Assembly: GCF_030145145.1 (NCBI RefSeq)
Contig: NZ_JAQYWD010000038.1
Coordinates: 1-63,315, forward strand
Direction: 5' to 3'
DNA length: 63,315 nucleotides
From: Desulfobacula sp.
GTDB lineage: Bacteria > Desulfobacterota > Desulfobacteria > Desulfobacterales > Desulfobacteraceae
A model generated the notes under the pieces. It was given only the letters and a program-made list of their open reading frames with translations, did not search any database and had not been told where the DNA came from. A program made the translations under genes and the position numbers. The first letter of the stretch is position 1. Each line of letters opens with the position of its first letter. Of the stretch, positions 1 through 63,315 are shown in pieces.

Positions 1-1
1 C

Positions 2-475
2 AGTAATTATGCCAAGGATGAACTCATAACAGAGAATTATTCAGATGTGGTAAAGCAATGGCGGTATTTGGCCACCCTGGATGGCAGGACATGCCTTGTA
101 TGCGGTGCCGATGACCACAGACTTTTTAAACTGAATGAATATAAGCCGGTATTGCCGCAACACTTCAATTGTCGTTGCACATACATTCCAGTTGTTGAAG
201 ATTCCATTGCCACAGGGGAAAGGCCAGCAGGAACACATTCTGAAAGGTGGGTAAACCATAGAGACGGCACCAGAAGCCGGAAGTTTACCCCGGATAAAGT
301 CACAACGGGATACACCGGATCATATCAGACATGGTTAAAAGAACAGCTTAAAACAGATCCAGCCTTTGTAAAAAAAGTTCTGGGTAAGAAACGCTTTGAA
401 TTATTTAAGGCTGGTAAATTTAATTTGCCTGCCATGGTATCCAATGGACACATAAAAAAACTGTCTGATTTATAA
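2..475 (+). CDS. Phage head morphogenesis protein (SPP1 gp7 / Mu gpF-like), C-terminal part
   Basis: This is the C-terminal end of a phage minor head protein. The frame is open from base 2 with no stop, so the true start lies outside the window; the GTG at 47 is only the first internal candidate. The diagnostic feature is the metal-binding-like module of the SPP1 gp7/Mu gpF family: DGRTCLVCGADD near the start, then LPQHFNCRC about 30 residues later. In phages, proteins of this family sit in the portal/capsid vertex and take part in head assembly. The basic tail has no recognisable domain. No other structural phage gene is visible downstream, so this is the edge of a prophage or of a prophage remnant. 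Confidence 0.7.
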   Translation, partial: SNYAKDELITENYSDVVKQWRYLATLDGRTCLVCGADDHRLFKLNEYKPVLPQHFNCRCTYIPVVEDSIATGERPAGTHSERWVNHRDGTRSRKFTPDKVTTGYTGSYQTWLKEQLKTDPAFVKKVLGKKRFELFKAGKFNLPAMVSNGHIKKLSDL

Positions 476-615
476 AGTTATCCCATACCTCAAAACCCAA
501 TGCCCATGAAGGGAGTTAACAGCTTGTAACTTTTTATATATATAAATTACTGCGGTAGAATGATTTATGATGGAGTTTTTTACTCATATTTTTTAATTAG
601 GGGAGTTGGTATAAA

Positions 616-648
616 AAAGGCAGGAACTAAATCAATAGACCTGCCTTT
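616..648 (-). terminator. Intrinsic terminator of the PEP-CTERM gene
   Basis: A perfect 9-bp stem (AAAGGCAGG at 616-624, CCTGCCTTT at 640-648) is followed on the minus strand by a T-rich tract (complement of 611-618). It lies 27 bp beyond the stop codon of the gene ending at 675. Confidence 0.7.
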
Positions 649-674
649 CAAGATGATTCTATGACAAACTGATA

Positions 675-1343
675 TTATTTCTTTCTTCTGCTAACTCCTG
701 CAAGTCCTAAAAGGCCAATGCCAAAGAGGAACATTGTAGCTGGTTCGGGAACATCAGAACCTGGTCCCGGGCCTGAGCCATCATCATATTCGAAAATCAA
801 ATTATCAAAACTTACTCCCCCCGGGGTAGGGCTAGAAGTACCCTTAAAAATTGCATAAGCAATCCCAGGGAAACTGAGGTTAAGAGTTGCCACATCTACA
901 TAAGGTGTTACATTTGGGGGAGTGGGATTGCCTCCAAAAGTTCCTGTCTCTGCTTTCCCTAGAAGAGAGTTACTACTATTATAAACCTCAAGGTAAAATG
1001 AATCGTCATCTCCGCCATCATCACCCCCAGTAATTTGAACATAATTGACAGGCGCATCAAAATCTACTCTAATCAGTCCTAATCCGTCATTTTGTTGGGT
1101 AGTTTGAAAGGTGTGTATTATTGAATAAGGGAAAGAAGCATAGGCGGCACCACGAGCATTTTTATCATTCACTATTATTTCACCAGATGGTGTTGAAAAA
1201 TACTGTCCAGCAACATATTTTCCATTAATATCCTCCCAAGCCACAAGACCTTGATTCTCAAAGTCAATTAAGGTAGCACTTGCAAATTGAGGAGCAATTA
1301 CTGTTAAAATGGCTCCTAAAAAAAATGCAATGAGTATTTTCAT
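675..1343 (-). CDS. PEP-CTERM sorting domain protein
   Basis: This is a 222-residue exported protein. Residues 1-23 form a signal peptide (MKILIAFFLGAILTVIAPQF, then an ASA-type cleavage region). The C-terminus is a textbook PEP-CTERM tripartite signal: VPEPATM, a hydrophobic helix (FLFGIGLLGLAGV) and a basic end (SRRKK). Such signals are recognised by the exosortase EpsH/XrtA, which anchors or releases the protein at the cell surface, often together with exopolysaccharide. The middle part is Gly/Asp-rich (a GDDGGDDD stretch) and beta-like, with no enzyme motif seen. A strong ribosome site (AAAGGAGG) precedes ATG 1343. No exosortase gene is in this window, so the processing enzyme must be elsewhere. 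The substrate or ligand is unknown. Confidence 0.85.
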   Translation of the reverse strand: MKILIAFFLGAILTVIAPQFASATLIDFENQGLVAWEDINGKYVAGQYFSTPSGEIIVNDKNARGAAYASFPYSIIHTFQTTQQNDGLGLIRVDFDAPVNYVQITGGDDGGDDDSFYLEVYNSSNSLLGKAETGTFGGNPTPPNVTPYVDVATLNLSFPGIAYAIFKGTSSPTPGGVSFDNLIFEYDDGSGPGPGSDVPEPATMFLFGIGLLGLAGVSRRKK

Positions 1344-1853
1344 AATATTGTCCTCCTTTGTTAAATAACAGATTTAACATAAATATAATGCAAAAAGTGT
1401 TCCAATTTTTCAAAAAGGCAATAGCCATAATTCAATGTATTTTCAGGATTTTAGGGTAATTAAATTCCTATAAAATAAATGTTATATTATTACAAAAAGT
1501 AACTATACTATAGGTAATAAATTTCACAAATATAATGAATTGTATTCATGCTTATACATCACAGAGTTGAATGATTTGGTTGAGGGGATTCAGCTTTTAT
1601 TGGAGTTATAGTAAATTTTGAAAAATTACGGCAAAGGAATCTTTATATATAATTAAATATCTTTCTACTTTTGTCTTGCCCATGCCCATGGAAAAAGCTC
1701 CAATCAAGCTCACTCCAATCTACCCTAAAACATAAACACGACAACTATTGTATAATAGTTAGCGAATTTTATATCCAAGAAAATACATCTAAAGCCTTTA
1801 TTCACAATGGTTTCCAGCATTACAGAAAAATAAGCTCTTGATTTGCACAAAAT
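1344..1853. other. AT-rich intergenic region
   Basis: About 510 bp without a convincing gene on either strand. It holds the upstream region of the PEP-CTERM gene and, near 1742, a short inverted repeat (AACTATT/AATAGTT) that could be a protein-binding site. Nothing else is recognised. Confidence 0.5.
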
Positions 1854-1897
1854 ATCATGCTAAGTTTTAATTTCATACCATTAAAACTTAGCATGAT
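1854..1897. repeat. Perfect 18-bp-arm palindrome upstream of the recombinase gene
   Basis: The left arm ATCATGCTAAGTTTTAAT (1854-1871) and its exact reverse complement (1880-1897) flank an 8-bp spacer. It ends 17 bp before the recombinase start codon, so it overlaps the likely promoter or 5' leader. It could be an operator, a recombination site for the adjacent enzyme, or an RNA hairpin. The sequence alone does not decide between these. Confidence 0.75.
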
Positions 1898-1914
1898 CCA
1901 GGGAGGGAAACCAC

Positions 1915-2520
1915 ATGACAAACCGCAACCAAAACCACCCGGTAAAAGGCAGCATTATTGCAGTTGAACCGATACGGAAAATAAAAGATGTGAATTTGAT
2001 TAAGACCATGCTGAAAGATAAGCCCAGGGATTACGCTTTGTTTATTACCGGGATCAATACCAACTTGAGGGCCAGTGATATCTTGAATATCAAAGTCCAT
2101 CAGGTGCATGGAGCTAAACCAGGCGATGAACTGACCCTGAATGAGATCAAGACAAAGAAGCCAAGGCGTATCACACTGAACAGGGCCACCATTGCCGCCA
2201 TACAACCCCTTTTAAAACAGATGCAGGCCAATGGTGCCCTTGAACTGGAAGGGCCGCTATTCAGGGGTCAAAGAGGTAACGGCCTGACAGTGCCGTCATT
2301 GTCCAGATTGGTGAAGAAGTGGTGCCAGGATGCCAACCTGAAAGGGAATTATGCCAGTCACACATTACGTAAGACCTGGGGATATCATCAGCGGGTGACG
2401 TTTGGCGTGGGCCTGCCTGAATTGATGGTATGCTTTAATCATTCAAGCCAACGCCAGACCCTTGATTATTTATGCATTCAGCCGGAAGAGATTAAAAGCG
2501 TTTATGAAAATGAATTATAA
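1915..2520 (+). CDS. Tyrosine recombinase, catalytic domain only
   Basis: This 201-residue protein is a site-specific recombinase of the tyrosine family without the usual N-terminal SAM-like DNA-clamp domain, similar in size to FimB/FimE. The family residues are visible in order: Arg in NLRASDIL (residues 50-57), Lys in the beta-hairpin EIKTKKPRRITL, the box HTLRKTWGYH (near 150), FNHSSQRQTL as the second His region, and the likely nucleophile Tyr in LDYLCI. A good ribosome site (GGGAGGG) precedes ATG 1915. The gene sits directly behind an 18-bp-arm palindrome and is followed by a strong hairpin terminator, so it is probably transcribed alone. It may catalyse inversion or integration of a nearby element; the substrate is not shown by the sequence. 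Confidence 0.75.
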   Translation: MTNRNQNHPVKGSIIAVEPIRKIKDVNLIKTMLKDKPRDYALFITGINTNLRASDILNIKVHQVHGAKPGDELTLNEIKTKKPRRITLNRATIAAIQPLLKQMQANGALELEGPLFRGQRGNGLTVPSLSRLVKKWCQDANLKGNYASHTLRKTWGYHQRVTFGVGLPELMVCFNHSSQRQTLDYLCIQPEEIKSVYENEL

Positions 2521-2528
2521 TTGTTGCC

Positions 2529-2555
2529 AAAGGTGCGAATATTATTCGCACCTTT
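2529..2555 (+). terminator. Hairpin terminator after the recombinase gene
   Basis: A perfect 12-bp stem (AAAGGTGCGAAT at 2529-2540, its complement at 2544-2555) with a 3-nt loop starts 8 bp after the recombinase stop. There is no long T tract, so termination strength is uncertain. Confidence 0.6.
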
Positions 2556-2847
2556 CATGGAACCGTATTAAAAGTACAGTCTGCTTGCGATCGTTAAGCG
2601 GATAAGACCAACCGGTATTCCCCGGTCCTTTATTTCAACACCTTAGTTAGAATGAACCAAGTCTTTACAGAAGGTCTAAACACTGATACTGAATTCATAT
2701 TCATACCTTATTGTTTCGGATCTACTATTATTTGATTCCATGGGATATCCAAAATAATAAAAGTACCTGTCCAAATACTTTATACTTTGTTCGCTTAAAA
2801 GAAGCTTATGGAGGCATAAAAAAATTAACATTTAATGAGGAGATAAA
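2556..2847. other. Intergenic region before the YfbU homologue
   Basis: About 290 bp with no open frame of coding character. It must contain the promoter of the following gene, but no clear -35/-10 pair stands out. AATGAGGAG just before 2848 is a good ribosome site. Confidence 0.4.
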
Positions 2848-3399
2848 ATGCAATTAAGTAATGGAGAAAAGCTCATTTTGATAATGCTTAGTGAAATTTA
2901 TGAAAAAATGGGTGTTGAAGGGGAATTAGATCCGGGATTTATTCGATCGGCTATTTTTAGTAAAAACGAGTGGGGTTTAGAATGGAAATATAGCGGCATT
3001 CCATTTGAAAAAGAAGAAACACCAGCATTAGTTAAAGAAGTTGTTAATATCTTGGACATGTGGTCATTTATTGAAGACTCATACAAGAAAACGTCGAACG
3101 ATGAGAAAAAGCAAATTAAAGAAGAGGCAGAACCTTTTGGAGAGCATGTAAAGTTCAGTGGTTTTGATGGAAATAATGAATCTGAGTATCTCAATGTAGC
3201 TCATTTTTTCATTAATGACTTAAAAAGTTTTCTTTGTTTTGAAGGGAGGGGCCTTAACTCACATTGCCCATCTATTGAAGTTCACAGAAGAATGTATGAT
3301 GTATTTGAGCCAATGAGAGCAGAAGCGGGTTCTGGACTGCTAAGCTCAAATCAGATAATAGAGATATTAAAGGCAAAGATTCACCCCGACCGACGATAG
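2848..3399 (+). CDS. YfbU family protein
   Basis: This 183-residue protein matches the layout of E. coli YfbU (about 164 residues). It begins with LSNGEKLILIMLSEIY, has a central helix VVNILDMWSFIEDSY, then the hallmark VKFSGFDGNNESEYL and a C-terminal segment ending in an alpha-helical DVFEPM region and a short NQIIEIL helix. The family's function is not established; E. coli YfbU has been linked to cell death phenotypes, which should not be carried over automatically. A ribosome site (TGAGGAG) supports ATG 2848. The gene stands alone among mobile-element sequences and ends in a small hairpin, so it may be cargo of the accessory region. Confidence 0.75.
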   Translation: MQLSNGEKLILIMLSEIYEKMGVEGELDPGFIRSAIFSKNEWGLEWKYSGIPFEKEETPALVKEVVNILDMWSFIEDSYKKTSNDEKKQIKEEAEPFGEHVKFSGFDGNNESEYLNVAHFFINDLKSFLCFEGRGLNSHCPSIEVHRRMYDVFEPMRAEAGSGLLSSNQIIEILKAKIHPDRR

Positions 3400-3417
3400 A
3401 TTGAATATTGAAATCCA

Positions 3418-3437
3418 GGGAGTCTTAAAAGGCTCCC
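3418..3437 (+). terminator. Hairpin after the YfbU homologue
   Basis: GGGAGTCTT (3418-3426) can pair with AAGGCTCCC (3429-3437), one G-T pair included, to make a compact hairpin 19 bp after the stop. It is followed by an AT-rich stretch rather than a clean T run. Confidence 0.45.
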
Positions 3438-3762
3438 ATTATATTGTAAAACAAAAATGTATATTAAAATCTGTAATCCTTCTAATTAATACGAATCTAT
3501 TACTTTTAGCTTTCATTACTTATCGTAACGCTTGATTTAAAGTGGTACATATCGATTTTTAGTCTGATATATATACAAACCACATCAAAGAGAAGCCTAT
3601 AGCTCTTAAACGGGCTAAAAATGGCCTTGATTTGGATATGATTTTGAATTGGGTTATATCTTGTGGACAAAAAACTTGACTTCTTGTCCACAACGGTGGT
3701 ACATAGAATTTTAGACATTAACGGAAACAAGCGTCAAACGGGTGTTTCAGGCTTTTGAAATA
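3438..3762. other. Non-coding stretch, possibly decayed
   Basis: About 325 bp without a supported gene. A reverse-strand open frame here has no ribosome site and no family character. The sequence leads into a tRNA-3'-end-like segment and may be a scar of an integrated element. Confidence 0.35.
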
Positions 3763-3794
3763 AGCGGGTGGGACAAATCCTTCCCCCGCTACCA
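3763..3794 (+). other. Sequence resembling the 3' end of a tRNA (possible attachment-site scar)
   Basis: The segment around CAAATCCTTCCCCCGCTACC resembles the T-arm, acceptor 3' strand and CCA of an initiator tRNA-Met-type gene, whose usual end is very similar. No 5' half of a tRNA is present upstream, and the T-stem has mismatches. Integrative elements that enter tRNA 3' ends often leave such a copy. An alternative is a simple hairpin (AGCGGG with CCCGCT). The terminator at 3805 directly follows, as it would after a tRNA gene. Confidence 0.35.
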
Positions 3795-3804
3795 AAACAA
3801 TTAC

Positions 3805-3838
3805 AAGGGTCTCGGAAATTTTCCAAGACCCTTTTTTT
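3805..3838 (+). terminator. Strong intrinsic terminator
   Basis: AAGGGTCT (3805-3812) and GGAAA pair with TTTCC and AGACCCTT (3826-3833), leaving one C-A mismatch, in a roughly 13-bp stem followed by a run of T. There is no intact gene just upstream; it follows the tRNA-3'-end-like sequence. Confidence 0.75.
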
Positions 3839-4134
3839 GTTTCTGGATTTAGACTTCCAACCGTACTTCCAACCTTCAGAGTATTTCCAACCAATATCTA
3901 TACTGTGTGATATTTTATTTCAATTAAGTTGAATGGGTGTTGAATTTTATTGATTTTGCTTTTTCCCAATTGAATAGCTCTTTACACAAATTTGAAACAT
4001 TGATACTGATTTACAGATCAAATTTTTTAATTGTTGCATGTCGGATAACATTAAAAATTATATGATATCCAGATCTGCACAATATGAAGAATAGGCTTCT
4101 AAAATACAATTTAATTCACCAAAGGAGATTCTTT
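3839..4134. other. AT-rich upstream region of the secreted-protein pair
   Basis: About 295 bp without a gene. Positions 4028-4066 contain a segment (GCATGTCGGATAA and flanks) that is imperfectly repeated at 5852-5891 upstream of the GAF-domain gene, suggesting a shared upstream element. Confidence 0.4.
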
Positions 4135-4494
4135 ATGAAAAAAATCAAGATTTTGATCATTTCTGGCGTATTGGTTTTGGCAATAAACGGTATTGCATTT
4201 TCAGGGGACACCCACAGTGGAAAAGCCATAGAACAAGCTGGCAAAGCTGGTTCTCATGGCAGTGCAAGCGCAGCACATGCAATTGTGGGTTCCGGCCAAG
4301 TCACCTCTGCTGCCTCTGCTGTACCCTTATCGGTTGCAGGTTCTGTTGGTGCTGTGAGTACAGAAGTTGCCAATGAATTGATGGATGCTGCTACTGCTCC
4401 CATTGGGACTCCTTTAGAAATTACAGATGAATCTGTTACAGCAGGACCTCCACCCAATGAAGTATTGAAGACAAACAAAAAAACTGATTTATAG
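4135..4494 (+). CDS. Small secreted Gly/Ala/Ser-rich protein
   Basis: I place the start at ATG 4135, 7 bp after the ribosome site AAAGGAG, giving 119 residues; an in-frame ATG at 4084 has no such site. The N-terminus is a clear signal peptide (MKKIKILIISGVLVLAINGI, then AFSGD). The mature part is rich in Gly, Ala, Ser and Val (for example SHGSASAAHAIVGSG) and ends Pro-rich and basic. No enzyme motif is seen. It lies 33 bp before a DUF2145 gene and the two are probably co-transcribed, so it may be a periplasmic partner or substrate of that protein. The family name is not known to me. Confidence 0.7.
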   Translation: MKKIKILIISGVLVLAINGIAFSGDTHSGKAIEQAGKAGSHGSASAAHAIVGSGQVTSAASAVPLSVAGSVGAVSTEVANELMDAATAPIGTPLEITDESVTAGPPPNEVLKTNKKTDL

Positions 4495-4527
4495 GAATTA
4501 TTACACCCAACCAAAACCGGAGACACC

Positions 4528-5331
4528 ATGAAATATTTGAAAAAAAATACTATTTTTGCAATTTTTATTGCGATCCAGCTATTTTCTGTAGCCCCTCTCC
4601 ATGCAGGCAGCAGCCAAGCTGGTGGTGAAATACATTTTGAACCAGAAGTTATCATCAAGTTTGCAAAAAAAGTTGAGAAGACTTTGGCCCAAAAAGGCGC
4701 AAGGATTGCTATTATTGCGAGAGTTGGTCAGTCCAGAGAAAATCTGCCAGAAGGAATAAACTTTACCCATGCTGCCTTTATAGTATATTCTCAAATAACC
4801 ACGAATGACGGTAGAAAAATTCCTGGATATGCCATATATAATCTCTATCAAAGAGCTAAAGAACCGAATGTAAGTGACCTGATACAGGATTACCCGGTGG
4901 ATTTCTTTGCCGGAGTTAAGACACTGGAAGCGGGGCTTATAATTCCGACACCCCTACTGCAAAAAAGATTATTGGAAGTGTTGGCATCGCCAACATACAA
5001 AGAGCTGCATAATCCCAATTATTCAGTCCTTGCCAATCCATTCACTCTAGATTTTCAAAACTGTACAGAACACACGCTTGATTTGATAATAGCAGCCATA
5101 TATCAAACAAATGATATAAAAATTATCAAAGCTAATGAAAAGGCTTATTTTAAGCCGCAAGCAGTAAATGTTAATCCGCTAAAGCTCCTAATAGGTTCAA
5201 TGTTCTCGGCAGATGTGACAACATCTGATCATCCTGGTTCTCCAGAAACAACGACATTTACAACGATTGGTAATTTCTTAACCCAATATGAAGCGGCATC
5301 GGAAATTTTAATTATTACACCTGATCTATAG
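4528..5331 (+). CDS. DUF2145 family secreted protein
   Basis: This 267-residue protein has a signal peptide ending near LHAGSS (residue 25-29). The mature sequence matches the DUF2145 family: ARVGQSRENLPEG, FTHAAFIVYS, PGYAIYNLYQ, QDYPVDFFAGV and LEAGLIIPTPLLQ follow each other as in that family. His81 (in FTHAAF) and Cys179 (in NCTEH) are in the order seen in permuted papain-like/NlpC-type hydrolases, where His comes first and Cys later; I infer this fold from the motif order only. It could act on peptidoglycan, lipid or a protein in the periplasm. It follows the small secreted protein by 33 bp, suggesting one operon and a joint role. Confidence 0.75.
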   Translation: MKYLKKNTIFAIFIAIQLFSVAPLHAGSSQAGGEIHFEPEVIIKFAKKVEKTLAQKGARIAIIARVGQSRENLPEGINFTHAAFIVYSQITTNDGRKIPGYAIYNLYQRAKEPNVSDLIQDYPVDFFAGVKTLEAGLIIPTPLLQKRLLEVLASPTYKELHNPNYSVLANPFTLDFQNCTEHTLDLIIAAIYQTNDIKIIKANEKAYFKPQAVNVNPLKLLIGSMFSADVTTSDHPGSPETTTFTTIGNFLTQYEAASEILIITPDL

Positions 5332-5967
5332 AGATGTTCCATGTTTGATTTTTGGACTATCGTAGATATCAATGGCTAAACACATAACACCCGCTGCACC
5401 AGACCGCTTGGGGCGGCTTTGCCACCCCGAATCCCCTCGGTTGCGCTCGGCGGTCCCTGAGCTTAACCGTTACTCTATATGAACCAAAACCAGCATTCTA
5501 TACTTTTCTTTACAGATTGGAATTATAAATGACTCAACTTTCGGGGTTGGTCATTTATGCCTGAACCCATCCATTAAAGCTGTGAAAACTGAAAGTTGAG
5601 TTATTCTTATTCCTTACTTCAAAATGTCTTGTAACTCGAAAATATAAAAAAATCACATTTAATTTTTTTGCAAGCAATAATAGAGCTCCGTCTGTCAGGA
5701 GTCAAATTCAACAAATTTGGGTATACCCCTATGCCACATAGCAATAAGTGGCAAATAGTTTCATAGGAGATTTATTCGATTGATTATTTTGCCATCAACT
5801 GTATCGTTGAATATATCTTTACATGCATTTTGTATATTGATAGACTCCTTTTTAAATTGTTTCATGTCGGATAATTCGCCAAATTACATGATGTTTCTGT
5901 CAGCAATAATTGGCTAAGCTCAGTATTTTAACCGCGTTATCCTATGGAAAAACCAGGGGAAGCGAAC
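5332..5967. other. Intergenic region with a small MITE-like repeat
   Basis: About 635 bp without a supported gene. It contains a GC-rich patch near 5399-5462, the terminal-inverted-repeat element at 5531-5602, and the second copy of the upstream element at 5852-5891. Confidence 0.5.
5531..5602. repeat. Short element with ACTCAACTTTC terminal inverted repeats
   Basis: GACTCAACTTTC at 5531-5542 is mirrored by GAAAGTTGAGTT at 5591-5602 (11 of 12 bases match in inverted orientation). The same terminal sequence bounds the longer element at 36950-37097 and occurs once at 25334-25346, so it is a dispersed family in this genome. Confidence 0.6.
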
Positions 5968-6651
5968 ATGGAAAATATGGATACAAACCCGTTCAATCGG
6001 AAAACACTTACCGAAGACGTTTTGAAGGAATGGCAGAATCTGCTCAATGAGACGGCTGAGATCCTTGGTGTTCCTGCGGGCCTGATCACGCGCGTTGATG
6101 GCAAGGAAATTGAGATCCTCCTTTCAAGTGAGACCGATGGCAACCCGTATCTAGTACCGTGTACTTCACAGTACCCGGATTCCGGCTGGTATTGTGAGCA
6201 TACCCTGCGGAGCAGGACGGTAAACCTGATTGAAAATGCATTCAATGATCCCCAGTGGAAAGACAATGCAGCCGCAGTCCAACTGCACATGATCTCCTAT
6301 TTGGGCATGCCCATTGAACGTCCTAACGGAGGACAATTCGGGACGGTATGTTTCATTGACAATAAGCAGAACGCTCATAATGAAATGCATATCAGGCTGG
6401 TCAAGCAAATCAAGAGGATGATCGAACTGTCCCTTCGCATTGTTTTAGCCAAAGCGGAGATTGACCAGCGGGATCGGTTGATTAATGACTTGAGTAAGAT
6501 TTATCCGATCTGCAGTTATTGCAAGAAGGTCCGCGAAGAAACCGGCAAGTGGGTCTCGGTAGAAAAATATGTCAGTGATATTTCTGGCGCCTTGCCCTCA
6601 CACGGGATCTGTCCGCACTGCTATGAAAGGGAGATCAACCTACTTGACTGA
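5968..6651 (+). CDS. GAF-domain protein with Cys-rich C-terminal motif
   Basis: The start is set at ATG 5968, preceded by AGGGGAA at a good distance; an upstream in-frame ATG at 5944 lacks one. The 227-residue product is a GAF-type sensor domain (about residues 10-150, with SGWYCEHTLRS and FGTVCFIDN) followed by a linker helix and a C-terminal module IYPICSYCKKVREETGKW ... HGICPHCY. This CxxC...CPxC tail is frequent at the end of PAS/GAF/receiver proteins in Desulfobacterota and may bind a metal; its role is unknown to me. There is no kinase or cyclase output domain, so it may act through protein contact. It stands alone, with an upstream element shared with the secreted-protein pair. Confidence 0.75.
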   Translation: MENMDTNPFNRKTLTEDVLKEWQNLLNETAEILGVPAGLITRVDGKEIEILLSSETDGNPYLVPCTSQYPDSGWYCEHTLRSRTVNLIENAFNDPQWKDNAAAVQLHMISYLGMPIERPNGGQFGTVCFIDNKQNAHNEMHIRLVKQIKRMIELSLRIVLAKAEIDQRDRLINDLSKIYPICSYCKKVREETGKWVSVEKYVSDISGALPSHGICPHCYEREINLLD

Positions 6652-6670
6652 CCATAAGTTCTGTTTCCGA

Positions 6671-6804
6671 GTTATGGGGACACCTTACCTAACCCACCAA
6701 GAGTTTCGGTTATGCGTGAGTTATGGGGGTTATGGGGACACCTTACCTAACCCACCAAGAGTTTCGGTTATGGAAACACCTTACCTAACCCACCAAGAGT
6801 TTCG
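6671..6804. repeat. Three copies of a 38-bp repeat
   Basis: A 38-bp unit beginning GTTATGGGGACACCTTACC occurs at 6671-6708, 6729-6766 and 6767-6804. The last two are directly adjacent and the first is 20 bp away. Copy 3 has AA in place of GG early in the unit. Such GGGGACACCTTA sequences are typical of REP-type repeats mobilised by Y1 (RAYT) transposases, but none is encoded here. Confidence 0.75.
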
Positions 6805-6826
6805 GACATGCTACAACCAAAGGGAT

Positions 6827-7087
6827 TCAGCCTCTCAACCGGGTTGGCTGTTTTACAGGGATCACGGCGTGTAAATTCATCATACCGGCATGTGACAGTC
6901 GATGACTCTGATCCCCATCCATCCATTTAACACCTTCTGTTTTTTTAACCCAAATCATCAGGCAAAAGTAACCTCTATGTTCTTTACAAAAAGTTGTAAA
7001 TCCTATCTTGGGGATATCGGAGCGGGAATCATGGTCTTTTGTCTGAGGTCGTTGATCAGCGGACGGTTTGATTTTTTGTTGTGACAT
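6827..7087 (-). CDS. Hypothetical small protein
   Basis: An open frame of about 86 residues starts at ATG 7087, which has AAGGA at a fitting distance; an upstream in-frame start at 7105 is less likely. The N-terminal third is polar and basic, followed by FCKEHRGYFCLMIWV and a His-rich region. I do not recognise a family, and the frame ends in a repeat-rich region, so it may be a remnant or not expressed. Confidence 0.3.
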   Translation of the reverse strand: MSQQKIKPSADQRPQTKDHDSRSDIPKIGFTTFCKEHRGYFCLMIWVKKTEGVKWMDGDQSHRLSHAGMMNLHAVIPVKQPTRLRG

Positions 7088-7301
7088 TTTTTGTTCCTTA
7101 ACCAAGCAATTTTCGTTAGGAATGCGCTTTCTGATTTCGTAAAGAGTATAAAAGCCTTTTGTTTTGGGGGGGGTGAAACATTTTGTTCTGTCTGGTCTGC
7201 TTATTGCTTAAATATCATCAGGGTCATTTTGTGTTATTTTTTTTGGTAAGACTGTTCGTTTTATTGATTCAAATTGGTGATTTGAAAAAAGGGAATACCG
7301 T

Positions 7302-7517
7302 ATGTACATTAATAGAATTAATGATTTTATGAACCAAACCATACAAATTTTTGGTATAACATTCATCCTGTTCCTTTTCTTAGGCTTCTGTGCAGGGTTT
7401 TTTCTTGATAGTTCTATGAATGAGGAAATCGCTAAGGTTATATTTTTTATTTCATCGGTATCCTCAGTATGTGTTCTTTTATTTCGTCAAAAACGGAAAA
7501 TCATAAAAAATGATTAA
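7302..7517 (+). CDS. Small membrane protein with two TM segments
   Basis: The 71-residue product has two hydrophobic segments (about residues 14-35 and 45-60) and a basic tail (RQKRKIIKND). AAAGGGA lies upstream of ATG 7302 at a slightly long distance. No family is recognised, and the neighbours are repeats and an operon running the other way. Confidence 0.45.
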   Translation: MYINRINDFMNQTIQIFGITFILFLFLGFCAGFFLDSSMNEEIAKVIFFISSVSSVCVLLFRQKRKIIKND

Positions 7518-7670
7518 AATAGTGATTAGAACCCAGATCCCATAATCCGCATTACACAAATGATGGGCTTGGTGATGGACAAAGAGGCCAATTGAGAGAA
7601 AAAACGAGTAAAAACATCCTCTGGACGTAACTTGTAAAAGATATATTGTAATTACAAGCCGAAAATCTAA

Positions 7671-8924
7671 TTAGAACATAAATTTCATGCTAATAGATAC
7701 AACATTCTGGGTGCTATTTTCAAAGATTCCAGTGACTCGTCCGCCTCCTGGATTGGAAGTATCGCCCACTGGATTATTAAAAGGTTGATCGTTGGCAACA
7801 ATATAACCATATGTGATCCCTATAACAAAAGATTTATAGGTGAAATCAAAACCAGTACAATAAACTTGTGAATCACCATGAAAGACCATTGCATCCAGCG
7901 TCTCTGCGGGAACGGGAGATTGATCATAAATATACCCTGCAAAAAGATGAAATTTCTCTGAGAAAGCATATTGTATCCCTAGTCCAAACGTTAAGGTGTT
8001 CTCCCAATTTTTTATAACTACAGTATCCCCTAATAAAACGTTATCGCTTCTTGCTATTAATCGGTCCTGGACTGACCATTCAGTCCAATAAGTATCGAAT
8101 GAAAAATTCCACTTCCGAAATGAATATGATATTCCCATAAAAAGCATGCTGGGAGTAGTAAATTTCATATTTGCAGTGGTATCAGATATCCCCAGCAGGG
8201 GAATTTCAGGTTCTAAATTCACAGTCATAGAATTAAATTCATGTTTGATTCTGCTTTTATAAGAAACACCCAAAGAAAAATTGTCTGTAATATCAATGAG
8301 GATTCCCGTTGACCATCCTACGCCTGAATCCCTGCCGTCTAATATCGATTCAAATTCTCCAGGAAGCCAACTTTTTTGTTTTATCTCCAGTTCGACTTTT
8401 TGAAAAAAAGCGCCGAAGCTTATTGACACTCCTGGAGTGGGGGAAAATACCGCTACCGGTTCCACTCGATATGATTCTATACTGGATTCTATACCGGCAG
8501 TTGTAAATCGACCTTCCCAATTATCAGGCCACCGACTGGACTGACCAAAAGGTGAATATATACCAAGACCCATTGAGAATGTATCATTTATTTTACAGGT
8601 TGCATATGCATAAGGGATTACATGATTTTCACTATCGGTTTTTGTGATTAAGCCATTTTTGCTGCCCGGTATGTTAGACGTCCCATTACTTACAAATTCT
8701 GCGTTTCCGGAAAAAAAATAGGTGAGCCCTGTTTGAACTTGAACGTCTTTTAATTTAAGTATTCCAGATGGATTGTAAAAAATGGCCGATGGATCATCTG
8801 CTGCAGCAGTAAATGCGCCACCCAGGGCAAATGCCTTTTGACCCTGGGCATAATTAGCAAATCCATGCCCATATGCATGAATAGGAAATACAATAAAAGA
8901 AAAAATCAAGACTACCCATACCAT
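7671..8924 (-). CDS. OmpP1/FadL/TodX family outer-membrane transporter
   Basis: This 417-residue beta-barrel protein has a short signal peptide and then the FadL hallmark region: HGFANYAQGQKAFALGGAF, AADDPSAIFYNPSGI, and later SRWPDNWEGRF and the final aromatic MKFMF typical of outer-membrane barrels. FadL-type channels take up long-chain fatty acids or other hydrophobic molecules by lateral diffusion into the outer membrane. A strong ribosome site (AAAGGAG) precedes ATG 8924. It begins only 19 bp after the stop of the second cyclase gene, so it is probably the last gene of a three-cistron operon. That would place uptake of a hydrophobic substrate under the same control as a cyclic-nucleotide signal. 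Confidence 0.85.
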   Translation of the reverse strand: MVWVVLIFSFIVFPIHAYGHGFANYAQGQKAFALGGAFTAAADDPSAIFYNPSGILKLKDVQVQTGLTYFFSGNAEFVSNGTSNIPGSKNGLITKTDSENHVIPYAYATCKINDTFSMGLGIYSPFGQSSRWPDNWEGRFTTAGIESSIESYRVEPVAVFSPTPGVSISFGAFFQKVELEIKQKSWLPGEFESILDGRDSGVGWSTGILIDITDNFSLGVSYKSRIKHEFNSMTVNLEPEIPLLGISDTTANMKFTTPSMLFMGISYSFRKWNFSFDTYWTEWSVQDRLIARSDNVLLGDTVVIKNWENTLTFGLGIQYAFSEKFHLFAGYIYDQSPVPAETLDAMVFHGDSQVYCTGFDFTYKSFVIGITYGYIVANDQPFNNPVGDTSNPGGGRVTGIFENSTQNVVSISMKFMF

Positions 8925-8943
8925 AAGAAACTCCTTTCACAGA

Positions 8944-10188
8944 TTAAATTTTCTGTTTATCAATGGGGTTATACCCACTGACAAAATAAGTTTTTACAAA
9001 TCCTTTGCCTTTGATTCTTATAGGGCTTCTATCGTTTAAAAAGAACCGTCTTCCTATCATTTCTTTTGTTTCCTGAGAAATTTGGATTTTTCCTATTACG
9101 CCGTGTGATTCCATCCGAGAAGCGATATTAACTGTATCTCCCCAAAGGTCATAGATCAATCCGTTTTTGCCAATCAATCCTGCGACCACTGGACCGGAGT
9201 TGATACCTATTCTTAAATCTAATCCTTCATAGTTTTTGATGATTTGCATGAACTCCAATGCAATTTTGGTGATGATGACGGCATGATTTTCTGTGATTTT
9301 GGGAACCCCGGCGACTACCATATATAAATCGCGAATGGTTTTTATTCTTTCAATTTGGAAATTTTCAGTTTTTTCATCGAATTTTGAAAAAATGTCATCT
9401 AAAATAGAGATTGCCTTACCATGGTTATCATTGTCATATGATTTTTCCAACCCAACAACTTTTACAAACATAACACTACATTCACTGAAGGCTTCTGCAA
9501 ACGTTTTCCCTTCTTCAGTAATTTTTTTTACAATTTCATCTGGCAGTAAATTTTTTAATAAGATATCCAATTGCTCATTGGATTTGAAAAATTGATTTTC
9601 AACTTTGTTTAATTTGTTTACAAATATACAATTTATCAAAATCAGTGAAAAAAGAATTGCCAATGGGGTAAATAAATAGGAAAAAGAATCCGCTTTTTGG
9701 CTTGTTATAATGGGTTCAAACTCAATGATTCTAAGTTCAAAAAAAATAAACATGCATAACCCAATGAAAAAATGGATAAAAACATATCGTTTTTTTTCTC
9801 CAATTAGAACAAATTGAATGCCGAAGATATACACCAGCAACCAGTGATGGACGCTAATTGGATGAATTTTATGATTTCCTTGGATAAAAATTAAAATAAA
9901 CGCTATCCAGAAGAGAATAATAATTGATAAAATATGTCCTGCAAGCGTTGGCTTTCCTTTTTTTAAGAGCCATAATATAATTGCTAAAAATGCCAAAATT
10001 GCAAGGTTTATTGCTAACAGGGGAAAAACACTATGAAGGATAGCGATGCTTATCCATACGCAGGAAATGAGAAATAAAATAACGACGAATGAATAGAAAA
10101 AGAGAGTTAATTTTTCCTTTTCTCTTTTTTTATATAAAAAATCATGAAAGATAAAATTTGATTCAAACTTGGTTTTTTTAATAGTCAT
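8944..10188 (-). CDS. Membrane class III nucleotide cyclase, C2-like half (metal Asp lost, Asn/Arg kept)
   Basis: This 414-residue protein has about six TM helices (residues 27-190), a coupling segment LLKNLLPDEIVKKITEEGK, and a class III cyclase domain (about 236-406). Compared with Rv1625c, the first metal Asp is replaced by Lys (FVKVVG, K243), the Gly before the second metal Asp by Arg (TIRDLYM, D287 kept), and the adenine-binding Lys by Arg281. The other set is intact: Asp347 in YDLWG, Asn354 and Arg358 in TVNIASRMES, and the phosphate-binding KGKG at 393-396. This is the pattern of a C2 half, unable to build a site as a homodimer. Its ATG overlaps the stop of the upstream cyclase gene (ATGA), so the two are translationally coupled. 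See the findings for the heterodimer proposal. Confidence 0.8.
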   Translation of the reverse strand: MTIKKTKFESNFIFHDFLYKKREKEKLTLFFYSFVVILFLISCVWISIAILHSVFPLLAINLAILAFLAIILWLLKKGKPTLAGHILSIIILFWIAFILIFIQGNHKIHPISVHHWLLVYIFGIQFVLIGEKKRYVFIHFFIGLCMFIFFELRIIEFEPIITSQKADSFSYLFTPLAILFSLILINCIFVNKLNKVENQFFKSNEQLDILLKNLLPDEIVKKITEEGKTFAEAFSECSVMFVKVVGLEKSYDNDNHGKAISILDDIFSKFDEKTENFQIERIKTIRDLYMVVAGVPKITENHAVIITKIALEFMQIIKNYEGLDLRIGINSGPVVAGLIGKNGLIYDLWGDTVNIASRMESHGVIGKIQISQETKEMIGRRFFLNDRSPIRIKGKGFVKTYFVSGYNPIDKQKI

Positions 10189-10784
10189 TTTAAATTATTA
10201 GACAAATCAAACAAATATGTAACAAAATGATTATTATGATTTAAATGCACTTTTTTTTCTAAAAAATTATATTTGGTTTTAAGCAGTTTATATGTATCTT
10301 TTGTTATCTGTATTGATCCCGGTATTCCAGTAGACTCCATTTTTGATGCGATATCCACCGCTCCTCCCCAAAGGTCGTACGTAAATTTTTTTTTCCCAAT
10401 AACCCCTTCGATAAGAGATCCTGAATTAATTCCAATTCTTATAGAAATATTATCGTAGGAATTTATCACAGTTAAAAATTCCAGCGCTAATTGAATGATT
10501 ACGTCTGCGTGTTTACTATTTGAATTTGGTGAACAGGAAGCGACCATATAGGCGTCTCCTATGGTTTTGATTTTTTGCAAACCAAATTTTTCAGTTAGAT
10601 CATCAAAGCGACCAAATATTTCATTTAAAAAAGAGATAAGATCACTCGGTGCCATGCTTTCGGATAATTTTGTAAAACAGACAATATCAGCAAATAAGAC
10701 CGAACAACTTTCATGTTTGTTTATAAAACCTTTTCCTTCATGCCTGATTCGTTCAGCAATGCCTTTTGGGAATATTTTTTCCAA
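10185..10784 (-). CDS. Class III nucleotide cyclase catalytic domain, C1-like half (separated by frameshift)
   Basis: This frame carries a complete class III cyclase domain (199 codons from a TTG at 10784, which has no ribosome site). Both metal aspartates are present: Asp33 in FADIVCFT and Asp77 in KTIGDAYM; the adenine-site Lys71 and Asp137 (YDLWG) also remain. The transition-state Asn is Asp144 and the Arg is Lys148 (WGGAVDIASKMES), and the KGKG lysines are missing. This is a C1-like pattern. It has no ATG of its own and continues, after a -1 shift at the A8 run (10787-10794), the membrane half at 10721-11431. The gene ends in ATGA overlapping the next cyclase. Confidence 0.75.
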   Translation of the reverse strand: MEKIFPKGIAERIRHEGKGFINKHESCSVLFADIVCFTKLSESMAPSDLISFLNEIFGRFDDLTEKFGLQKIKTIGDAYMVASCSPNSNSKHADVIIQLALEFLTVINSYDNISIRIGINSGSLIEGVIGKKKFTYDLWGGAVDIASKMESTGIPGSIQITKDTYKLLKTKYNFLEKKVHLNHNNHFVTYLFDLSNNLK

Positions 10785-11431
10785 TATTTTTTTTGTAAAT
10801 CATTGGCTTTGGATAACACTATCTCTGTTTCGGTGATACTTTCGACAAATAAACGCGTTATCCCTGCTAAAATTATATATGCAGAAATCAAAACGAAATG
10901 CCTTCCTAATAGATGGGTTTCATCGCTTATGGAAAAATAGGGGCGGTGAAATATTATTTGATACTGAACAATAATAAACATAACTGCAACAACAGTCATT
11001 AAAAAATATTTCACAAAATAATTTGAATCGGAAAATAAAAAAAAGGACACTGAAATCATGACTAAAAAATAAAACTGGTTGGCATTAACTTCTCTTACGC
11101 CAACGCCTTCAACAAATAAAAACATTTGCCACAAAAGAATTAATACCGATATGAATAATAAATATTTTGATAAGATTATGAGATTTTTTTGTAGAAAGTA
11201 GAGAACCAAAACGACAAAAGATAAAAGGAAAAGAAGGGAAAAGCCTTGAAAAACAAATCCTTTAATGAGAAAGAAAACTGACCAGTAGAATGTAACCAAG
11301 AAGACCATTGCACAAGAAAACAAAATCAGGTGCAGACTTCTTTTCTGTCTATTTATTCTTGGATTAGATATTTTAAGATTATCACCGAAGAACAATTCTA
11401 TCAGGTTGTTTTTTTTTATAAAGGTTTTCAT
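10721..11431 (-). CDS. Six-TM membrane half of the upstream cyclase (frame 0)
   Basis: The frame from ATG 11431 encodes six TM helices (about residues 33-200) like those of the downstream cyclase, then SKANDLQKK. Here it reads through an eight-A run in frame 0 and ends after 21 further unrelated codons. In the -1 frame the same DNA continues as ILEKIFPKGIAERIRHEGKG, the normal coupling helix of this family, into the cyclase domain. The undisturbed protein would be about 415 residues, almost the same as its partner. It could be a real frameshift, a phase-variable or programmed one, or a sequencing error in the homopolymer. Confidence 0.7.
   Translation of the reverse strand: MKTFIKKNNLIELFFGDNLKISNPRINRQKRSLHLILFSCAMVFLVTFYWSVFFLIKGFVFQGFSLLFLLSFVVLVLYFLQKNLIILSKYLLFISVLILLWQMFLFVEGVGVREVNANQFYFLVMISVSFFLFSDSNYFVKYFLMTVVAVMFIIVQYQIIFHRPYFSISDETHLLGRHFVLISAYIILAGITRLFVESITETEIVLSKANDLQKKYWKKYSQKALLNESGMKEKVL
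10787..10794 (-). promoter_or_regulatory. Eight-A slippery run joining the two cyclase frames
   Basis: On the coding strand the run reads CAA AAA AAA TAT and contains the heptamer A AAA AAA in the correct phase for -1 slippage of two tRNA-Lys. After a -1 slip the next codons are ATA TTG GAA, giving an unbroken cyclase protein. Transcriptional slippage on eight A residues would give a similar result. Confidence 0.5.
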
Positions 11432-11765
11432 CTATCTGGCCATGTTGAATATTATACTACTATTTTTTTACCCCTTTTAGATCTTGATTCGTGAGCTGGC
11501 TCAAATTTGATAAGTTAACAACTGTGATTGATACGTTAATCATCTTTCTATTAGGCCCCTTTTGATGATAACTAATTGATCCGCAGTGTGATTTATTCTA
11601 TACTGGAATCCATTTGAAAGTAAAGAACTATTAAAGTTGCAAAACACGGCACAGTCGATTGAGGAAGATGCCTCCAATATCGAAAATATTATGGGAATAT
11701 TAATTGTCGAAAAAAATTAATATTCCCAACTTATAATGATGCGAAATCGATTCGAAATTTATTAA
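11432..11765. other. Divergent intergenic region with a perfect inverted repeat
   Basis: About 335 bp between the cyclase operon and the metallo-hydrolase gene, which are transcribed away from each other. GGGAATATTAATT (11693-11705) and its exact complement (11715-11727) form a 13-bp palindrome 38 bp before the hydrolase start, a plausible operator. No gene is seen. Confidence 0.5.
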
Positions 11766-12554
11766 ATGAAAATACAATATTTTGGTTACAACTCTTTTCT
11801 AATAAAATCCGGGAAGAGCAAAATTGCAGTTGATCCGGGCCAAAATATGTGGGTTTTTAAATTCAATAGCCTCATACCAAAAGCAGAATGGAATGATATT
11901 ACACATATTGCTATTACACATGGAGATCCTGACCACTACTGGCAAGCTGATAGGATAACTCTTGCTTCAAATGCAACTTTAATCTTGAACAAAACAATGA
12001 TCAAACAGTCTGAAAAGTCTCTTAAGCTTTTGAGACCGCGGTCGCATTATCTTAAATTTGATGCCTTTAATGGAACAGTCTTTCCATTGGGAATCGGGGA
12101 AACAATAGATTTTAATGATTTCACAGTTCGTGGGATTCCCACTTTGCATGGCACAATAAACATGTCTATTTGGGCCATGAAACTGCAGATTTCACCCGGA
12201 CCGGGGAAGCGTTTCGGATTCGGTTCAATCGGTTTTGAGATTAGGATTGAAAACAAAATCATTGTTAATTTGGGAGATAGCTTATTCTTAAACGAATGGA
12301 AGAATTTAAATCCAGATATTTTAATGATCCCAATAGGGGGTCTGGGGAACAATACCCTTGTTATGGATGCGAATGAGGCTTTAACCGCAATCAAGATAAT
12401 TGCGCCGAAGATTGTTATTCCCTGCCATTATAATATTCCGTTTTTTTTTAACAAAAGAATGCTCTCTGTTGACGAAGAATTTTTCAAGCTCAAAGTAGAA
12501 AGGTTAGGTATTAAATGTAATATTATGCAATCTGGTGATGAATTCGAAATCTAA
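11766..12554 (+). CDS. Metallo-beta-lactamase-fold hydrolase (UlaG/YtnP-like)
   Basis: This 262-residue cytoplasmic protein has the MBL-fold metal ligands in order: THGDPDHYW (HxxxDH variant of HxHxDH) at about 57-65, His in TLHGT, Asp in NLGDSLF, and the final His in IPCHYN. The start MKIQYFGYNSFLIKS and the PIGG motif resemble the UlaG/YtfL-type subgroup, which hydrolyses lactones or phosphodiesters; the substrate here is not indicated. The ATG at 11766 has no strong ribosome site. It stands alone behind a 13-bp palindrome and is followed by short repeats. Confidence 0.75.
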   Translation: MKIQYFGYNSFLIKSGKSKIAVDPGQNMWVFKFNSLIPKAEWNDITHIAITHGDPDHYWQADRITLASNATLILNKTMIKQSEKSLKLLRPRSHYLKFDAFNGTVFPLGIGETIDFNDFTVRGIPTLHGTINMSIWAMKLQISPGPGKRFGFGSIGFEIRIENKIIVNLGDSLFLNEWKNLNPDILMIPIGGLGNNTLVMDANEALTAIKIIAPKIVIPCHYNIPFFFNKRMLSVDEEFFKLKVERLGIKCNIMQSGDEFEI

Positions 12555-12561
12555 ATGTATT

Positions 12562-12602
12562 CCCCAATATTCGGGAATATTCGGGGACACTAATATTCGG
12601 GA
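12562..12602. repeat. Cluster of AATATTCGGG repeats
   Basis: AATATTCGGG occurs at 12566, 12576 and 12592, the first two in direct tandem. Together with GGGGACAC it resembles the REP-like repeats at 6671-6804. It lies between the stops of two convergent genes. Confidence 0.5.
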
Positions 12603-12638
12603 ACATCTTACTGAATTCTACCAAAAACTTCGGACAGA

Positions 12639-14054
12639 TTATAAATGCCCCAAGCTTGACCGCATAAACTCGAGGATTTCTTTTTTGCCTGCCTGCGGGT
12701 TTTTGGACAGGAAGGCCGCGGTCTGGTTAGCAGCAAATGCCGCTGAAATGGACGTGCCCGCATAAATACCCGGATCGGCTTTGTATCCCACCGGCATGTC
12801 GGCAAACCCGGGAAGATAAACGTCCACAAAATCACCATAATTTGTATTTTTCCAGTTTCGGCCGGACGGTGCCAGGGCACCAATGCCGATGACGGATGCA
12901 TATGCAGCCGGATATACCGGTTTTCCCGTGGGCTCATTGCCGGCCGATGCCACAATGATCAGGCCTTTGGATGCACTATATTCGAGTGTGTCGTTAATAA
13001 AATTGCTAGGGGTAGGTGACCCCCAGCTCAGGCTCATCACCCGGGCACCATTTGCTAAAGCAAACTTAATGCCGTTCATCAATGCAACGCTGGAAGTGAA
13101 CCCGTTATCATCAAATGCCCGGATGGCAATCACCGGATTGTTGCTGTCGTTGGTTTTTGTAACCCCGAACGGTGTGACAGCACCTGCAGCAATAAGGGCC
13201 ATCTGTGTCCCATGTCCCAATGTATCTGAAATTATAGCGTCCGGGTTTAAGGCATCCTGGCTTGCAAGCAACTGCCCGTCGGGCATGGCACCCGGGGCAA
13301 GGCCGGAATCAAGTACGGCAATGGGGACAGCGCCTTCAGCCGGTGGATTGAAATCAAGCTGGGGTGTGGTTTCTGTGTCCGGCACATATCGATGGGGCAG
13401 GGCAATGGGATATGCATAATTGGGTTCTGCTGTCTCAATACCGGGGAGGCCTTTGATTTGCCTGACCAATGCGGGAATTTTTGCCTGGTCAGATACTTTT
13501 ATTCTGTAAATGCCCAGTGTCCGGTTTTCTGAGATCAGGGTTCCCCCCAGTTGTTTTAAAATCTTATTCACCTGTTCGGGGTCTATGTCCGGCTTGAGGC
13601 GGATCAGGATTTCTCCTTGGACATACAGGGAACCATCTTCCGGATTACGGGCAATATCCAGGTTTGAAGTTTTTCCAGGGGGTGTGATGGTATCGGTATT
13701 GCCGGATTTGAAGATATGGATTGCTGTCAGACGGACACGGGTGCCGCTGGATGTCGGCGCTGATTCCCATTTCAGAACATGATTCAATGGATTTAAAATG
13801 GATTCCAGCCCCCGTTGAAGGTCATGGTTCTCAAAATGAGCCGAGATATCCGGATTCAGGTCCGGGTCAATGTAAACCTTAATGTCTGTTTTCTTCGCCA
13901 GATCATTCATCAGGACATGAAGTTTTACCTGATCTGCGTGGATGGTGATGCGATTCTGATTCAGGGTCAGTTCATACGCTGAGGCATGGGAGTAGAACAC
14001 CACCCATAACAGACAGAGAATACTTTTGATGTTGAAGGGCCATTTCATGATCAT
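12639..14054 (-). CDS. Secreted subtilisin-like (S8) serine protease with N-terminal STN-like domain
   Basis: This 471-residue exported protease has a signal peptide (residues 1-27), then a segment of about 70 residues (TIHADQVKLHVLMNDLAKKT through NHVLKWE) like the secretin/TonB short N-terminal (STN) domain. A propeptide-like domain follows (ILIRLKPDIDPEQVNKIL, 149-215). The S8 domain (243-471) carries the full catalytic set: Asp249 in VLDSG, His281 in LGHGTQ, oxyanion Asn373 in ASAGNEP and Ser435 in GTSISAA. STN domains normally occur in secretins and TonB-dependent receptors, so this fusion is unusual. There is no C-terminal anchor. Two in-frame ATGs (14054, 14048) are possible starts and neither has a strong ribosome site. 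Confidence 0.85.
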   Translation of the reverse strand: MIMKWPFNIKSILCLLWVVFYSHASAYELTLNQNRITIHADQVKLHVLMNDLAKKTDIKVYIDPDLNPDISAHFENHDLQRGLESILNPLNHVLKWESAPTSSGTRVRLTAIHIFKSGNTDTITPPGKTSNLDIARNPEDGSLYVQGEILIRLKPDIDPEQVNKILKQLGGTLISENRTLGIYRIKVSDQAKIPALVRQIKGLPGIETAEPNYAYPIALPHRYVPDTETTPQLDFNPPAEGAVPIAVLDSGLAPGAMPDGQLLASQDALNPDAIISDTLGHGTQMALIAAGAVTPFGVTKTNDSNNPVIAIRAFDDNGFTSSVALMNGIKFALANGARVMSLSWGSPTPSNFINDTLEYSASKGLIIVASAGNEPTGKPVYPAAYASVIGIGALAPSGRNWKNTNYGDFVDVYLPGFADMPVGYKADPGIYAGTSISAAFAANQTAAFLSKNPQAGKKEILEFMRSSLGHL

Positions 14055-14096
14055 ATTATATCATCAGTTTGTGCCTAAAGGGAACAGGCAATTGAT

Positions 14097-14120
14097 CAGC
14101 AATTCTTATTATGGTGACAA
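14097..14120. repeat. 24-bp dispersed repeat, copy 1
   Basis: The sequence CAGCAATTCTTATTATGGTG and its next bases recur at 26137-26160 with two differences. Both copies are in intergenic DNA, each upstream of a forward gene. Confidence 0.45.
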
Positions 14121-14267
14121 TCAAACTTCCTTTACTTGTGATCAAAAACAAGGTATTGAAAAACAGGGTCCAGGCAAAAAAAATCTTTGTTTCTAATGGT
14201 CACAGATCATCGAATAAAACGGGAATTAAGACTTTCGGGGTGTGTAAGTCGGTGAAAGTTTACTGCT

Positions 14268-15014
14268 ATGAAGATTCTCATCCACTTTGGAAAAGAATTT
14301 GATTTTTTCCAGACAAAGGGCAGACAAGACCGGCGACTGGTATATGACGTAAATCGAAATGCCTCTGTCAAGGATATCATTGAGTCCCTTGGGGTGCCCC
14401 ATACGGAAGTGGGGCATCTTTATTTTAATTACCAGGTGATTGATTTTTCATACATTCCATTTTCTCCGGGAAGAGTGGACGTCAAGGGCATACCGTCACC
14501 TTTTGATGTTCGGTCACCATCGGTACTGAGGCCGAAACCGCTCGACAGGTTCCGATTTATTGCAGATGTGAACGTGATCCGGTTAGGACGTCTTTTGATC
14601 CTGCTGGGATTTGATGTCCACTATTCTTCCTCCTGTTTGGATCATGAAATTGCCGATATTGCCGAAGCAGAACATCGAATTATCCTGACCCGGGATACCG
14701 ATCTGCTAAAGCGAAAAAAAATTGATTTTGCCCGGAGAATCATGGCTGATTTACCCTATGAACAGCTGGTTGAAACGGTTTGTTTCTTTGGCTTGGAGCC
14801 CATGATTCATTTCTTTTCACGCTGCACAGCGTGTAATGTCCCCCTTGTAACCGTGGCCAAAAGCGAAGTGATGCCCCTTCTGGAACCCAAAACCAAACTA
14901 TATTTTAATACGTTTTTTCGATGCCCGCAGTGCAAAAACGTCTTTTGGAGAGGGTCTCATTATGATAGTATTCGAAAAAGAATGTCTTCCCTTGGGATTT
15001 CAATCAAATCTTGA
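14268..15014 (+). CDS. Mut7-C RNase domain protein with N-terminal ubiquitin-like domain
   Basis: The 248-residue protein has an N-terminal beta-grasp domain (residues 1-85) of the Mut7-C-associated ubiquitin type, then a PIN-like Mut7-C nuclease domain: RFIADVNVIRLGRLLILLGF with the first acid, TRDTDLL with the next, and a zinc ribbon made by CTACN (about 182-186) and CPQC (about 217-220). Proteins of this family are predicted RNases in bacterial RNA decay; direct function is not shown. The first methionine context is MKILIHFGKEF. It is followed 53 bp later by a DHH-CBS phosphoesterase, also an RNA/nucleotide-turnover type, and the pair may form one transcription unit. Confidence 0.8.
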   Translation: MKILIHFGKEFDFFQTKGRQDRRLVYDVNRNASVKDIIESLGVPHTEVGHLYFNYQVIDFSYIPFSPGRVDVKGIPSPFDVRSPSVLRPKPLDRFRFIADVNVIRLGRLLILLGFDVHYSSSCLDHEIADIAEAEHRIILTRDTDLLKRKKIDFARRIMADLPYEQLVETVCFFGLEPMIHFFSRCTACNVPLVTVAKSEVMPLLEPKTKLYFNTFFRCPQCKNVFWRGSHYDSIRKRMSSLGISIKS

Positions 15015-15067
15015 ATACAGATCTGCAAGGATTATATTCAACTTAAGCGTAACGAAAAGAGGGACCT

Positions 15068-16366
15068 ATGAAGATTATCACCACCCATAAAGGATCGGAT
15101 TTTGATGCATTGGCATCTCTGGTGGCGGCGACCTTGCTTTATCCCGGGGCAAAACCGGTTTTGCCCACATCCATTAATGCAAATTTAAAGGCATTTTTAT
15201 CCATTCATAAAGATCTTTTTGACCTCTACTCCCCCAATGATATTACACTGGCCCATGTCAAAACCCTGGTGGTGGTGGATACCCATTCCTGGGACCGACT
15301 GGAAGGAATGGATTCCTTGAAGGCAAGAAAGGATCTGGAGATTATCATATGGGACCACCATAGTGAAGGGGATATTGAAACCGACCGGAAAACCATCAGA
15401 GAAACAGGGGCTACGGTTACCCTGCTGGTGAAAGAAATTGAAAAAAAAAGAAAGCTGATTACCCCGATTCAAGCCACGCTTTTTTTGATGGGATTGTATG
15501 AAGATACCGGTAACCTGACATTTCCCTCAACCTTATCCGAGGATGCCCATGCTGCCGGGTTTCTCCTGGACAGAAAAGCAGACCTGAATATCCTGACCAC
15601 CTTTTTACGGCAGGCTTACGGAAAAAAACAAAAAGATATTCTTTTTGAAATGATACAGAAGGCAGAAAGAAAGGAAGTGTCCGGGTTTTCCATCAGTATT
15701 TCCAAAATGGAGATATACGGACGAATCCAGAATCTTGCCATGGTCCTTCAGATGTACAGGGAAATTGTCAATGTGGATGCTGCATTTGGTATTTTCAGGG
15801 ATGTTGAACGGAACAAATGCATGATCATCGGCCGGAGTAATATCGATGAAATCAATGTCGGCCTGTTAATGCGAAGCATAGGTGGCGGTGGCCATCCGGG
15901 TGCGGGATCCGCACTTTTAAAGGCAGCAAACCCGGACGCAATTGAAGATATCCTGATTGAACTCATCTCCGGGAACCAGCATTCGTCGGTCCTGCTGGTA
16001 GACATCATGTCCTATCCCGTCGTTACGGTGAATGAGGACACAAAGGTAGAAGAGGTGGCCATGATTTTAAGGGACATGGGGTGCACGGGGATGCCGGTTG
16101 TGGATGACGAAGACCATATCGTGGGTGTCGTTTCTCGACGGGATTTCAAGAAAGTGAGAAAATCAAATCATATGCTGTCGCCCATAAAAGCATTTATGAG
16201 CCGGAATGTCATCAGTATCCCCCATGATAAAAGCGCCATGGAAGCTGCCCGATTGATGATAAAACATGACGTCGGACGTCTGCCGGTCATGAAAGAGGAT
16301 AAAATTATCGGGATTATTACCCGGTCAGATGCCATGACGTATTTTTATGATTTGCTGCCGGATTAA
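15068..16366 (+). CDS. DHH/DHHA1 phosphoesterase with CBS pair
   Basis: The 432-residue protein starts with a DHH phosphoesterase domain (HKGSDFDALAS, VVVDTHSWDR, IIWDHHSEGD carrying the DHH motif, and GLYEDTGNL), continues with DHHA1 (IGGGGHPGAGSA, about 270-281) and ends with two CBS motifs (about 305-360 and 370-430). The order DHH-DHHA1-CBS-CBS is the front part of the large bacterial DHH-CBS-poly(A) polymerase/CCA-adding proteins; here the nucleotidyltransferase part is absent. DHH/DHHA1 proteins cleave short RNA oligonucleotides or cyclic dinucleotides, and the CBS pair probably senses an adenylate. GAGGG precedes ATG 15068. Confidence 0.85.
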   Translation: MKIITTHKGSDFDALASLVAATLLYPGAKPVLPTSINANLKAFLSIHKDLFDLYSPNDITLAHVKTLVVVDTHSWDRLEGMDSLKARKDLEIIIWDHHSEGDIETDRKTIRETGATVTLLVKEIEKKRKLITPIQATLFLMGLYEDTGNLTFPSTLSEDAHAAGFLLDRKADLNILTTFLRQAYGKKQKDILFEMIQKAERKEVSGFSISISKMEIYGRIQNLAMVLQMYREIVNVDAAFGIFRDVERNKCMIIGRSNIDEINVGLLMRSIGGGGHPGAGSALLKAANPDAIEDILIELISGNQHSSVLLVDIMSYPVVTVNEDTKVEEVAMILRDMGCTGMPVVDDEDHIVGVVSRRDFKKVRKSNHMLSPIKAFMSRNVISIPHDKSAMEAARLMIKHDVGRLPVMKEDKIIGIITRSDAMTYFYDLLPD

Positions 16367-16477
16367 TCCTTAGGACCGCAAATTTTATAAATTGAACGAA
16401 ATAGCTTGCCTTTTGGCCCATCTACTGCGTTGCATCAAAGGCCAAATAGTTGCCGGCATTGGCAATGATCAGACCTG

Positions 16478-18127
16478 TCACCGATTCAGTTTTTTTTGTG
16501 CTTTAACGGCCAGTTTTTCCCGGAATATTTTCGAGTTGTGCCGGATATCCACAGGGAACGACTTTTCAATAAAAATATGATCAATTTTTGCGGTTAACGG
16601 GTTTGATTTTGCCAGTTCAAGCAGTTCATTGATCAATTCTTTCAGGTTGTTTACGGTTGAAAAAGGTTCGATGAACACAACCGGTGTCTGCATGTTTTTG
16701 GGGCCTACGCCGGTAAGGGCGCTTCTGAAAACATGTTTATGATTGTTGAAGATGGCTTCCACGGGAATCGTGAACAGGGTTTCCTCTTTGGTGATGACCC
16801 GGTGGCCTTTTCTGCCACAAAACCATATCCTTCCCTTTGAATCCCGCCATCCAAGGTCCCCCATCCGATGCCAGGCCGTGCCGTCTGAATCAGGAATTTT
16901 AGCCAGCAGGTCTGCTTCAGGGTCGTTGAAATAGTGTTGGGTCACAAGGTCCGCTTTTACGGTTATTTCTCCCACCTGATTTTCAGGGACCTCAAGGTCG
17001 TCATGGAGCTGGGTGATGGGGGCATCACTGATGGTGATGATTTTTACCTGGGTGTCGCAGATGGGCCTGCCGATGCACATGCCAAATCCCTGTTCGGAAA
17101 GCGTCTTGGTTTCTGCCAGGATTTCATTGGATCCGATGGAGATCACCGGAACAGACTCTGTTGCCCCATAGGGGGTATGGATCTGGGCAGCGCCAGACAG
17201 CAGGGTTGAAAATTGTTCAATGTTGGCAGGTGTCACGGGTGCACCCGCTGATACCACCCGCCGCAGGGAGGGCAGTTTGATATTGTTTTCCTTGCCGTAT
17301 TTGCCCACCCGATTCAGCAGGGCAGGGGAGGCAAACATATTGGTGATACCGTGGTTTTCAATGGCCTCAATGATTTTTTGGGGATTCACAAGGGCAGGTT
17401 TGGTTGGATCCATATCCGGAATAACGGCGGTCATGCCCAGAATCGGATCAAAAAGTGCAAACAGGGGAAAGGTGGGCAGATCAATCTCATCCGGATCAAT
17501 CTGAAAGTGTTCCTGGATCTGTTTGATCTGGGCGTCAAAGTTTCCATGGGTATACACCACCCCCTTGGCAGGGCCGGTTGATCCCGTGGTGAAAACAATG
17601 GCAGCGGTTTCATCCCGGCGGGTGTGGGCCCTTGGATAGGGATCATCTGTTGGTAGGATCAGCTGGTCAAGGGTATATCCCCCCCAGAACCATCGTTTGC
17701 CCACCGTAACCCATCGGTTGACCGATGTAAAAAAACCGGGTTTGAGTTTTCTTAGCAGATGGGCTTTTTCAATGCCGATAAAGGCTTTGGGTTTTCCCTG
17801 CTGCAGGCATTGCAGCATTCTGTCGATCCCCATTCCGGGATCCACCACAACCGGTATGGCCCCCACTTTAAACATGGCAAAGATGAGGATAAAAAATTCC
17901 ATCCCCGGCGGCACCATTAAAATGGTTCGGGTCCCCCGGAGAATACCGATGCGCTCCAGGCCGAAGGCCAGCTGATCCGATTGCTTTTCCAGCTGGGCGA
18001 ATGTCATCTGGCTGTAGAGAACCCTGCCGTTTTTATCCCTGCCGGCAGGATAAACCAGTGCACGTTTATAGGGATGGGTTTCCTGTGTTTTTTTTAGACC
18101 AAGTGAAATATTTGTATAGGCTGTCAT
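16478..18127 (-). CDS. oleC: OleC-like AMP-dependent ligase (beta-lactone synthetase)
   Basis: The 549-residue protein belongs to the acyl-AMP ligase superfamily: P-loop FTTGSTGPAKGVVYTHGN (about 176-193), TPYGATESVP, and WHRMGDLGWRDSKGRIWFCG. Within an ole cluster it matches OleC, which closes 2-alkyl-3-hydroxy acids to cis-beta-lactones with ATP. It is the last gene of the lipid operon and overlaps the preceding membrane protein by ATGA, so it is translationally coupled. A simple fatty-acyl ligase role cannot be excluded by sequence alone, but context with OleA and OleB makes OleC the best call. Confidence 0.85.
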   Translation of the reverse strand: MTAYTNISLGLKKTQETHPYKRALVYPAGRDKNGRVLYSQMTFAQLEKQSDQLAFGLERIGILRGTRTILMVPPGMEFFILIFAMFKVGAIPVVVDPGMGIDRMLQCLQQGKPKAFIGIEKAHLLRKLKPGFFTSVNRWVTVGKRWFWGGYTLDQLILPTDDPYPRAHTRRDETAAIVFTTGSTGPAKGVVYTHGNFDAQIKQIQEHFQIDPDEIDLPTFPLFALFDPILGMTAVIPDMDPTKPALVNPQKIIEAIENHGITNMFASPALLNRVGKYGKENNIKLPSLRRVVSAGAPVTPANIEQFSTLLSGAAQIHTPYGATESVPVISIGSNEILAETKTLSEQGFGMCIGRPICDTQVKIITISDAPITQLHDDLEVPENQVGEITVKADLVTQHYFNDPEADLLAKIPDSDGTAWHRMGDLGWRDSKGRIWFCGRKGHRVITKEETLFTIPVEAIFNNHKHVFRSALTGVGPKNMQTPVVFIEPFSTVNNLKELINELLELAKSNPLTAKIDHIFIEKSFPVDIRHNSKIFREKLAVKAQKKLNR

Positions 18128-18861
18128 AAAAATTTCTTTTTGAGTTTATAAAGGGTCCCTTTGATAAAGCCCTGGGGAACCGTTTCAATGGGTTTTAAGT
18201 TTTGGGTCAGTTCCTGGGCAGGGGCTAACGCACCATGGGCAAGGTCTGTTAACTCCTTTTTTATAACATTTATCTGAACCAGACCCTGTTCTTTGTTGAC
18301 CCGAAATAAAACATAGGTTTCTTTAACCGGGTTTTCAATTTTTATAAAGGCTTTTTCCAGGGCCTTTTTTTCTTTTTCCCAAATCTTTTTTTCTTTGTCT
18401 GCTATCTTTTTTTGATCCGGATATTGATGGGCAATGGCATCAATTCGGGCAATCTCGTTGTCAATGAGGGTCATTACAGTGTTAAAAGAAATCATTGTGT
18501 CATAGAGATCCGGAAAATATTTAAAGCTGAACCGGACCATCTCTTCGGGAAGATTGAGATGGCGCAATTCAATGGGTGAATAGATGGCTTTTCCGGCATC
18601 AGGGTCTTTGGCGGCAACATACAGGGCATAGCCATAATATGAGGCCATGCCAAGGGTGCCAAGCGCCACAAGAGCCAAAAGGACAAAAAAAATGCGTTTC
18701 TTTGACCGCCAGGAAGATTTTTTCCCCCCCGGTATGGTATTGACAGATGCCGTCTGGGTACTGGAATCGTCTTGCCTGGTTTTTTTCTCCTGGATTTCCG
18801 GTACCGTCTTTTCCGGTGATGCGGGTGTGTCTTTTTTTTTCTTTTTCCCAAATCCAAGCAT
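18124..18861 (-). CDS. Membrane-anchored coiled-coil protein of the ole operon
   Basis: The 245-residue protein is unknown to me. It starts with a very basic segment (MLGFGKKKKKD), a polar linker, and one TM helix at about 56-78 (IFFVLLALVALGTLGMASYY). A mostly helical, charged C-terminal part follows, including a Lys/Glu-rich coiled coil (KKIADKEKKIWEKEKKALEK). There are no catalytic motifs. It sits between oleB and oleC and its stop overlaps the oleC start, so it is probably part of the pathway, for example as a membrane scaffold for the Ole proteins, which are known to form large assemblies. This role is inference from position. Confidence 0.75.
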   Translation of the reverse strand: MLGFGKKKKKDTPASPEKTVPEIQEKKTRQDDSSTQTASVNTIPGGKKSSWRSKKRIFFVLLALVALGTLGMASYYGYALYVAAKDPDAGKAIYSPIELRHLNLPEEMVRFSFKYFPDLYDTMISFNTVMTLIDNEIARIDAIAHQYPDQKKIADKEKKIWEKEKKALEKAFIKIENPVKETYVLFRVNKEQGLVQINVIKKELTDLAHGALAPAQELTQNLKPIETVPQGFIKGTLYKLKKKFL

Positions 18862-18924
18862 GATGGTGTTTTACCCCAGGCATTAGCTAAATGTCAAAAC
18901 AAAGAATCCTTTTCTGTGGTTGTC

Positions 18925-19839
18925 TCATTTGTTCAAAAAGGCCTTGATCAGGTGGGTCGTTTCTTCGGGCTTGTCCTCAAACAGGTAATGGCCGGCATCA
19001 TGAAAAACATGGGTGACAGCTCTGGGAAACCGTGTTTTAAATTCATTTAAAAAGGTCAGGTCAAACACAAAATCCCTGGCGCCCCATAAAAACATCAGAT
19101 CCGCTTCCTTCAGATGTTTTAACTGCTGATCCACATGATCGACAATGGCGTAGCTCTCATCGGTTTTGCTGAGGGGAATGTCCTGGACAAATCTTAAGGT
19201 CGCGATGCGATTTTTCCAGGAATTATAGGGTTCAACAAGGCCTTTTTTGACGGTTTTGGACAAACGGGTGTGACTGCCCAGATACAACGCCCCTTTTGCA
19301 AACACGTTAAGACCAAGGACAGCCGGGACCGCAAAAATCCGGATATATTTGATGAGCCACAACAGGAATGGAAATCGTTTCTCCTTTGGCAGGAAAAACC
19401 CGGCAGTGTTGGTGATAACGATTTTATCGATTCTATCCAGGTGGTCGACGGCCCAGGCCAGACCAATCATGCCGCCCCAGTCATGGAGAACCAGACTGAT
19501 TTTTTCATGGATATTTAATTGACGGATCAGGGTATCCAAATCCTTTACCCGGGATTCAAGGGTGTAATTGTAGCTCTTTCCATCGGGTTTGTCGGAAAAG
19601 CCGCATCCGATATGATCGGGTACAATGGTACGGAATTCTTTTGAAAGATGACCGATAAGGTGTCGGAAGTAGAACGACCAGGTCGGATTGCCGTGCACCA
19701 TGAGCACGGGTGCTCCTTTTCCCTGGTCAATATAGTGAAGTTCATGCCCATTAAGGGAGATGAAGTTGGAATCAAAGGGATAGAGCGCTTCAAAGGCGCG
19801 TGTGGAGGTCCGTGTGCCATTAATCTGTTTTTCTACCAT
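18925..19839 (-). CDS. oleB: OleB-like alpha/beta hydrolase (beta-lactone decarboxylase)
   Basis: The 304-residue alpha/beta-hydrolase has the haloalkane dehalogenase-type nucleophile elbow LVLHDWGGMIG with Asp120, the oxyanion region VHGNPTWSFYFRHL, and the catalytic His in HDAGHYLFED (about 284). OleB proteins of this type remove CO2 from beta-lactones to give cis-olefins. Its start overlaps the end of oleA by 7 bp. A plain haloalkane dehalogenase would look similar; the neighbours oleA and oleC favour the olefin role. Confidence 0.85.
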   Translation of the reverse strand: MVEKQINGTRTSTRAFEALYPFDSNFISLNGHELHYIDQGKGAPVLMVHGNPTWSFYFRHLIGHLSKEFRTIVPDHIGCGFSDKPDGKSYNYTLESRVKDLDTLIRQLNIHEKISLVLHDWGGMIGLAWAVDHLDRIDKIVITNTAGFFLPKEKRFPFLLWLIKYIRIFAVPAVLGLNVFAKGALYLGSHTRLSKTVKKGLVEPYNSWKNRIATLRFVQDIPLSKTDESYAIVDHVDQQLKHLKEADLMFLWGARDFVFDLTFLNEFKTRFPRAVTHVFHDAGHYLFEDKPEETTHLIKAFLNK

Positions 19840-20885
19840 TCAACACCTAAAATATAACAGTTCAGTCCTGATCCAACCCCAATAAAGGCAACAAAATCTC
19901 CGGGCTGCAAAAATCCCCTCTCATCAGCGATGGCAGCTGTCATGGGAAGGGATACCGACCCCATATTACCCAGAAACGGAAAGGTTGCAAAGTCTTTTTT
20001 TATATCCTCGTTCAACGCCTCGTAGAATTTCTGGTGGTGCAGGGCCCCGACCTGGTGTCCAATAAATTTATCGGGTTTGCCCGGGGCAAGATCAAATTCC
20101 TGTTTAAAGGTCTCAAATGTTTTACCGGCAAGGTCAAGGCCGTGTTCAAGAACACGCTGGGCCTGGGTACGCATGATGACCTTTGAATCCGTTGGCATCC
20201 CTTTTTGCTCAAATCCCCAGTGGCAGAGCCGGTGATGTTCAATGGTGTTTTTTACAACCCCCCCTTTAAGGGTATGCTTTCGATTGTCCGGGTTGCCGAT
20301 GGTGCCGTCTGTTAACAGCACGGCAGCCGCGCCTGATCCACCGGTCAGTGTGGCAATGGCCTCTTTATAAAACGCCAGTGTTTTATGGGTATTGATGTCA
20401 TCTATGGTTGCATCCACAATTTGCCGGGCGGTTTCACAGGAGACCACAAGACCCGCCTTGATATGGCCCAGTTCTATTTCATTGGCCACATGGACCATGC
20501 CGGTTATCATGCCCAGGCAGGCGCTTTTCACATCATAAATATGGGCGTCGCGACCCATGTTCAATCGGTGGGCAACGGAACAGGAGGTGGCGGGTTCAAA
20601 TCCATCCTGGCCCACCCCGCAATAGGCAAGGGCGCCGATCTGATCCGGGGAGACCCCGGCTTCATCCAGGGCTTTTTGTCCGGCAATGGCGGCATGGTCG
20701 GAAAGGGTGTGGTCTTCATCCCAGTATCGTCTTTCTTTGATGCCGGTAAGGGTTGTCAGCTGACCGATATCAAATCCCATTGTCTTGTAAAAAGGGGCCA
20801 GTTTTTCTTCCAGCGCTTCCGTGGTCACCACATGGGGGGCAAGCTCATAGCCGAATGATTCTATAAATACCTTTGAATATTTCAT
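19833..20885 (-). CDS. oleA: OleA-like thiolase (3-oxoacyl-ACP synthase III family)
   Basis: The 350-residue protein is a KAS III/thiolase-fold condensing enzyme. The nucleophile Cys123 lies in VKSACLGMITGM, a catalytic His in IGHQVGALHH and the Asn-type region FPFLGNMGSVSLP towards the C-terminus. OleA joins two fatty acyl-CoA chains head to head to a 2-alkyl-3-keto acid, the first step of long-chain olefin synthesis. Its ATG overlaps the stop of the PfaC-like gene (ATGA), so it is coupled to that synthase. This suggests that acyl chains made or modified by the large protein may feed OleA. FabH activity is an alternative. Confidence 0.85.
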   Translation of the reverse strand: MKYSKVFIESFGYELAPHVVTTEALEEKLAPFYKTMGFDIGQLTTLTGIKERRYWDEDHTLSDHAAIAGQKALDEAGVSPDQIGALAYCGVGQDGFEPATSCSVAHRLNMGRDAHIYDVKSACLGMITGMVHVANEIELGHIKAGLVVSCETARQIVDATIDDINTHKTLAFYKEAIATLTGGSGAAAVLLTDGTIGNPDNRKHTLKGGVVKNTIEHHRLCHWGFEQKGMPTDSKVIMRTQAQRVLEHGLDLAGKTFETFKQEFDLAPGKPDKFIGHQVGALHHQKFYEALNEDIKKDFATFPFLGNMGSVSLPMTAAIADERGFLQPGDFVAFIGVGSGLNCYILGVEW

Positions 20886-23800
20886 TGCTTTCTCCAGAAA
20901 GATTCCAGTTCTATTTTTGTCAGACCCACCAGTTTCATTCCCATATTTTTGTACAGGACAATTCTCAAATCATCGGAAAACATGTGGGCATCGGCGATGA
21001 CATAAGGGTCCGGGGCATACCCCATCTCTTTTATTTCCAGTTCATACCTTACTTTTTTTGTGTCAGGTGTTACCGGTCCCCGGCATTTTAAATCACTTTC
21101 ATTATGGGGCACAACATCATAAAAGACATCCTTCCGGTCACTGATCCAGCCTATTCTCTGGGTAAAAATCCTTAAGGTATGGGCACAGCATTCATACATC
21201 AGGGTGCCCGGCATGACCCGGTCGTCAATAAAATGGCAGGTGAGAAACCAGGCATCCGGGTGGATGTCTGCCTGGGCAATGATGGACCCCATCCCGAACC
21301 GGCCGCCTGCCGGATCAAACTCAAGAACCCTGTCAATGAGATGCATCCTTTTGCCGGGAAGCTTTAAGGGGTCTCCCAGTTGCCTGTTAACAAAGTTTTT
21401 TCCAAAGGCTGCAGCCAGGTTGCCGTTTCTCAAAGCCTCTACCTGTTCATCGGAATAGCTTTCTTTTTTTACCGGCACCAGGGGGATAAAGTCACAGGGG
21501 GAATCGATTTTTTGTACATCCTCGGTCTTTAGAATAATGCCGCCTGAATGTTCAACCTCCTGTTCTGTAAAAAATCCGGCACACCCGTCCCGCATGGAAA
21601 TGAACAATTGGTCGCGAATATATCCCTTATAATGGAAAAAGAACAGGTATACCTTTCCCTGTTTCAAGAAACGGTCAATTTCAATGTGGTACTCAATGGT
21701 TTCTCCGGGTTCGGGCAACGTCCGGTGAAAGGTTACCCTGGCATCCAGCAGCCGGTATTTCCGGGTACCCTTGACCACATGATCAATGCCCAGCCAGGCG
21801 CATAAAAACAGATCTGCCTGGCCCGCTTCAATGGAAATGGAAACCGGTGTTTTCCCGCCATCCAGATACCAGGCATCCTCCTTGACATCATGCTGGGTAA
21901 TGATTTTTCCCGATGTCAGGGAGAGCCTTTCGCCTTGGATTTCCATGATCCTGTCCACCAGCATCAACGGCTCATCCGGCAACCTCACCCGGGCAGGATA
22001 GGTATCGATAATCTCAAAGTCTTTTCCCAGCACATTGCCGGCTTTTCCCACGGCATACTCAAGGCATTGCGCCCGATCCAGGAAGGGGCGCTGTGTGGAT
22101 GTGTCCTGTTGTTGAACCATTGCAGGGAGTGGTTCTAATGGGTTGTCAGGACGGTTCCCGTCAGGCAGCAGGCGCGCCTCGGTCTGGTTCTCTGTCTGGT
22201 GGTTAACCCCGCCGGCCAGGCGGGTCAGTGCCGCAAACTGTTTTTCAAGCAGCCCCATGGTTTCATTTGAAAATTCAAGGAATTTTTCATGGGCCTGGGA
22301 TGTGGCAAGGGTACCCTTGGTTATCAGGGCCGGATCAAATACCGGGTCATGTTGCAATGCGGTTTTTCCAGAATCAGGGGTATTGGATAGCGGGGGGATA
22401 TCCTCCCGGGGCTTCGTCGGTGCCAAATCCGGGGGCTTGATGGCCTTCCCCGCCAGATGGTCCTGGAGTTTCCGGATGGTTGCTTCTGAAATCTGTCGGG
22501 GATTGGTTTTCAGGATAAACGCATCTGTTGATGGGGTGAAAGACCCCGGGACATGTTCATCAAAAAAGGAGACTGCCGGAGAAAGGGTGTCGTTGGATCT
22601 GTACTCTTCAAGGATGGCATGGGCGCAGGCGCCATCCAGGGTGATGGATGCCGCACAGGCCGTCAGGATCGTGTCTTTGTCCTGACGGTTCAAAACAACC
22701 GGCGTGTCTGTGAAGTGATATTGGTTTCTGTCCAGATTTTTAAAACAGGCGGCCATGGCTTTATTGGACGGCATCACCCGGTAATAGAGGCACAACGCTG
22801 TTTTAATAACCGAGAATAAGGCAGATGCCGCCCGGGTGTTTCCGATACGGCTGGCGGCTGAAGTGACATGGCAGGCGGGGGTGCCCGGGGCTTTTGAATA
22901 AAGCGTGTTTAACACCCGGGTCTCCGTGGCATCATGTTCCATTATCCCGGAGGCACAGGCCTCATAAAGACAAAGGTCCTTAAAATGGGTTCCTGCGTCG
23001 TTGAGAGCGGTTTCAAGGGATCGGGTATACAGGGCCGCTGATCGTTCCGGGTCAGGGGCTGTTTCCCCGGGGATCAGGTCCCCGCCGGCACCGCCCACAC
23101 CCGTGATTACCCCATAAATCCGGTCATTGTCTTCAATGGCCTGGTCCAGTGGTTTTAAAACCATGGCGGCCGCCCCTTCCGACGGCAGGATCATTTCGGT
23201 ATGGGGTTTGGCCATGTCATTGAGGCCTGCTTGGCGGATATCCCCTGCAAGGTCTACACAGCCGCAGATAAACAGATCTGTTTCCCCGGCACTTAAAGAA
23301 TGAATTCCCGCTTCAATGGCTTTGATACCGGAAGCCGCGCCGGCAGACAGGGTGAAACAGGGGCCCCCAAGTTTGAATTCCCTTGCCACCCGGGAGGCCA
23401 CAATTCCGCCAAGGGCTCCCAGGGTCCGGTTAAAGGTCAAGGGAGGTGAAATTCGGTTTTTCAATGTCTCTTCAAGAGAGTTGATTTTCCATCGAAGATG
23501 AAAGTCTGTGGCACCATAATCAAATTCAATGCCGATGGCACAACCGATATGATGCCGTGGCGCTTCATCCGGGGCGGGTCTTGGATTGATTCGGGCATCT
23601 TCCAAAGCCCCTTTGGCGGCTTTAAGCAGGAGGATGTGCTGGGGCAGGATATCGTGCATCTGATTGGGGGGGATATGGAATTCGCCCAGCCGGGTTGACA
23701 CATGATCCATATAAAATCCCGGCATTTCTCCGGCAGCCTCAGGCTGGGGCCTTCTCCACCTTAATCCGGGCGGTTCGGGCTTTAAACGGGTTTTATCAAA

Positions 23801-25261
23801 CATCAGATCTTTAAATTGGGACAGGCAAAGACACTCTTTTGTAATGGTTTCCATGCCAATGATGGCGCAGGGGATCGTTTTGAAGACCGCTTTTTTTTTC
23901 CTGGCGCTTACCCGATGGGGGGCGGCACCAGGGTTAAATTCTTCAATCAGCAGATGGGCATTGATTCCGCCAAATCCAAAAGCGCTGATACCGGCTTTCC
24001 GTGTCGCATGGGGGGCGCCGGGTATCCACGGTTCAGCTTGGGTTTGAACCGTGACTGCACTGTCGTTTAAAAGGCTGGTGGAAGATGGGGCGGAATAATT
24101 TAAAGACGGTGGTAAGAGTCCTTCATTCATGGACAAAACGGTTTTAATGAATCCGGCTGCACCGGCGGCCGTCAACAGATGGCCGATCATTGATTTGACA
24201 GATCCAATGGAAAGGGGCGTCTCCTGACAGTTGAAGAGACTGCGTAACGTATGAATGCTGGACAATTCCACCTGATCCCCCACAGGGGTACCTGACCCAT
24301 GACATTCCATGTACTGGATATCGCCAGGCGACCAGGCGGCCTGCTCATAGGCCTGGATCATGGCGCGTACCTGTCCTTCCGAGGCCGGTCCCACAAGGGT
24401 TCCCTCAATATCATTGGATACCCCGGCCCCGGAAATGACCGCATGGATCGTATCGCCGCAGTCAATGGCATCTTCCAGTCGTTTCAGCACGATGATGCCG
24501 GTGCCTTCTCCCACCACCAGTCCGTCCGCTGACCGGTCAAAGGGAGAGCACCTGCCCGAGGGGGACAAGGCTTGAAGTTGGGAAAATCCGATCTGGGTAT
24601 ACAATGAATCCGGCCGGGAAACCCCACCGGCCACCATGATATCCGCTTTTTTTAACTGCAGGTGTTCACAGGCCAGTTTGATGGCATATAAGGAGGATGC
24701 ACACGCAGCATCAAGGGTATGGCTCCCCCCTTCAAATCCCATGGCCCGTGCCAGGATTGCGGCAGGAAGTGAGACCACGGCTGTCCGGGAAAAATCCTTT
24801 GGACCGGGGCGTTTTATGGTTCCATCGCAAAGGACCTGCCAGGAGAACAAAGAAGATGTGTCCGTGGGAAGGGCAATGGCGGCAAGGATAACGCCGGTTC
24901 GTTTTTTATCCTCCCGGGTATGCGAGCAGTTTAAAAAAGCATCTCTGCCCGCCTGCAGCACCAGTTGGTGTACCGGGTCGAGCGCCGTTAACAGGGTTTT
25001 GTCCACCAGAAAACCGTTGGGATCAAATTGAAAATTTTCAATGAGGCCGGCTTTGCTGGAAATGGCTTTGTCCGGAAGGGTCTGCCGGGAGATAAAATCA
25101 TTAACAGGCCCGACCCATCGATGGTCCGGTACCTGAATCACCGCATCTCTTTTATGGAGGATATTGTCAAGGAAATGGCGGGTATCCCGGGCCTGGGGAA
25201 ATATCCCGGCCATTGCCACAACGGCAATTTTACCGAATTTTTGTCTTGTGTGCAGTTTCAT
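20882..25261 (-). CDS. PfaC-like lipid synthase, KS-CLF-DH-DH
   Basis: This 1459-residue protein has the domain order of PfaC from polyunsaturated fatty acid synthases. An active ketosynthase (about 8-440) has Cys187 in DAACASSL, His321 in ECHGSGTPVGD and His361 in KSMIGHLLTAAG. A second KS-like domain (about 463-900) has Ala642 in place of the Cys (TLSAGAASG), marking a chain-length factor. Two FabA-type hotdog dehydratase domains follow: DH1 with DGGKTPVSISIEAGQAD and DH2 with CHFIDDRVMPGTLMYE. A Pro/Glu-rich linker of about 200 residues precedes DH1. There is no acyltransferase or ACP, so partners must be encoded elsewhere. It is shorter than typical PfaC (about 2000). It leads an overlapping operon with oleA, oleB and oleC and has only a weak ribosome site. 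Confidence 0.8.
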   Translation of the reverse strand: MKLHTRQKFGKIAVVAMAGIFPQARDTRHFLDNILHKRDAVIQVPDHRWVGPVNDFISRQTLPDKAISSKAGLIENFQFDPNGFLVDKTLLTALDPVHQLVLQAGRDAFLNCSHTREDKKRTGVILAAIALPTDTSSLFSWQVLCDGTIKRPGPKDFSRTAVVSLPAAILARAMGFEGGSHTLDAACASSLYAIKLACEHLQLKKADIMVAGGVSRPDSLYTQIGFSQLQALSPSGRCSPFDRSADGLVVGEGTGIIVLKRLEDAIDCGDTIHAVISGAGVSNDIEGTLVGPASEGQVRAMIQAYEQAAWSPGDIQYMECHGSGTPVGDQVELSSIHTLRSLFNCQETPLSIGSVKSMIGHLLTAAGAAGFIKTVLSMNEGLLPPSLNYSAPSSTSLLNDSAVTVQTQAEPWIPGAPHATRKAGISAFGFGGINAHLLIEEFNPGAAPHRVSARKKKAVFKTIPCAIIGMETITKECLCLSQFKDLMFDKTRLKPEPPGLRWRRPQPEAAGEMPGFYMDHVSTRLGEFHIPPNQMHDILPQHILLLKAAKGALEDARINPRPAPDEAPRHHIGCAIGIEFDYGATDFHLRWKINSLEETLKNRISPPLTFNRTLGALGGIVASRVAREFKLGGPCFTLSAGAASGIKAIEAGIHSLSAGETDLFICGCVDLAGDIRQAGLNDMAKPHTEMILPSEGAAAMVLKPLDQAIEDNDRIYGVITGVGGAGGDLIPGETAPDPERSAALYTRSLETALNDAGTHFKDLCLYEACASGIMEHDATETRVLNTLYSKAPGTPACHVTSAASRIGNTRAASALFSVIKTALCLYYRVMPSNKAMAACFKNLDRNQYHFTDTPVVLNRQDKDTILTACAASITLDGACAHAILEEYRSNDTLSPAVSFFDEHVPGSFTPSTDAFILKTNPRQISEATIRKLQDHLAGKAIKPPDLAPTKPREDIPPLSNTPDSGKTALQHDPVFDPALITKGTLATSQAHEKFLEFSNETMGLLEKQFAALTRLAGGVNHQTENQTEARLLPDGNRPDNPLEPLPAMVQQQDTSTQRPFLDRAQCLEYAVGKAGNVLGKDFEIIDTYPARVRLPDEPLMLVDRIMEIQGERLSLTSGKIITQHDVKEDAWYLDGGKTPVSISIEAGQADLFLCAWLGIDHVVKGTRKYRLLDARVTFHRTLPEPGETIEYHIEIDRFLKQGKVYLFFFHYKGYIRDQLFISMRDGCAGFFTEQEVEHSGGIILKTEDVQKIDSPCDFIPLVPVKKESYSDEQVEALRNGNLAAAFGKNFVNRQLGDPLKLPGKRMHLIDRVLEFDPAGGRFGMGSIIAQADIHPDAWFLTCHFIDDRVMPGTLMYECCAHTLRIFTQRIGWISDRKDVFYDVVPHNESDLKCRGPVTPDTKKVRYELEIKEMGYAPDPYVIADAHMFSDDLRIVLYKNMGMKLVGLTKIELESFWRKQ

Positions 25262-25345
25262 ATGGGCTCATATAATTGAGAACCCAATGGATTTCAAGGC
25301 AGCAGTGTAAAATTTGTGTAAAAATGGCCGCCTCCGAAAGTTGAG

Positions 25346-26080
25346 TCAGGTGAAAATAAGAAAAAAGCCCGTGATAACTGATCTTGCCAAAAGCCACACG
25401 GTTATCCCCACAAAGAAAAGGGCTAAGCCATGATCCAGAATCGTTTCTTTTCGTTTCTCATTGTATCCCAGTACCCATCCAAAAACAATGCCGGCCAGTA
25501 ATCCTCCGGCATGACCCCAGTTATTGATGTTGGGCATTAGAAAACCGATGAGAACCAGGCTGACCACCCAGCCGGAGGTCTGTTTGTACACCAGTTGTCC
25601 CCATTGCCCTCCCCTGGACTTGCCGAAATAGAGGGCTGCGCCAATGAGTCCGCAAAGCCCGGATGAAGCGCCTATGGTCAGATAAACATTGCCGACATAG
25701 GACAATAAAAATCCAGCTATCCCGGCCAGGGTATAGATGGAAAACATTCGTGCCAGGCCGAATTCCTGCATCACCAGCGGGGCAACCGTTCTCAGGGCCA
25801 TCATGTTGAACAGGATATGGAGTAGACCACCGTGGAGCCAGTTGGCGGTAATCAAAGACCACCAGGCTTCAAATTTAACAATGGGCAGACGGCCCGATGC
25901 CCCCAAAAAATTTAATACGTCCAGGGACGGGGTTAACATGTAAAACGGGTTCAGGGACAGGATCATGTTGTTGCCGCTGTAGACCAGGCTGACCACAAAC
26001 ATGATGACATTGGTATAAATAATTGCCTTCAGGACAATGGCGGCGGTGAAAAACGGTTTATGTCGTTTATAGTGTGTCAT
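25346..26080 (-). CDS. Rhomboid-family intramembrane serine protease
   Basis: The 244-residue integral membrane protein has six to seven TM helices. It has the rhomboid hallmarks: WLHGGLLHILFNM in TM2, the catalytic Ser139 in TIGASSGLCG (GASS rather than the usual GASG), and His190 in NNWGHAGGLLAG. Rhomboids cut TM helices of membrane proteins. The gene is 84 bp upstream of the PfaC-like gene on the same strand, so it could belong to that operon, though no functional tie is known. Its stop lies in a copy of the GAAAGTTGAGT repeat end (25334-25346). Confidence 0.85.
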   Translation of the reverse strand: MTHYKRHKPFFTAAIVLKAIIYTNVIMFVVSLVYSGNNMILSLNPFYMLTPSLDVLNFLGASGRLPIVKFEAWWSLITANWLHGGLLHILFNMMALRTVAPLVMQEFGLARMFSIYTLAGIAGFLLSYVGNVYLTIGASSGLCGLIGAALYFGKSRGGQWGQLVYKQTSGWVVSLVLIGFLMPNINNWGHAGGLLAGIVFGWVLGYNEKRKETILDHGLALFFVGITVWLLARSVITGFFLIFT

Positions 26081-26395
26081 GCTGATTCGGCGTTATAAAG
26101 ATTATCCTTGATAAAGTCAATAAGACTGATTTTAAACAGCAATTCTCATTATGGTGATAACAAGCCTGACCCGGTTTGGTTATAGTCATAATGAGACTTG
26201 CTGGTTTTAAAAATTATAGTTTGAAAATAAGCAATAATGGGGTAAAATCAATCCATTTTCCAATTTTTCATGGTGGGGGCAAGCGATCCTGCATCCTTAA
26301 AACAGCAAGACCCGGTCTGAAAGAGATGTCAACCGCAGCGCTGAGGGATGAAAAAGAAGAAATGCATGGTATCCTAGCGATGAAAGGGTGTTTGG
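26081..26395. other. Divergent upstream region of the rhomboid and sensor kinase
   Basis: About 315 bp with no supported gene. It holds copy 2 of a 24-bp repeat at 26137-26160 (also at 14097-14120), followed by AAGCCTGACCC, which is shared with the arms of the element at 36950-37097. Promoters for both flanking genes should be here; none is obvious. Confidence 0.45.
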
Positions 26396-28420
26396 ATGAA
26401 ACAAAACAAATCAATCCGGGAAAAGTTTGATCAATTACGCAGCCAGGCCAGAACACGGATAAAAGATAAGAATTTTATCCGACCACCGGTCGATTTAGAA
26501 GATCCGCTTAAAATAATTCATGAACTCCAGACATTTCAGATTGAGCTGGAATTGCAAAATGACGAACTCCGCCGCTCCCAGCAGGCCCTCATGGAATCCC
26601 AAAATAGCTATACGGAACTCTACGATTTTGCACCGATAGGCTATGTCACGCTCAATTCAAAAGGAGTGATCTTAAATGCCAACCTGACCTTTGCCCATAT
26701 GCTGTCCATTGAAAGAAATGACCTGATAAACCAGTCGTTGACAGACCATATTGTGTTTAAAGACCAGGATATCTATTACCGGCATATGCGACATCTTTTT
26801 GATTCAAAAATACGACAGATTTGTGAACTGCAACTGCAAAAAAAAGGGGGTCCACCATTTCATGTGCACCTGGAAAGCACGGTTGTTTCGGATAAATTCG
26901 GTGATTCAACACAATGCCTGATGGTGGTCATGGATATCACCCAGCGATTCGAAACAGAGAAGCGCTTGAAAGCGGCTTATGATATTATTCAGCAAAGCCC
27001 GGCCGTGGTTTTTCTTTGGAAAAATACAAAAGGATGGCCGGTTGAATTTGTGTCGGAAAATGTGATGGATTTACTGGGGTATTCTGCGGACGATTTTATG
27101 CTGGGAAACCTGCTCTATACAACCGTTGTTCACCCCGATGACTTGGTGCTTGTAGCAGGAGAGGTGGCCCATTTCAGTCGTGACAAAGACCGGAAAAGAT
27201 TTATTCACTCCCCCTATCGTATTGTTACCAGAAACGGCAAAATAAAATGGATTAGTGATCGTACAGACATCTGCAGAGACGAAAAAGGCAATATCACCCA
27301 TTACCAGGGCATTGTATTAGATATTACCATACGGAATAAGGCTGAAAAAGCACTCAAGGAACAAACGGATTTTTTGAATGCCCTGCTGGAGACAATTTCC
27401 AGTCCAATTTTTTATAAAGATACAAAGGGGCGGTACACGGGATGTAACAGGGCCTTTGAGAATTTAACCGGCCGGTTGCGGTCTCACATCATTGGCAAGA
27501 CAGTCTATGATATGGAGCCTAAGAAGATTGCTGACCGTTACCATCAAAAGGATGTGGCGCTCTTTAAAAAAAAGGACAAGCAGCGCTATGAGGGGAAACT
27601 GAAAAGAACCAGTGGAGAGGTGAGAGATGTTATTTTTGATAAAGCCTGTCTTCATGATACCACCGGTAAGGTTAGTGGCCTGGTGGGGGTTATCTCGGAT
27701 ATTACGGAGCGGAAGCATGCAGAAGATCTTGTGCGGGATCTTTCCCAACGGTTGATGCAGGCCCAGGAGAGCGAGCGGCAGATGATTTCCTGTGAACTGC
27801 ACGACAGCATCGCCCAGAATCTTTCCACATTAAAACTATATTCCAGCCGGCTGTTTAACGCCCTGTCATCTTCTGAATCAGACATCAAGGCGTTATCAGC
27901 AGATGCGGCCAGGCTCCTGGATCAAACCATTACCGCGGTCAGGGATCTTGCTTATGATTTGAGGCCACCCAGCCTGGAACATATGGGGCTTGTTGCTGCC
28001 CTTGATGCCTTTTGCGAAGAGTTTGCGGAAAAAAATGATATCCGGGTTGATTTTCAGGCTGCGGGTATCCATGAATCAAAACTGACCCCTGATGCTCAAA
28101 TTAATTTATACCGCCTGGTGATGGAAGGGTTGAACAATATCCGGAAGCATGCTGCTGCAGATAAAGCGACCATACGGCTTGTGGGGGCATACCCGAATGT
28201 TATCCTTCGAATTGAAGATAACGGCAAAGGGTTTGATGTAAAAGAACGGGAACGCTCCATTGTCAATGAAAAACGAATGGGTCTGCGAAGCATGAGAGAA
28301 AGGGCGAATTTGCTTAAAGGTCAAATGTCAATTCATTCCCAGTTGAATAAGGGGACGCAAATCGTCATTAAACTGCCATTAAAGGATAAACCAAAATGGA
28401 TCAAAAAAAGCGAATTTTAA
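26396..28420 (+). CDS. PAS-domain sensor histidine kinase, NarL/DegS type
   Basis: The 674-residue kinase has no TM segment. An N-terminal helical lead (HELQTFQIELELQNDELRRS) is followed by three PAS domains (about 75-190, 195-310, 320-440), the second with a PAC-like YRIVTRNGKIKWISDRTD. The HisKA_3 dimerisation domain has the phosphorylated His in SCELHDSIAQNLS, and the ATPase domain has LRIEDNGKGFD and GLRSMRERANLL. It therefore senses a cytosolic signal and phosphorylates a NarL-type regulator. Its end overlaps the next gene by 25 bp, which encodes that regulator. The signal is not evident; no heme or flavin residue is clear. Confidence 0.9.
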   Translation: MKQNKSIREKFDQLRSQARTRIKDKNFIRPPVDLEDPLKIIHELQTFQIELELQNDELRRSQQALMESQNSYTELYDFAPIGYVTLNSKGVILNANLTFAHMLSIERNDLINQSLTDHIVFKDQDIYYRHMRHLFDSKIRQICELQLQKKGGPPFHVHLESTVVSDKFGDSTQCLMVVMDITQRFETEKRLKAAYDIIQQSPAVVFLWKNTKGWPVEFVSENVMDLLGYSADDFMLGNLLYTTVVHPDDLVLVAGEVAHFSRDKDRKRFIHSPYRIVTRNGKIKWISDRTDICRDEKGNITHYQGIVLDITIRNKAEKALKEQTDFLNALLETISSPIFYKDTKGRYTGCNRAFENLTGRLRSHIIGKTVYDMEPKKIADRYHQKDVALFKKKDKQRYEGKLKRTSGEVRDVIFDKACLHDTTGKVSGLVGVISDITERKHAEDLVRDLSQRLMQAQESERQMISCELHDSIAQNLSTLKLYSSRLFNALSSSESDIKALSADAARLLDQTITAVRDLAYDLRPPSLEHMGLVAALDAFCEEFAEKNDIRVDFQAAGIHESKLTPDAQINLYRLVMEGLNNIRKHAAADKATIRLVGAYPNVILRIEDNGKGFDVKERERSIVNEKRMGLRSMRERANLLKGQMSIHSQLNKGTQIVIKLPLKDKPKWIKKSEF

Positions 28421-29073
28421 TTATTGATGATCACCCCCTTTTCCGGGAAGGCATTAAAACCATCATACAGAGCGACAGCCGGTATGAGGTGGTTGGTGAA
28501 GCGGGGAATGCAAGCCAGGGTCTCAATTTGGCCAGAAATCTCAGGCCGGATCTGGCCGTAGTGGATATCTCCCTTCCGGATATCAGCGGGTTTGACCTTA
28601 TCCGGGATATACGGAAAGATTCCCCGGATATCCTCATCCTGGTGTTGAGTATGCATTCCAAGGTAGACTATATCGTCAAAGCCTTCCAGGCCGGTGCCAG
28701 TGGCTACCTCACCAAAGAGTCCGCTGCAGATATGCTCATCACCGGCATTGAGCAAACCTTAAAAGGGGATTATTTTATGGATACGTCGGTATCCCAGCAG
28801 GTGGTAAAAAAACTGGCTGAGCTGCCGGGTAAAAAGCCTGTTGACATGGTTAAAGGCTATGATGCATTAACCGCCAGAGAGCAGGAAGTCATGGCCCTGG
28901 TGGCCAATGGGATGTCCTCCCAAAACATTGCAGACAAATTGTTTATCAGCCCTAAAACAGTGGACAATCACCGTTCCAACATCCTTAAAAAACTCAATAT
29001 CAGCACTGTGATAGAACTGGCTCGGTATGCTGCCAGGCTCGGCTTGATTGATCTGGATCTCTGGAAAGAATAA
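28396..29073 (+). CDS. NarL/LuxR-family response regulator
   Basis: The 225-residue protein has a receiver domain (residues 5-122) with acidic pocket Asp11/Asp12 (IIDDHP), phosphoacceptor Asp57 (VVDISLP) and Lys in YLTKES, then a LuxR HTH domain (about 155-215) with LTAREQEVMALVANGMS and PKTVDNHRSNILKKL. It overlaps the sensor kinase gene by 25 bp and is its cognate partner. DNA targets are unknown. Confidence 0.9.
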   Translation: MDQKKRILIIDDHPLFREGIKTIIQSDSRYEVVGEAGNASQGLNLARNLRPDLAVVDISLPDISGFDLIRDIRKDSPDILILVLSMHSKVDYIVKAFQAGASGYLTKESAADMLITGIEQTLKGDYFMDTSVSQQVVKKLAELPGKKPVDMVKGYDALTAREQEVMALVANGMSSQNIADKLFISPKTVDNHRSNILKKLNISTVIELARYAARLGLIDLDLWKE

Positions 29074-29271
29074 CATCCTGTCCGCTATCCATCTTTCGGG
29101 AAATACCCCTTCATCGGTTTTGGGAAACGGTTCCAACCAGGATTTTTTCCCGATAAAAATGAGTCCTTTCCCCTATTTACAATAAAAATAAAATCCAGTA
29201 CTAATTTGTGTATTGTGATCGTCCAGACTGTCAATGGCATGTTTTTTTATTCAGCATAAAGGATCTATCAG

Positions 29272-29508
29272 ATGCCAACCAACGCTTCAACTATGTCCGT
29301 TTGTTATAATGAACTGTATGACAATATGGTTTTAAAAAAAGAATATGTAAAACGATCGGTAATCGATAGACGGTCATTTCTGGATAGGCGTTCGTTAGGC
29401 GTTGGTACTGAATATGCCGGTAAAGAGCGAAGAAAGAAAAAAGACAGGAGAAACGGCTGGGAAGACAGATGTGAATGGAAATCCATGGACCGGTGGAACC
29501 GCTTTTGA
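29272..29508 (+). CDS. Small basic protein with DRR repeats
   Basis: The 78-residue product has a good ribosome site (AAAGGA) before ATG 29272. It is rich in Arg/Asp motifs (SVIDRRSFLDRRS, then KDRR), a pattern seen in many short proteins of sulfate reducers. I do not know its function. Confidence 0.5.
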   Translation: MPTNASTMSVCYNELYDNMVLKKEYVKRSVIDRRSFLDRRSLGVGTEYAGKERRKKKDRRNGWEDRCEWKSMDRWNRF

Positions 29509-29620
29509 CGGTCTTTATTTCCATCAGCCGTTATCCTAGAGAGGCTCAATGCTCTCCAACGGATGATGTGCGGTCTGTTTTGTTCGGAAACGATATTTTC
29601 CATAATTTCGGGAGACGGAT

Positions 29621-29872
29621 ATGAAAGGCTATTTGCCAACTAAAAACCTCATTTTTTTTAACCCGGGAAAGTCAGGCATGGTATTGATCCATCCTGCAAA
29701 TCACTATATCAGTGTGGAACGACTTTTGAAAACCCAGGAATCCCTGGTGCAAAAAACGGATCATCCCGTCGTGTATATTGAAGACCGAAGGGGTAAGCCC
29801 CGACAGAAACGGGAGATGCTGACAGGAGATCTGTCAATGGGCAGGGTGACGGATTTTGATTTGGTCATGTAA
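29621..29872 (+). CDS. Hypothetical 83-residue protein
   Basis: GGGAGA precedes ATG 29621. The product is soluble, with KNLIFFNPGKSGMVLIHP near the start and a basic EDRRGKPRQKRE stretch. No family is recognised. It follows the DRR-repeat protein by 112 bp on the same strand. Confidence 0.45.
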   Translation: MKGYLPTKNLIFFNPGKSGMVLIHPANHYISVERLLKTQESLVQKTDHPVVYIEDRRGKPRQKREMLTGDLSMGRVTDFDLVM

Positions 29873-29919
29873 TGGGACCTGTGGTTTCACGCGGCATGCA
29901 CACGAAAAATACCCCAACA

Positions 29920-30462
29920 TCAATTCAGTTTGATATCATCAATTTCCACCGCGTTTAAATATGATTTAACGGCGCCCAAGGTCAGGGTAAACATTTTGGT
30001 CCCGGTTAAAATGGCCATGGGATCGTTTTTACACTTACAGGTAAATGCAAAGGCCGGTCCCATTATATTGGCTGGATTCTGGGCTTCTTCAGGGTTTTCC
30101 TGCATCATTTTCAAGTAGGTATTTAATCGGTCTTTTAAGATTTCAAAGTAATCAATGTTTTGGCCGGTGGTGGTTTGGGTAAGGGTTGAGATGTTGCGGG
30201 ATATTTCCCTGATATATTCCCAGAAGGCTTCTGCTAAAGGCCCTTTGTGTTTGTCTGTCGGTGACATGAAAAAGGAAATTGACCAGCCAACACTCAAGAT
30301 TTTCAACAGCTGAAGTTCATATTCCAGAGTTGTCAGGTTTAAATCGCTGGTTTCAGGTATGGCAGCGATGAGTTCTTTCATATCGGTCCTGTCAATGGCA
30401 AAGGTTGCCAGGTTCTGGGACAATTTGTCCAAGGTAAGGGTTTCTTTTTTTTTCGGGTCCAT
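29920..30462 (-). CDS. Conserved-looking hypothetical protein
   Basis: The start is set at ATG 30462 (MDPKKKETL), giving 180 residues; an in-frame start at 30495 is equally weak in ribosome-site terms. The protein is soluble and mainly helical, with no signal peptide, and has WEYIREISRNISTL and a short TCKCKND loop. No catalytic motif or family is recognised. It is alone on this strand between forward genes. Confidence 0.6.
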   Translation of the reverse strand: MDPKKKETLTLDKLSQNLATFAIDRTDMKELIAAIPETSDLNLTTLEYELQLLKILSVGWSISFFMSPTDKHKGPLAEAFWEYIREISRNISTLTQTTTGQNIDYFEILKDRLNTYLKMMQENPEEAQNPANIMGPAFAFTCKCKNDPMAILTGTKMFTLTLGAVKSYLNAVEIDDIKLN

Positions 30463-30565
30463 AATTCTTTGTTTTTTTATTAAATTGATGTACAAAATAA
30501 TTCACTTATGCCATATAATGTGTCATCTTAAATAACAGCAGAAGCAAAAAGTGTAAACACATATA

Positions 30566-30796
30566 ATGATAAAGATAGATCTCAGGCTGTTTGTCACCTT
30601 GGCAAAATATCTTCCTAAAAATAGTGGTAGTTTTGAAATCCCGGAACAAACTACTGTTGAGATGCTGATTCTGGATCTGGGTATCCCGCTGGAGCTGGTG
30701 AAACTGATTTTTGTCAACGGGAAGCGGCAGGATCGCAATTATCCATTAAAACACAATGACCGGTTGGGTCTTTTTCCACCGGTTGGAGGCGGATAG
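30566..30796 (+). CDS. MoaD/ThiS-family sulfur-carrier protein
   Basis: The 76-residue beta-grasp protein ends in the exposed Gly-Gly (PPVGGG) that MoaD/ThiS carriers use for adenylation and thiocarboxylate formation. IKIDLRLFVTLAKYLP and FVNGKRQDRNYPL fit the ubiquitin-like fold. The E1-like activating enzyme starts 3 bp after its stop, so the pair works together, in molybdopterin/tungstopterin or thiamine-type sulfur transfer. No other cofactor gene is next to it. Confidence 0.85.
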   Translation: MIKIDLRLFVTLAKYLPKNSGSFEIPEQTTVEMLILDLGIPLELVKLIFVNGKRQDRNYPLKHNDRLGLFPPVGGG

Positions 30797-30799
30797 ATC

Positions 30800-31507
30800 A
30801 TGGGAACTTCACCGCTTGACGGACGGTATGCCAGAAATTTTAATACCCTTACCCCGGAGGAACAAAAAAAGCTGGGGGCATCCAAAGTGGTTGTCATCGG
30901 ATTAGGGGGACTTGGCGGCGGTGTCTGTGAGATGCTGGCAAGGGTCGGAGTGGGCCATCTAAGCCTGATCGACGGAGATTCATTTGAGGTCAGCAATTTA
31001 AACCGCCAGCTGTTAAGCCAGGAACATCTTATAGGGGTTCCCAAGGCCGAAGCAGCCAAAAACCGTGTGGCCGCTATTAATTCCGAGGTGAATGTAACAC
31101 ACCAGGTGGCGTATCTGGATGAATCCAACCTGTATGAACAGATCAAGGATGCAGATGTGGTCATGGACTGCCTGGATTCCATTGATACAAGATTCAAACT
31201 GCAGGATGCGGCAAAAAAAGCCGTCATTCCCATTGTGTCCGGCGCGATTGCAGGGGTGACCGGTCAGGTGACCAGTATTTTTCCGGAAGATCTCGGGTAT
31301 GAATTGATCTATGGCAAAAAAAGCCGGGAACAATCAAAAGGGGTTGAAACACGGACGGGTAATATCGCTTATTGCGCAATGTTTGTGGCAGCAATCCAGT
31401 CATCTGAGTGCGTTAAAATACTCTTGAACCGCGGGGATATCCTTCACAATAAACTGCTGATTGCGGAATTATGGACCAATACCTTTGAGGTCGTGGCGTT
31501 GACCTGA
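30800..31507 (+). CDS. ThiF/MoeB/HesA-family E1-like adenylating enzyme
   Basis: The 235-residue protein has the E1 Rossmann nucleotide site (VVVIGLGGLGGGVCEMLARV), the Mg/ATP region DGDSFEVSNLNRQLL, and the catalytic Asp region MDCLDSIDTRFKLQ. The zinc-binding CxxC pairs of full MoeB/ThiF are not present, so it is a short version. It should adenylate the C-terminal Gly of the adjacent MoaD-like protein. GGAGG lies upstream of ATG 30800. Whether the product goes to a molybdopterin or another sulfur acceptor cannot be read here. Confidence 0.85.
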   Translation: MGTSPLDGRYARNFNTLTPEEQKKLGASKVVVIGLGGLGGGVCEMLARVGVGHLSLIDGDSFEVSNLNRQLLSQEHLIGVPKAEAAKNRVAAINSEVNVTHQVAYLDESNLYEQIKDADVVMDCLDSIDTRFKLQDAAKKAVIPIVSGAIAGVTGQVTSIFPEDLGYELIYGKKSREQSKGVETRTGNIAYCAMFVAAIQSSECVKILLNRGDILHNKLLIAELWTNTFEVVALT

Positions 31508-31551
31508 ATTATGGGTCCCTATATGTGTTGACCATAAAGGAGAGATCTTTT

Positions 31552-32286
31552 ATGTATGCCAGAGCGGCACAAATGATTATGTCCGCCAAACGGTGTACCG
31601 CTTTTACAGGGGCAGGCATTTCTGTGGAGAGTGGTATTCCGCCGTTCCGGGGGAAAAATGGGCTTTGGAACAAATATGATCCTGAAACCTTTGATATCCG
31701 GTATTTTTACACCCATACCCGGCAGTCCTGGGAAATTATCCGGGAAATTTTTTATACCCTTTTTGGACGGGTTCAACCCAATGCAGCTCATTATGCTCTG
31801 GCGGAACTTGAGGCCAACAACCGATTACAGTCCGTGATTACCCAGAATGTGGATAACCTTCACCATGACGCCGGCAGTCGGCGCGTCCATGAATTTCATG
31901 GCTCGTTAAAGCGCCTGGTTTGCCTTGATTGCCAGGCAAAGTATCCCATTTCTGAAATTGACCTGGCAATTCTGCCCCCAAGGTGTATAACATGCGACGG
32001 GATTTTAAAACCGGATGTGATTTTTTTTGGAGAGGCCATTCCCGAACCTGCCGGAACCCATTCGTTTAATGAAACAAAAAAGGCGGACTGCTTTCTTTTG
32101 ATTGGTACGACAGGGTCTGTGGCACCGGCAAATATGATTCCGTCGGCTGCAAAATCAAATGGTGCCGTCATCATTGAGATCAATCCCCACAGGTCTGAGT
32201 ATACGGCTTCTGTTACGGATATTTTCCTCAAGGAAAAGGCCACTGTTGCCATGGAACGATTGATGGAAGAAATCGATAAATTATGA
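31552..32286 (+). CDS. Sir2-family NAD-dependent protein deacylase
   Basis: The start is set at ATG 31552 after AAGGAGA; a TTG at 31525 is in frame but unsupported. The 244-residue sirtuin has FTGAGISVESGIPPFRG, the TQNVDNLHHDAG site, catalytic His in EFHGS, and four zinc cysteines (CLDCQ, CITCDG). It removes acyl groups from lysines using NAD. It lies 44 bp after the E1-like gene and 19 bp before the HIT gene, probably in one transcription unit. Confidence 0.9.
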   Translation: MYARAAQMIMSAKRCTAFTGAGISVESGIPPFRGKNGLWNKYDPETFDIRYFYTHTRQSWEIIREIFYTLFGRVQPNAAHYALAELEANNRLQSVITQNVDNLHHDAGSRRVHEFHGSLKRLVCLDCQAKYPISEIDLAILPPRCITCDGILKPDVIFFGEAIPEPAGTHSFNETKKADCFLLIGTTGSVAPANMIPSAAKSNGAVIIEINPHRSEYTASVTDIFLKEKATVAMERLMEEIDKL

Positions 32287-32305
32287 TTGGTTAAAGGAGC
32301 TTTCA

Positions 32306-32638
32306 ATGACCACTGACTGCCTGTTCTGTAAAATTGTCCACCGGGAAGTCCCTACTGAATTTTTATATGAAGATAATGATTTTGTTGTGTTTAAAGATAT
32401 TCATCCGGCAGCACCGGTTCATCTGCTGGTCGTTCCCAAAAAACATATCAGAAGTATCAATGATCTGCACGAGGAAGATGAAACCATTGTCTCTGGTCTT
32501 TTCATGCTTGCCAGAGACATGGCAAAAGATCAGGGCATCCATACGTCCGGATATAAATTGTTATTCAATGTTGAAAAAGGGGGGGGGCAGGTTATTTTTC
32601 ATCTGCATCTTCATTTGATTGGCGGATGGAAAAGATAG
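32306..32638 (+). CDS. HIT-family nucleotide hydrolase (HinT-like)
   Basis: The 110-residue protein has the HIT motif HLHLHLIGG near the C-terminus and the N-terminal CLFCKIVHREVPTEFLYED of HinT-type adenosine phosphoramidases, which cleave AMP from lysyl and other adducts. The size fits the family. GGAG precedes ATG 32306. Its end overlaps the start of the large debranching gene by 13 bp if the first ATG of that gene is used. Confidence 0.9.
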   Translation: MTTDCLFCKIVHREVPTEFLYEDNDFVVFKDIHPAAPVHLLVVPKKHIRSINDLHEEDETIVSGLFMLARDMAKDQGIHTSGYKLLFNVEKGGGQVIFHLHLHLIGGWKR

Positions 32639-35600
32639 CCATGGAATCAAAGCTCAGCATCGCACAGACCCCGCCACCAGGGGAATCCCGGGTCATGTAT
32701 TGCGGGGATTGTGTTGTCTTTAATCTGACGTTGTCAACCCGGGTCAAAGGGACCGCATGGGTGAGAACCAACCTGGGATCGGCGGCCATTGCCAGAAAAG
32801 AAATCATCAACCGGGTGGAAAAAAATGAAATCAAACTGGATGAAGCCTGGTATGATATCCAGATGGAGGCGGAAAACGATCTGGCGTATACCATTGTCCT
32901 GCCATTGCACCAGACCGGATTTTTTCAGGCAAAATGTTTTTTTCGACCGGAGAAAAGCGCAAAACCGGTCTGGCCGCCGGGGGAGAATTGTGTCTTTAGT
33001 GTAGCACCTGCCGGCACCTGTTGTGCCAATATTATCTATAATGCCTTTGTCAGGCAGTTCGGCAGAACCAAATCCCGTGTGACTGAAGATACGGATCTGT
33101 CATCCATCATTAAACGGCTGGATGCAAACGGGTATACCGTCATCCCGGAATCCGGAAAATTCAGGGATCTTATAAAGGAAGTGGACTTTATTTTTTCCCG
33201 TCTCGGATGTCGGGTTCTCCATCTGCTGCCCATCCACCCCACTCCCACTACCTACGCCCGGATGGGTCGTTTCGGCAGTCCGTATGCTGCCTTGAATTTT
33301 ACAGAGGTTGATCCGGCCCTGGCAGAGTTTGATTCTTCCGCGACTCCCCTTGAACAGTTTATGGAACTGGTGGACAGGGTTCATTTTTATAATGGGTACC
33401 TGTTCATGGATATTGCCATTAATCATACCGGATGGGCTGCGTCCATCCATGAGTCTCACCCGGAATGGCTGGTCAGGGGAGACGATGGGAGAATAGAGGC
33501 CCCGGGTGCCTGGGGCGTTGTATGGGCGGATTTAACAAAACTGGATTATTCAAACATTGATCTGTGGACATATATGGCAGATGTCTTTTTGCTGTGGTGT
33601 CATCGAGGGGTGGACGGATTCAGGTGTGATGCCGGCTATATGATTCCGGTGAAGGCCTGGGAATATATTGTTGCCAAAGTCCGGGGGGAATATCCGGAAA
33701 CGCTTTTTTTTCTGGAGGGACTTGGGGGGCCCATTGCCACCACCCGGGGAATTTTGGGCCGGGCGAATTTTAATTTTGCATATTCTGAGTTGTTCCAGAA
33801 TTATACACGGCAGGAAATCTCCGATTACCTGCCAATGGCTTATGAGATATCAAACACCTGCGGCCATATGATTCATTTTGCAGAAACCCATGACAACAAC
33901 CGCCTGGCATCTGTTTCAACGCGGTATGCACGAATGAGAACCTCTCTGTGCGCGCTTTTTTCAGTGTGCGGGGGATTCGGCTTTGTCAATGGCGTCGAAT
34001 GGTTTGCCACGCAAAAAATTGATGTTCATGAATCAAACAGTCTTAACTGGGGAAATAAAACCAACCAGGTGGATCATATTGCAACATTGAACCGGATATT
34101 AACCCATCATCCAACTTATTTTGGACAGACCCGGCTGTCGCTGATTCAGCAAAATCCATCCGAATGCCTGGTACTGCTGCGGCACAATGAACAGCAGGAT
34201 AAAAAACTGCTGGTTTTAATTAACCTGGATTGTGAAACCCCCAATGAGGCATCCTGGCCGGGAGCAGATGCAGATATGCCGGGAACGGTATTGTATGACC
34301 TGATTACCGGTGCAACGGTGAAAATCGATAGTGTCGACGGGTATAGTGTCATGCGACTTTCACCGGGAGAGGCATTGGCACTGTCACCTGATCCCGATGA
34401 TATCCTCCGCCCGGACCGGAACCCGCGTCGGCAACCCCGGATTCCTGACAGGGTCTATTTGCAGAAACTAAAGACAAAAGTGCTGGCGATTCATACCGCG
34501 TTCAACGGATACCGAAATATAAACCGCCTTGATAGTGAACAGGCGGCCTGGGATTTTGCCCTTGATCCGGTTGAATTTATTCGTTCGTTTAACACCGTGT
34601 CAAAAGAGAGCCGGGTGATTGTTTTTGATTGGGAAAAAGATTTGAAACGGCAATTGATGATCCCGCCGGGGTTCTTTTTATTGGTGAAATGCCCGAGTGG
34701 GTTCCGGGCAGAAATTTTTGATGAAAAAACACCGGTTAAAACATCCCTGGGATATGAAGAAGGGATTCCAACCCGGGACCGAAAGGGGTTTTTCGCCCTG
34801 TTCTTCCCAAAGGTCATAAAACGACAACATAAAGAATACACCTTACGTCTGCGGGTATTTGAAATTACCGGCACACGGATTGAAAAAATATCTTTGCTAT
34901 ACCTTGCTCCTTTTGAGACCTTATATATGAGTTCTTCCTTTACGCGAAAGGAGATCGTCAAAACCCCTTTTTTAAAACTATTGGCCACAACCAAAAAAGG
35001 GGGCATGCTCAGAGCTGCTGCCTGGTGGGGCCGGCTTGACAGCCGGTATGATGCCCTTTTGGGGGCCAATATGGACAATACCACCCCGGAGAACCGGTGG
35101 ATGGTGCTGTCAAGATGCAGAATATGGGCGGTTTTCCAGGGATATTCCAGGGAACTGGCACCGGATTGCCTTGAAAAGGTCACATTTTCCTATGATCATG
35201 GCGGGAAATGGCGGTTTCATGTGCCCACCTCGGAAGGGAAATATTATGCTTTGGAGCTGTATCTTGCCATTGATTCCCAGGAAAATCATGTCCGCCTGAC
35301 GCTTTTGAGGGTTGCAGCACCGGATAATAATCCTGCCTTTCTGGAGGATGATAAAGGGGTGACCCTGATTATCCGGCCGGATATTGAAGACAGAAGCTTT
35401 CATGAAACCGTTAAAGCGTTCAAGGGACCCGAAACAGAATGGCCAAAGGCCATCACACTGGTTAACAATGGATTCGTTTTTTCCCTTTCCCGGGGGAACA
35501 ACCTGCGAATGGTCCTCTCCCGGGGGGACTTTGTTCATGAGCCTGAATGGCACTACATGACCCACCGTTCTCTGGAGGTCCAAAGAGGGCTTGATCCGGA

Positions 35601-36948
35601 ATCGGATCTTTTCAGCCCGGGGTATTTTACGGTTTCCTGCCTGGGGGGGGATACGGTGGCCATTGATGCAGCGGTCCTGGAGACCATGGATTCAACCATC
35701 GACTTGACCAACCAGGCCCTGCAGTCTGAATCAAAACCCTTTGTAACGGGGATGGCATTTTCAGAGGCCGTATACAAAAGTCTTGATGCCTTTCTCGTGG
35801 ATCGCGGCACGGATAAAAGTGTCATCGCCGGATACCCCTGGTTTCTTGACTGGGGAAGAGACAGCCTGATATTCTGTCGAAGCCTGATTGAGCTGGGTCG
35901 GTTTTCCGATGCAAAATCCATATTGCGATTGTTTGGCAGATTTGAAAGCAATGGCACCCTGCCCAATATGATCTGCGGTGAGGATGCACAAAATAGAGAG
36001 ACATCAGATGCCCCATTATGGTTCTTTGCCTGCTGCAAGGACCTCATTGAACAAGAGAAAAGCAAAGATTTTTTAAACGAGGTGCTGGATCATCGGACGG
36101 TTAAAGATATTCTTTTGTCCATTGCCCATTCCCTGATAAAAGGCACCCCAACAGGGGTGATTGTCGATCCTGAAACCCAGTTGCTGTATTCCCCTTCTCA
36201 TTTTACGTGGATGGATACCAACTTTCCGGCAGGGTCTCCCCGTCAGGGGTATCCTGTTGAGATTCAGGCTTTATGGTATAATGCACTGGTCCTGCTGGCC
36301 GCCATTGATGGTGACCATGCATCAGACTGGCTCACAAAAGCCCGGCAGGTTCAAACGTCTGTCCTGGATCTTTTTTACCTTGACACGGCTGGTTTTTTTT
36401 CAGATTGTCTCCATTCAGATGGTCCCGGGGGGGCAAAAACTGCCGCGCCAGACGATGCCTTAAGGCCCAATCAGTTGTTTTTATTTACCCTTGGTGTGAT
36501 AGAAAACAAACAGGTTGTCCGAAAATGTGTTGAAACATGCCAGGAATTGCTGGTGCCCGGTGCCATCAGGAGCCTGGCCAAAAGAAAGCTTGAATCACCC
36601 CTTCATATTTTTTATCATGGAAAACGGTTAAAGGATCCCCATTTCCCCTATTCCGGGGAATACAAAGGGGACGAAGATACCGCACGAAAACCAGCCTATC
36701 ATAATGGCACCGCCTGGACCTGGCAGTTTCCAGTATTTTGTGAAGCCTGGACAGCTGCATTCGGTAAAAAGAGTCGTCCCACGGGCCTGGCATGGCTGGG
36801 CAGTGTGATGGCGTTAATGAGAAAAGGGGCTGCTGGACATATTCCTGAAATCCTTGACGGCGATTTTCCGCATACGCCAAGGGGGTGTGATGCCCAGGCC
36901 TGGGGATCAAGCGAGGTTGCCAGGGTCATGCACAAGTTATTAAATTAA
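32626..36948 (+). CDS. Bifunctional glycogen debranching enzyme, GH13-GH133 fusion
   Basis: This 1440-residue protein joins an N-terminal GH13 alpha-amylase-type domain with a C-terminal GH133 amylo-alpha-1,6-glucosidase. GH13 residues are LFMDIAINHTG, nucleophile Asp335 in VDGFRCDAGYM, acid Glu in FFLEGLGG, and HFAETHDNNR. The GH133 half has YPWFLDWGRDSLIF, SHFTWMDTNF and NGTAWTWQFP. This layout parallels eukaryotic debranching enzyme, where one half transfers maltotriosyl groups and the other removes the 1,6-glucose. A second ATG at 32641 is possible. It opens the glycogen operon and is separated from glgP by a repeat element at 36950-37097. The middle region (about 600-1030) has no recognised domain. 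Confidence 0.9.
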   Translation: MEKIAMESKLSIAQTPPPGESRVMYCGDCVVFNLTLSTRVKGTAWVRTNLGSAAIARKEIINRVEKNEIKLDEAWYDIQMEAENDLAYTIVLPLHQTGFFQAKCFFRPEKSAKPVWPPGENCVFSVAPAGTCCANIIYNAFVRQFGRTKSRVTEDTDLSSIIKRLDANGYTVIPESGKFRDLIKEVDFIFSRLGCRVLHLLPIHPTPTTYARMGRFGSPYAALNFTEVDPALAEFDSSATPLEQFMELVDRVHFYNGYLFMDIAINHTGWAASIHESHPEWLVRGDDGRIEAPGAWGVVWADLTKLDYSNIDLWTYMADVFLLWCHRGVDGFRCDAGYMIPVKAWEYIVAKVRGEYPETLFFLEGLGGPIATTRGILGRANFNFAYSELFQNYTRQEISDYLPMAYEISNTCGHMIHFAETHDNNRLASVSTRYARMRTSLCALFSVCGGFGFVNGVEWFATQKIDVHESNSLNWGNKTNQVDHIATLNRILTHHPTYFGQTRLSLIQQNPSECLVLLRHNEQQDKKLLVLINLDCETPNEASWPGADADMPGTVLYDLITGATVKIDSVDGYSVMRLSPGEALALSPDPDDILRPDRNPRRQPRIPDRVYLQKLKTKVLAIHTAFNGYRNINRLDSEQAAWDFALDPVEFIRSFNTVSKESRVIVFDWEKDLKRQLMIPPGFFLLVKCPSGFRAEIFDEKTPVKTSLGYEEGIPTRDRKGFFALFFPKVIKRQHKEYTLRLRVFEITGTRIEKISLLYLAPFETLYMSSSFTRKEIVKTPFLKLLATTKKGGMLRAAAWWGRLDSRYDALLGANMDNTTPENRWMVLSRCRIWAVFQGYSRELAPDCLEKVTFSYDHGGKWRFHVPTSEGKYYALELYLAIDSQENHVRLTLLRVAAPDNNPAFLEDDKGVTLIIRPDIEDRSFHETVKAFKGPETEWPKAITLVNNGFVFSLSRGNNLRMVLSRGDFVHEPEWHYMTHRSLEVQRGLDPESDLFSPGYFTVSCLGGDTVAIDAAVLETMDSTIDLTNQALQSESKPFVTGMAFSEAVYKSLDAFLVDRGTDKSVIAGYPWFLDWGRDSLIFCRSLIELGRFSDAKSILRLFGRFESNGTLPNMICGEDAQNRETSDAPLWFFACCKDLIEQEKSKDFLNEVLDHRTVKDILLSIAHSLIKGTPTGVIVDPETQLLYSPSHFTWMDTNFPAGSPRQGYPVEIQALWYNALVLLAAIDGDHASDWLTKARQVQTSVLDLFYLDTAGFFSDCLHSDGPGGAKTAAPDDALRPNQLFLFTLGVIENKQVVRKCVETCQELLVPGAIRSLAKRKLESPLHIFYHGKRLKDPHFPYSGEYKGDEDTARKPAYHNGTAWTWQFPVFCEAWTAAFGKKSRPTGLAWLGSVMALMRKGAAGHIPEILDGDFPHTPRGCDAQAWGSSEVARVMHKLLN

Positions 36949-36949
36949 G

Positions 36950-37097
36950 GACTCAACTTTTGGAGTCGTCTATTTTTATATGGGGTCAGGCTTTCTTTAT
37001 GGCACTTTTTACCCGTCTGGTCATGAAATAGTGATACAAAGCACCATAAAAAAAGCCTGACCCCGTTCATTATAGATAAAGATCGAAAGTTGAGTTA
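36950..37097. repeat. MITE-like element between the debranching enzyme gene and glgP
   Basis: The ends are GACTCAACTTTTGG (36950) and CGAAAGTTGAGTTAAG (37084 on), nearly inverted copies, related to the shorter element at 5531-5602. Inside are long inverted arms, starting GGGGTCAGGCTTTCTTTATG at 36982 and ending GCCTGACCCC at 37064 (about 24 bp, two to three mismatches). It would fold into a long hairpin and could reduce transcription into glgP. Confidence 0.7.
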
Positions 37098-37123
37098 AGA
37101 TGTTCTAGGAGCGTTGTTTGTAT

Positions 37124-39685
37124 ATGGAAAAGATGCAGATTTATAAAGTATATCCTGCCATACCCGAATCATTGGCCTTTCTGGATTATCTGGCCAGGAA
37201 CCTGTGGTGGTGCTGGAATCATGAAGCCATTGAATTGTTCCGGAGAATCCATCCCGGACAATGGGAAAAAGTTGGGAAAAATCCTGTGGCGTTCCTGTCT
37301 AGTATATCCCAGAGACGATTTGAAGAACTGGCAACAGACGAGAGTTTTTTAGGGCATCTTGGACGGGTAAAGGCCAAATTTGAAAGAATGTTTTCCTATG
37401 TGTCCCCGGTCAAAGAATTTGATCTGGGGTCTAAAGAGACCATTGCCTATTTTTCCATGGAATTCGGCCTTCATGAATCGCTGCCTATTTTTGCCGGTGG
37501 ATTGGGGGTTCTGGCGGGGGATCATCTGAAAGCCTCGTCTACCCAAGGCGTCCCTTTGACCGGTATCGGCCTGTTGTTCCGGGAAGGATATTTCCGGCAG
37601 TTCCTGGATCATAATGGGTGGCAGCAGGAAACCTATCCCATCAATGATGTGTTTGACCTCCCGCTTCAAAAGGTAACCGATACCTCGGGGTTTGATATAA
37701 AAATAGAGATCCCGGGACCCCAGGGGCTGATCAAGGCCTGGGTATGGCAATTAAAGGTGGGCAAAATCAAGCTGTTCCTGCTGGATACAAATTTACCGGA
37801 AAATTCAAAAACCATCAGGGACATTACATCACGGCTCTATGCCAGCCATGGGGAGACAAGGGTTGCCCAGGAGATATTATTGGGGATTGGTGGTGTCAAA
37901 GCCTTGAAAATGATGGATATATTTCCCAAGGTCTGTCACATGAATGAAGGGCATTGTTCCTTTGCCAGCCTGGAACGCGTTTCTATTTTAATGGACAAGT
38001 ATACCCTGGATTTTCAAAGCGCCTTTCAAATTGGTCAGAGAACCTGCGTGTTTACCACCCATACCCCTGTGGCAGCCGGTCATGATGAATTCCCAAAAGA
38101 ATTGGTCCGTCCCTATATCAAATCTTATGCGGATAAATTTGCTGTTTCCAAAGAGGAACTGCTCTCCTGGGGAGAGCCCAGGGATATGGTGAATGCAGAC
38201 AAATTCTCCATGTTTATTTTCGGGGCTCATTTTTCAGGTTATATTAATGGTGTCAGCCGTCTTCACGGCCAGGTGTCCCGGAGGATGTGGCAGAGTTTAT
38301 GGCCAGGGCGACAGGTAGAAGAAATCCCGATTTCCCATATCACAAATGGGGTCCACATCTGTTCTTATCTGTCCCAGCATAAAAGTGCCTTACTTGAACG
38401 GTATCTGTCCGCAGACTGGTCCAACAGACTGTCCAACGCCACCATGATTTCGAGAATAGACAATATTGAAGATGCCGATCTATGGCATGTCCATGAACTG
38501 GACCGGTCTAATTTGACAAGAAAATGCCGGCAGTTGTTACTGGCCCAGTATGAAAGGCGGAATGCCCCCCGGCATGAGCTGGATGACATTGCCAGTGCAA
38601 TGGATCACCGGGTGCTGACCATCTGTTTTGCCCGGCGGTTTGCCACGTACAAACGGGCGGGTCTCCTGTTGAAAAATATTCCCCGGTTGACAAGACTCAT
38701 CACCGATGAGGACAGGCCCATCCAGCTGGTGTTTGCCGGAAAAGCCCATCCCAATGACGGCGATGGTAAAGATATCATTAAACAGATAGTTGAATTTGCC
38801 AGGATACCTGAGGTCAGACGTCGGGTGGTCTTTCTGGAAAATTATGATATCAATATAGCAAGGTATATGGTCCAGGGATGTGATGTATGGCTCAATACCC
38901 CCCGAAGACCCAATGAGGCCTGCGGTACGTCAGGTATGAAGGCATCTGCCAATGGCGGATTAAATCTGTCCATCCTGGATGGATGGTGGTGCGAAGGCTT
39001 CCGGGAGGATAGGGGATGGCGCATTGGAAACGGAGATCTTTATGATAATCATGATTATCAGGATGAAGTTGAAAGCCAGGCCTTGTTCAATGTCCTTGAA
39101 AATGAAGTCATTCCTCTGTTTTATGACCGGCAGAGAGGCAACCCACCGTTAAAATGGATAACAATGATGAAGAATGCCATGAAAATGGCGATCCATGATT
39201 TTTCCAGTGACCGGATGGTCCGGGAGTATTCGGAAAGATTTTATATGCCGGCAGCCAGAAATTTTAAGACATTAACCGATGATGGGGCCGGGAAAGCCAA
39301 AGCACTTGCCGTGAAACAGTCCCGATTGATAGCCTTGTGGAGCAGTATTCGATTATCAAAACCGAAATTGACCAAAGGGATTGATTTTACGGTGGGGGAT
39401 ACCTTCCGGATTACCCTTGAGGTCTTTCTGGGTGAACTGACCCCGGAAGAAGTTGAGGTTCAGGTGTATCACGGCAAACTAAGATCAACAGAACTCCTTG
39501 AGGGAAGCCGGTCGGAAATCATGTGGCTGCAGGAAACCACGGCACCGGGTACGCACATTTATGCCTGTACGATCACCTGCTCGGATTCAGGTCGGTTCGG
39601 GGTGACAGCCCGGGTGATTCCCAAGGGAGATGAGGTCTTGAGTAATACCCCTCACCTTATTACCTGGGCCCAGGAAGCGTATTGA
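37124..39685 (+). CDS. glgP: Alpha-glucan (glycogen) phosphorylase
   Basis: The 853-residue protein is a GT35 phosphorylase with the DUF3417-type N-terminus (LDYLARNLWWCWNHEAIELF) seen in the shorter bacterial forms. The pyridoxal phosphate site is clear: ACGTSGMKASANGGLNLSIL carries the Lys. HVCHMNEGH-like VCHMNEGHCSFA, HTPVAAGHDEFP and ITNGVH are further markers. It releases glucose-1-phosphate from glycogen. I use ATG 37124; a TTG at 37118 has better distance to TAGGAG. It follows the debranching enzyme and precedes glycogen synthase, so synthesis and breakdown are encoded together. Confidence 0.9.
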   Translation: MEKMQIYKVYPAIPESLAFLDYLARNLWWCWNHEAIELFRRIHPGQWEKVGKNPVAFLSSISQRRFEELATDESFLGHLGRVKAKFERMFSYVSPVKEFDLGSKETIAYFSMEFGLHESLPIFAGGLGVLAGDHLKASSTQGVPLTGIGLLFREGYFRQFLDHNGWQQETYPINDVFDLPLQKVTDTSGFDIKIEIPGPQGLIKAWVWQLKVGKIKLFLLDTNLPENSKTIRDITSRLYASHGETRVAQEILLGIGGVKALKMMDIFPKVCHMNEGHCSFASLERVSILMDKYTLDFQSAFQIGQRTCVFTTHTPVAAGHDEFPKELVRPYIKSYADKFAVSKEELLSWGEPRDMVNADKFSMFIFGAHFSGYINGVSRLHGQVSRRMWQSLWPGRQVEEIPISHITNGVHICSYLSQHKSALLERYLSADWSNRLSNATMISRIDNIEDADLWHVHELDRSNLTRKCRQLLLAQYERRNAPRHELDDIASAMDHRVLTICFARRFATYKRAGLLLKNIPRLTRLITDEDRPIQLVFAGKAHPNDGDGKDIIKQIVEFARIPEVRRRVVFLENYDINIARYMVQGCDVWLNTPRRPNEACGTSGMKASANGGLNLSILDGWWCEGFREDRGWRIGNGDLYDNHDYQDEVESQALFNVLENEVIPLFYDRQRGNPPLKWITMMKNAMKMAIHDFSSDRMVREYSERFYMPAARNFKTLTDDGAGKAKALAVKQSRLIALWSSIRLSKPKLTKGIDFTVGDTFRITLEVFLGELTPEEVEVQVYHGKLRSTELLEGSRSEIMWLQETTAPGTHIYACTITCSDSGRFGVTARVIPKGDEVLSNTPHLITWAQEAY

Positions 39686-39736
39686 ACATCACGCTTCCAT
39701 TTTGTTGTTGTTCCATTGTAATCGCGGATCGATCCT

Positions 39737-41248
39737 ATGAAAAAGAAAATGATAAAAAAACCAAGAATACTGATTGTGACACCGGAAGTGACCTATCTTC
39801 CAGAGGATATGGGGAAGCAGTCCCACTATTCTGCCAAGGCCGGCGGCCTTGCCGATGTGTCGGCTGCCCTGATCAGTGCATTGTTTGATTTTGGCTGTGA
39901 TGTCCATGTGGCCCTGCCGGATTATCGCTCCCTTTTTAATGGGTACACCACAAGTACCCACAACAGGGAACTTGAAAAAATTCGAAAACGATTGGATGAG
40001 GAACGGATCCACCTGGCTGCGGACCGGGCGTTTTATTACCTGGATAATGTCTATTCAGGGTATTCGGACAAAGACCTCAAGGTTTCCCTGGCCTTTCAAC
40101 GGGAAGTCATTAACAATATCATCCCCCGGGTGAATCCGGACATCATTCACTGCAATGACTGGATGACCGGTTTAATACCGGCCATGGCCAGACAGATGGA
40201 AATCCCCTGCCTGTTTACGATTCACAATATCCATACCATGACCTCCACCATGGCGGAAATTGAGGACCGGGGCATTGATGCCGCATCCTTCTGGCAATGG
40301 CTGTTTTTGAAAATCCCCCCCCAGAATTATGAAGAAAGCCGGGACTGGAACCGGGTGGATTTTCTAACCTCCGGCGTATTTTCCGCCCATTATGTGAATA
40401 CAGTGAGTCCGACGTTTTTAACGGAGATTGTGGAAAACCGTCATCCGTTTGTTGAAAATTGTTTGAAAAATGAATTGACCCATAAATATCATGCCGGTTG
40501 TGCCACGGGGATCTTGAATGCCCCGGAGCCGGAATTCAATCCGGCTGTGGATGAGATGATCCGGTATAACTATGGGCCCAAGAATCACCGGCGACTGAAA
40601 ACTGAAAATAAAGCATATCTCCAGGAGTTACTGGATCTTGAGCCTGACGAAAATGCCGCCCTGTTTTTCTGGCCGTCCCGGCTTGACCCGGTGCAGAAAG
40701 GGTGTCAGCTTCTGGCAGAGATCCTGTACGATCTGGTATCCCAATACTGGGCTGCCAATCTCCAGGTTGTCTTTGTGGCCAGCGGCGAATTCCAGAAACA
40801 TTTTCATGATATTGTCCGGTTTCACGGTCTTGGGAAACGGGTTGCCGTTTGCGGATTTAATGAAGAATTGTCACACCAGGCCTTTGCTGCCAGTGATTTT
40901 TTGATGATGCCGTCATCCTTTGAACCCTGCGGTCTTCCCCAGATGGTGGGTGGCATCTACGGCACCTTACCTATTGTTCATGATACCGGGGGATTGCATG
41001 ATACCATCCGCCAACTAAACCCTGAAAATAATACCGGGAACGGGTTTTTATTCAATGTCCATGATGCCAATGGGTTCAAATGGGCCCTGGACAGGGCCAT
41101 GGAGTTTCATTTCCTTGACCCGGATATCAAGGAAATTCAAATTAAACGGATTATGATTGAGAGTGTTCTGGAATTTAACCATAGCAGATGTGCACAAGCG
41201 TATATAAATTTATATGAAAAAATGCTTAAACGACCCTTTATTGTCTGA
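39737..41248 (+). CDS. glgA: Glycogen/starch synthase (GT5)
   Basis: The 503-residue protein has the GT5 N-terminal TPEVTYL and glucose-binding KAGGLADVSAAL (residues about 35-46), the middle INCNDWMTG-like IIHCNDWMTGLIPA, and the C-terminal E-x7-E motif in PSSFEPCGLPQMVGG. It adds glucose from ADP- or UDP-glucose to alpha-1,4-glucans. It is 51 bp after glgP and overlaps the branching enzyme gene by 35 bp. Confidence 0.9.
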   Translation: MKKKMIKKPRILIVTPEVTYLPEDMGKQSHYSAKAGGLADVSAALISALFDFGCDVHVALPDYRSLFNGYTTSTHNRELEKIRKRLDEERIHLAADRAFYYLDNVYSGYSDKDLKVSLAFQREVINNIIPRVNPDIIHCNDWMTGLIPAMARQMEIPCLFTIHNIHTMTSTMAEIEDRGIDAASFWQWLFLKIPPQNYEESRDWNRVDFLTSGVFSAHYVNTVSPTFLTEIVENRHPFVENCLKNELTHKYHAGCATGILNAPEPEFNPAVDEMIRYNYGPKNHRRLKTENKAYLQELLDLEPDENAALFFWPSRLDPVQKGCQLLAEILYDLVSQYWAANLQVVFVASGEFQKHFHDIVRFHGLGKRVAVCGFNEELSHQAFAASDFLMMPSSFEPCGLPQMVGGIYGTLPIVHDTGGLHDTIRQLNPENNTGNGFLFNVHDANGFKWALDRAMEFHFLDPDIKEIQIKRIMIESVLEFNHSRCAQAYINLYEKMLKRPFIV

Positions 41249-43250
41249 TCCGGGAATCTTCAATGATCCCGGTCTGCTGCCCTATGCAGAGGTTATTGCA
41301 AAAAGGCGATGCCGTGCCATTGCCCTTGAAGAAAAACTGAAACAGGGCGACAGGGGCACATTATCGTCTTTTGCGAATTATCATGAGCGGTTCGGTCTCC
41401 ATTTTGAAGCAGATTCCTGGGTGTTCAGGGAATGGGCCCCCAACGCCAGTGAGATGTTTATCCTGTGTGACAGAACCGCCTGGCAGAAACAGGACGCATT
41501 TGCCCTTGAAAGAAAAGTGAATCATGTGTTTGAAGGCCGGTTTCCCAAAGAGACCTTTGCGCATAAAGATCTTTTTAAACTGAGGCTTGCCTGGCCGGGG
41601 GGGGAAGGGGATCGTATTCCAACCGCTGCCACCCGGGTGGTTCAAGATCCCCATACCCTCATTTTCAGCGCCCAGGTCTGGCACCCGGAAAAGCCCTATG
41701 AATGGGAAATTGAACGATTTTCGCCGCCTAAAGAGCCGTTGTTGATCTATGAAACCCACGTGGGGATGGCATTGGAGGAGGGCAGGGTCGGAACCTATAA
41801 AGAGTTTGAACGTCATATCCTGCCGAAAATAATCCATGCCGGGTATAATACGATTCAACTGATGGCCATACAGGAACATCCCTATTATGCGTCCTTTGGG
41901 TATCATGTGTCTAATTTTTTTGCACCTTCTTCCCGTTTTGGAACCCCGGAAGATCTGAAAAGTTTGATTGATACGGCCCACAAAAGTGGCATACGGGTAT
42001 TGATGGATATCATTCATTCCCATGCCGTCACCAATGAAACGGAAGGGATTTCAAAATTTGACGGGACACACTACCAGTTTTTCCATGACGGTCCCAAAGG
42101 GTATCACCGGCAATGGGATTCAAGATGTTTTAATTATCATCGGCCCGAGGTTCTGAATTTTCTTTTGTCTAACCTGAAATACTGGCTCTGGGAATTTAAG
42201 GTTGACGGATTCAGGTTTGACGGGATCACCAGCATGCTTTTTGCGGATCATGGGCTGGGACGGTCTTTTACCTGCTATGCCGATTATTATGGCGATGATG
42301 TGGATGGGGACGCCCTGTCATATTTATACCTTGCCAATCGTCTGATCCATGACATCCGACCGGGGGGGCTTACCATTGCCGAAGATGTCAGCGGATATCC
42401 CGGGCTTGCTGCATCCGCGTCAAAAGGCGGTATTGGGTTTGATTACCGGTATGCCATGGGGATTGCCGATTTCTGGATCAAATTGCTAAAAGATGTTCAA
42501 GATGAACACTGGCATCTTGGCACCCTCTGGCATGAGCTGACAACAAAGCGGCGTGAAGAAAAGACCATCAGCTATGCTGAATCCCATGACCAGGCCCTGG
42601 TGGGGGATAAAACCTTGATGATGCACCTCATGGGCCACACCATTTATACGGCCATGAAAAAAGACCATGCCGGTATGATCACCGACCGGGGCGTGGCCCT
42701 GCATAAGATGATCCGGTTGATTACCATTGCCACGGCAGACTCGGGCTACCTGAATTTCATGGGCAATGAATTCGGGCACCCGGAATGGGTGGATTTCCCG
42801 TCCAAGAGAAACCAGTTTTCCTATCACTATGCCCGGCGGCAGTGGTCGTTAAAATATGATCCGGATCTATATTTTTCTGCATTGGATGAATTTGATCAAC
42901 GAATGATTCTCCTGGTTAAAACCCGGGACCTGTTTGCCTGCTCCCAGATCACACTCTTGTATGTCCATGAGGATGACAAAGTGATCGCCTTTGAAAGAAA
43001 TGCCATGATTTTTGTGTTTAATTTTCATCCCTCCCAGTCGTTTACAGATTATATGTTTGAAGCGCCTCCGGGTGAGTACCGCATGGTTTTCAATTCAGAT
43101 GACCCTATTGTGGGGGGGAAGGGCAGGCTCAAGGAGGATCAGGTTCATTTTACCTTTTTTGATTCAAAAAAATCCGACAAAAAAAACCTGTTAAGTCTTT
43201 ACCTGCCCACAAGAACCGCAATGGTACTGGAACTGAACAGGACAAAATAG
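41214..43250 (+). CDS. glgB: 1,4-alpha-glucan branching enzyme (GH13)
   Basis: The 678-residue enzyme resembles the eukaryotic-type branching enzyme more than E. coli GlgB. A CBM48 domain (FREWAPNASEMFILCD) precedes a GH13 barrel with DIIHSHAV, VDGFRFDGITSML (nucleophile Asp), LTIAEDVSGYP (acid Glu) and SYAESHDQALVG. It makes alpha-1,6 branches in the glycogen built by the preceding synthase. Its start overlaps glgA by 35 bp, showing translational coupling. Confidence 0.9.
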   Translation: MKKCLNDPLLSDPGIFNDPGLLPYAEVIAKRRCRAIALEEKLKQGDRGTLSSFANYHERFGLHFEADSWVFREWAPNASEMFILCDRTAWQKQDAFALERKVNHVFEGRFPKETFAHKDLFKLRLAWPGGEGDRIPTAATRVVQDPHTLIFSAQVWHPEKPYEWEIERFSPPKEPLLIYETHVGMALEEGRVGTYKEFERHILPKIIHAGYNTIQLMAIQEHPYYASFGYHVSNFFAPSSRFGTPEDLKSLIDTAHKSGIRVLMDIIHSHAVTNETEGISKFDGTHYQFFHDGPKGYHRQWDSRCFNYHRPEVLNFLLSNLKYWLWEFKVDGFRFDGITSMLFADHGLGRSFTCYADYYGDDVDGDALSYLYLANRLIHDIRPGGLTIAEDVSGYPGLAASASKGGIGFDYRYAMGIADFWIKLLKDVQDEHWHLGTLWHELTTKRREEKTISYAESHDQALVGDKTLMMHLMGHTIYTAMKKDHAGMITDRGVALHKMIRLITIATADSGYLNFMGNEFGHPEWVDFPSKRNQFSYHYARRQWSLKYDPDLYFSALDEFDQRMILLVKTRDLFACSQITLLYVHEDDKVIAFERNAMIFVFNFHPSQSFTDYMFEAPPGEYRMVFNSDDPIVGGKGRLKEDQVHFTFFDSKKSDKKNLLSLYLPTRTAMVLELNRTK

Positions 43251-43271
43251 TTTTATTTATTTTTTTTAGTA

Positions 43272-43300
43272 TTGACACGCGTGGAAAGGATCTATAGAGT
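43272..43300 (+). promoter_or_regulatory. Sigma-70-like promoter of the aromatic biosynthesis gene
   Basis: A consensus -35 TTGACA (43272-43277) is followed after 17 bp by TAGAGT (43295-43300, 4 of 6 to TATAAT). Transcription from here would include the whole Phe-rich leader. Confidence 0.55.
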
Positions 43301-43334
43301 ACAAAAATATTTCAGATTAATAATGGATAAAAAA

Positions 43335-43406
43335 ATGAATAAAATGACACACATTAACATATTTACTTTTGGACGTTTCTTTTTTAGGAGCGTTCATCCG
43401 GTGTGA
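43335..43406 (+). CDS. Phenylalanine-rich leader peptide of the attenuator
   Basis: An ATG at 43335 opens a 23-codon frame ending with TGA at 43406. Phe occupies positions 10, 12, 15, 16 and 17 (TFGRFFF around the cluster), five of 23 residues. An in-frame ATG at 43323 would add four residues; ribosome sites are weak for both. It resembles E. coli PheL in role and composition, not in sequence. When charged tRNA-Phe is scarce, ribosomes would stall here and allow an antiterminator to form. The downstream gene encodes DAHP synthase fused to prephenate dehydratase, the committed Phe enzyme. Confidence 0.75.
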   Translation: MNKMTHINIFTFGRFFFRSVHPV

Positions 43407-43466
43407 CGCTTTATTTTTTAGTTAAATAGAGCCCCGGGTGGACATTGAGCCACCCGGGGCTTTTTT
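43389..43466 (+). promoter_or_regulatory. Attenuator with alternative hairpins
   Basis: Three hand-folded pairings are possible. Hairpin 1:2 is AGCGT (43389-43393) with ACGCT (43406-43410). An antiterminator pairs GTTCATCCGG (43392-43401) with CCGGGTGGAC (43434-43443), 10 bp with two G-U pairs. The terminator pairs 43431-43441 with 43450-43460. The antiterminator and terminator share 43434-43441, so they are mutually exclusive. Confidence 0.65.
43431..43466 (+). terminator. Attenuator terminator 1
   Basis: A perfect 11-bp GC-rich stem (GCCCCGGGTGG at 43431-43441, its complement at 43450-43460) is followed by six T residues. It lies 25 bp after the leader stop codon. Confidence 0.85.
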
Positions 43467-43474
43467 AGTTTTCA

Positions 43475-43506
43475 GGCCCTGGGAAAATTTTTCCAGGGCC
43501 TTTTTT
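43475..43506 (+). terminator. Second tandem terminator in the leader
   Basis: GGCCCTGG (43475-43482) pairs with CCAGGGCC (43493-43500) and is followed by TTTTTTATTT. Because it lies beyond terminator 1, read-through transcripts must also pass it; it may form part of the control or tighten basal repression. Confidence 0.75.
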
Positions 43507-43549
43507 ATTTTAAACCGAATGGTTCAATTATTTAACAGGGAGAAAATCA

Positions 43550-45418
43550 ATGATTCTTGTACTTGACAACAAAATTAGTCAGCCCCAGAAGAACACCATT
43601 TTAAACCGGCTGTCGGATGAACAGTGTATCACCCGGGAAATCATGGATGCCGGCAGAAATGTCATCGGCATTATCGGTAAAACCAGGACAAGCCTGGAGG
43701 CGTTCAAACAAATGGAGGGGGTGGTGGATGCTGTTCCCATTAAGACAGCCTATAAACTGGCCAGCCGGGAGTTCAAATCTGAAGATACCCGGGTGAAGAT
43801 CGGCAATGTCGTGGTGGGGGGAGATCGGATTGTCATTGTGGCCGGGCCGTGCGCCGTGGAAAGTCATGACCAGGCCATGACCATTGCCCGGGAGGTGAAA
43901 AAATACGGGGCGGTTCTGTTCCGTGGGGGTGCCTATAAACCCCGGTCTTCACCATACTCTTTCCAGGGGCTGGAGGAAGAAGGGCTCAAGATCCTGGCCG
44001 ATGTCAGGGAAAAAACCGGACTGGGTGTGGTCACAGAAATGACATCCGTGTCCCAGGCAGACCTGATGCTGCAGTATGTGGATGTGGTCCAGATCGGCGC
44101 CCGGAACATGCAGAATTTTGAACTGTTAAAATGTGTGGGCCGCATGGACATACCGGTTGTGTTGAAGCGGGGACTGGCTGCCACCATCGAGGAATGGCTG
44201 ATGTCTGCGGAATATATTATGGCCGGCGGAAACAGCAATGTTATTTTGTGTGAAAGGGGCATCCGAACCTTTGAACCCTATACGAGAAATACCCTGGACT
44301 TATCCGCTATCCCGGTTCTTAAAAAATTAACCCATCTGCCCATTATCATTGATCCCAGCCATGCCACCGGCATCCGGGAAAAAGTCAGCCCCATGGCAAG
44401 GGCTGCCGTGGCAGCAGGAGCGGATGCCCTCATGATCGAGGTCCACAACAACCCGGACCAGGCCCTTTCCGACGGACCTCAGAGTCTGTACCCTGAACAA
44501 TTTGGTCAACTGACCCGGGATATTTATGTGATTGCCCCGGTTGTGGGCAAACAGCTGGATTTTGATTATTTGAAAAAATCAGAGCTGATCAATAACCTGG
44601 CAGCGGAAGACTCTAAAACCGCAGCATTTATAGGGGAATACGGGGCTTACAGCCACAAGGCCAGCCTGGGGTATTTCGGAGAAGAGATTACACCGGTTCC
44701 CATGAAAACCTTTAAGGATATATTCCATGCCGTGCAGAGCGGCAATTGCCAGTATGGTGTTATCCCCTTGGAAAACTCGCTGTCCGGGTCCATTCATGAG
44801 AATTTTGATTTGCTCCAGGAATATAATTTGAAAATCATCGGGGAGATTACCATACGGGTGCAGCATGCCTTGATTGCCCATGGCGGTGTTTCAAAGACGG
44901 ACATCAAAAGAATCCTTGCACCGCCCCCGGCATTTTCCCAATGCAAAAACTACCTGGATCAATATCCGGATATTGAACTGGTCCCGGTAACCGCCACATC
45001 CAGTGCGGTAAGGCAGGTCAAAGACTCAGAAGACAAATACGCTGCTGCCATCGGATCCGCCATGGCCGCCAGTATTTTTGAAATGACCATCCTTGAGGAG
45101 TCCATTGAAGACAATCCACGGAATTACACCCGGTTTGCCATTATTGCCAAAGAGGTCAAAGGGCATAAAAAAGTGGATAAAACCTCCATTATTTTTTCCA
45201 CGGGCAACAAACCCGGTGCGTTGTTTGAAGTAATGAAAGTGTTTTCAGAATATCAGATCAACCTAGTCAAACTGGAATCCCGGCCCATGTTGGGAAAACC
45301 CTGGGAATACATGTTTTACGCAGACCTTGAAGCGGATATCGAAAGCCCGGAGCTGGCCCCGGTCATGGAACGACTCCAGGAGAAATCAGAGAATTTGAGA
45401 ATCCTGGGACGGTATTAA
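43550..45418 (+). CDS. Fused 3-deoxy-7-phosphoheptulonate synthase / prephenate dehydratase
   Basis: The 622-residue fusion has an N-terminal ferredoxin-like regulatory part (1-70) and a type I-beta DAHP synthase (about 75-340: IVAGPCAVES, FRGGAYKPR, VLKRG, IIDPSHATG). A prephenate dehydratase follows (about 363-540: FIGEYGAYSHKA, VIPLENSLSGSIHE, NYTRFAI with the TRF catalytic site), then a C-terminal ACT domain (GALFEVMKVF, LESRP), the usual Phe-binding site. There is no chorismate mutase domain. One protein thus makes the first shikimate-pathway step and the last committed Phe step, and could be inhibited by Phe through the ACT domain. The Phe attenuator just upstream gives a second level of control. 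GGGAG precedes ATG 43550. Confidence 0.92.
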   Translation: MILVLDNKISQPQKNTILNRLSDEQCITREIMDAGRNVIGIIGKTRTSLEAFKQMEGVVDAVPIKTAYKLASREFKSEDTRVKIGNVVVGGDRIVIVAGPCAVESHDQAMTIAREVKKYGAVLFRGGAYKPRSSPYSFQGLEEEGLKILADVREKTGLGVVTEMTSVSQADLMLQYVDVVQIGARNMQNFELLKCVGRMDIPVVLKRGLAATIEEWLMSAEYIMAGGNSNVILCERGIRTFEPYTRNTLDLSAIPVLKKLTHLPIIIDPSHATGIREKVSPMARAAVAAGADALMIEVHNNPDQALSDGPQSLYPEQFGQLTRDIYVIAPVVGKQLDFDYLKKSELINNLAAEDSKTAAFIGEYGAYSHKASLGYFGEEITPVPMKTFKDIFHAVQSGNCQYGVIPLENSLSGSIHENFDLLQEYNLKIIGEITIRVQHALIAHGGVSKTDIKRILAPPPAFSQCKNYLDQYPDIELVPVTATSSAVRQVKDSEDKYAAAIGSAMAASIFEMTILEESIEDNPRNYTRFAIIAKEVKGHKKVDKTSIIFSTGNKPGALFEVMKVFSEYQINLVKLESRPMLGKPWEYMFYADLEADIESPELAPVMERLQEKSENLRILGRY

Positions 45419-46080
45419 AGGGAGGCAGTGCCGGGCCGCAGCTTTTTCATAACCGCCATCAGTTGGAATTTTGTATATTGGGCATGTTGTTCCATGGCCT
45501 GGGTGGTTTTTTCCCTGTCTTTGGACAGAAGGGCCTGATAGATGATCGTATGCTGATCAATCAGCTCATCCATTAAGTGTGGAACAAAATTCAAACCATG
45601 TCGGTATTTAATGATTAAATCACTTAGATTATTGCATACCTGAAAAAGGGCCTCGCTCCTTGTGGCTCGATAGATAATGGAATGAAACGCAATGTCAAGG
45701 TCGGTTGTTTTAGACGGTTCCCCGGACTTGATGGCGGCTTTTGTTTCCTCTATATTGTCACGCAAGTTCTGTAACTCTTCAACGGTGATATGTTCAATTG
45801 CCCGTTGAATGGCAATCTGTTCAATTTCCGACCGTGTGGTAAACAGATCCTGGATTTCATTATCGGATAGATCTTCCACCCTGTACCCGACCTGGGGGAT
45901 TGAGCGTAACAGTCTTTCCTGGGAAAGTTTCTGCAATGCGTATCTTACCGGTTCGCAGCTGACATTGAGCGTGTCGGCAATCGTTGTTTCTGTTATGTTT
46001 GTCCCGGCTGGCAGTTTGCCTGATACAATGTCAAGGCGAAGGGAGTTATAAACTTTTTTCTTTAATTCGTTGTCCGTCAT
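45415..46080 (-). CDS. GntR-family transcriptional regulator (FadR/FCD type)
   Basis: The 221-residue regulator has an N-terminal winged helix (residues 1-75: DNELKKKVYNSLRLDIVSG, ETTIADTLNVSCEPVRYALQ) and a C-terminal all-helical FCD domain with the metal-type His/Asp residues (TDLDIAFHSIIY, DQHTIIYQALLS). FCD regulators bind carboxylic acids or similar ligands. Its 3' end overlaps the convergent aromatic gene by 4 bp. It may control its upstream EamA transporter gene, 74 bp away on the same strand. Confidence 0.88.
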   Translation of the reverse strand: MTDNELKKKVYNSLRLDIVSGKLPAGTNITETTIADTLNVSCEPVRYALQKLSQERLLRSIPQVGYRVEDLSDNEIQDLFTTRSEIEQIAIQRAIEHITVEELQNLRDNIEETKAAIKSGEPSKTTDLDIAFHSIIYRATRSEALFQVCNNLSDLIIKYRHGLNFVPHLMDELIDQHTIIYQALLSKDREKTTQAMEQHAQYTKFQLMAVMKKLRPGTASL

Positions 46081-46154
46081 GATACCCGCTTTTAATAGTT
46101 TTTTAGATACCTATTGTATACGGGTGGTGATTGTCAAGTGCAAAATATTTGATT

Positions 46155-47012
46155 TTATTTGCGGCTGGCCACAAGGGTCGTACCAATGATGATCACCCCG
46201 CCGACAAGGGTTCTGATGCCCGGCATTTCATTGAGGCAGATAAAGGCCAGAAGAATCCCGTAAACCGGTTCAAGCCCGGCAATGACGGCGGCGGTCTGGG
46301 CCCGTATAGCGGTCAGGGAAGAAATGAACAGCGTATGGGCAAGGGCTGTGCAGAATACGCCTAAAAAGAGGAGATAGGGCAGGTCGGTCAGTTGCGGGGA
46401 GGTCATGGGCAGGGTCAGGATGGGCAACACTAAAAAGAGGGCTGCAAAAAGGTTCTGATAAAATGCCACGGCAATGGCATCGGAAATCCTTGCGTTTCTC
46501 CTGTTGACAAGGGTCAAAAGAGCAAAGGTGAATCCTGACAGGATGCCGGAAAATGCCCCTTTGGTGATGGTGTTTGACAGATCAAACTCCGGGATCACCA
46601 GCAGAATACCGATAAACACGGCACCGGCCATAAAGATGTCCTTGGCTTTCAATTCTTCTTTGAACACCAGGGGTTCTAAAAAAGTTACAAACAACGGAAA
46701 GGTGGAAAAGGTGACCAGGCCCACGGCCGCACTCGACATCTGAATGGAAAGAAAAAAACTCCACCAGTGAACGGCCAGAAGGATGCCCTGGAGGATAAAC
46801 AGCAAATATTCTTTTTTCCCGAAGGCAAACAATACGGTTTTTGAAAACCATCGTGCATACACAAACAAAGCAATGGACCCAAAAAAGGTCCTGCCCAGGA
46901 CAATATAAAACGGACTGCACGATAAAACCTTTCCGAACAGACCGGCACACCCGAACAGGAGAACAGCCATATGGATGTGTGCAATCCCTTTGTTCTTGGA
47001 GACCGATTTCAA
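46155..47012 (-). CDS. EamA/DMT-family transporter
   Basis: The 285-residue protein has about ten TM helices with the duplicated EamA layout (IHMAVLLFGCAGLFGK at the start, ALLTLVNRRNARI in the middle, LEPVYGILLAFICLNE near the end). DMT proteins export metabolites or amino acids; the substrate is unknown. It follows ettA by 10 bp and precedes a GntR gene, so it may be read with ettA. Confidence 0.88.
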   Translation of the reverse strand: MKSVSKNKGIAHIHMAVLLFGCAGLFGKVLSCSPFYIVLGRTFFGSIALFVYARWFSKTVLFAFGKKEYLLFILQGILLAVHWWSFFLSIQMSSAAVGLVTFSTFPLFVTFLEPLVFKEELKAKDIFMAGAVFIGILLVIPEFDLSNTITKGAFSGILSGFTFALLTLVNRRNARISDAIAVAFYQNLFAALFLVLPILTLPMTSPQLTDLPYLLFLGVFCTALAHTLFISSLTAIRAQTAAVIAGLEPVYGILLAFICLNEMPGIRTLVGGVIIIGTTLVASRK

Positions 47013-47022
47013 ATGAAACCCA

Positions 47023-48705
47023 TTACCGGGTGAGCTGGCGGTATTTTATCCGGGTGGGCTGATCTGCTTTTATGCCCAGTCGTTTTTTCCGATCTCGTTC
47101 ATAATCGGAATAAGACCCTTCAAAAAACAGGACTTGGCTATCGCCTTCAAAGGCCAGGATATGGGTGGCAATCCGGTCTAAAAACCACCGGTCATGGCTG
47201 ATAATGACAGCACAGCCGGCAAAGTTTTCCAGGGCTTCTTCCAAAGCCCGAAGTGTGTTGACATCCAGATCATTGGTGGGCTCATCCAACAATAGAACAT
47301 TGGCTTCCAGCTTTAGCAAGGTGGCCAGATGCACCCGGTTTCTTTCTCCACCGGAGATATTTTTGACCTTTTTTTGCTGGTCAGAACCGGAGAAATTAAA
47401 TTTTGCCACATAGGCCCGGGCGTTGATTTCCCTGCCACCAATGAACAGCTTCTCGTTTCCATCGGAGATTACTTCAAAAATGGTTCGTTCAGGATCAAGG
47501 GTATCCCGTTCCTGATCTACATAGGCCAGTTTGACGCTCTGGCCCAGTTCAATGGTGCCGGAGTCGGGTGTTTCCCGGGCTGTGATCATGTTGAAAAGCG
47601 TTGTTTTGCCGGCCCCATTGGGTCCGACAACCCCGATGATAGCGCCGGGAGGGATGACAAAGGTCATGTTTTCCACCAGGAGCTTGTTGTCAAAGGCTTT
47701 GGAAACATCGTTGGCCACAATGACTTTTTCGCCAAGTCTTGGCCCGGGTGGAATAAAGATTTCCAGATCCGCTTCCTGTTGTTTGACATCTTTTTTCAAA
47801 AGGTCTTCATAGGCTTTGATCCTGGCCTTTGACTTGGACCGTTTGCCTTTGGGGGACATGCGGATCCATTCCAACTCCCGTTGAAGGGTCTGCTGACGTT
47901 TGGATTCTGTTTTCTGTTCATAGGCCAGGCGGTTTTGTTTCTGTTCCAGCCAGGAAGAGTAATTGCCTTTCCAGGGAATCCCTTCCCCCCGGTCCAGCTC
48001 AAGAATCCATCCCGCCACATTGTCCAGGAAATACCGGTCATGGGTGACGGCAATAACGGTTCCTTCATACCGGCTTAAATGCTCTTCCAGCCAGCCGACA
48101 GACTCTGCATCCAGATGGTTGGTGGGCTCATCCAGCAATAGAATATCCGGTTTCTGCAGTAAAAGTCGGCAAAGGGCTACCCGTCTTTTTTCACCCCCCG
48201 AGATCACATTGACCACTGTATCTCCCGGCGGACACCGCAGGGCATCCATGGCCATTTTTAGTTTGGAATCCAGATCCCAGGCATTCAAGTGATCCAGCTG
48301 TTCCTGGATTCTACCCTGTTTTTCAATCAGCTTGTCCATTTCATCGTCTGACATGGGCGTGGCAAAGTCTTCTGAAATTTTTTCATACGCAGCTAACAAC
48401 TCAACCGTCTCTTTAACGCCTTCTTCAACAATTTCCCGGACGGTTTTCTGGCTGTCCATAAGGGGTTCCTGTTCTAGAAACCCGATGGTCAATCCTTTGG
48501 CAAGGGTGGTTTCACCTGAAAACTCTGGATCAACACCGGCCATGATTCTTAATAATGAGCTTTTACCGGAACCGTTTAGCCCAAGGACACCGATCTTTGC
48601 ACCATAAAAATAAGACAGGGAAATATCTTTGAGTACCTGTTTTTGACCATGGAATTTACTCAATCTGTCCATGGAATAGATTATTTTTTTTGTATCTTCT
48701 GACAT
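47023..48705 (-). CDS. ettA: Energy-dependent translational throttle protein EttA (ABC-F)
   Basis: The 560-residue ABC-F protein has two ATPase domains (GLNGSGKSSLLRIMAG and GPNGAGKTTLFNM), two signature motifs (ISGGEKRRVALCR, ISGGERNRVHLATL) and two Walker B sites (LLLDEPTNHLD, LLLDEPTNDLD). The linker after the first domain, including GEGIPWKGNYSSWLEQK, is typical of EttA. EttA binds the ribosomal E site and gates the first elongation step by energy level. Length equals the family norm. Confidence 0.93.
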   Translation of the reverse strand: MSEDTKKIIYSMDRLSKFHGQKQVLKDISLSYFYGAKIGVLGLNGSGKSSLLRIMAGVDPEFSGETTLAKGLTIGFLEQEPLMDSQKTVREIVEEGVKETVELLAAYEKISEDFATPMSDDEMDKLIEKQGRIQEQLDHLNAWDLDSKLKMAMDALRCPPGDTVVNVISGGEKRRVALCRLLLQKPDILLLDEPTNHLDAESVGWLEEHLSRYEGTVIAVTHDRYFLDNVAGWILELDRGEGIPWKGNYSSWLEQKQNRLAYEQKTESKRQQTLQRELEWIRMSPKGKRSKSKARIKAYEDLLKKDVKQQEADLEIFIPPGPRLGEKVIVANDVSKAFDNKLLVENMTFVIPPGAIIGVVGPNGAGKTTLFNMITARETPDSGTIELGQSVKLAYVDQERDTLDPERTIFEVISDGNEKLFIGGREINARAYVAKFNFSGSDQQKKVKNISGGERNRVHLATLLKLEANVLLLDEPTNDLDVNTLRALEEALENFAGCAVIISHDRWFLDRIATHILAFEGDSQVLFFEGSYSDYERDRKKRLGIKADQPTRIKYRQLTR

Positions 48706-48747
48706 AAGACATTCTCCTATCCTATCTATTAAGTTGTTGAATGGGTT

Positions 48748-50871
48748 CTATTTGTAAAAGGTGACCACCGGTTCCTTTAATATGAGATCTATGGCCTCTT
48801 TTGCCGTTTTGGCAATGCCCGGAAACGTGTCTTCCAATTTTGATATCTGTCGTAAGTTTTCACCGGTTCTCAGGATCAATCGGGCAAGATCGCCTTCTGC
48901 AAAATCTGACTGGCTGACCAGTTCTTCCCAGGGTTTATCATGGGCCCATAAATAGAGCAGCAGGCTGGGTTGAATAAATAGATTGGGGGCATCAAATCCA
49001 TCCTCCAGCAGTTTTATGGCAAAGGGTTTTAAGTCTTCTCTGGCACCTAAAAATGCCTCTTTCAGGCGTTGGGGAAGGGCCTTATGGTATAACGGGTCAT
49101 CCGTGAATTCTTTTTCATTGACAAAGGCGCTGATAATGGCGGCCAATAAAGCCGGGTCGGTCTGGGGCAGGCATTTTTTCCGTATGCCCTGGGCCACCAG
49201 CAGGGGGGCATCCATTCTCAATTTAGACGCCCAGAGACCATCCTGGGTAAGTTTTCCCTCCTTGGTAACAAAATTTTCAGCGGTCAGGAACGCCATGTGG
49301 TCTAAAAAATCCAGCCAGAGCAGTTCCAGGTCCTTGCCAAATTTTTTCCGGGCGGTTTTGCCTCTTTTCTTTCCGGACAGGATCAAATGGGAGGCAAAGG
49401 ATTTTTCCAGCACTATTTTTATCTGATCCGGTGTATGGGAGAGCAACAGGTTTAATACCATGGAAAAATTGATGGTGATCTGGCTTTCTATGTCTAAGGG
49501 GGGAGAGTTGATCAATTCTGAGACATACGCTAAGTCCATGAATTTACCCGGCAACAGAATGGCGAATCCAATGTTATCCATGCCCCGTCGCCCGGCCCTG
49601 CCGGACATTTGTTGAAATTCACTGGGGGTCAGCGACATGAATTCAACCCCGTTAAACCGGTCAGAGTTCAGGATGACCACGGACCGTGCCGGGAAATTAA
49701 CCCCTGCCGCCACAGTGGAGGTTGCAAACATGGCATCCAGCAATCCTTCTGCCATAAGGGTTTCAACCACCACCTTCCATGCCGGCAGATGACCGCTGTG
49801 GTGGGCTGCCGTGGCGGTCTGTTCAAGAAAGGGGCGCTGTCTGTGGTGTTCCAGATGAGGATTGCCGGATACCAGCTCATCAAGTCTGTGGCGCAATGCG
49901 TCTTCTCGTTCAGGGTGTTTGGATAATAGGTCTGAATTACACAGCTTAATGGCCTGATCACATTCTGCCCTTGATTTCAAAAAAAAGATGGCCGGCAACA
50001 AATGGTATCGATCCAGAATATGCAGGATATCTCCAAATGGGGGAAGTTTCCCGGCAGGCGCCATCTGGGGTCTTCGTTTAGCTGTATTAAATTTAAACAC
50101 TTTTTTATGAAGGGTTTGCTGCTGGCCCGGACCCTGGGATTGCATCAAGGGGAAAAGGGTTCCGGACGGGTGTAAAAAAAGAGGAAAAAGGGGCACCGGC
50201 CGGTCATTTTTCTGGATGACATGGCATCGTTTGCCCCGGATGGATTCCAGCCATTTTGCGATTTGAAAAGGGTTTCCAATGGTTGCGGAGAGTAATAACA
50301 AAGGGATTCGAACCGGCAGGTAAATCATGATTTCTTCCCAGACCACCCCTCGCTGTTCATCGCCTAAAAAGTGGGCTTCATCCAGAATAATCAGTTCACA
50401 GGTTAAATTTTCTCCGGTATCCATGGCATCATAGAGTTGATTCCTCAGGATTTCCGTTGTACCGATAACAATTGCGGCGTCTGGATTTTCTTTAATATCA
50501 CCGGTGAGAATGCCGACATTTTCTTTGCCGAAAAGCGTTGAAAACTGGGCATGGATGGAATTGGTCAACGCCTTTAAAGGCGTGGCATACCACACTTTCC
50601 CTTTCCGTTGTATGACTTTTTGCGCCACCTGTTCAGCGATCCAGGTTTTCCCGGCACCGGTGGGCGCTGTGACCAGACAATCGGATGTTTCTATGGCTTC
50701 AATGGCTTGAACTTGAAACGGGTCAGGGGTAAACTGCTTTTGATCCGGCACCCCTATCTTTCCGAACACATGCCGCAGGGATCTTTCAGATCCCGGCTGC
50801 ATCGGTTTTATGTCCGGTTTTTTTCCTGATGCTTTATAGGGTCTTTTGGAAGGGTAGAGCCTTTTTTTCAT
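48748..50871 (-). CDS. Ski2-like DEAD/DEAH-box RNA helicase
   Basis: The 707-residue helicase has motif I APTGAGKTWIAEQ, motif II LDEAHFLGDEQRG, and motifs V/VI FATSTVAAGVNFPARS and EFQQMSGRAGRRGMD. These and the Ski2-type PLKALTNSIHAQF segment match bacterial Ski2/MTR4-like helicases, which unwind RNA for decay. The C-terminal part (about 470-707) is helical, of the usual kind in this group. Its substrate is not shown. It lies upstream of ettA on the same strand, 42 bp apart. Confidence 0.88.
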   Translation of the reverse strand: MKKRLYPSKRPYKASGKKPDIKPMQPGSERSLRHVFGKIGVPDQKQFTPDPFQVQAIEAIETSDCLVTAPTGAGKTWIAEQVAQKVIQRKGKVWYATPLKALTNSIHAQFSTLFGKENVGILTGDIKENPDAAIVIGTTEILRNQLYDAMDTGENLTCELIILDEAHFLGDEQRGVVWEEIMIYLPVRIPLLLLSATIGNPFQIAKWLESIRGKRCHVIQKNDRPVPLFPLFLHPSGTLFPLMQSQGPGQQQTLHKKVFKFNTAKRRPQMAPAGKLPPFGDILHILDRYHLLPAIFFLKSRAECDQAIKLCNSDLLSKHPEREDALRHRLDELVSGNPHLEHHRQRPFLEQTATAAHHSGHLPAWKVVVETLMAEGLLDAMFATSTVAAGVNFPARSVVILNSDRFNGVEFMSLTPSEFQQMSGRAGRRGMDNIGFAILLPGKFMDLAYVSELINSPPLDIESQITINFSMVLNLLLSHTPDQIKIVLEKSFASHLILSGKKRGKTARKKFGKDLELLWLDFLDHMAFLTAENFVTKEGKLTQDGLWASKLRMDAPLLVAQGIRKKCLPQTDPALLAAIISAFVNEKEFTDDPLYHKALPQRLKEAFLGAREDLKPFAIKLLEDGFDAPNLFIQPSLLLYLWAHDKPWEELVSQSDFAEGDLARLILRTGENLRQISKLEDTFPGIAKTAKEAIDLILKEPVVTFYK

Positions 50872-50934
50872 GATAGAGATAAACCTTAAAAATCAATATG
50901 GTGCAATTTTTTACGCAATGCCTGACGGACAGAA

Positions 50935-50975
50935 AACCCGTGATCATCATTTCGGATACCCAACGATCACGGGTT
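50935..50975 (-). terminator. Hairpin terminator of the acyl-CoA dehydrogenase gene
   Basis: AACCCGTGATC (50935-50945) pairs with GATCACGGGTT (50965-50975), an 11-bp perfect stem that overlaps the stop codon at 50967. On the minus strand it is followed by TTTTCTGTC. Confidence 0.65.
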
Positions 50976-52670
50976 CATTTCATACGTATCCTTCAGTGCC
51001 AATACATGGGTTTCCCAGATCCTTGAGAATCTTTCTTTATTGGTGATCGGTTTTTTAATGATCTTCCGGCAATAGGCCATCTGGATATCAGATGTGTCTG
51101 TTTTTGAATAGAGATTCAGGGCATACGCTGAAAAGTCCCGGATCATAAAGTCAAAGATTTGTTCCAGCAGATCCTCATCAAAATGATCCATGGTGTATTT
51201 TTCAATGATCAGCTGGCCATAGGCGACAAGGGTGAACATTTCACCCAGGTACAGCAAAAAGTCCATGTTCCCGGCCTGGTGTTTGTCCGGGGTGGCTTTA
51301 AGCAGCATCTCCTGTAACAGTTTTATCTGCTCTTTAAACAGGGTGACATTTGGCAGGTCTACACTGTTGTAAGCGATGTTAAAATCATGAAACTGGATTT
51401 TCCCAAGGCCTTTTGTGGGGCCCTGATGGAATAAAAATTCATCACAGGCCGCATCATCTCTTCGGGGAATTTCGGCAAACTTTCCTGGATTGAAAAAATA
51501 ATTGGCCATGAATTTAATAATCAGTGCCATGTTCACATGAACGGTTCCCTCCAGTTTTGGCAGTGCCCGGATATCGGTTGCCGCCATTTCAAAATAGACG
51601 TCTTTTTCAAACCCCCTTGCGGCGATGACATCCCATAGCAGGTTAATGACGGTCTCTCCCTGGCTGGGCACCTTCATCTTGACCATGGGATTATATAAAA
51701 GATATCGTCGGTCATCTTTGGAAGCACTTCTAAAATAGTCGGCAGCCCGCTGGGAAAACAGTCGCATGGCGGTAAGCCGTGTGTAGGCATCGACGAACAT
51801 CTGCTGGATGTGGGGAAACTCCGTGACCCACTTGCCATAGAGATTCCGGTTGGCGGCATGGTTCAGTCCTTCGTAAAAAGCGTGGGTGCAGATGCCGATG
51901 GCGGCCCATCCAAGATTGAACTTTCCCACGTTAATGGTATTCAATGCTGAATCCCAGGCATCCTGCCCGGTTGACAGGATGTCCGCATCGGTCACCGGGT
52001 ATCCGCTTAACGCGTATTCAGCCACGTATCCTTCCCAGTCCACCACATTCTGGACAAGGTCATAGTTTTCATGTTCCGGATTCACTGCAAAAAAGACATA
52101 CGCATCGGTTTCAGAGTTTTTTCCAAATGTTGATACAATACCGGCTTTATTGGCGTTGCCGATATAATATTTTCCGCCATCGGCCACATAATGGCCATCG
52201 CCCAGCGGGGTTAGCGACATATCCGAGGCGTAAAGGTCAGCACCATGGGTTTTCTCCGACAGGCCAAACGCAAAGATATGGCCGTCTTTTAACAATTGTG
52301 CAGTGGTATGTTTGATGGGTTCATTGGAACTCATCCAGATGGGGCCCAACCCCAGAATAGAGACCTGCCAGGTATACCAGTGGGAGAGATTATAAAACCC
52401 CAGGATTTCATTGAAATCACAGATTCTTCTGGTATCCCACCGGGCATTTTTATTGCCGGATGCATATTTTGATGGTGTGAGCAGGGTGGCAAAGATCTGG
52501 TTCTGTTTCAGGAATTCAATGAAATCATCATACCAGATGCGGTTGTGATAATCTGATTTTAATTTTTTTTTCCCCCGATTTTCAAAAAATGCAATGGTTT
52601 TTGTCATGATTTCTTTGGATTCGGGATCCAGGTGGTCAAAATTTTCATTTTTTGGGTTGAATAATGTCAT
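50967..52670 (-). CDS. Acyl-CoA dehydrogenase family protein
   Basis: The 567-residue protein is longer than usual acyl-CoA dehydrogenases. The middle domain has FAFGLSEKTHGADL and GKYYIGNANKAGIVSTFGK, which are the FAD- and acyl-binding loops, and the C-terminal helical domain has the conserved Arg/Gly region ARGFEKDVYFEMAATDIRAL. A Glu in LEGTVHVNMAL lies where the catalytic base could be. It probably oxidises an acyl-CoA, but the substrate cannot be read. It stands alone, ahead of the divergent DUF4388 gene. Confidence 0.85.
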   Translation of the reverse strand: MTLFNPKNENFDHLDPESKEIMTKTIAFFENRGKKKLKSDYHNRIWYDDFIEFLKQNQIFATLLTPSKYASGNKNARWDTRRICDFNEILGFYNLSHWYTWQVSILGLGPIWMSSNEPIKHTTAQLLKDGHIFAFGLSEKTHGADLYASDMSLTPLGDGHYVADGGKYYIGNANKAGIVSTFGKNSETDAYVFFAVNPEHENYDLVQNVVDWEGYVAEYALSGYPVTDADILSTGQDAWDSALNTINVGKFNLGWAAIGICTHAFYEGLNHAANRNLYGKWVTEFPHIQQMFVDAYTRLTAMRLFSQRAADYFRSASKDDRRYLLYNPMVKMKVPSQGETVINLLWDVIAARGFEKDVYFEMAATDIRALPKLEGTVHVNMALIIKFMANYFFNPGKFAEIPRRDDAACDEFLFHQGPTKGLGKIQFHDFNIAYNSVDLPNVTLFKEQIKLLQEMLLKATPDKHQAGNMDFLLYLGEMFTLVAYGQLIIEKYTMDHFDEDLLEQIFDFMIRDFSAYALNLYSKTDTSDIQMAYCRKIIKKPITNKERFSRIWETHVLALKDTYEMNP

Positions 52671-52933
52671 GATTTTTATCCGGTCGCCTGCCCGTTGAAA
52701 CGTGGGGATGGACAGCCGCCGATTATCCTTTTGGTTGGAGGTTTTTTTGATCTTTAATATAATGATGGGGGTTGTTTTGTCAATTTAATCTGTTATTTTC
52801 TCCGGGGTAACCCCGGCAGGATAATATTGTATTCGCCAACAGAGTATGGCATAGTATCAGATGAATGGTCTTTCAAAAGGGTTGAATGGCTTTAGTGCAG
52901 ATCAAAGAGGGTGATTGAACGAAAAGGGATAGT

Positions 52934-54163
52934 ATGAATCTTCAGGGTGATTTTGAAGGGTTAACTCTGGCAAGTATTCTTCAGCTTTTGTGCAATGATC
53001 AAAAGACAGGGGTGCTGACGGTAACCTGTGATGATGAGGAAAGCCGGGTTTTTTTTGACCAGGGAACCATTGTTTATGCGTCGGCTTCGTTAAAGGAAGC
53101 AAGATTGGGATTTTTGATGCGAAATGATGGTATTATTTCCGTAAAGCAGCTTCAGAAATGTCTGGCCCTTGCCCGACAGGAAAAAATGCACCTGGGCAAA
53201 ATCCTGGTGGAAAAAGGATACGTTTCCGTTGATACGTTGAAAAAGTATAATACCAAACAGGTTGAAACGATTTTATATAATCTGCTTTTCTGGAAAAAGG
53301 GCCGGTTTGAATATAAAGATGCCCGATTGAACTTAAAGGGCATGATCATCACCCAGCTCAATCCCATGAAGTTGATCCTTGAAGCGTCCCGACGGATTGA
53401 TGAATTGTCCGTTCTCAAGCAATTTATCCCCAATGATAAACTGGTCTTTAAAATGTCGGGAAAGGTACAAAGCAAGGAAGAAATTAAACTCAATGCCAAT
53501 GAATGGCGGATTCTTTCTTTGATTGACGGTACCCGTACGGTCCGGCAAATTATCAATGAAAGCGGGTATGATGAATTTGCAGTGTTTAAGATTTTTTTCT
53601 CTGTTATTTCCTCTGGTTTGATTGAGCAGAAAGATGAGGTGCAATTGGATGATCAGGAAGGGGGAAATGATTATTCTGCCATCCTGACGGTGTTTAATGA
53701 CATTTTGAAAACCATTAAAAAAAATGTTGCGGATGAGCTTGGGGACAGAAGCTATTTTTTGTTTGAAGAAAGTAAATTCGGTCTTGTCATTGATGTTAAA
53801 GACGTGCTCAAGGAATATCACCCGGATAATCATAAAAATTCAAACCTTCAGGCCATTAGCAGTGCCTTGGATCAAATGGAATCCATCGAAGATCCCAAGG
53901 AATTTTTAATTGCCGGATTTACCGAATATTGTGTGCAGGTTTTGAAAAAAGTAGGAGAAATTCTGGGCTCCCACCCATTGATCAAAATCCTGAAGGATAT
54001 TGAAAAAGTGTTGGGGTATGTTAAAAAATATCAGGCCGGTTCCAAAGAAAAGAGTAAAATCGTCAATGACATGAAACATGCCATTGCAAACATTCATTCG
54101 GAATTTAAAATCGATAAAAACAACGGTTCCAAAGGCGGCATTTTTTCCTTTTTTTCTCGATAA
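52934..54163 (+). CDS. DUF4388 (PATAN) domain protein
   Basis: The 409-residue protein begins with a DUF4388/PATAN domain (residues 1-100: LQGDFEGLTLASILQLLCND, SRVFFDQGTIVYASA). It continues with a GspE-N-like helical segment (ISVKQLQKCLALARQEKMHL) and a winged-helix-like part (TVRQIINESGYDEFAVFKIF). PATAN proteins often accompany MglA/roadblock GTPase systems and chemotaxis-type regulators. It faces the GTPase operon tail to tail, with 16 bp between stops, and fits this module. Confidence 0.82.
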   Translation: MNLQGDFEGLTLASILQLLCNDQKTGVLTVTCDDEESRVFFDQGTIVYASASLKEARLGFLMRNDGIISVKQLQKCLALARQEKMHLGKILVEKGYVSVDTLKKYNTKQVETILYNLLFWKKGRFEYKDARLNLKGMIITQLNPMKLILEASRRIDELSVLKQFIPNDKLVFKMSGKVQSKEEIKLNANEWRILSLIDGTRTVRQIINESGYDEFAVFKIFFSVISSGLIEQKDEVQLDDQEGGNDYSAILTVFNDILKTIKKNVADELGDRSYFLFEESKFGLVIDVKDVLKEYHPDNHKNSNLQAISSALDQMESIEDPKEFLIAGFTEYCVQVLKKVGEILGSHPLIKILKDIEKVLGYVKKYQAGSKEKSKIVNDMKHAIANIHSEFKIDKNNGSKGGIFSFFSR

Positions 54164-54179
54164 CAGACAATGGATGGGC

Positions 54180-54455
54180 TCAGGAACCTGCCACTTTTGT
54201 CCCGCCATAGGCTAAAAAGGAAAGTGCAGCGGTTCTGACCAATGCCTTTATAATTTCCAGGACATCTGTATCCACAAATTGATCAAAAATGATCACGTAA
54301 TCGGCAAAAAACAAGAGACAGACCGTTATCAGAATCAGGTTGATGACCTTCCCGACTTTTCCACCGGCATACTTGATCCGGGCTTTGTTGAAAACAAATA
54401 TGATAATGAGATATATTACCAGTGTAAAAATCAGGATGATGGTTTGTGCTGTCAT
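54180..54455 (-). CDS. Small membrane protein of the GTPase operon
   Basis: The 91-residue protein has two clear hydrophobic helices (about 5-22 and 38-55) and a mildly hydrophobic tail (AALSFLAYGGTKVAG). No family is recognised. It ends the operon, 13 bp after the roadblock gene, and might anchor the complex at the membrane. Confidence 0.7.
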   Translation of the reverse strand: MTAQTIILIFTLVIYLIIIFVFNKARIKYAGGKVGKVINLILITVCLLFFADYVIIFDQFVDTDVLEIIKALVRTAALSFLAYGGTKVAGS

Positions 54456-54468
54456 GAATATCCACCTC

Positions 54469-54804
54469 TTATTGAGGCCTTACTTTAAGAAGACCGGTTA
54501 GAAAAGTCATTATATTGTCCGTCAGAACCGAATTGTCAATACTGTGTTCTTTTACCACTCCAAGATAATAATTGCCAACAGGAAAAATAAAAAAATTTTT
54601 TTGATTTTCCCGGGGAAAAAGAACATACTTCAATCGCGTCTTGCCAATGGCGTAGGCGTTTCGACCACAGGCGAACACCATGCCGGCAGATCTTTCAGGA
54701 TCTTTAATGTCATGGGCAATAATCTGTCCCATATGATCTACAACGATATATTGATCCACACCGGTTACGGTGGCAATCTGCATGAACGCTTTCCGGGGTA
54801 TCAT
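54469..54804 (-). CDS. Roadblock/LC7-like protein
   Basis: The 111-residue protein has the roadblock alpha/beta layout (VTGVDQYIVVDHMGQIIAHD, then FFIFPVGNYYLGVV). Roadblock proteins form dimers that bind or activate MglA-type GTPases. Its ATG overlaps the stop of the zinc-ribbon gene (ATGA), so it is coupled to it. Confidence 0.75.
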   Translation of the reverse strand: MIPRKAFMQIATVTGVDQYIVVDHMGQIIAHDIKDPERSAGMVFACGRNAYAIGKTRLKYVLFPRENQKNFFIFPVGNYYLGVVKEHSIDNSVLTDNIMTFLTGLLKVRPQ

Positions 54805-55298
54805 TTGAGGTGTCCATTTTGTGCGGTGTCGATTGATCCTATCCGGTCCAATTGATCCCTGAGGGGTTTGGATAGAGGAAATGTTTTCCCAACAATAATG
54901 ACCGCTAAATCTTTATTGATCATTTTTACGGTGATATTTTTGCTGGACAGGATTAAGGATATTTCTTTCACATCCGGGTATTGAGACCGACCGATAGAAA
55001 CCGTTTTTATCAGAAGGTTTCCCAACACTTCCAAGTCGCTGTTGTTTAACATATCGGGCATATTATTCGTTAATACACCGGTTGCTGTGTGGAAGAGAAA
55101 AAACCCGATAATTTCCGGGAAATGTAGACGTGTTTTTAAAAAGGCATCTGCGCGTTTCAGATCCGGTGCTTTAACCGTTTTGACGGAATATGAATTCCAG
55201 TAGTTGCAGGTGCTGCATCGGAACACAACTTTCCCGTCTTTCAGTTGTTCTGACGACAAAACATTTTTTTTCCCACAATCTTCGCAAAAAAAAATCAT
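54801..55298 (-). CDS. Zinc-ribbon protein with roadblock-like C-terminal part
   Basis: The 165-residue protein starts with a zinc ribbon: Cys5/Cys8 (FFCEDCGKK) and Cys28/Cys31 (FRCSTCNYW). The rest (about 60-160) has short helix-strand elements like a roadblock or related fold (KEISLILSSKNITVKMI, LAVIIVGKTFPL), but the match is weak. It lies between the 541-residue protein and the roadblock gene in the MglA-type operon. Confidence 0.65.
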   Translation of the reverse strand: MIFFCEDCGKKNVLSSEQLKDGKVVFRCSTCNYWNSYSVKTVKAPDLKRADAFLKTRLHFPEIIGFFLFHTATGVLTNNMPDMLNNSDLEVLGNLLIKTVSIGRSQYPDVKEISLILSSKNITVKMINKDLAVIIVGKTFPLSKPLRDQLDRIGSIDTAQNGHLK

Positions 55299-55313
55299 TT
55301 TATGTGTGACGCG

Positions 55314-56939
55314 TTATGAAGCGGTGAACATTTTTTTAATTCTTCCCCAAAGTCCCGGTGGGTTCCCCCCGGAGGTATCAGTAGCATCTGTTTCTGATTC
55401 CCTGGCGGCCATATCTGCATTTATCTGTTGAATTGTTTCAGATTGGGCTTTCAACAGATGGATGTTGGAAGCAATGATCTCAAGCAGGCAGGTTTTGTCC
55501 GGATCTGTTTGCCAGCGGGTTTCAAGATAGGCCATGTCTTCGGTGACAGATAACATGGATGCTTCGTACTGGAGCCATTCTAAATCTTCAATGGTGGATT
55601 TTAACCGGTTTAAGATGTCGAAATCCGGGTTGCTGGACTCGGGTTTATACTCATCGTTTGGCAGCGGGGGGGCTTCAAAGGCTTCATCTTCATATTGGAA
55701 TGGCACTATCCCGTCTGCCGACTCATCCGCAGTATCTGTTCTGATCTCCACCGCTGGTTCCTTGTGGTCATCCGGTTCACCGCCATTTGTTTCCGGGTCA
55801 TCCAGGTTGAAAAATTCATCCAGCCGACTTCCGATTTCCGGTATGGGATCATTATCCCGTCGCAGGGGGGTGAAATCTTTAATCCCATCGGATTGTGGCG
55901 TGCTTGTCCGGTTATCCTTGTTATTGTCCTGATACGGGTTCTGGCCCTGAACATCCAGCAGATGGATGGCATCTAATAATTCATCTGCCGGAGACTCTTT
56001 TAAACTGAAAAGATCGTCCATGACATCTCTTGGACCTGGTGGTGAGGGCCTTTTGTCTGTCAAGGCCGGCACCAGGACGTCAGGGTCAGTTTCCTTTTCA
56101 GTATCCAGAAGTTCTTCCGGCTCAGGCAGCGGGGTTAAAAGGGTGCTATCATTTTTTGAAGGAAGATGGGGTTGTCTAATGTGAGAAAGTGCCGGTTGCA
56201 TTGCATCTTCTTCGGAGGAATCGGGTGTCAGGTCAACCCCTTTTTTTCGGGAGATGGTCTGTTTAAAATCATGAAATCGTTGAATATCGTTTTCCAGGAC
56301 TTTTTTTTTGTCCTTTAAAGCCATGCCGGGCGTATGAACGATTTGTTCAAAATTTTCAAAAACTGATCGTAAAAAAGAGATGGAATCGGTGGGGGCATTT
56401 GCTTTTTGGATCCCAATATATCGCCCGGTGGTGTGAATGATTTTTAAAAAAGTATGCTGGAGGTTATTGCCTTTTAACTTAGTCAATAATGGTGTGACAA
56501 TGGCCTCAAAATTTTGCAGGGTGGTATCGGAAATTTCCCAGTCGATGGCTAAAATAACCGCTTTCAGATCGTTCAAATCAGTATTCGTAATCGAAGGCCT
56601 GGACGTAATTTTATGTTTTAAAGATTTATATTTTTCAAGTTCGTCAAACAGGATCCGGCTGGTTTCGTCTTTTTTAAGATCCGGTTGCGTGATAATTTTC
56701 TCCAGCTGATTTGCCATTGAGGTCAAGACCGGTATTGAATCCGTATGCGCCTTATCTTTTTTGGAGCCCAGATATTTTCCTAAAGATTGCATCATTTTTA
56801 AAAACGAAGGTACTGCCGGAGTATTTTTGTGTTCTTGTCCAAGTTGTGACAGCTGTCGTTGAAACGCTGCCATGGTATCGTCTGTAATGGTCTCGCTCAT
56901 GGACTGTATGATTATTTTAAGCTCAGTTAGCGAATTCAA
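55314..56939 (-). CDS. Acidic protein with duplicated helical domain
   Basis: The 541-residue protein has two copies of a helical domain of about 110 residues (about 3-112 and 122-230). The copies share SFLKMMQSLGKYLGSKK (45-61) against TFLKIIHTTGRYIGIQK (163-179), and AHTDSIPVLTSM against APTDSISFLRSV, at a constant offset of 118. A long acidic, Pro/Asp-rich disordered stretch (about 235-455) and a C-terminal helical part with DLEWLQYEASM follow. I do not know a named family for the repeat. Its place 10 bp after the GTPase gene suggests a scaffold or effector. Confidence 0.8.
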   Translation of the reverse strand: MNSLTELKIIIQSMSETITDDTMAAFQRQLSQLGQEHKNTPAVPSFLKMMQSLGKYLGSKKDKAHTDSIPVLTSMANQLEKIITQPDLKKDETSRILFDELEKYKSLKHKITSRPSITNTDLNDLKAVILAIDWEISDTTLQNFEAIVTPLLTKLKGNNLQHTFLKIIHTTGRYIGIQKANAPTDSISFLRSVFENFEQIVHTPGMALKDKKKVLENDIQRFHDFKQTISRKKGVDLTPDSSEEDAMQPALSHIRQPHLPSKNDSTLLTPLPEPEELLDTEKETDPDVLVPALTDKRPSPPGPRDVMDDLFSLKESPADELLDAIHLLDVQGQNPYQDNNKDNRTSTPQSDGIKDFTPLRRDNDPIPEIGSRLDEFFNLDDPETNGGEPDDHKEPAVEIRTDTADESADGIVPFQYEDEAFEAPPLPNDEYKPESSNPDFDILNRLKSTIEDLEWLQYEASMLSVTEDMAYLETRWQTDPDKTCLLEIIASNIHLLKAQSETIQQINADMAARESETDATDTSGGNPPGLWGRIKKMFTAS

Positions 56940-56949
56940 AAAAACCTCC

Positions 56950-57555
56950 TTAAAAAAGCTGGTCTTGAATGGATGCCAATGTTATGGATATGATTTTTTT
57001 CAAGGTCGGGATAACATTGCCCCCCCTTAAAGCGGTGGCCTCAAATGCCGGAGCCCGCAGAAGGCCGTTCAGATCTTTTTGCAGGGTTTGGGAAGATACA
57101 ATGGGGATGGCAGACTGTTTTAAATCTATTTTATTATATTGCATGACAAACGGTATGTTGAACAAATCAAGGTTGTAAGTTTCAAGATTTTCATATAATT
57201 GGTTGAGAGATTCAATATTTTTTTTCCGCTGTTCTTTCTGGACGTCTGCAACGAAAACAATCCCATCAACGCCCCTTAACACCAGTCTCCGGGTAGCATT
57301 ATATTTTACCTGTCCGGGAACAGTGTACAATTGAATGGTGACATCAAATCCTTTTATCTGACCCACATCAAAGGGTAAAAAATCAAAAAAAAGGGTTCGA
57401 TCATCCTGGGTTTTCAAACTGACCATTTCTGTTTTTATTCGATCCCGGTATGTTTTATTGATATATTCAAGGTTTGTTGTCTTCCCGCCGCGCCCCGGGC
57501 CGTAGTAAACAATCTTGACCTGAACTTCCTTGGTTTTTACATTGATCAGCGCCAC
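56950..57555 (-). CDS. MglA-type small Ras-like GTPase
   Basis: The 201-residue GTPase has G1 GPGRGGKTTNLEYI (residues 19-32), the FDFLPFD segment, G3-like LYTVPGQVKYNATR, G4 QYNKIDL and G5 EATALRGG, the set typical of bacterial MglA-like proteins. MglA sets cell polarity and motility in Myxococcus; here the partner set is different. It follows the roadblock gene and is the likely switch of this operon. Confidence 0.9.
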   Translation of the reverse strand: MALINVKTKEVQVKIVYYGPGRGGKTTNLEYINKTYRDRIKTEMVSLKTQDDRTLFFDFLPFDVGQIKGFDVTIQLYTVPGQVKYNATRRLVLRGVDGIVFVADVQKEQRKKNIESLNQLYENLETYNLDLFNIPFVMQYNKIDLKQSAIPIVSSQTLQKDLNGLLRAPAFEATALRGGNVIPTLKKIISITLASIQDQLF

Positions 57556-57595
57556 GTCCCATTCCCTTCAAACAAACCTGAACACGGCAAAGTGA

Positions 57596-57985
57596 TCATT
57601 TGTCACTGGCCAATATGGAATTGATTCTTTGGATGGTTTCAGCCACTTTTAACCTTACCAGTCCCAGGGAGATGTCTTTGTTGAACATTGTAATTAAAAG
57701 GGTCTCATTGTTGACCTTGCTGAAATGAATACTTGATTTTTCACCCTTATGAAAGAGCAAAGAAAATTCAGACTCACCCACTAGTTTTGCCATTGCATCA
57801 ACGGCTGCAAAATTACCGGCAGCAAGTGCAGCAAAGGCAGTCGAATCCAGCATGGTTTTTCCATTATTATGGTTAGCAATGGTATTACCGGCCATATCCA
57901 TAAAGATCACATGATCCAGTCCGGCTGAGATCAGGTGGGTATGAATGGCAGCATCAATGGCATCTAATTGGCTTTGATTAAACAT
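57596..57985 (-). CDS. Roadblock/LC7 protein, likely MglB-type partner
   Basis: The start is set at ATG 57985 (MFNQSQLDA), giving 129 residues; a TTG at 58012 is an alternative. The roadblock fold is shown by LDHVIFMDMAGNTIANH, AALAAGNFAAVDAMAKL and ETLLITMFNKDISLGLVRLKV. In MglA/MglB systems such a dimer is the GTPase-activating protein. It opens the operon, 40 bp before the GTPase gene. Confidence 0.85.
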   Translation of the reverse strand: MFNQSQLDAIDAAIHTHLISAGLDHVIFMDMAGNTIANHNNGKTMLDSTAFAALAAGNFAAVDAMAKLVGESEFSLLFHKGEKSSIHFSKVNNETLLITMFNKDISLGLVRLKVAETIQRINSILASDK

Positions 57986-58230
57986 GCGCGAATGGTACCG
58001 TAAATATGTCAATAGTGCAATTAAAAAAAGTCCTGGTGCATTAAAAGACGGGTTAACAGCGGATGTTGGGGCTGATTATAGAAACCTCAAACCATCATAA
58101 AATAAACTTGAATGACGCTTCCGGTACCATTGGAGCGGAATGGTTAGATGGATAGTTTGAATTTTCCGTCAATATTTCTTGACACACATTTCAAAGGGTG
58201 GTAAAAGTCGCTTTGTTCAGCAAAAATGCT

Positions 58231-58307
58231 CGGGGCGTAGCGCAGTCTGGTAGCGCACTTGTCTGGGGGACAAGTGGTCGCTGGTTCAAATCCAGCCGTC
58301 CCGACCA
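58231..58307 (+). tRNA. tRNA-Pro (anticodon GGG)
   Basis: A full cloverleaf of 77 nt folds by hand. The acceptor is CGGGGCG with CGTCCCG (one G-U), the D-arm GCGC/GCGC, the anticodon stem CTTGT/ACAAG with loop CTGGGGG (anticodon GGG), and the T-arm GCTGG/CCAGC with loop TTCAAAT. The CCA end is encoded. It is followed by a terminator and then accessory DNA, so it is a likely integration target. Confidence 0.97.
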
Positions 58308-58320
58308 CTGATAACAAAGG

Positions 58321-58350
58321 CTTTCAAGGATTCCTTGAAGGTCTTTTTTT
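58321..58350 (+). terminator. Terminator after tRNA-Pro
   Basis: CTTTCAAGG (58321-58329) pairs with CCTTGAAGG (58333-58341), one G-U pair, 3-nt loop, followed by seven T residues at 58344-58350. Confidence 0.8.
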
Positions 58351-59179
58351 ATGGGGAAATGGTAAGTGGGGACCAAATTGGGGACCACTTTTAGTGGTGT
58401 TGAGCCAACAAAAAAAACCGGCCAAAATTATAACCAGACCTTTTTTACCCCTGACATTGCATAGAATTATTCTTTGAAGGCAGGTATCACGGGAATGGTT
58501 CTATATGGAACAAAAAGCAATGGAAGTTCCCAGAACACCATCCCCAGAAGAAAGCCGAAACCTCAAAACACATCTTCAACGGATACTAATCAACACCACC
58601 ATTAAAGGTCCCCACACCCCCATTGCAGCCGTTTGTGTAATCCCCAGGGCAAACCCTTCATGTCAGACACCCATGGAAGGATAAAGCCCAAATCCTTGAT
58701 CATGCCCAATGATTTCAATCTCATAGCCTTGAGCATAAACACAAACAAACCCAATGTATTCTTTTGTTAGATTCCGGTCTTCATCTTCCCGGTATCAATG
58801 CCGCCTATACTTTCCCCTGTTATAGTGAAGCCACCCACCTTTACAGGGTATCCAAATTATGATCGATGAACATTACAGGAGGAATAGGGGCACCTTGGTT
58901 TGAATCGCATTTTAAATGCTCCTGACATTGCACAGAATTATTTTTTCAAGGTAGATACTCAACCAGGATGCCATACATCACCAAAAAAGACAGAAACACT
59001 TTCAATCCGTCTCATCACCCATGGCATCATCATCAAAAAGAACCTGATCTTCAAAATGCTTCTTTCAGCCCATGCCAATCAACACCATCGCTTAAAGGCA
59101 TCCAAGACCCGTTCACAATCGCCTATATCTTTTCCCAGGTGACTATATTCATTCCAGCACCAAGGGAAGAATAATGCCC
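58351..59179. other. Gene-free accessory DNA with an imperfect duplication
   Basis: About 830 bp without an intact gene. TGGGGACCA occurs twice in a row near 58366-58388. A segment starting CCCTGACATTGCATAGAATT at about 58448 recurs imperfectly at about 58917, and similarity seems to continue for about 260 bp. The second copy runs into the 3' end of the phage gene at 59180. Confidence 0.5.
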
Positions 59180-60358
59180 TTAATCGTGATTGTGCCACAT
59201 AAGTCCAGCCTCACTCCCCGCCGCCGCTTGCATGGCTGACGTTATCGCGGTCACAGGGTCCAGTTCATACCCCTGGACAACATCCTTGCCCATTTTATCG
59301 GACCTGGCCAGCATCCTTGACCGGGCGCCCCTGCCTTTCAAGATCGCATCGTATTGTTTAACCATGGCGTTTGCAAAGGCAAGATCCATATCCACTTCAA
59401 GCCCGCCTGAATGGAGAATGGCACTCGTTACTTTGTTCTCAAATTCATAAGGGTCCTGGTCGCCAATGTTCTCAAAGGCAATCTCCGGACGATAGGTATT
59501 TGCCTTCCATCTTTCCTTGAACTTCCCGCCCAGGTGCCGGACGGATTCAATGATGTCATCTTTAAGGGCCCCGGAAAGGATGAAAGTATCACCCTGCCAT
59601 GTACCTTTTATATTGGCATCCTCAAGTATCCGCTGTTTGTCTTCATTGGAAATGTCTTTCATGGCCTTGTTCAAAACCTGCTGTTGTGCCAATAATGGTT
59701 CCAAAGACTGGAAAAGATCCTCTGAAAACTTGCCAACCTTCTTAATCTGGGTCTGATAGCCCTTTCTTTCCAGTTCTGCCCGATATGTGTTCGCTCCCCC
59801 GGGAAGGCGTCGAGTATCAAAAAATTGCATCTGATTCGAAACGCCTTTTTTGGTACCGATGATACGCCATTTCCCGGAGTTCCTTAAACGGGGAAAGTAC
59901 GAGCCCCTTAGATCCCCCATACGGTCCGCCGCTGCCCTGAGATCAATCCTCGTGGTACCTTCTTCATTCTGGATGGTGATCTGTGGTAACGATTGTCCGG
60001 CCTTCTCGTATGCTGCAATGGCTTCTTCCAGGTTCCTGGCAAAATGGTGATATAGGTTGTGGGACATTTTCCGGAAATTGATCAATGCTGCCTGGCCTTC
60101 TTCTGAAAATCCGGACTCTTTGGCCTCGATGGCAATGCCGTCTTTCCATGCCGCCTTCACCGGGTGACCGTGCTGTATGCACTCTTGTCCTGCTATCGTT
60201 TTCACCCAGTTTAAAGGGGTTCCGTTTGTTATGAGGGCAAGCATACCCAACACGGGAGTGACGCTCATTCTGGCGGTATCTTGGCCCATGCCAAGCTGAG
60301 AATTGGCAAAAGAGTCTGATGCATCAACCCCGGCTTTTTCCCCGCATACCATCACCAT
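59180..60358 (-). CDS. Truncated phage/polyvalent-protein fragment (PLxRFG-like region)
   Basis: The frame gives 392 residues from ATG 60358. The same frame stays open upstream for about 24 codons, with RFLGYHHFQNNRYIGSEH, before a stop and without a start, so the gene has lost its 5' part. The segment MGDLRGSYFPRLRNSGKWRI resembles the PLxRFG-type region of very large polyvalent proteins carried by phages and conjugative elements. The remainder is helical. It appears to be a prophage remnant between tRNA-Pro and the integrase. Confidence 0.55.
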   Translation of the reverse strand: MVMVCGEKAGVDASDSFANSQLGMGQDTARMSVTPVLGMLALITNGTPLNWVKTIAGQECIQHGHPVKAAWKDGIAIEAKESGFSEEGQAALINFRKMSHNLYHHFARNLEEAIAAYEKAGQSLPQITIQNEEGTTRIDLRAAADRMGDLRGSYFPRLRNSGKWRIIGTKKGVSNQMQFFDTRRLPGGANTYRAELERKGYQTQIKKVGKFSEDLFQSLEPLLAQQQVLNKAMKDISNEDKQRILEDANIKGTWQGDTFILSGALKDDIIESVRHLGGKFKERWKANTYRPEIAFENIGDQDPYEFENKVTSAILHSGGLEVDMDLAFANAMVKQYDAILKGRGARSRMLARSDKMGKDVVQGYELDPVTAITSAMQAAAGSEAGLMWHNHD

Positions 60359-61095
60359 GTGTTCTGAACCGATATACCGGTTATTTTGGAAATGATGATA
60401 GCCCAGGAAGCGTCGATGTGGTCGTTACTGTCTATATCTGCTGTTATTAACAGGGCTAAACTAATGATAAGGATGTGATGATTTTTTATATATTAAAGAG
60501 TTGAATATGGAAAATGGCGGGGGAAGATGCACTTTGTCCATATAATGGAATCGAAATTCAAAACTCAAAAAACCTCAGATACCATATGTAGTATTTCTGA
60601 AAATTTATTTAGGGTGAACCATATGAATACAAGTAGTTGCCCAACTGAGTATCTGTTGCCTTGGGCACTGAAGTCAACTCCATTGGATTAAAGGCTTGAA
60701 GCGACTATAGATAGATAAAATTCACACCATATTAGAATAGATCGCCCCTTCCTTTTATCTCCAATAAAAATTGAATTTTGGTTTTTCTCTACCACCACAA
60801 AATCTTGTGGTTAAAAAATTTCAGCAAAAGCGGTCAATCATAACATTATTGATCCCTTTTGGATTGAGATTCGTTCAAACTGAATGTTCCTAAACCGACG
60901 TTTCATTTCAGAAGATCCATAATCATAAAATCAAAGCCTTGACGTTAAGGATTTGATTCTGTAAATAATCGACATACCTTAATTGTATTTGACTCTACCC
61001 CCCTGTTTTGTGCTGATCAATGATAGGCAGTGGGGAAAATTGATAATTTCCCCTTTCTTAGCTATGGACGCTGGTTTCTTGTATTGGGAGTCGTC
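60359..61095. other. AT-rich region without recognisable genes
   Basis: About 740 bp with only short open frames and no RNA gene seen. GGAG before ATG 61096 belongs to the next gene. Confidence 0.4.
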
Positions 61096-62499
61096 ATGCT
61101 TGATTATGATATTGTTAAATCGGCCGGTGTGATTCTCGGTATTATCGGGGCGATTTTTACGTTTTTTTATTTCCAGATTTTAAAAGATAAAGACAGTTTT
61201 CAAAAATTCCTTATTATGGTGGAAGAAAACAAGCCACTTTCCACATATCATTCCGTCGTTGAAAGGGTCATGGGGGTGATCCATCGTTTTTTCGGACCTC
61301 CGAAAAGCCGCAAATCATTCGTTAGAATTCTGCTGATTGCCTTTGCCTACCCGATTCTTTTTTTTTTAATCTGCTATTGTATTTCCGGTAATACTATGCT
61401 GGGCGGTTTGGGATTTATGCCTGAGCAGCAGAATGGTTTTATTCGTTTTGGTCTGGTACTCCTGTTCGTTGGTTTAGCTGCTTTTACGGGAATAGTGTTG
61501 AGGAATGATGAGGTTATTGCAGGTTTCTTCATAAGGCAAATCCCAATTCAAAATCGAAAAATTTTAAGCAGTTTATCGTTTCTTTTTGAACTAATTGTTG
61601 GTTTTGCTGTTGGTGTTGTTGTTGGTGTTGGTGGTGTTTTTGCTGTTGATGCTGTTGCTGTTGGTGGTGGTGTTGTTGCTGGTACTATTGGTGTTTTTGT
61701 TGTAGTTGTAGTTGTTGGTGGTGTTGTCGGTGGTGGTGGTGTTGGTGTTGGTGTTGTTGGTGTTGTTATTGGTGTTGTTGTTGGTGTTAGTCGTGTTTTT
61801 GTTAGTAGTGTTGGTGGTGGTGTTGTTGTTGTTGTTGTTTGGAGTGTTATTGATGGTATTGATGTTTTTGGGAGGGCATTATCCATTGTATCAATCACTC
61901 TTCTACTCCTTTTACCTTTGGCTAATAGTATATTTGATTATATCTCTTTTGAAATCAGCCGGTTTTTAACTCGTAAGTCATGCGACTCCACCAGCAAAAT
62001 ATTGATATCCGGACTGCTGCTTGGCGATCTTTTTATTGCGGTGCTGCTGTTGATTGGGACAGCCATGGTATTACCATCCTTTGTCGAAATTTTTAATTTT
62101 TTGGGAGCAAAATATACTGAAACCTTTTCAATTATCAATTGGCGGCAGATGGCGGTTGATGCAAGGGATTATCCTTTTTCCAAAGGGATTGCCGTGACGC
62201 TGATGCTTTTCAGTACGCTGATCTGGACGGTCATTCATGCTGTCATAGCCTTTGTCTCACTTGTTCTGGCACCAGCAGGGCGAGAACTGATAATAAATCA
62301 ATTAAAAAAGGAAGATTTGACCAACTGGGAATATATGTGGGGAGCTGGGTGGTTAACTGGGAATGTTGTTTTTTCACTTTTGCTATTTTTAGGCGTTCCC
62401 TATGCTTTTTTTACCTGGGTTGTTGATATCCCCCTTGCCGGATGGCTTTATTATTTGGCTACCGACTTAAGCCGGGACATTTTTATGCTTTTTTTTTAA
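61096..62499 (+). CDS. Multi-pass membrane protein with Val/Gly low-complexity core
   Basis: The start is set at ATG 61096, with GGAG at the right distance; a GTG at 61030 is in frame. The 467-residue protein has an N-terminal TM helix (SAGVILGIIGAIFTFFYF), further TM helices, and at about residues 170-255 a run made almost only of Val and Gly (for example GVVGGGGVGVGVVGVVIGV). More TM helices follow in a conventional C-terminal part (LILINQLKKEDLTNWEYMWG-type loop between helices). No family is recognised. The Val/Gly part is encoded by GTT/GGT triplets and could change length by slippage. Confidence 0.7.
   Translation: MLDYDIVKSAGVILGIIGAIFTFFYFQILKDKDSFQKFLIMVEENKPLSTYHSVVERVMGVIHRFFGPPKSRKSFVRILLIAFAYPILFFLICYCISGNTMLGGLGFMPEQQNGFIRFGLVLLFVGLAAFTGIVLRNDEVIAGFFIRQIPIQNRKILSSLSFLFELIVGFAVGVVVGVGGVFAVDAVAVGGGVVAGTIGVFVVVVVVGGVVGGGGVGVGVVGVVIGVVVGVSRVFVSSVGGGVVVVVVWSVIDGIDVFGRALSIVSITLLLLLPLANSIFDYISFEISRFLTRKSCDSTSKILISGLLLGDLFIAVLLLIGTAMVLPSFVEIFNFLGAKYTETFSIINWRQMAVDARDYPFSKGIAVTLMLFSTLIWTVIHAVIAFVSLVLAPAGRELIINQLKKEDLTNWEYMWGAGWLTGNVVFSLLLFLGVPYAFFTWVVDIPLAGWLYYLATDLSRDIFMLFF
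61600..61860. repeat. GTT/GGT triplet low-complexity tract
   Basis: For about 260 bp the plus strand consists almost only of G and T in triplets GTT, GGT and variants. It lies inside the membrane-protein gene and codes for Val and Gly. Such tracts are prone to expansion and contraction in multiples of three, keeping the frame. Confidence 0.8.
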
Positions 62500-62563
62500 A
62501 ATTCTGGACATTTTATTCTATCCATTCAATATAGATCTCACAGATATTAAATAATAATTTATT

Positions 62564-62758
62564 GTGAGATGGTGCTCTATTTTATTGCGATTACGAAGTC
62601 AAAAAATTATTTTTTTTATTGGTTGCAGCCCGATTAAAGCTTCGGTAAGAAAAATTGCCAAACTTGTTGAAATATCAAAAAGTAGCGCACATCGAATTAT
62701 TGCTGCTATTCAAAAGAGGAATCTTCACCCTGAATCGGAATCATATACGACATCATAG
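62564..62758 (+). pseudogene. Transposase N-terminal fragment
   Basis: A helix-turn-helix is visible in SVRKIAKLVEISKSSAHRII, followed by IQKRNLHPESE, as in the N-terminus of some IS transposases. The frame ends soon after, with no DDE domain downstream, so it is a remnant. The start is not defined. Confidence 0.4.
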
Positions 62759-63005
62759 CGGGAGAGGGCTTCCGGCCATAGGGAAAGGAATATAACGTGT
62801 AGGACTCTCTTTTTGAAAACCCTTCCGGGCACAAGATGTTGTATCTATATTGTTTTTTCCCAATTCCATTATATGGGAGAGGCCAAAATCAAATTTCCAA
62901 ATCTTCCATTACGTTTTATTGGAGATATTCAGAAACAGTGTTCAAAGCCTTTATCTCAAAAAAGCAAACCCCAAGAAAACACCTTGGGGTTGTGACAAAT
63001 CTTTT
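62759..63005. other. Region downstream of the integrase
   Basis: About 250 bp with no supported gene on either strand; overlapping short forward frames here lack ribosome sites and family character. It contains the integrase terminator. Confidence 0.4.
62960..62991 (-). terminator. Intrinsic terminator of the integrase gene
   Basis: AACCCCAAG (62967-62975) pairs with CTTGGGGTT (62983-62991) in a perfect 9-bp stem; on the minus strand it is followed by GCTTTTTT. It lies 15 bp beyond the integrase stop. Confidence 0.8.
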
Positions 63006-63315
63006 TTACCAACCGGATGCATTGTTCATAAGATTGTGCAACATTTCAGCGGTTGGATGCAGATATCTGGAACTTATTGTTTTTTGTGTGTCGCCCAATA
63101 AACGGGCAACATGGTCAAGATCCATCCTAAAATTATAGCGCAAATTAGTTGCCACATAGTGGCGAAATGTATGAGGCCCCCGCCCATCACCTTTTGTTTT
63201 AAGGCCAAGATCTTTAAGCATGCAGTCAATAATTTTGTAAATCATGTTTTTTCCCGGGAAGACCTTTTTAAATGAATCTTTCTCAGGATTAGGAAAAGAT
63301 GTTTCCAGATGCTTG
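63006..63315 (-). CDS. Phage-type tyrosine integrase, C-terminal part
   Basis: The frame is open through the right edge of the window, so the N-terminal part lies outside. The visible 100 or so residues hold the catalytic end of a tyrosine recombinase: HTFRHYVATN (His/Arg box), LDHVARLLGDTQ (second His replaced by a typical variant) and the nucleophile Tyr in SSRYLHPTAEM. Phage integrases of this type insert elements at tRNA genes; tRNA-Pro at 58231 is a candidate, though 4.7 kb away. It ends in a good terminator. Confidence 0.85.
   Translation of the reverse strand, partial: KHLETSFPNPEKDSFKKVFPGKNMIYKIIDCMLKDLGLKTKGDGRGPHTFRHYVATNLRYNFRMDLDHVARLLGDTQKTISSRYLHPTAEMLHNLMNNASGW

Follow-up and report, generated by a model that had tools for sequence, protein, structure and literature searches.

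A candidate bacterial C1/C2-type adenylyl cyclase pair with a frame break in its upstream gene

We analysed a stretch of 63,315 nt of Desulfobacula sp. DNA, referred to below as the window, whose numbering is used for all coordinates. Two neighbouring cyclase genes lie on the minus strand, and we call the upstream gene A and the downstream gene B. Along that strand, a membrane ORF of A is followed by a catalytic ORF of A, by B and by an OMPP1/FadL/TodX gene. The features are listed here with the evidence that defines them.

10721 to 11431, minus strand: membrane part of A, a 236-aa ORF with a TAA stop past a run of eight A (ORF list)
10787 to 10794, minus strand: the run of eight A (A8) in the linker of A, where the membrane and catalytic frames meet (sequence)
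10185 to 10784, minus strand: catalytic domain of A, 199 aa, C1-like, with D33, D77 and R116 kept and N144D, R148K and K182N lost (PF00211, residues)
10185 to 10188, minus strand: ATGA, in which the stop of A overlaps the start of B (sequence)
8944 to 10188, minus strand: cyclase B, 414 aa, C2-like, with D243K lost (together with F247L, T248E and G286R) and K283, D347, N354, R358 and K393 kept (PF00211, residues, AlphaFold2, Foldseek)
7671 to 8924, minus strand: OMPP1/FadL/TodX outer-membrane transporter (PF03349, E-value 5.8e-48)

Both A and B belong to the class III nucleotide cyclases. The catalytic ORF of A matched PF00211 with an E-value of 5.3e-50 (170 bits) and B matched it with 1.1e-46 (159.2 bits), well above the Pfam cut-off of 21.9, and the predicted folds agree. 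The transporter gene starts 19 bp beyond B with an AGGAG ahead of its start codon, and likely shares a transcript with B; its match to the FadL model falls below the NCBIfam cut-off. The GC content of the A/B region is 0.30-0.32 versus 0.446 for the window. Elsewhere in the window, positions 12639-14054 encode a subtilase (Peptidase_S8) with a fervidolysin-type N-terminal prodomain. The genome contains five matches to B, A and B themselves included; the remaining three cyclases fall far behind, with at best 38.5 bits against B. It also contains 14 cNMP-binding matches, which are possible receivers of cAMP.

We compared the active-site residues of A and B with the eight positions of the adenylyl and guanylyl cyclase site set out in section 13 of PMC3591389. 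That section places the two metal aspartates and an Arg on the C1 or alpha side, and the base-specifying Lys and Asp, the ribose Asn, an Arg and a Lys on the C2 or beta side. A carries D33, D77, R116, K73 and D137 and is substituted at the remaining three positions (N144D, R148K and K182N), with N182 at the position of the first Lys of KGKG. In B, K243 replaces the first metal Asp, while D287, R326, K283, D347, N354, R358 and K393 (of KGKG) are present. The initial annotation of this DNA had described A as keeping Asp33 and Asp77, having Asp144 and Lys148, and lacking the KGKG lysines, all of which we confirmed. Its account of B was right for Lys243, Asp347, Asn354, Arg358 and KGKG, but not for an Arg at the position of the adenine Lys. 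K283 is kept there, four residues before the second metal Asp, and aligns with EKIKTIG of AC9 C2; we take the Lys within EKIK to be the adenine Lys from the numbering of AC2 (K938). The reported Arg was a misreading; the Arg residues of B are R281, which replaces a Lys that is 99% conserved, and R286, which replaces an invariant Gly. K283 and D347 of B are an ATP-type pair, and the Glu and Cys of guanylyl cyclases are absent, both A and B carrying Lys and Asp at those positions.

When the metal side of A (D33, D77 and R116) is combined with the base side of B (K283, D347, N354, R358 and K393), the composite site holds all eight residues. The reverse site lacks four of the eight (D243K of B; N144D, R148K and K182N of A), and these are all the losses in the pair. 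By its residues, then, the pair has the arrangement of a C1/C2-type heterodimer, with the metal aspartates on one chain, the base, ribose and phosphate residues on the other and the second site dead. Neither chain alone holds the complete catalytic set of an Rv1625c-type enzyme, since A lacks N, R and K8 and B lacks D1. Judged from the alignment, the division of roles is real and mirrors that of mammalian C1 and C2 at all eight positions and in the surrounding motifs. In the alignment, the C1 domain of AC8 (8buz), an active enzyme, shares with A both the Asp that replaces the Asn and the Lys that replaces the Arg.

The residues kept by A leave room for another arrangement, in which either A or B would serve as a regulatory pseudo-enzyme. 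A retains both metal aspartates, the adenine Lys and the substrate Asp, and its N-to-D and R-to-K swaps are conservative, so that it could form a weak homodimer modulated by B; alternatively, B could pair with one of the three further matches in the genome. We consider this unlikely, because A is also without the KGKG loop, the three other cyclases score so low against B, and B adjoins and overlaps A.

The initial annotation had further held that losses this complementary would not be favoured by random decay. A simple count null, in which the four losses (three in A and one in B) fall at random over eight positions in each chain, gave p = 0.078, and the loss count by itself is therefore modest support for complementarity. 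To look beyond single residues, we used 106 intact homologues, leaving out L029, L030, L074:808, L104:7003 and L058:3-, and dropping fragments below 150 aa (L118 154-183 and L098 2860) before the counts. Their alignment has 56 columns conserved at 90% or more, 29 in the metal half and 27 in the other half. B deviates at seven of these 56 columns, all seven in the metal half and none of the 27 in the C2 half, while A deviates at 15, six before the midpoint and nine after (Fisher p 0.017). The same count gave 6 and 9 for AC8 C1, and 7-8 and 3-4 for the C2 domains of AC5, AC8 and AC9. Expressed as a z-score of scaled similarity, metal half minus C2 half, A is at +1.13 and B at -3.22; three mammalian C1 domains range from +0.58 to +1.20 and three C2 domains from -2.43 to -3.67. 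B lies below all 106 intact homologues (rank 0/106) and A above 102 of the 106.

None of the 5565 pairs of intact homologues was as asymmetric as A and B. After removal of the seven catalytic columns, four of the 5565 were, and after removal of whole active-site motifs the number rose to 1077, at which point the asymmetry of A and B is ordinary. The degenerate single cyclases L029 and L030 have no such asymmetry (z -0.17 and +0.32). We conclude from these alignments that the asymmetry signal is real, lies in and beside the active site and is driven mainly by B. The claim of complementarity beyond random decay thus has modest support by residue count and stronger support at the level of motifs, mostly through B. 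Raw scores against solved structures were higher with C1 for A and with C2 for B, which by itself proves little because a preference for one side also occurs in intact bacterial controls (L031: 108.6 to AC5 C1 and 124.6 to AC2 C2; L032: 120.7 and 89.1, respectively). With the motifs masked, A ranked 60 of 106 in C1-likeness and B 3 of 106 in C2-likeness, and the degenerate single cyclase L030 ranked 0.

The count null also fits the idea that A and B are remnants of a tandem cyclase pair in decay, with complementarity that is partly luck and a frame break that is another lesion. Decay of this kind is at odds with the concentration of the losses by role, with the 27 of 27 conserved columns that B keeps in its C-terminal half without a stop codon, and with a catalytic frame of A that stays open up to the ATGA overlap.

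We predicted the structures of both proteins with AlphaFold2. The catalytic ORF of A gave a mean pLDDT of 87.0 and a pTM of 0.84, and B gave 79.7 and 0.61. The model of B has six membrane-size helices (residues 11-50, 57-76, 80-104, 111-127 in two pieces, 133-156 and 168-214), followed by a helical domain and a cyclase fold; a 19-residue hydropathy rule found five hydrophobic segments in B and five in the membrane ORF of A. The Rv1625c-type architecture of six TM helices, CTE and catalytic domain in one chain is present in the model of B, whereas A is divided between two frames. The best solved Foldseek matches of both A-cat (the catalytic ORF of A) and B were to the bacterial cyclase 5o5l/5o5k, with Rv1625c entries among the next. 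Among the best 50 rows, the isolated mammalian AC-domain crystal chains were C1 for A (1cjk_A and 1azs_A) and C2 for B (1cs4_B), which is not independent evidence because Foldseek also uses sequence; soluble guanylyl cyclase (sGC) chains of both kinds occurred in both lists. The membrane ORF of A has a weak likeness to B (24%, E-value 0.0037). It matched 3 of 97 genomes at an E-value of 0.01, its own included, and the outside matches were weak (best 0.0038).

The membrane ORF of A (11431-10721) and its catalytic ORF (10784-10185) are in different frames that meet at the A8 run. Of the initial proposal of two six-TM proteins linked by an ATGA overlap, the overlap stands, but the upstream gene as assembled is not one six-TM protein. 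As assembled, a ribosome starting at 11431 terminates at 10721, before the overlap, and by eye no Shine-Dalgarno-like sequence precedes the start of B or of A. The break thus severs the catalytic domain from its membrane anchor and uncouples the start of B in the assembled sequence. Neither B nor the catalytic frame of A up to the overlap is interrupted. By eye, the linker of A in its two frames (SKAND and FPKGIAERI) aligns with that of B (FKSNE and LPDEIVKKI), which suggests that a -1 slip on A8 would rejoin the frames in register. According to PMC1088944, a large share of genomes show selection against A/T runs once these reach a length of nine, and certain IS elements that carry eight A point to productive slippage at that length. 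Such runs are common in the window, where 44 of at least eight A or T were listed. RNA structure downstream of A8 did not exceed background (z -0.08), and no stimulatory hairpin above background was found there.

The break therefore means that the pair is switched off, that it is restored by slippage or that the assembly is wrong. An assembly error at a homopolymer is conceivable, and extending it to the odd residues would make A and B ordinary tandem homodimeric cyclases. That A and B are ordinary tandems of this kind we regard as very improbable: there are several substitutions, they affect separate codons and they are specific to a role, and the frame stays open across further A or T runs, eight or nine long, within A-cat, B and the FadL-type gene.

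To place these residue patterns among relatives, we surveyed 143 domains, none shorter than 150 aa, taken from the window and 130 loci. The loci comprise the neighbourhoods of 45 other matches above 160 bits (among the matches listed, from a search that scored at most 11 first-look candidates per genome), five further loci (G042, G071, G027, G408 and G577) and 80 loci among the matches listed in a genome_contigs scan. The two metal aspartates, the Asn and the Arg (D1, D2, N and R) are kept by 136 of the 143 domains, and all eight residues by 129. The seven domains that lost at least one of the four are A, B, L029, L030, L161, L162 and one copy of L074 (R to P); L161 and L162 entered only this residue survey and a quick tree. 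B is the only domain of the 143 that lost the first metal Asp and kept the five C2-role residues. The residue pattern of A also occurs in L161, a degenerate single cyclase from the same order.

Three of these degenerate cyclases, L029 5958-6974 (G113), L030 5956-7101 (G042) and L161 2256-3314 (G280), form a clade in the quick tree (SH-aLRT 97) and come from three families of the same order. All three lost N, R and the KGKG Lys, and two also lost D1, while L161 keeps both metal aspartates and looks C1-like. Their fetched neighbourhoods contain no second cyclase; they may be conserved pseudo-cyclases or have partners in trans. A fourth, L162 1382-2470 (G195), is also a degenerate single cyclase (D1 to N, N to T, R to A and KGKG Lys to S). 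Lower-scoring matches (about 113-118 bits), which are large class III cyclase ORFs of about 1,000-1,200 aa, also form clusters, for example a few kb apart on contigs C17, C39 and C50 of a genome of the same order (G188).

Ten of the 80 loci hold more than one cyclase, and in eight of them two adjoin on one strand (L058, L064, L074, L083, L087, L090, L094 and L105); in seven of these eight, neither copy has lost any of D1, D2, N and R. One example is L083 of Acidimicrobiaceae, with adjacent ORFs of 441 and 434 aa (3347-4669 and 4673-5974) that each keep the four residues, one copy having Arg in place of the KGKG Lys. In the tandem of Microseira wollei (L074 808-2580 and 2933-4642), Pro replaces the catalytic Arg in the upstream copy and the partner copy is complete, a possible early step of an A/B-like asymmetry. 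The first 50 neighbourhoods, several of which end at contig ends, contained no second cyclase domain at an E-value of 1e-15 with an HMM that we built from these cyclases.

B has matches in 19 of 145 genomes of relatives at an E-value of 1e-20 (at most 12 candidates scored per genome) and in 4 of 345 genomes of the phylum at 1e-42 (at most five per genome), while A-cat has matches in 3 of 86 genomes of the family at 1e-25, the own genome included in each case. No second adjacent A/B-like pair was found among the matches in these 145, 86 and 345 genomes, nor a homologous pair among the matches listed in a second genome_contigs scan. Searches by peptide patterns found no close relatives in genome_contigs or viral_contigs. 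On plasmids, 139 records match B, none covering 80% of it in one place, and the ten of these that were listed have about 36% identity over 58% of B. Conservation of the losses as a pair, by which the initial annotation had proposed to check its reading, was thus not found. Nor did we find a homologous pair with complete residues, complete tandems such as L094 and L064 not being counted as orthologues of A and B. That A and B are obligate partners is thus something we infer.

A and B share a shortening of five residues between the HA and RIGI motifs. Among 93 measurable rows it is common to these two only, with a spacing of 24 versus 29 in 67 of the 93; the survey comprised 119 rows, of which 26 were not measurable and one further row (AC5 C2) was mis-measured. 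This suggests that A and B have a common origin and are probably tandem duplicates. Trees also join them (support 88/75, and 90 in the quick tree) with long-branch warnings, and when either is left out the other becomes unplaced. We rejected the tree by itself as too weak a basis for a sister relation, and their kinship is therefore rested on the shortening. With lengths of 1.79 and 2.13, respectively, versus a median of 0.38, A and B are among the three longest branches. By identity over aligned columns, the nearest domain to both is L053 of Leptospiraceae (53% and 49%), which has a hydrophobic N-terminal part, keeps D1, D2, N and R and is shortened by unread bases. The pair may have arisen by tandem duplication of an acquired cyclase. 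A does not group with C1 or B with C2 in the tree, whose backbone is mostly unsettled (42 of 113 inner branches open). Because the likeness lies mostly in active-site motifs and the tree has no such grouping, common descent with animal C1 and C2 is not supported.

We think it less likely than not that A and B are decaying relics. The case for that reading is built on the frame break, the long branches, the low GC content, the single occurrence of the pair among the genomes searched and the degenerate single cyclases (L029, L030, L161 and L162), in addition to the count null. The break, the uncoupled start of B, the branches, the missing homologous pair, the same-order single cyclases and the count null also count against a heterodimer, as do a rank of only 102/106 for A, the ordinary asymmetry once whole motifs are removed and the one-sided raw scores of intact controls. 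With moderate confidence, we nevertheless prefer to see in A and B a bacterial heterodimer of the C1/C2 type, either functional or broken not long ago.

In the heterodimer that we propose, a bacterial six-TM class IIIa adenylyl cyclase would have been duplicated in tandem, and the two symmetric sites of the homodimer divided into one working and one dead site, as in animal adenylyl cyclases and sGC. A would take the C1 role with the metal aspartates and the phosphate Arg, and B the C2 role with adenine recognition, the ribose Asn, the catalytic Arg and the KGKG Lys. The two would dimerise, and cAMP would be made only by A:B at one ATP site. The membrane domains would act as receivers or sensors. 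Their ligand may be hydrophobic, since a FadL-type gene adjoins B and Rv1625c is reported in PMC12505454 to require its membrane domain for C18 mono-unsaturated fatty acids to inhibit it. The FadL-type gene itself is a possible functional partner of a lipid- or hydrocarbon-sensing cyclase. For the pair to function, slippage on A8 or an assembly error at the break would be required; otherwise its loss would be recent. A bolder version, which we think improbable, is that an obligate heterodimeric membrane cyclase evolved independently in bacteria by tandem duplication, as an unfused step before the animal fusion, with its output gated by A8 slippage that sets the amount of membrane-anchored A and of coupled B.

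A bacterial C1/C2-type pair was not described in the titles and abstract openings of the literature searched, which included little subscription literature. According to PMC9552081, class III cyclases of bacteria form homodimers, a fused dimer is not known from bacteria, and the monomers of Rv1625c contribute equally to two productive sites. B in its model resembles the Rv1625c/Cya six-TM class IIIa cyclases in the six-TM anchor, the helical or CTE linker and the one class III domain, and it matches Rv1625c/Cya 7yzk over 394 alignment columns in Foldseek. Unlike Rv1625c, neither A nor B carries the complete residue set. The bacterial tandems L083, L094, L064, L087, L090 and L105 are likewise neighbouring class III genes on one strand, but D1, D2, N and R are present in each of their copies.

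The alpha and beta chains of sGC are separate subunits that together restore one site (section 13 of PMC3591389), and fungal rhodopsin-cyclases function as heterodimers according to PMC8815786. These systems are eukaryotic, and sGC is of guanylyl type, whereas the Lys and Asp of A and B specify adenine and the N-terminus is six-TM. The mammalian M1-C1-M2-C2 enzymes have the same split of the eight roles, with A scoring higher with C1, B scoring higher with C2 and the Asp and Lys of A shared by AC8 C1. The mammalian halves form one polypeptide, whereas A and B are two genes with separate ORFs and so lack the single-chain arrangement of a mammalian transmembrane cyclase. If our reading is correct, this two-gene bacterial split would be a living counterpart of a stage that lies between the homodimers of bacteria and the pseudoheterodimers of animals. 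It would also indicate that site asymmetry can arise ahead of fusion.
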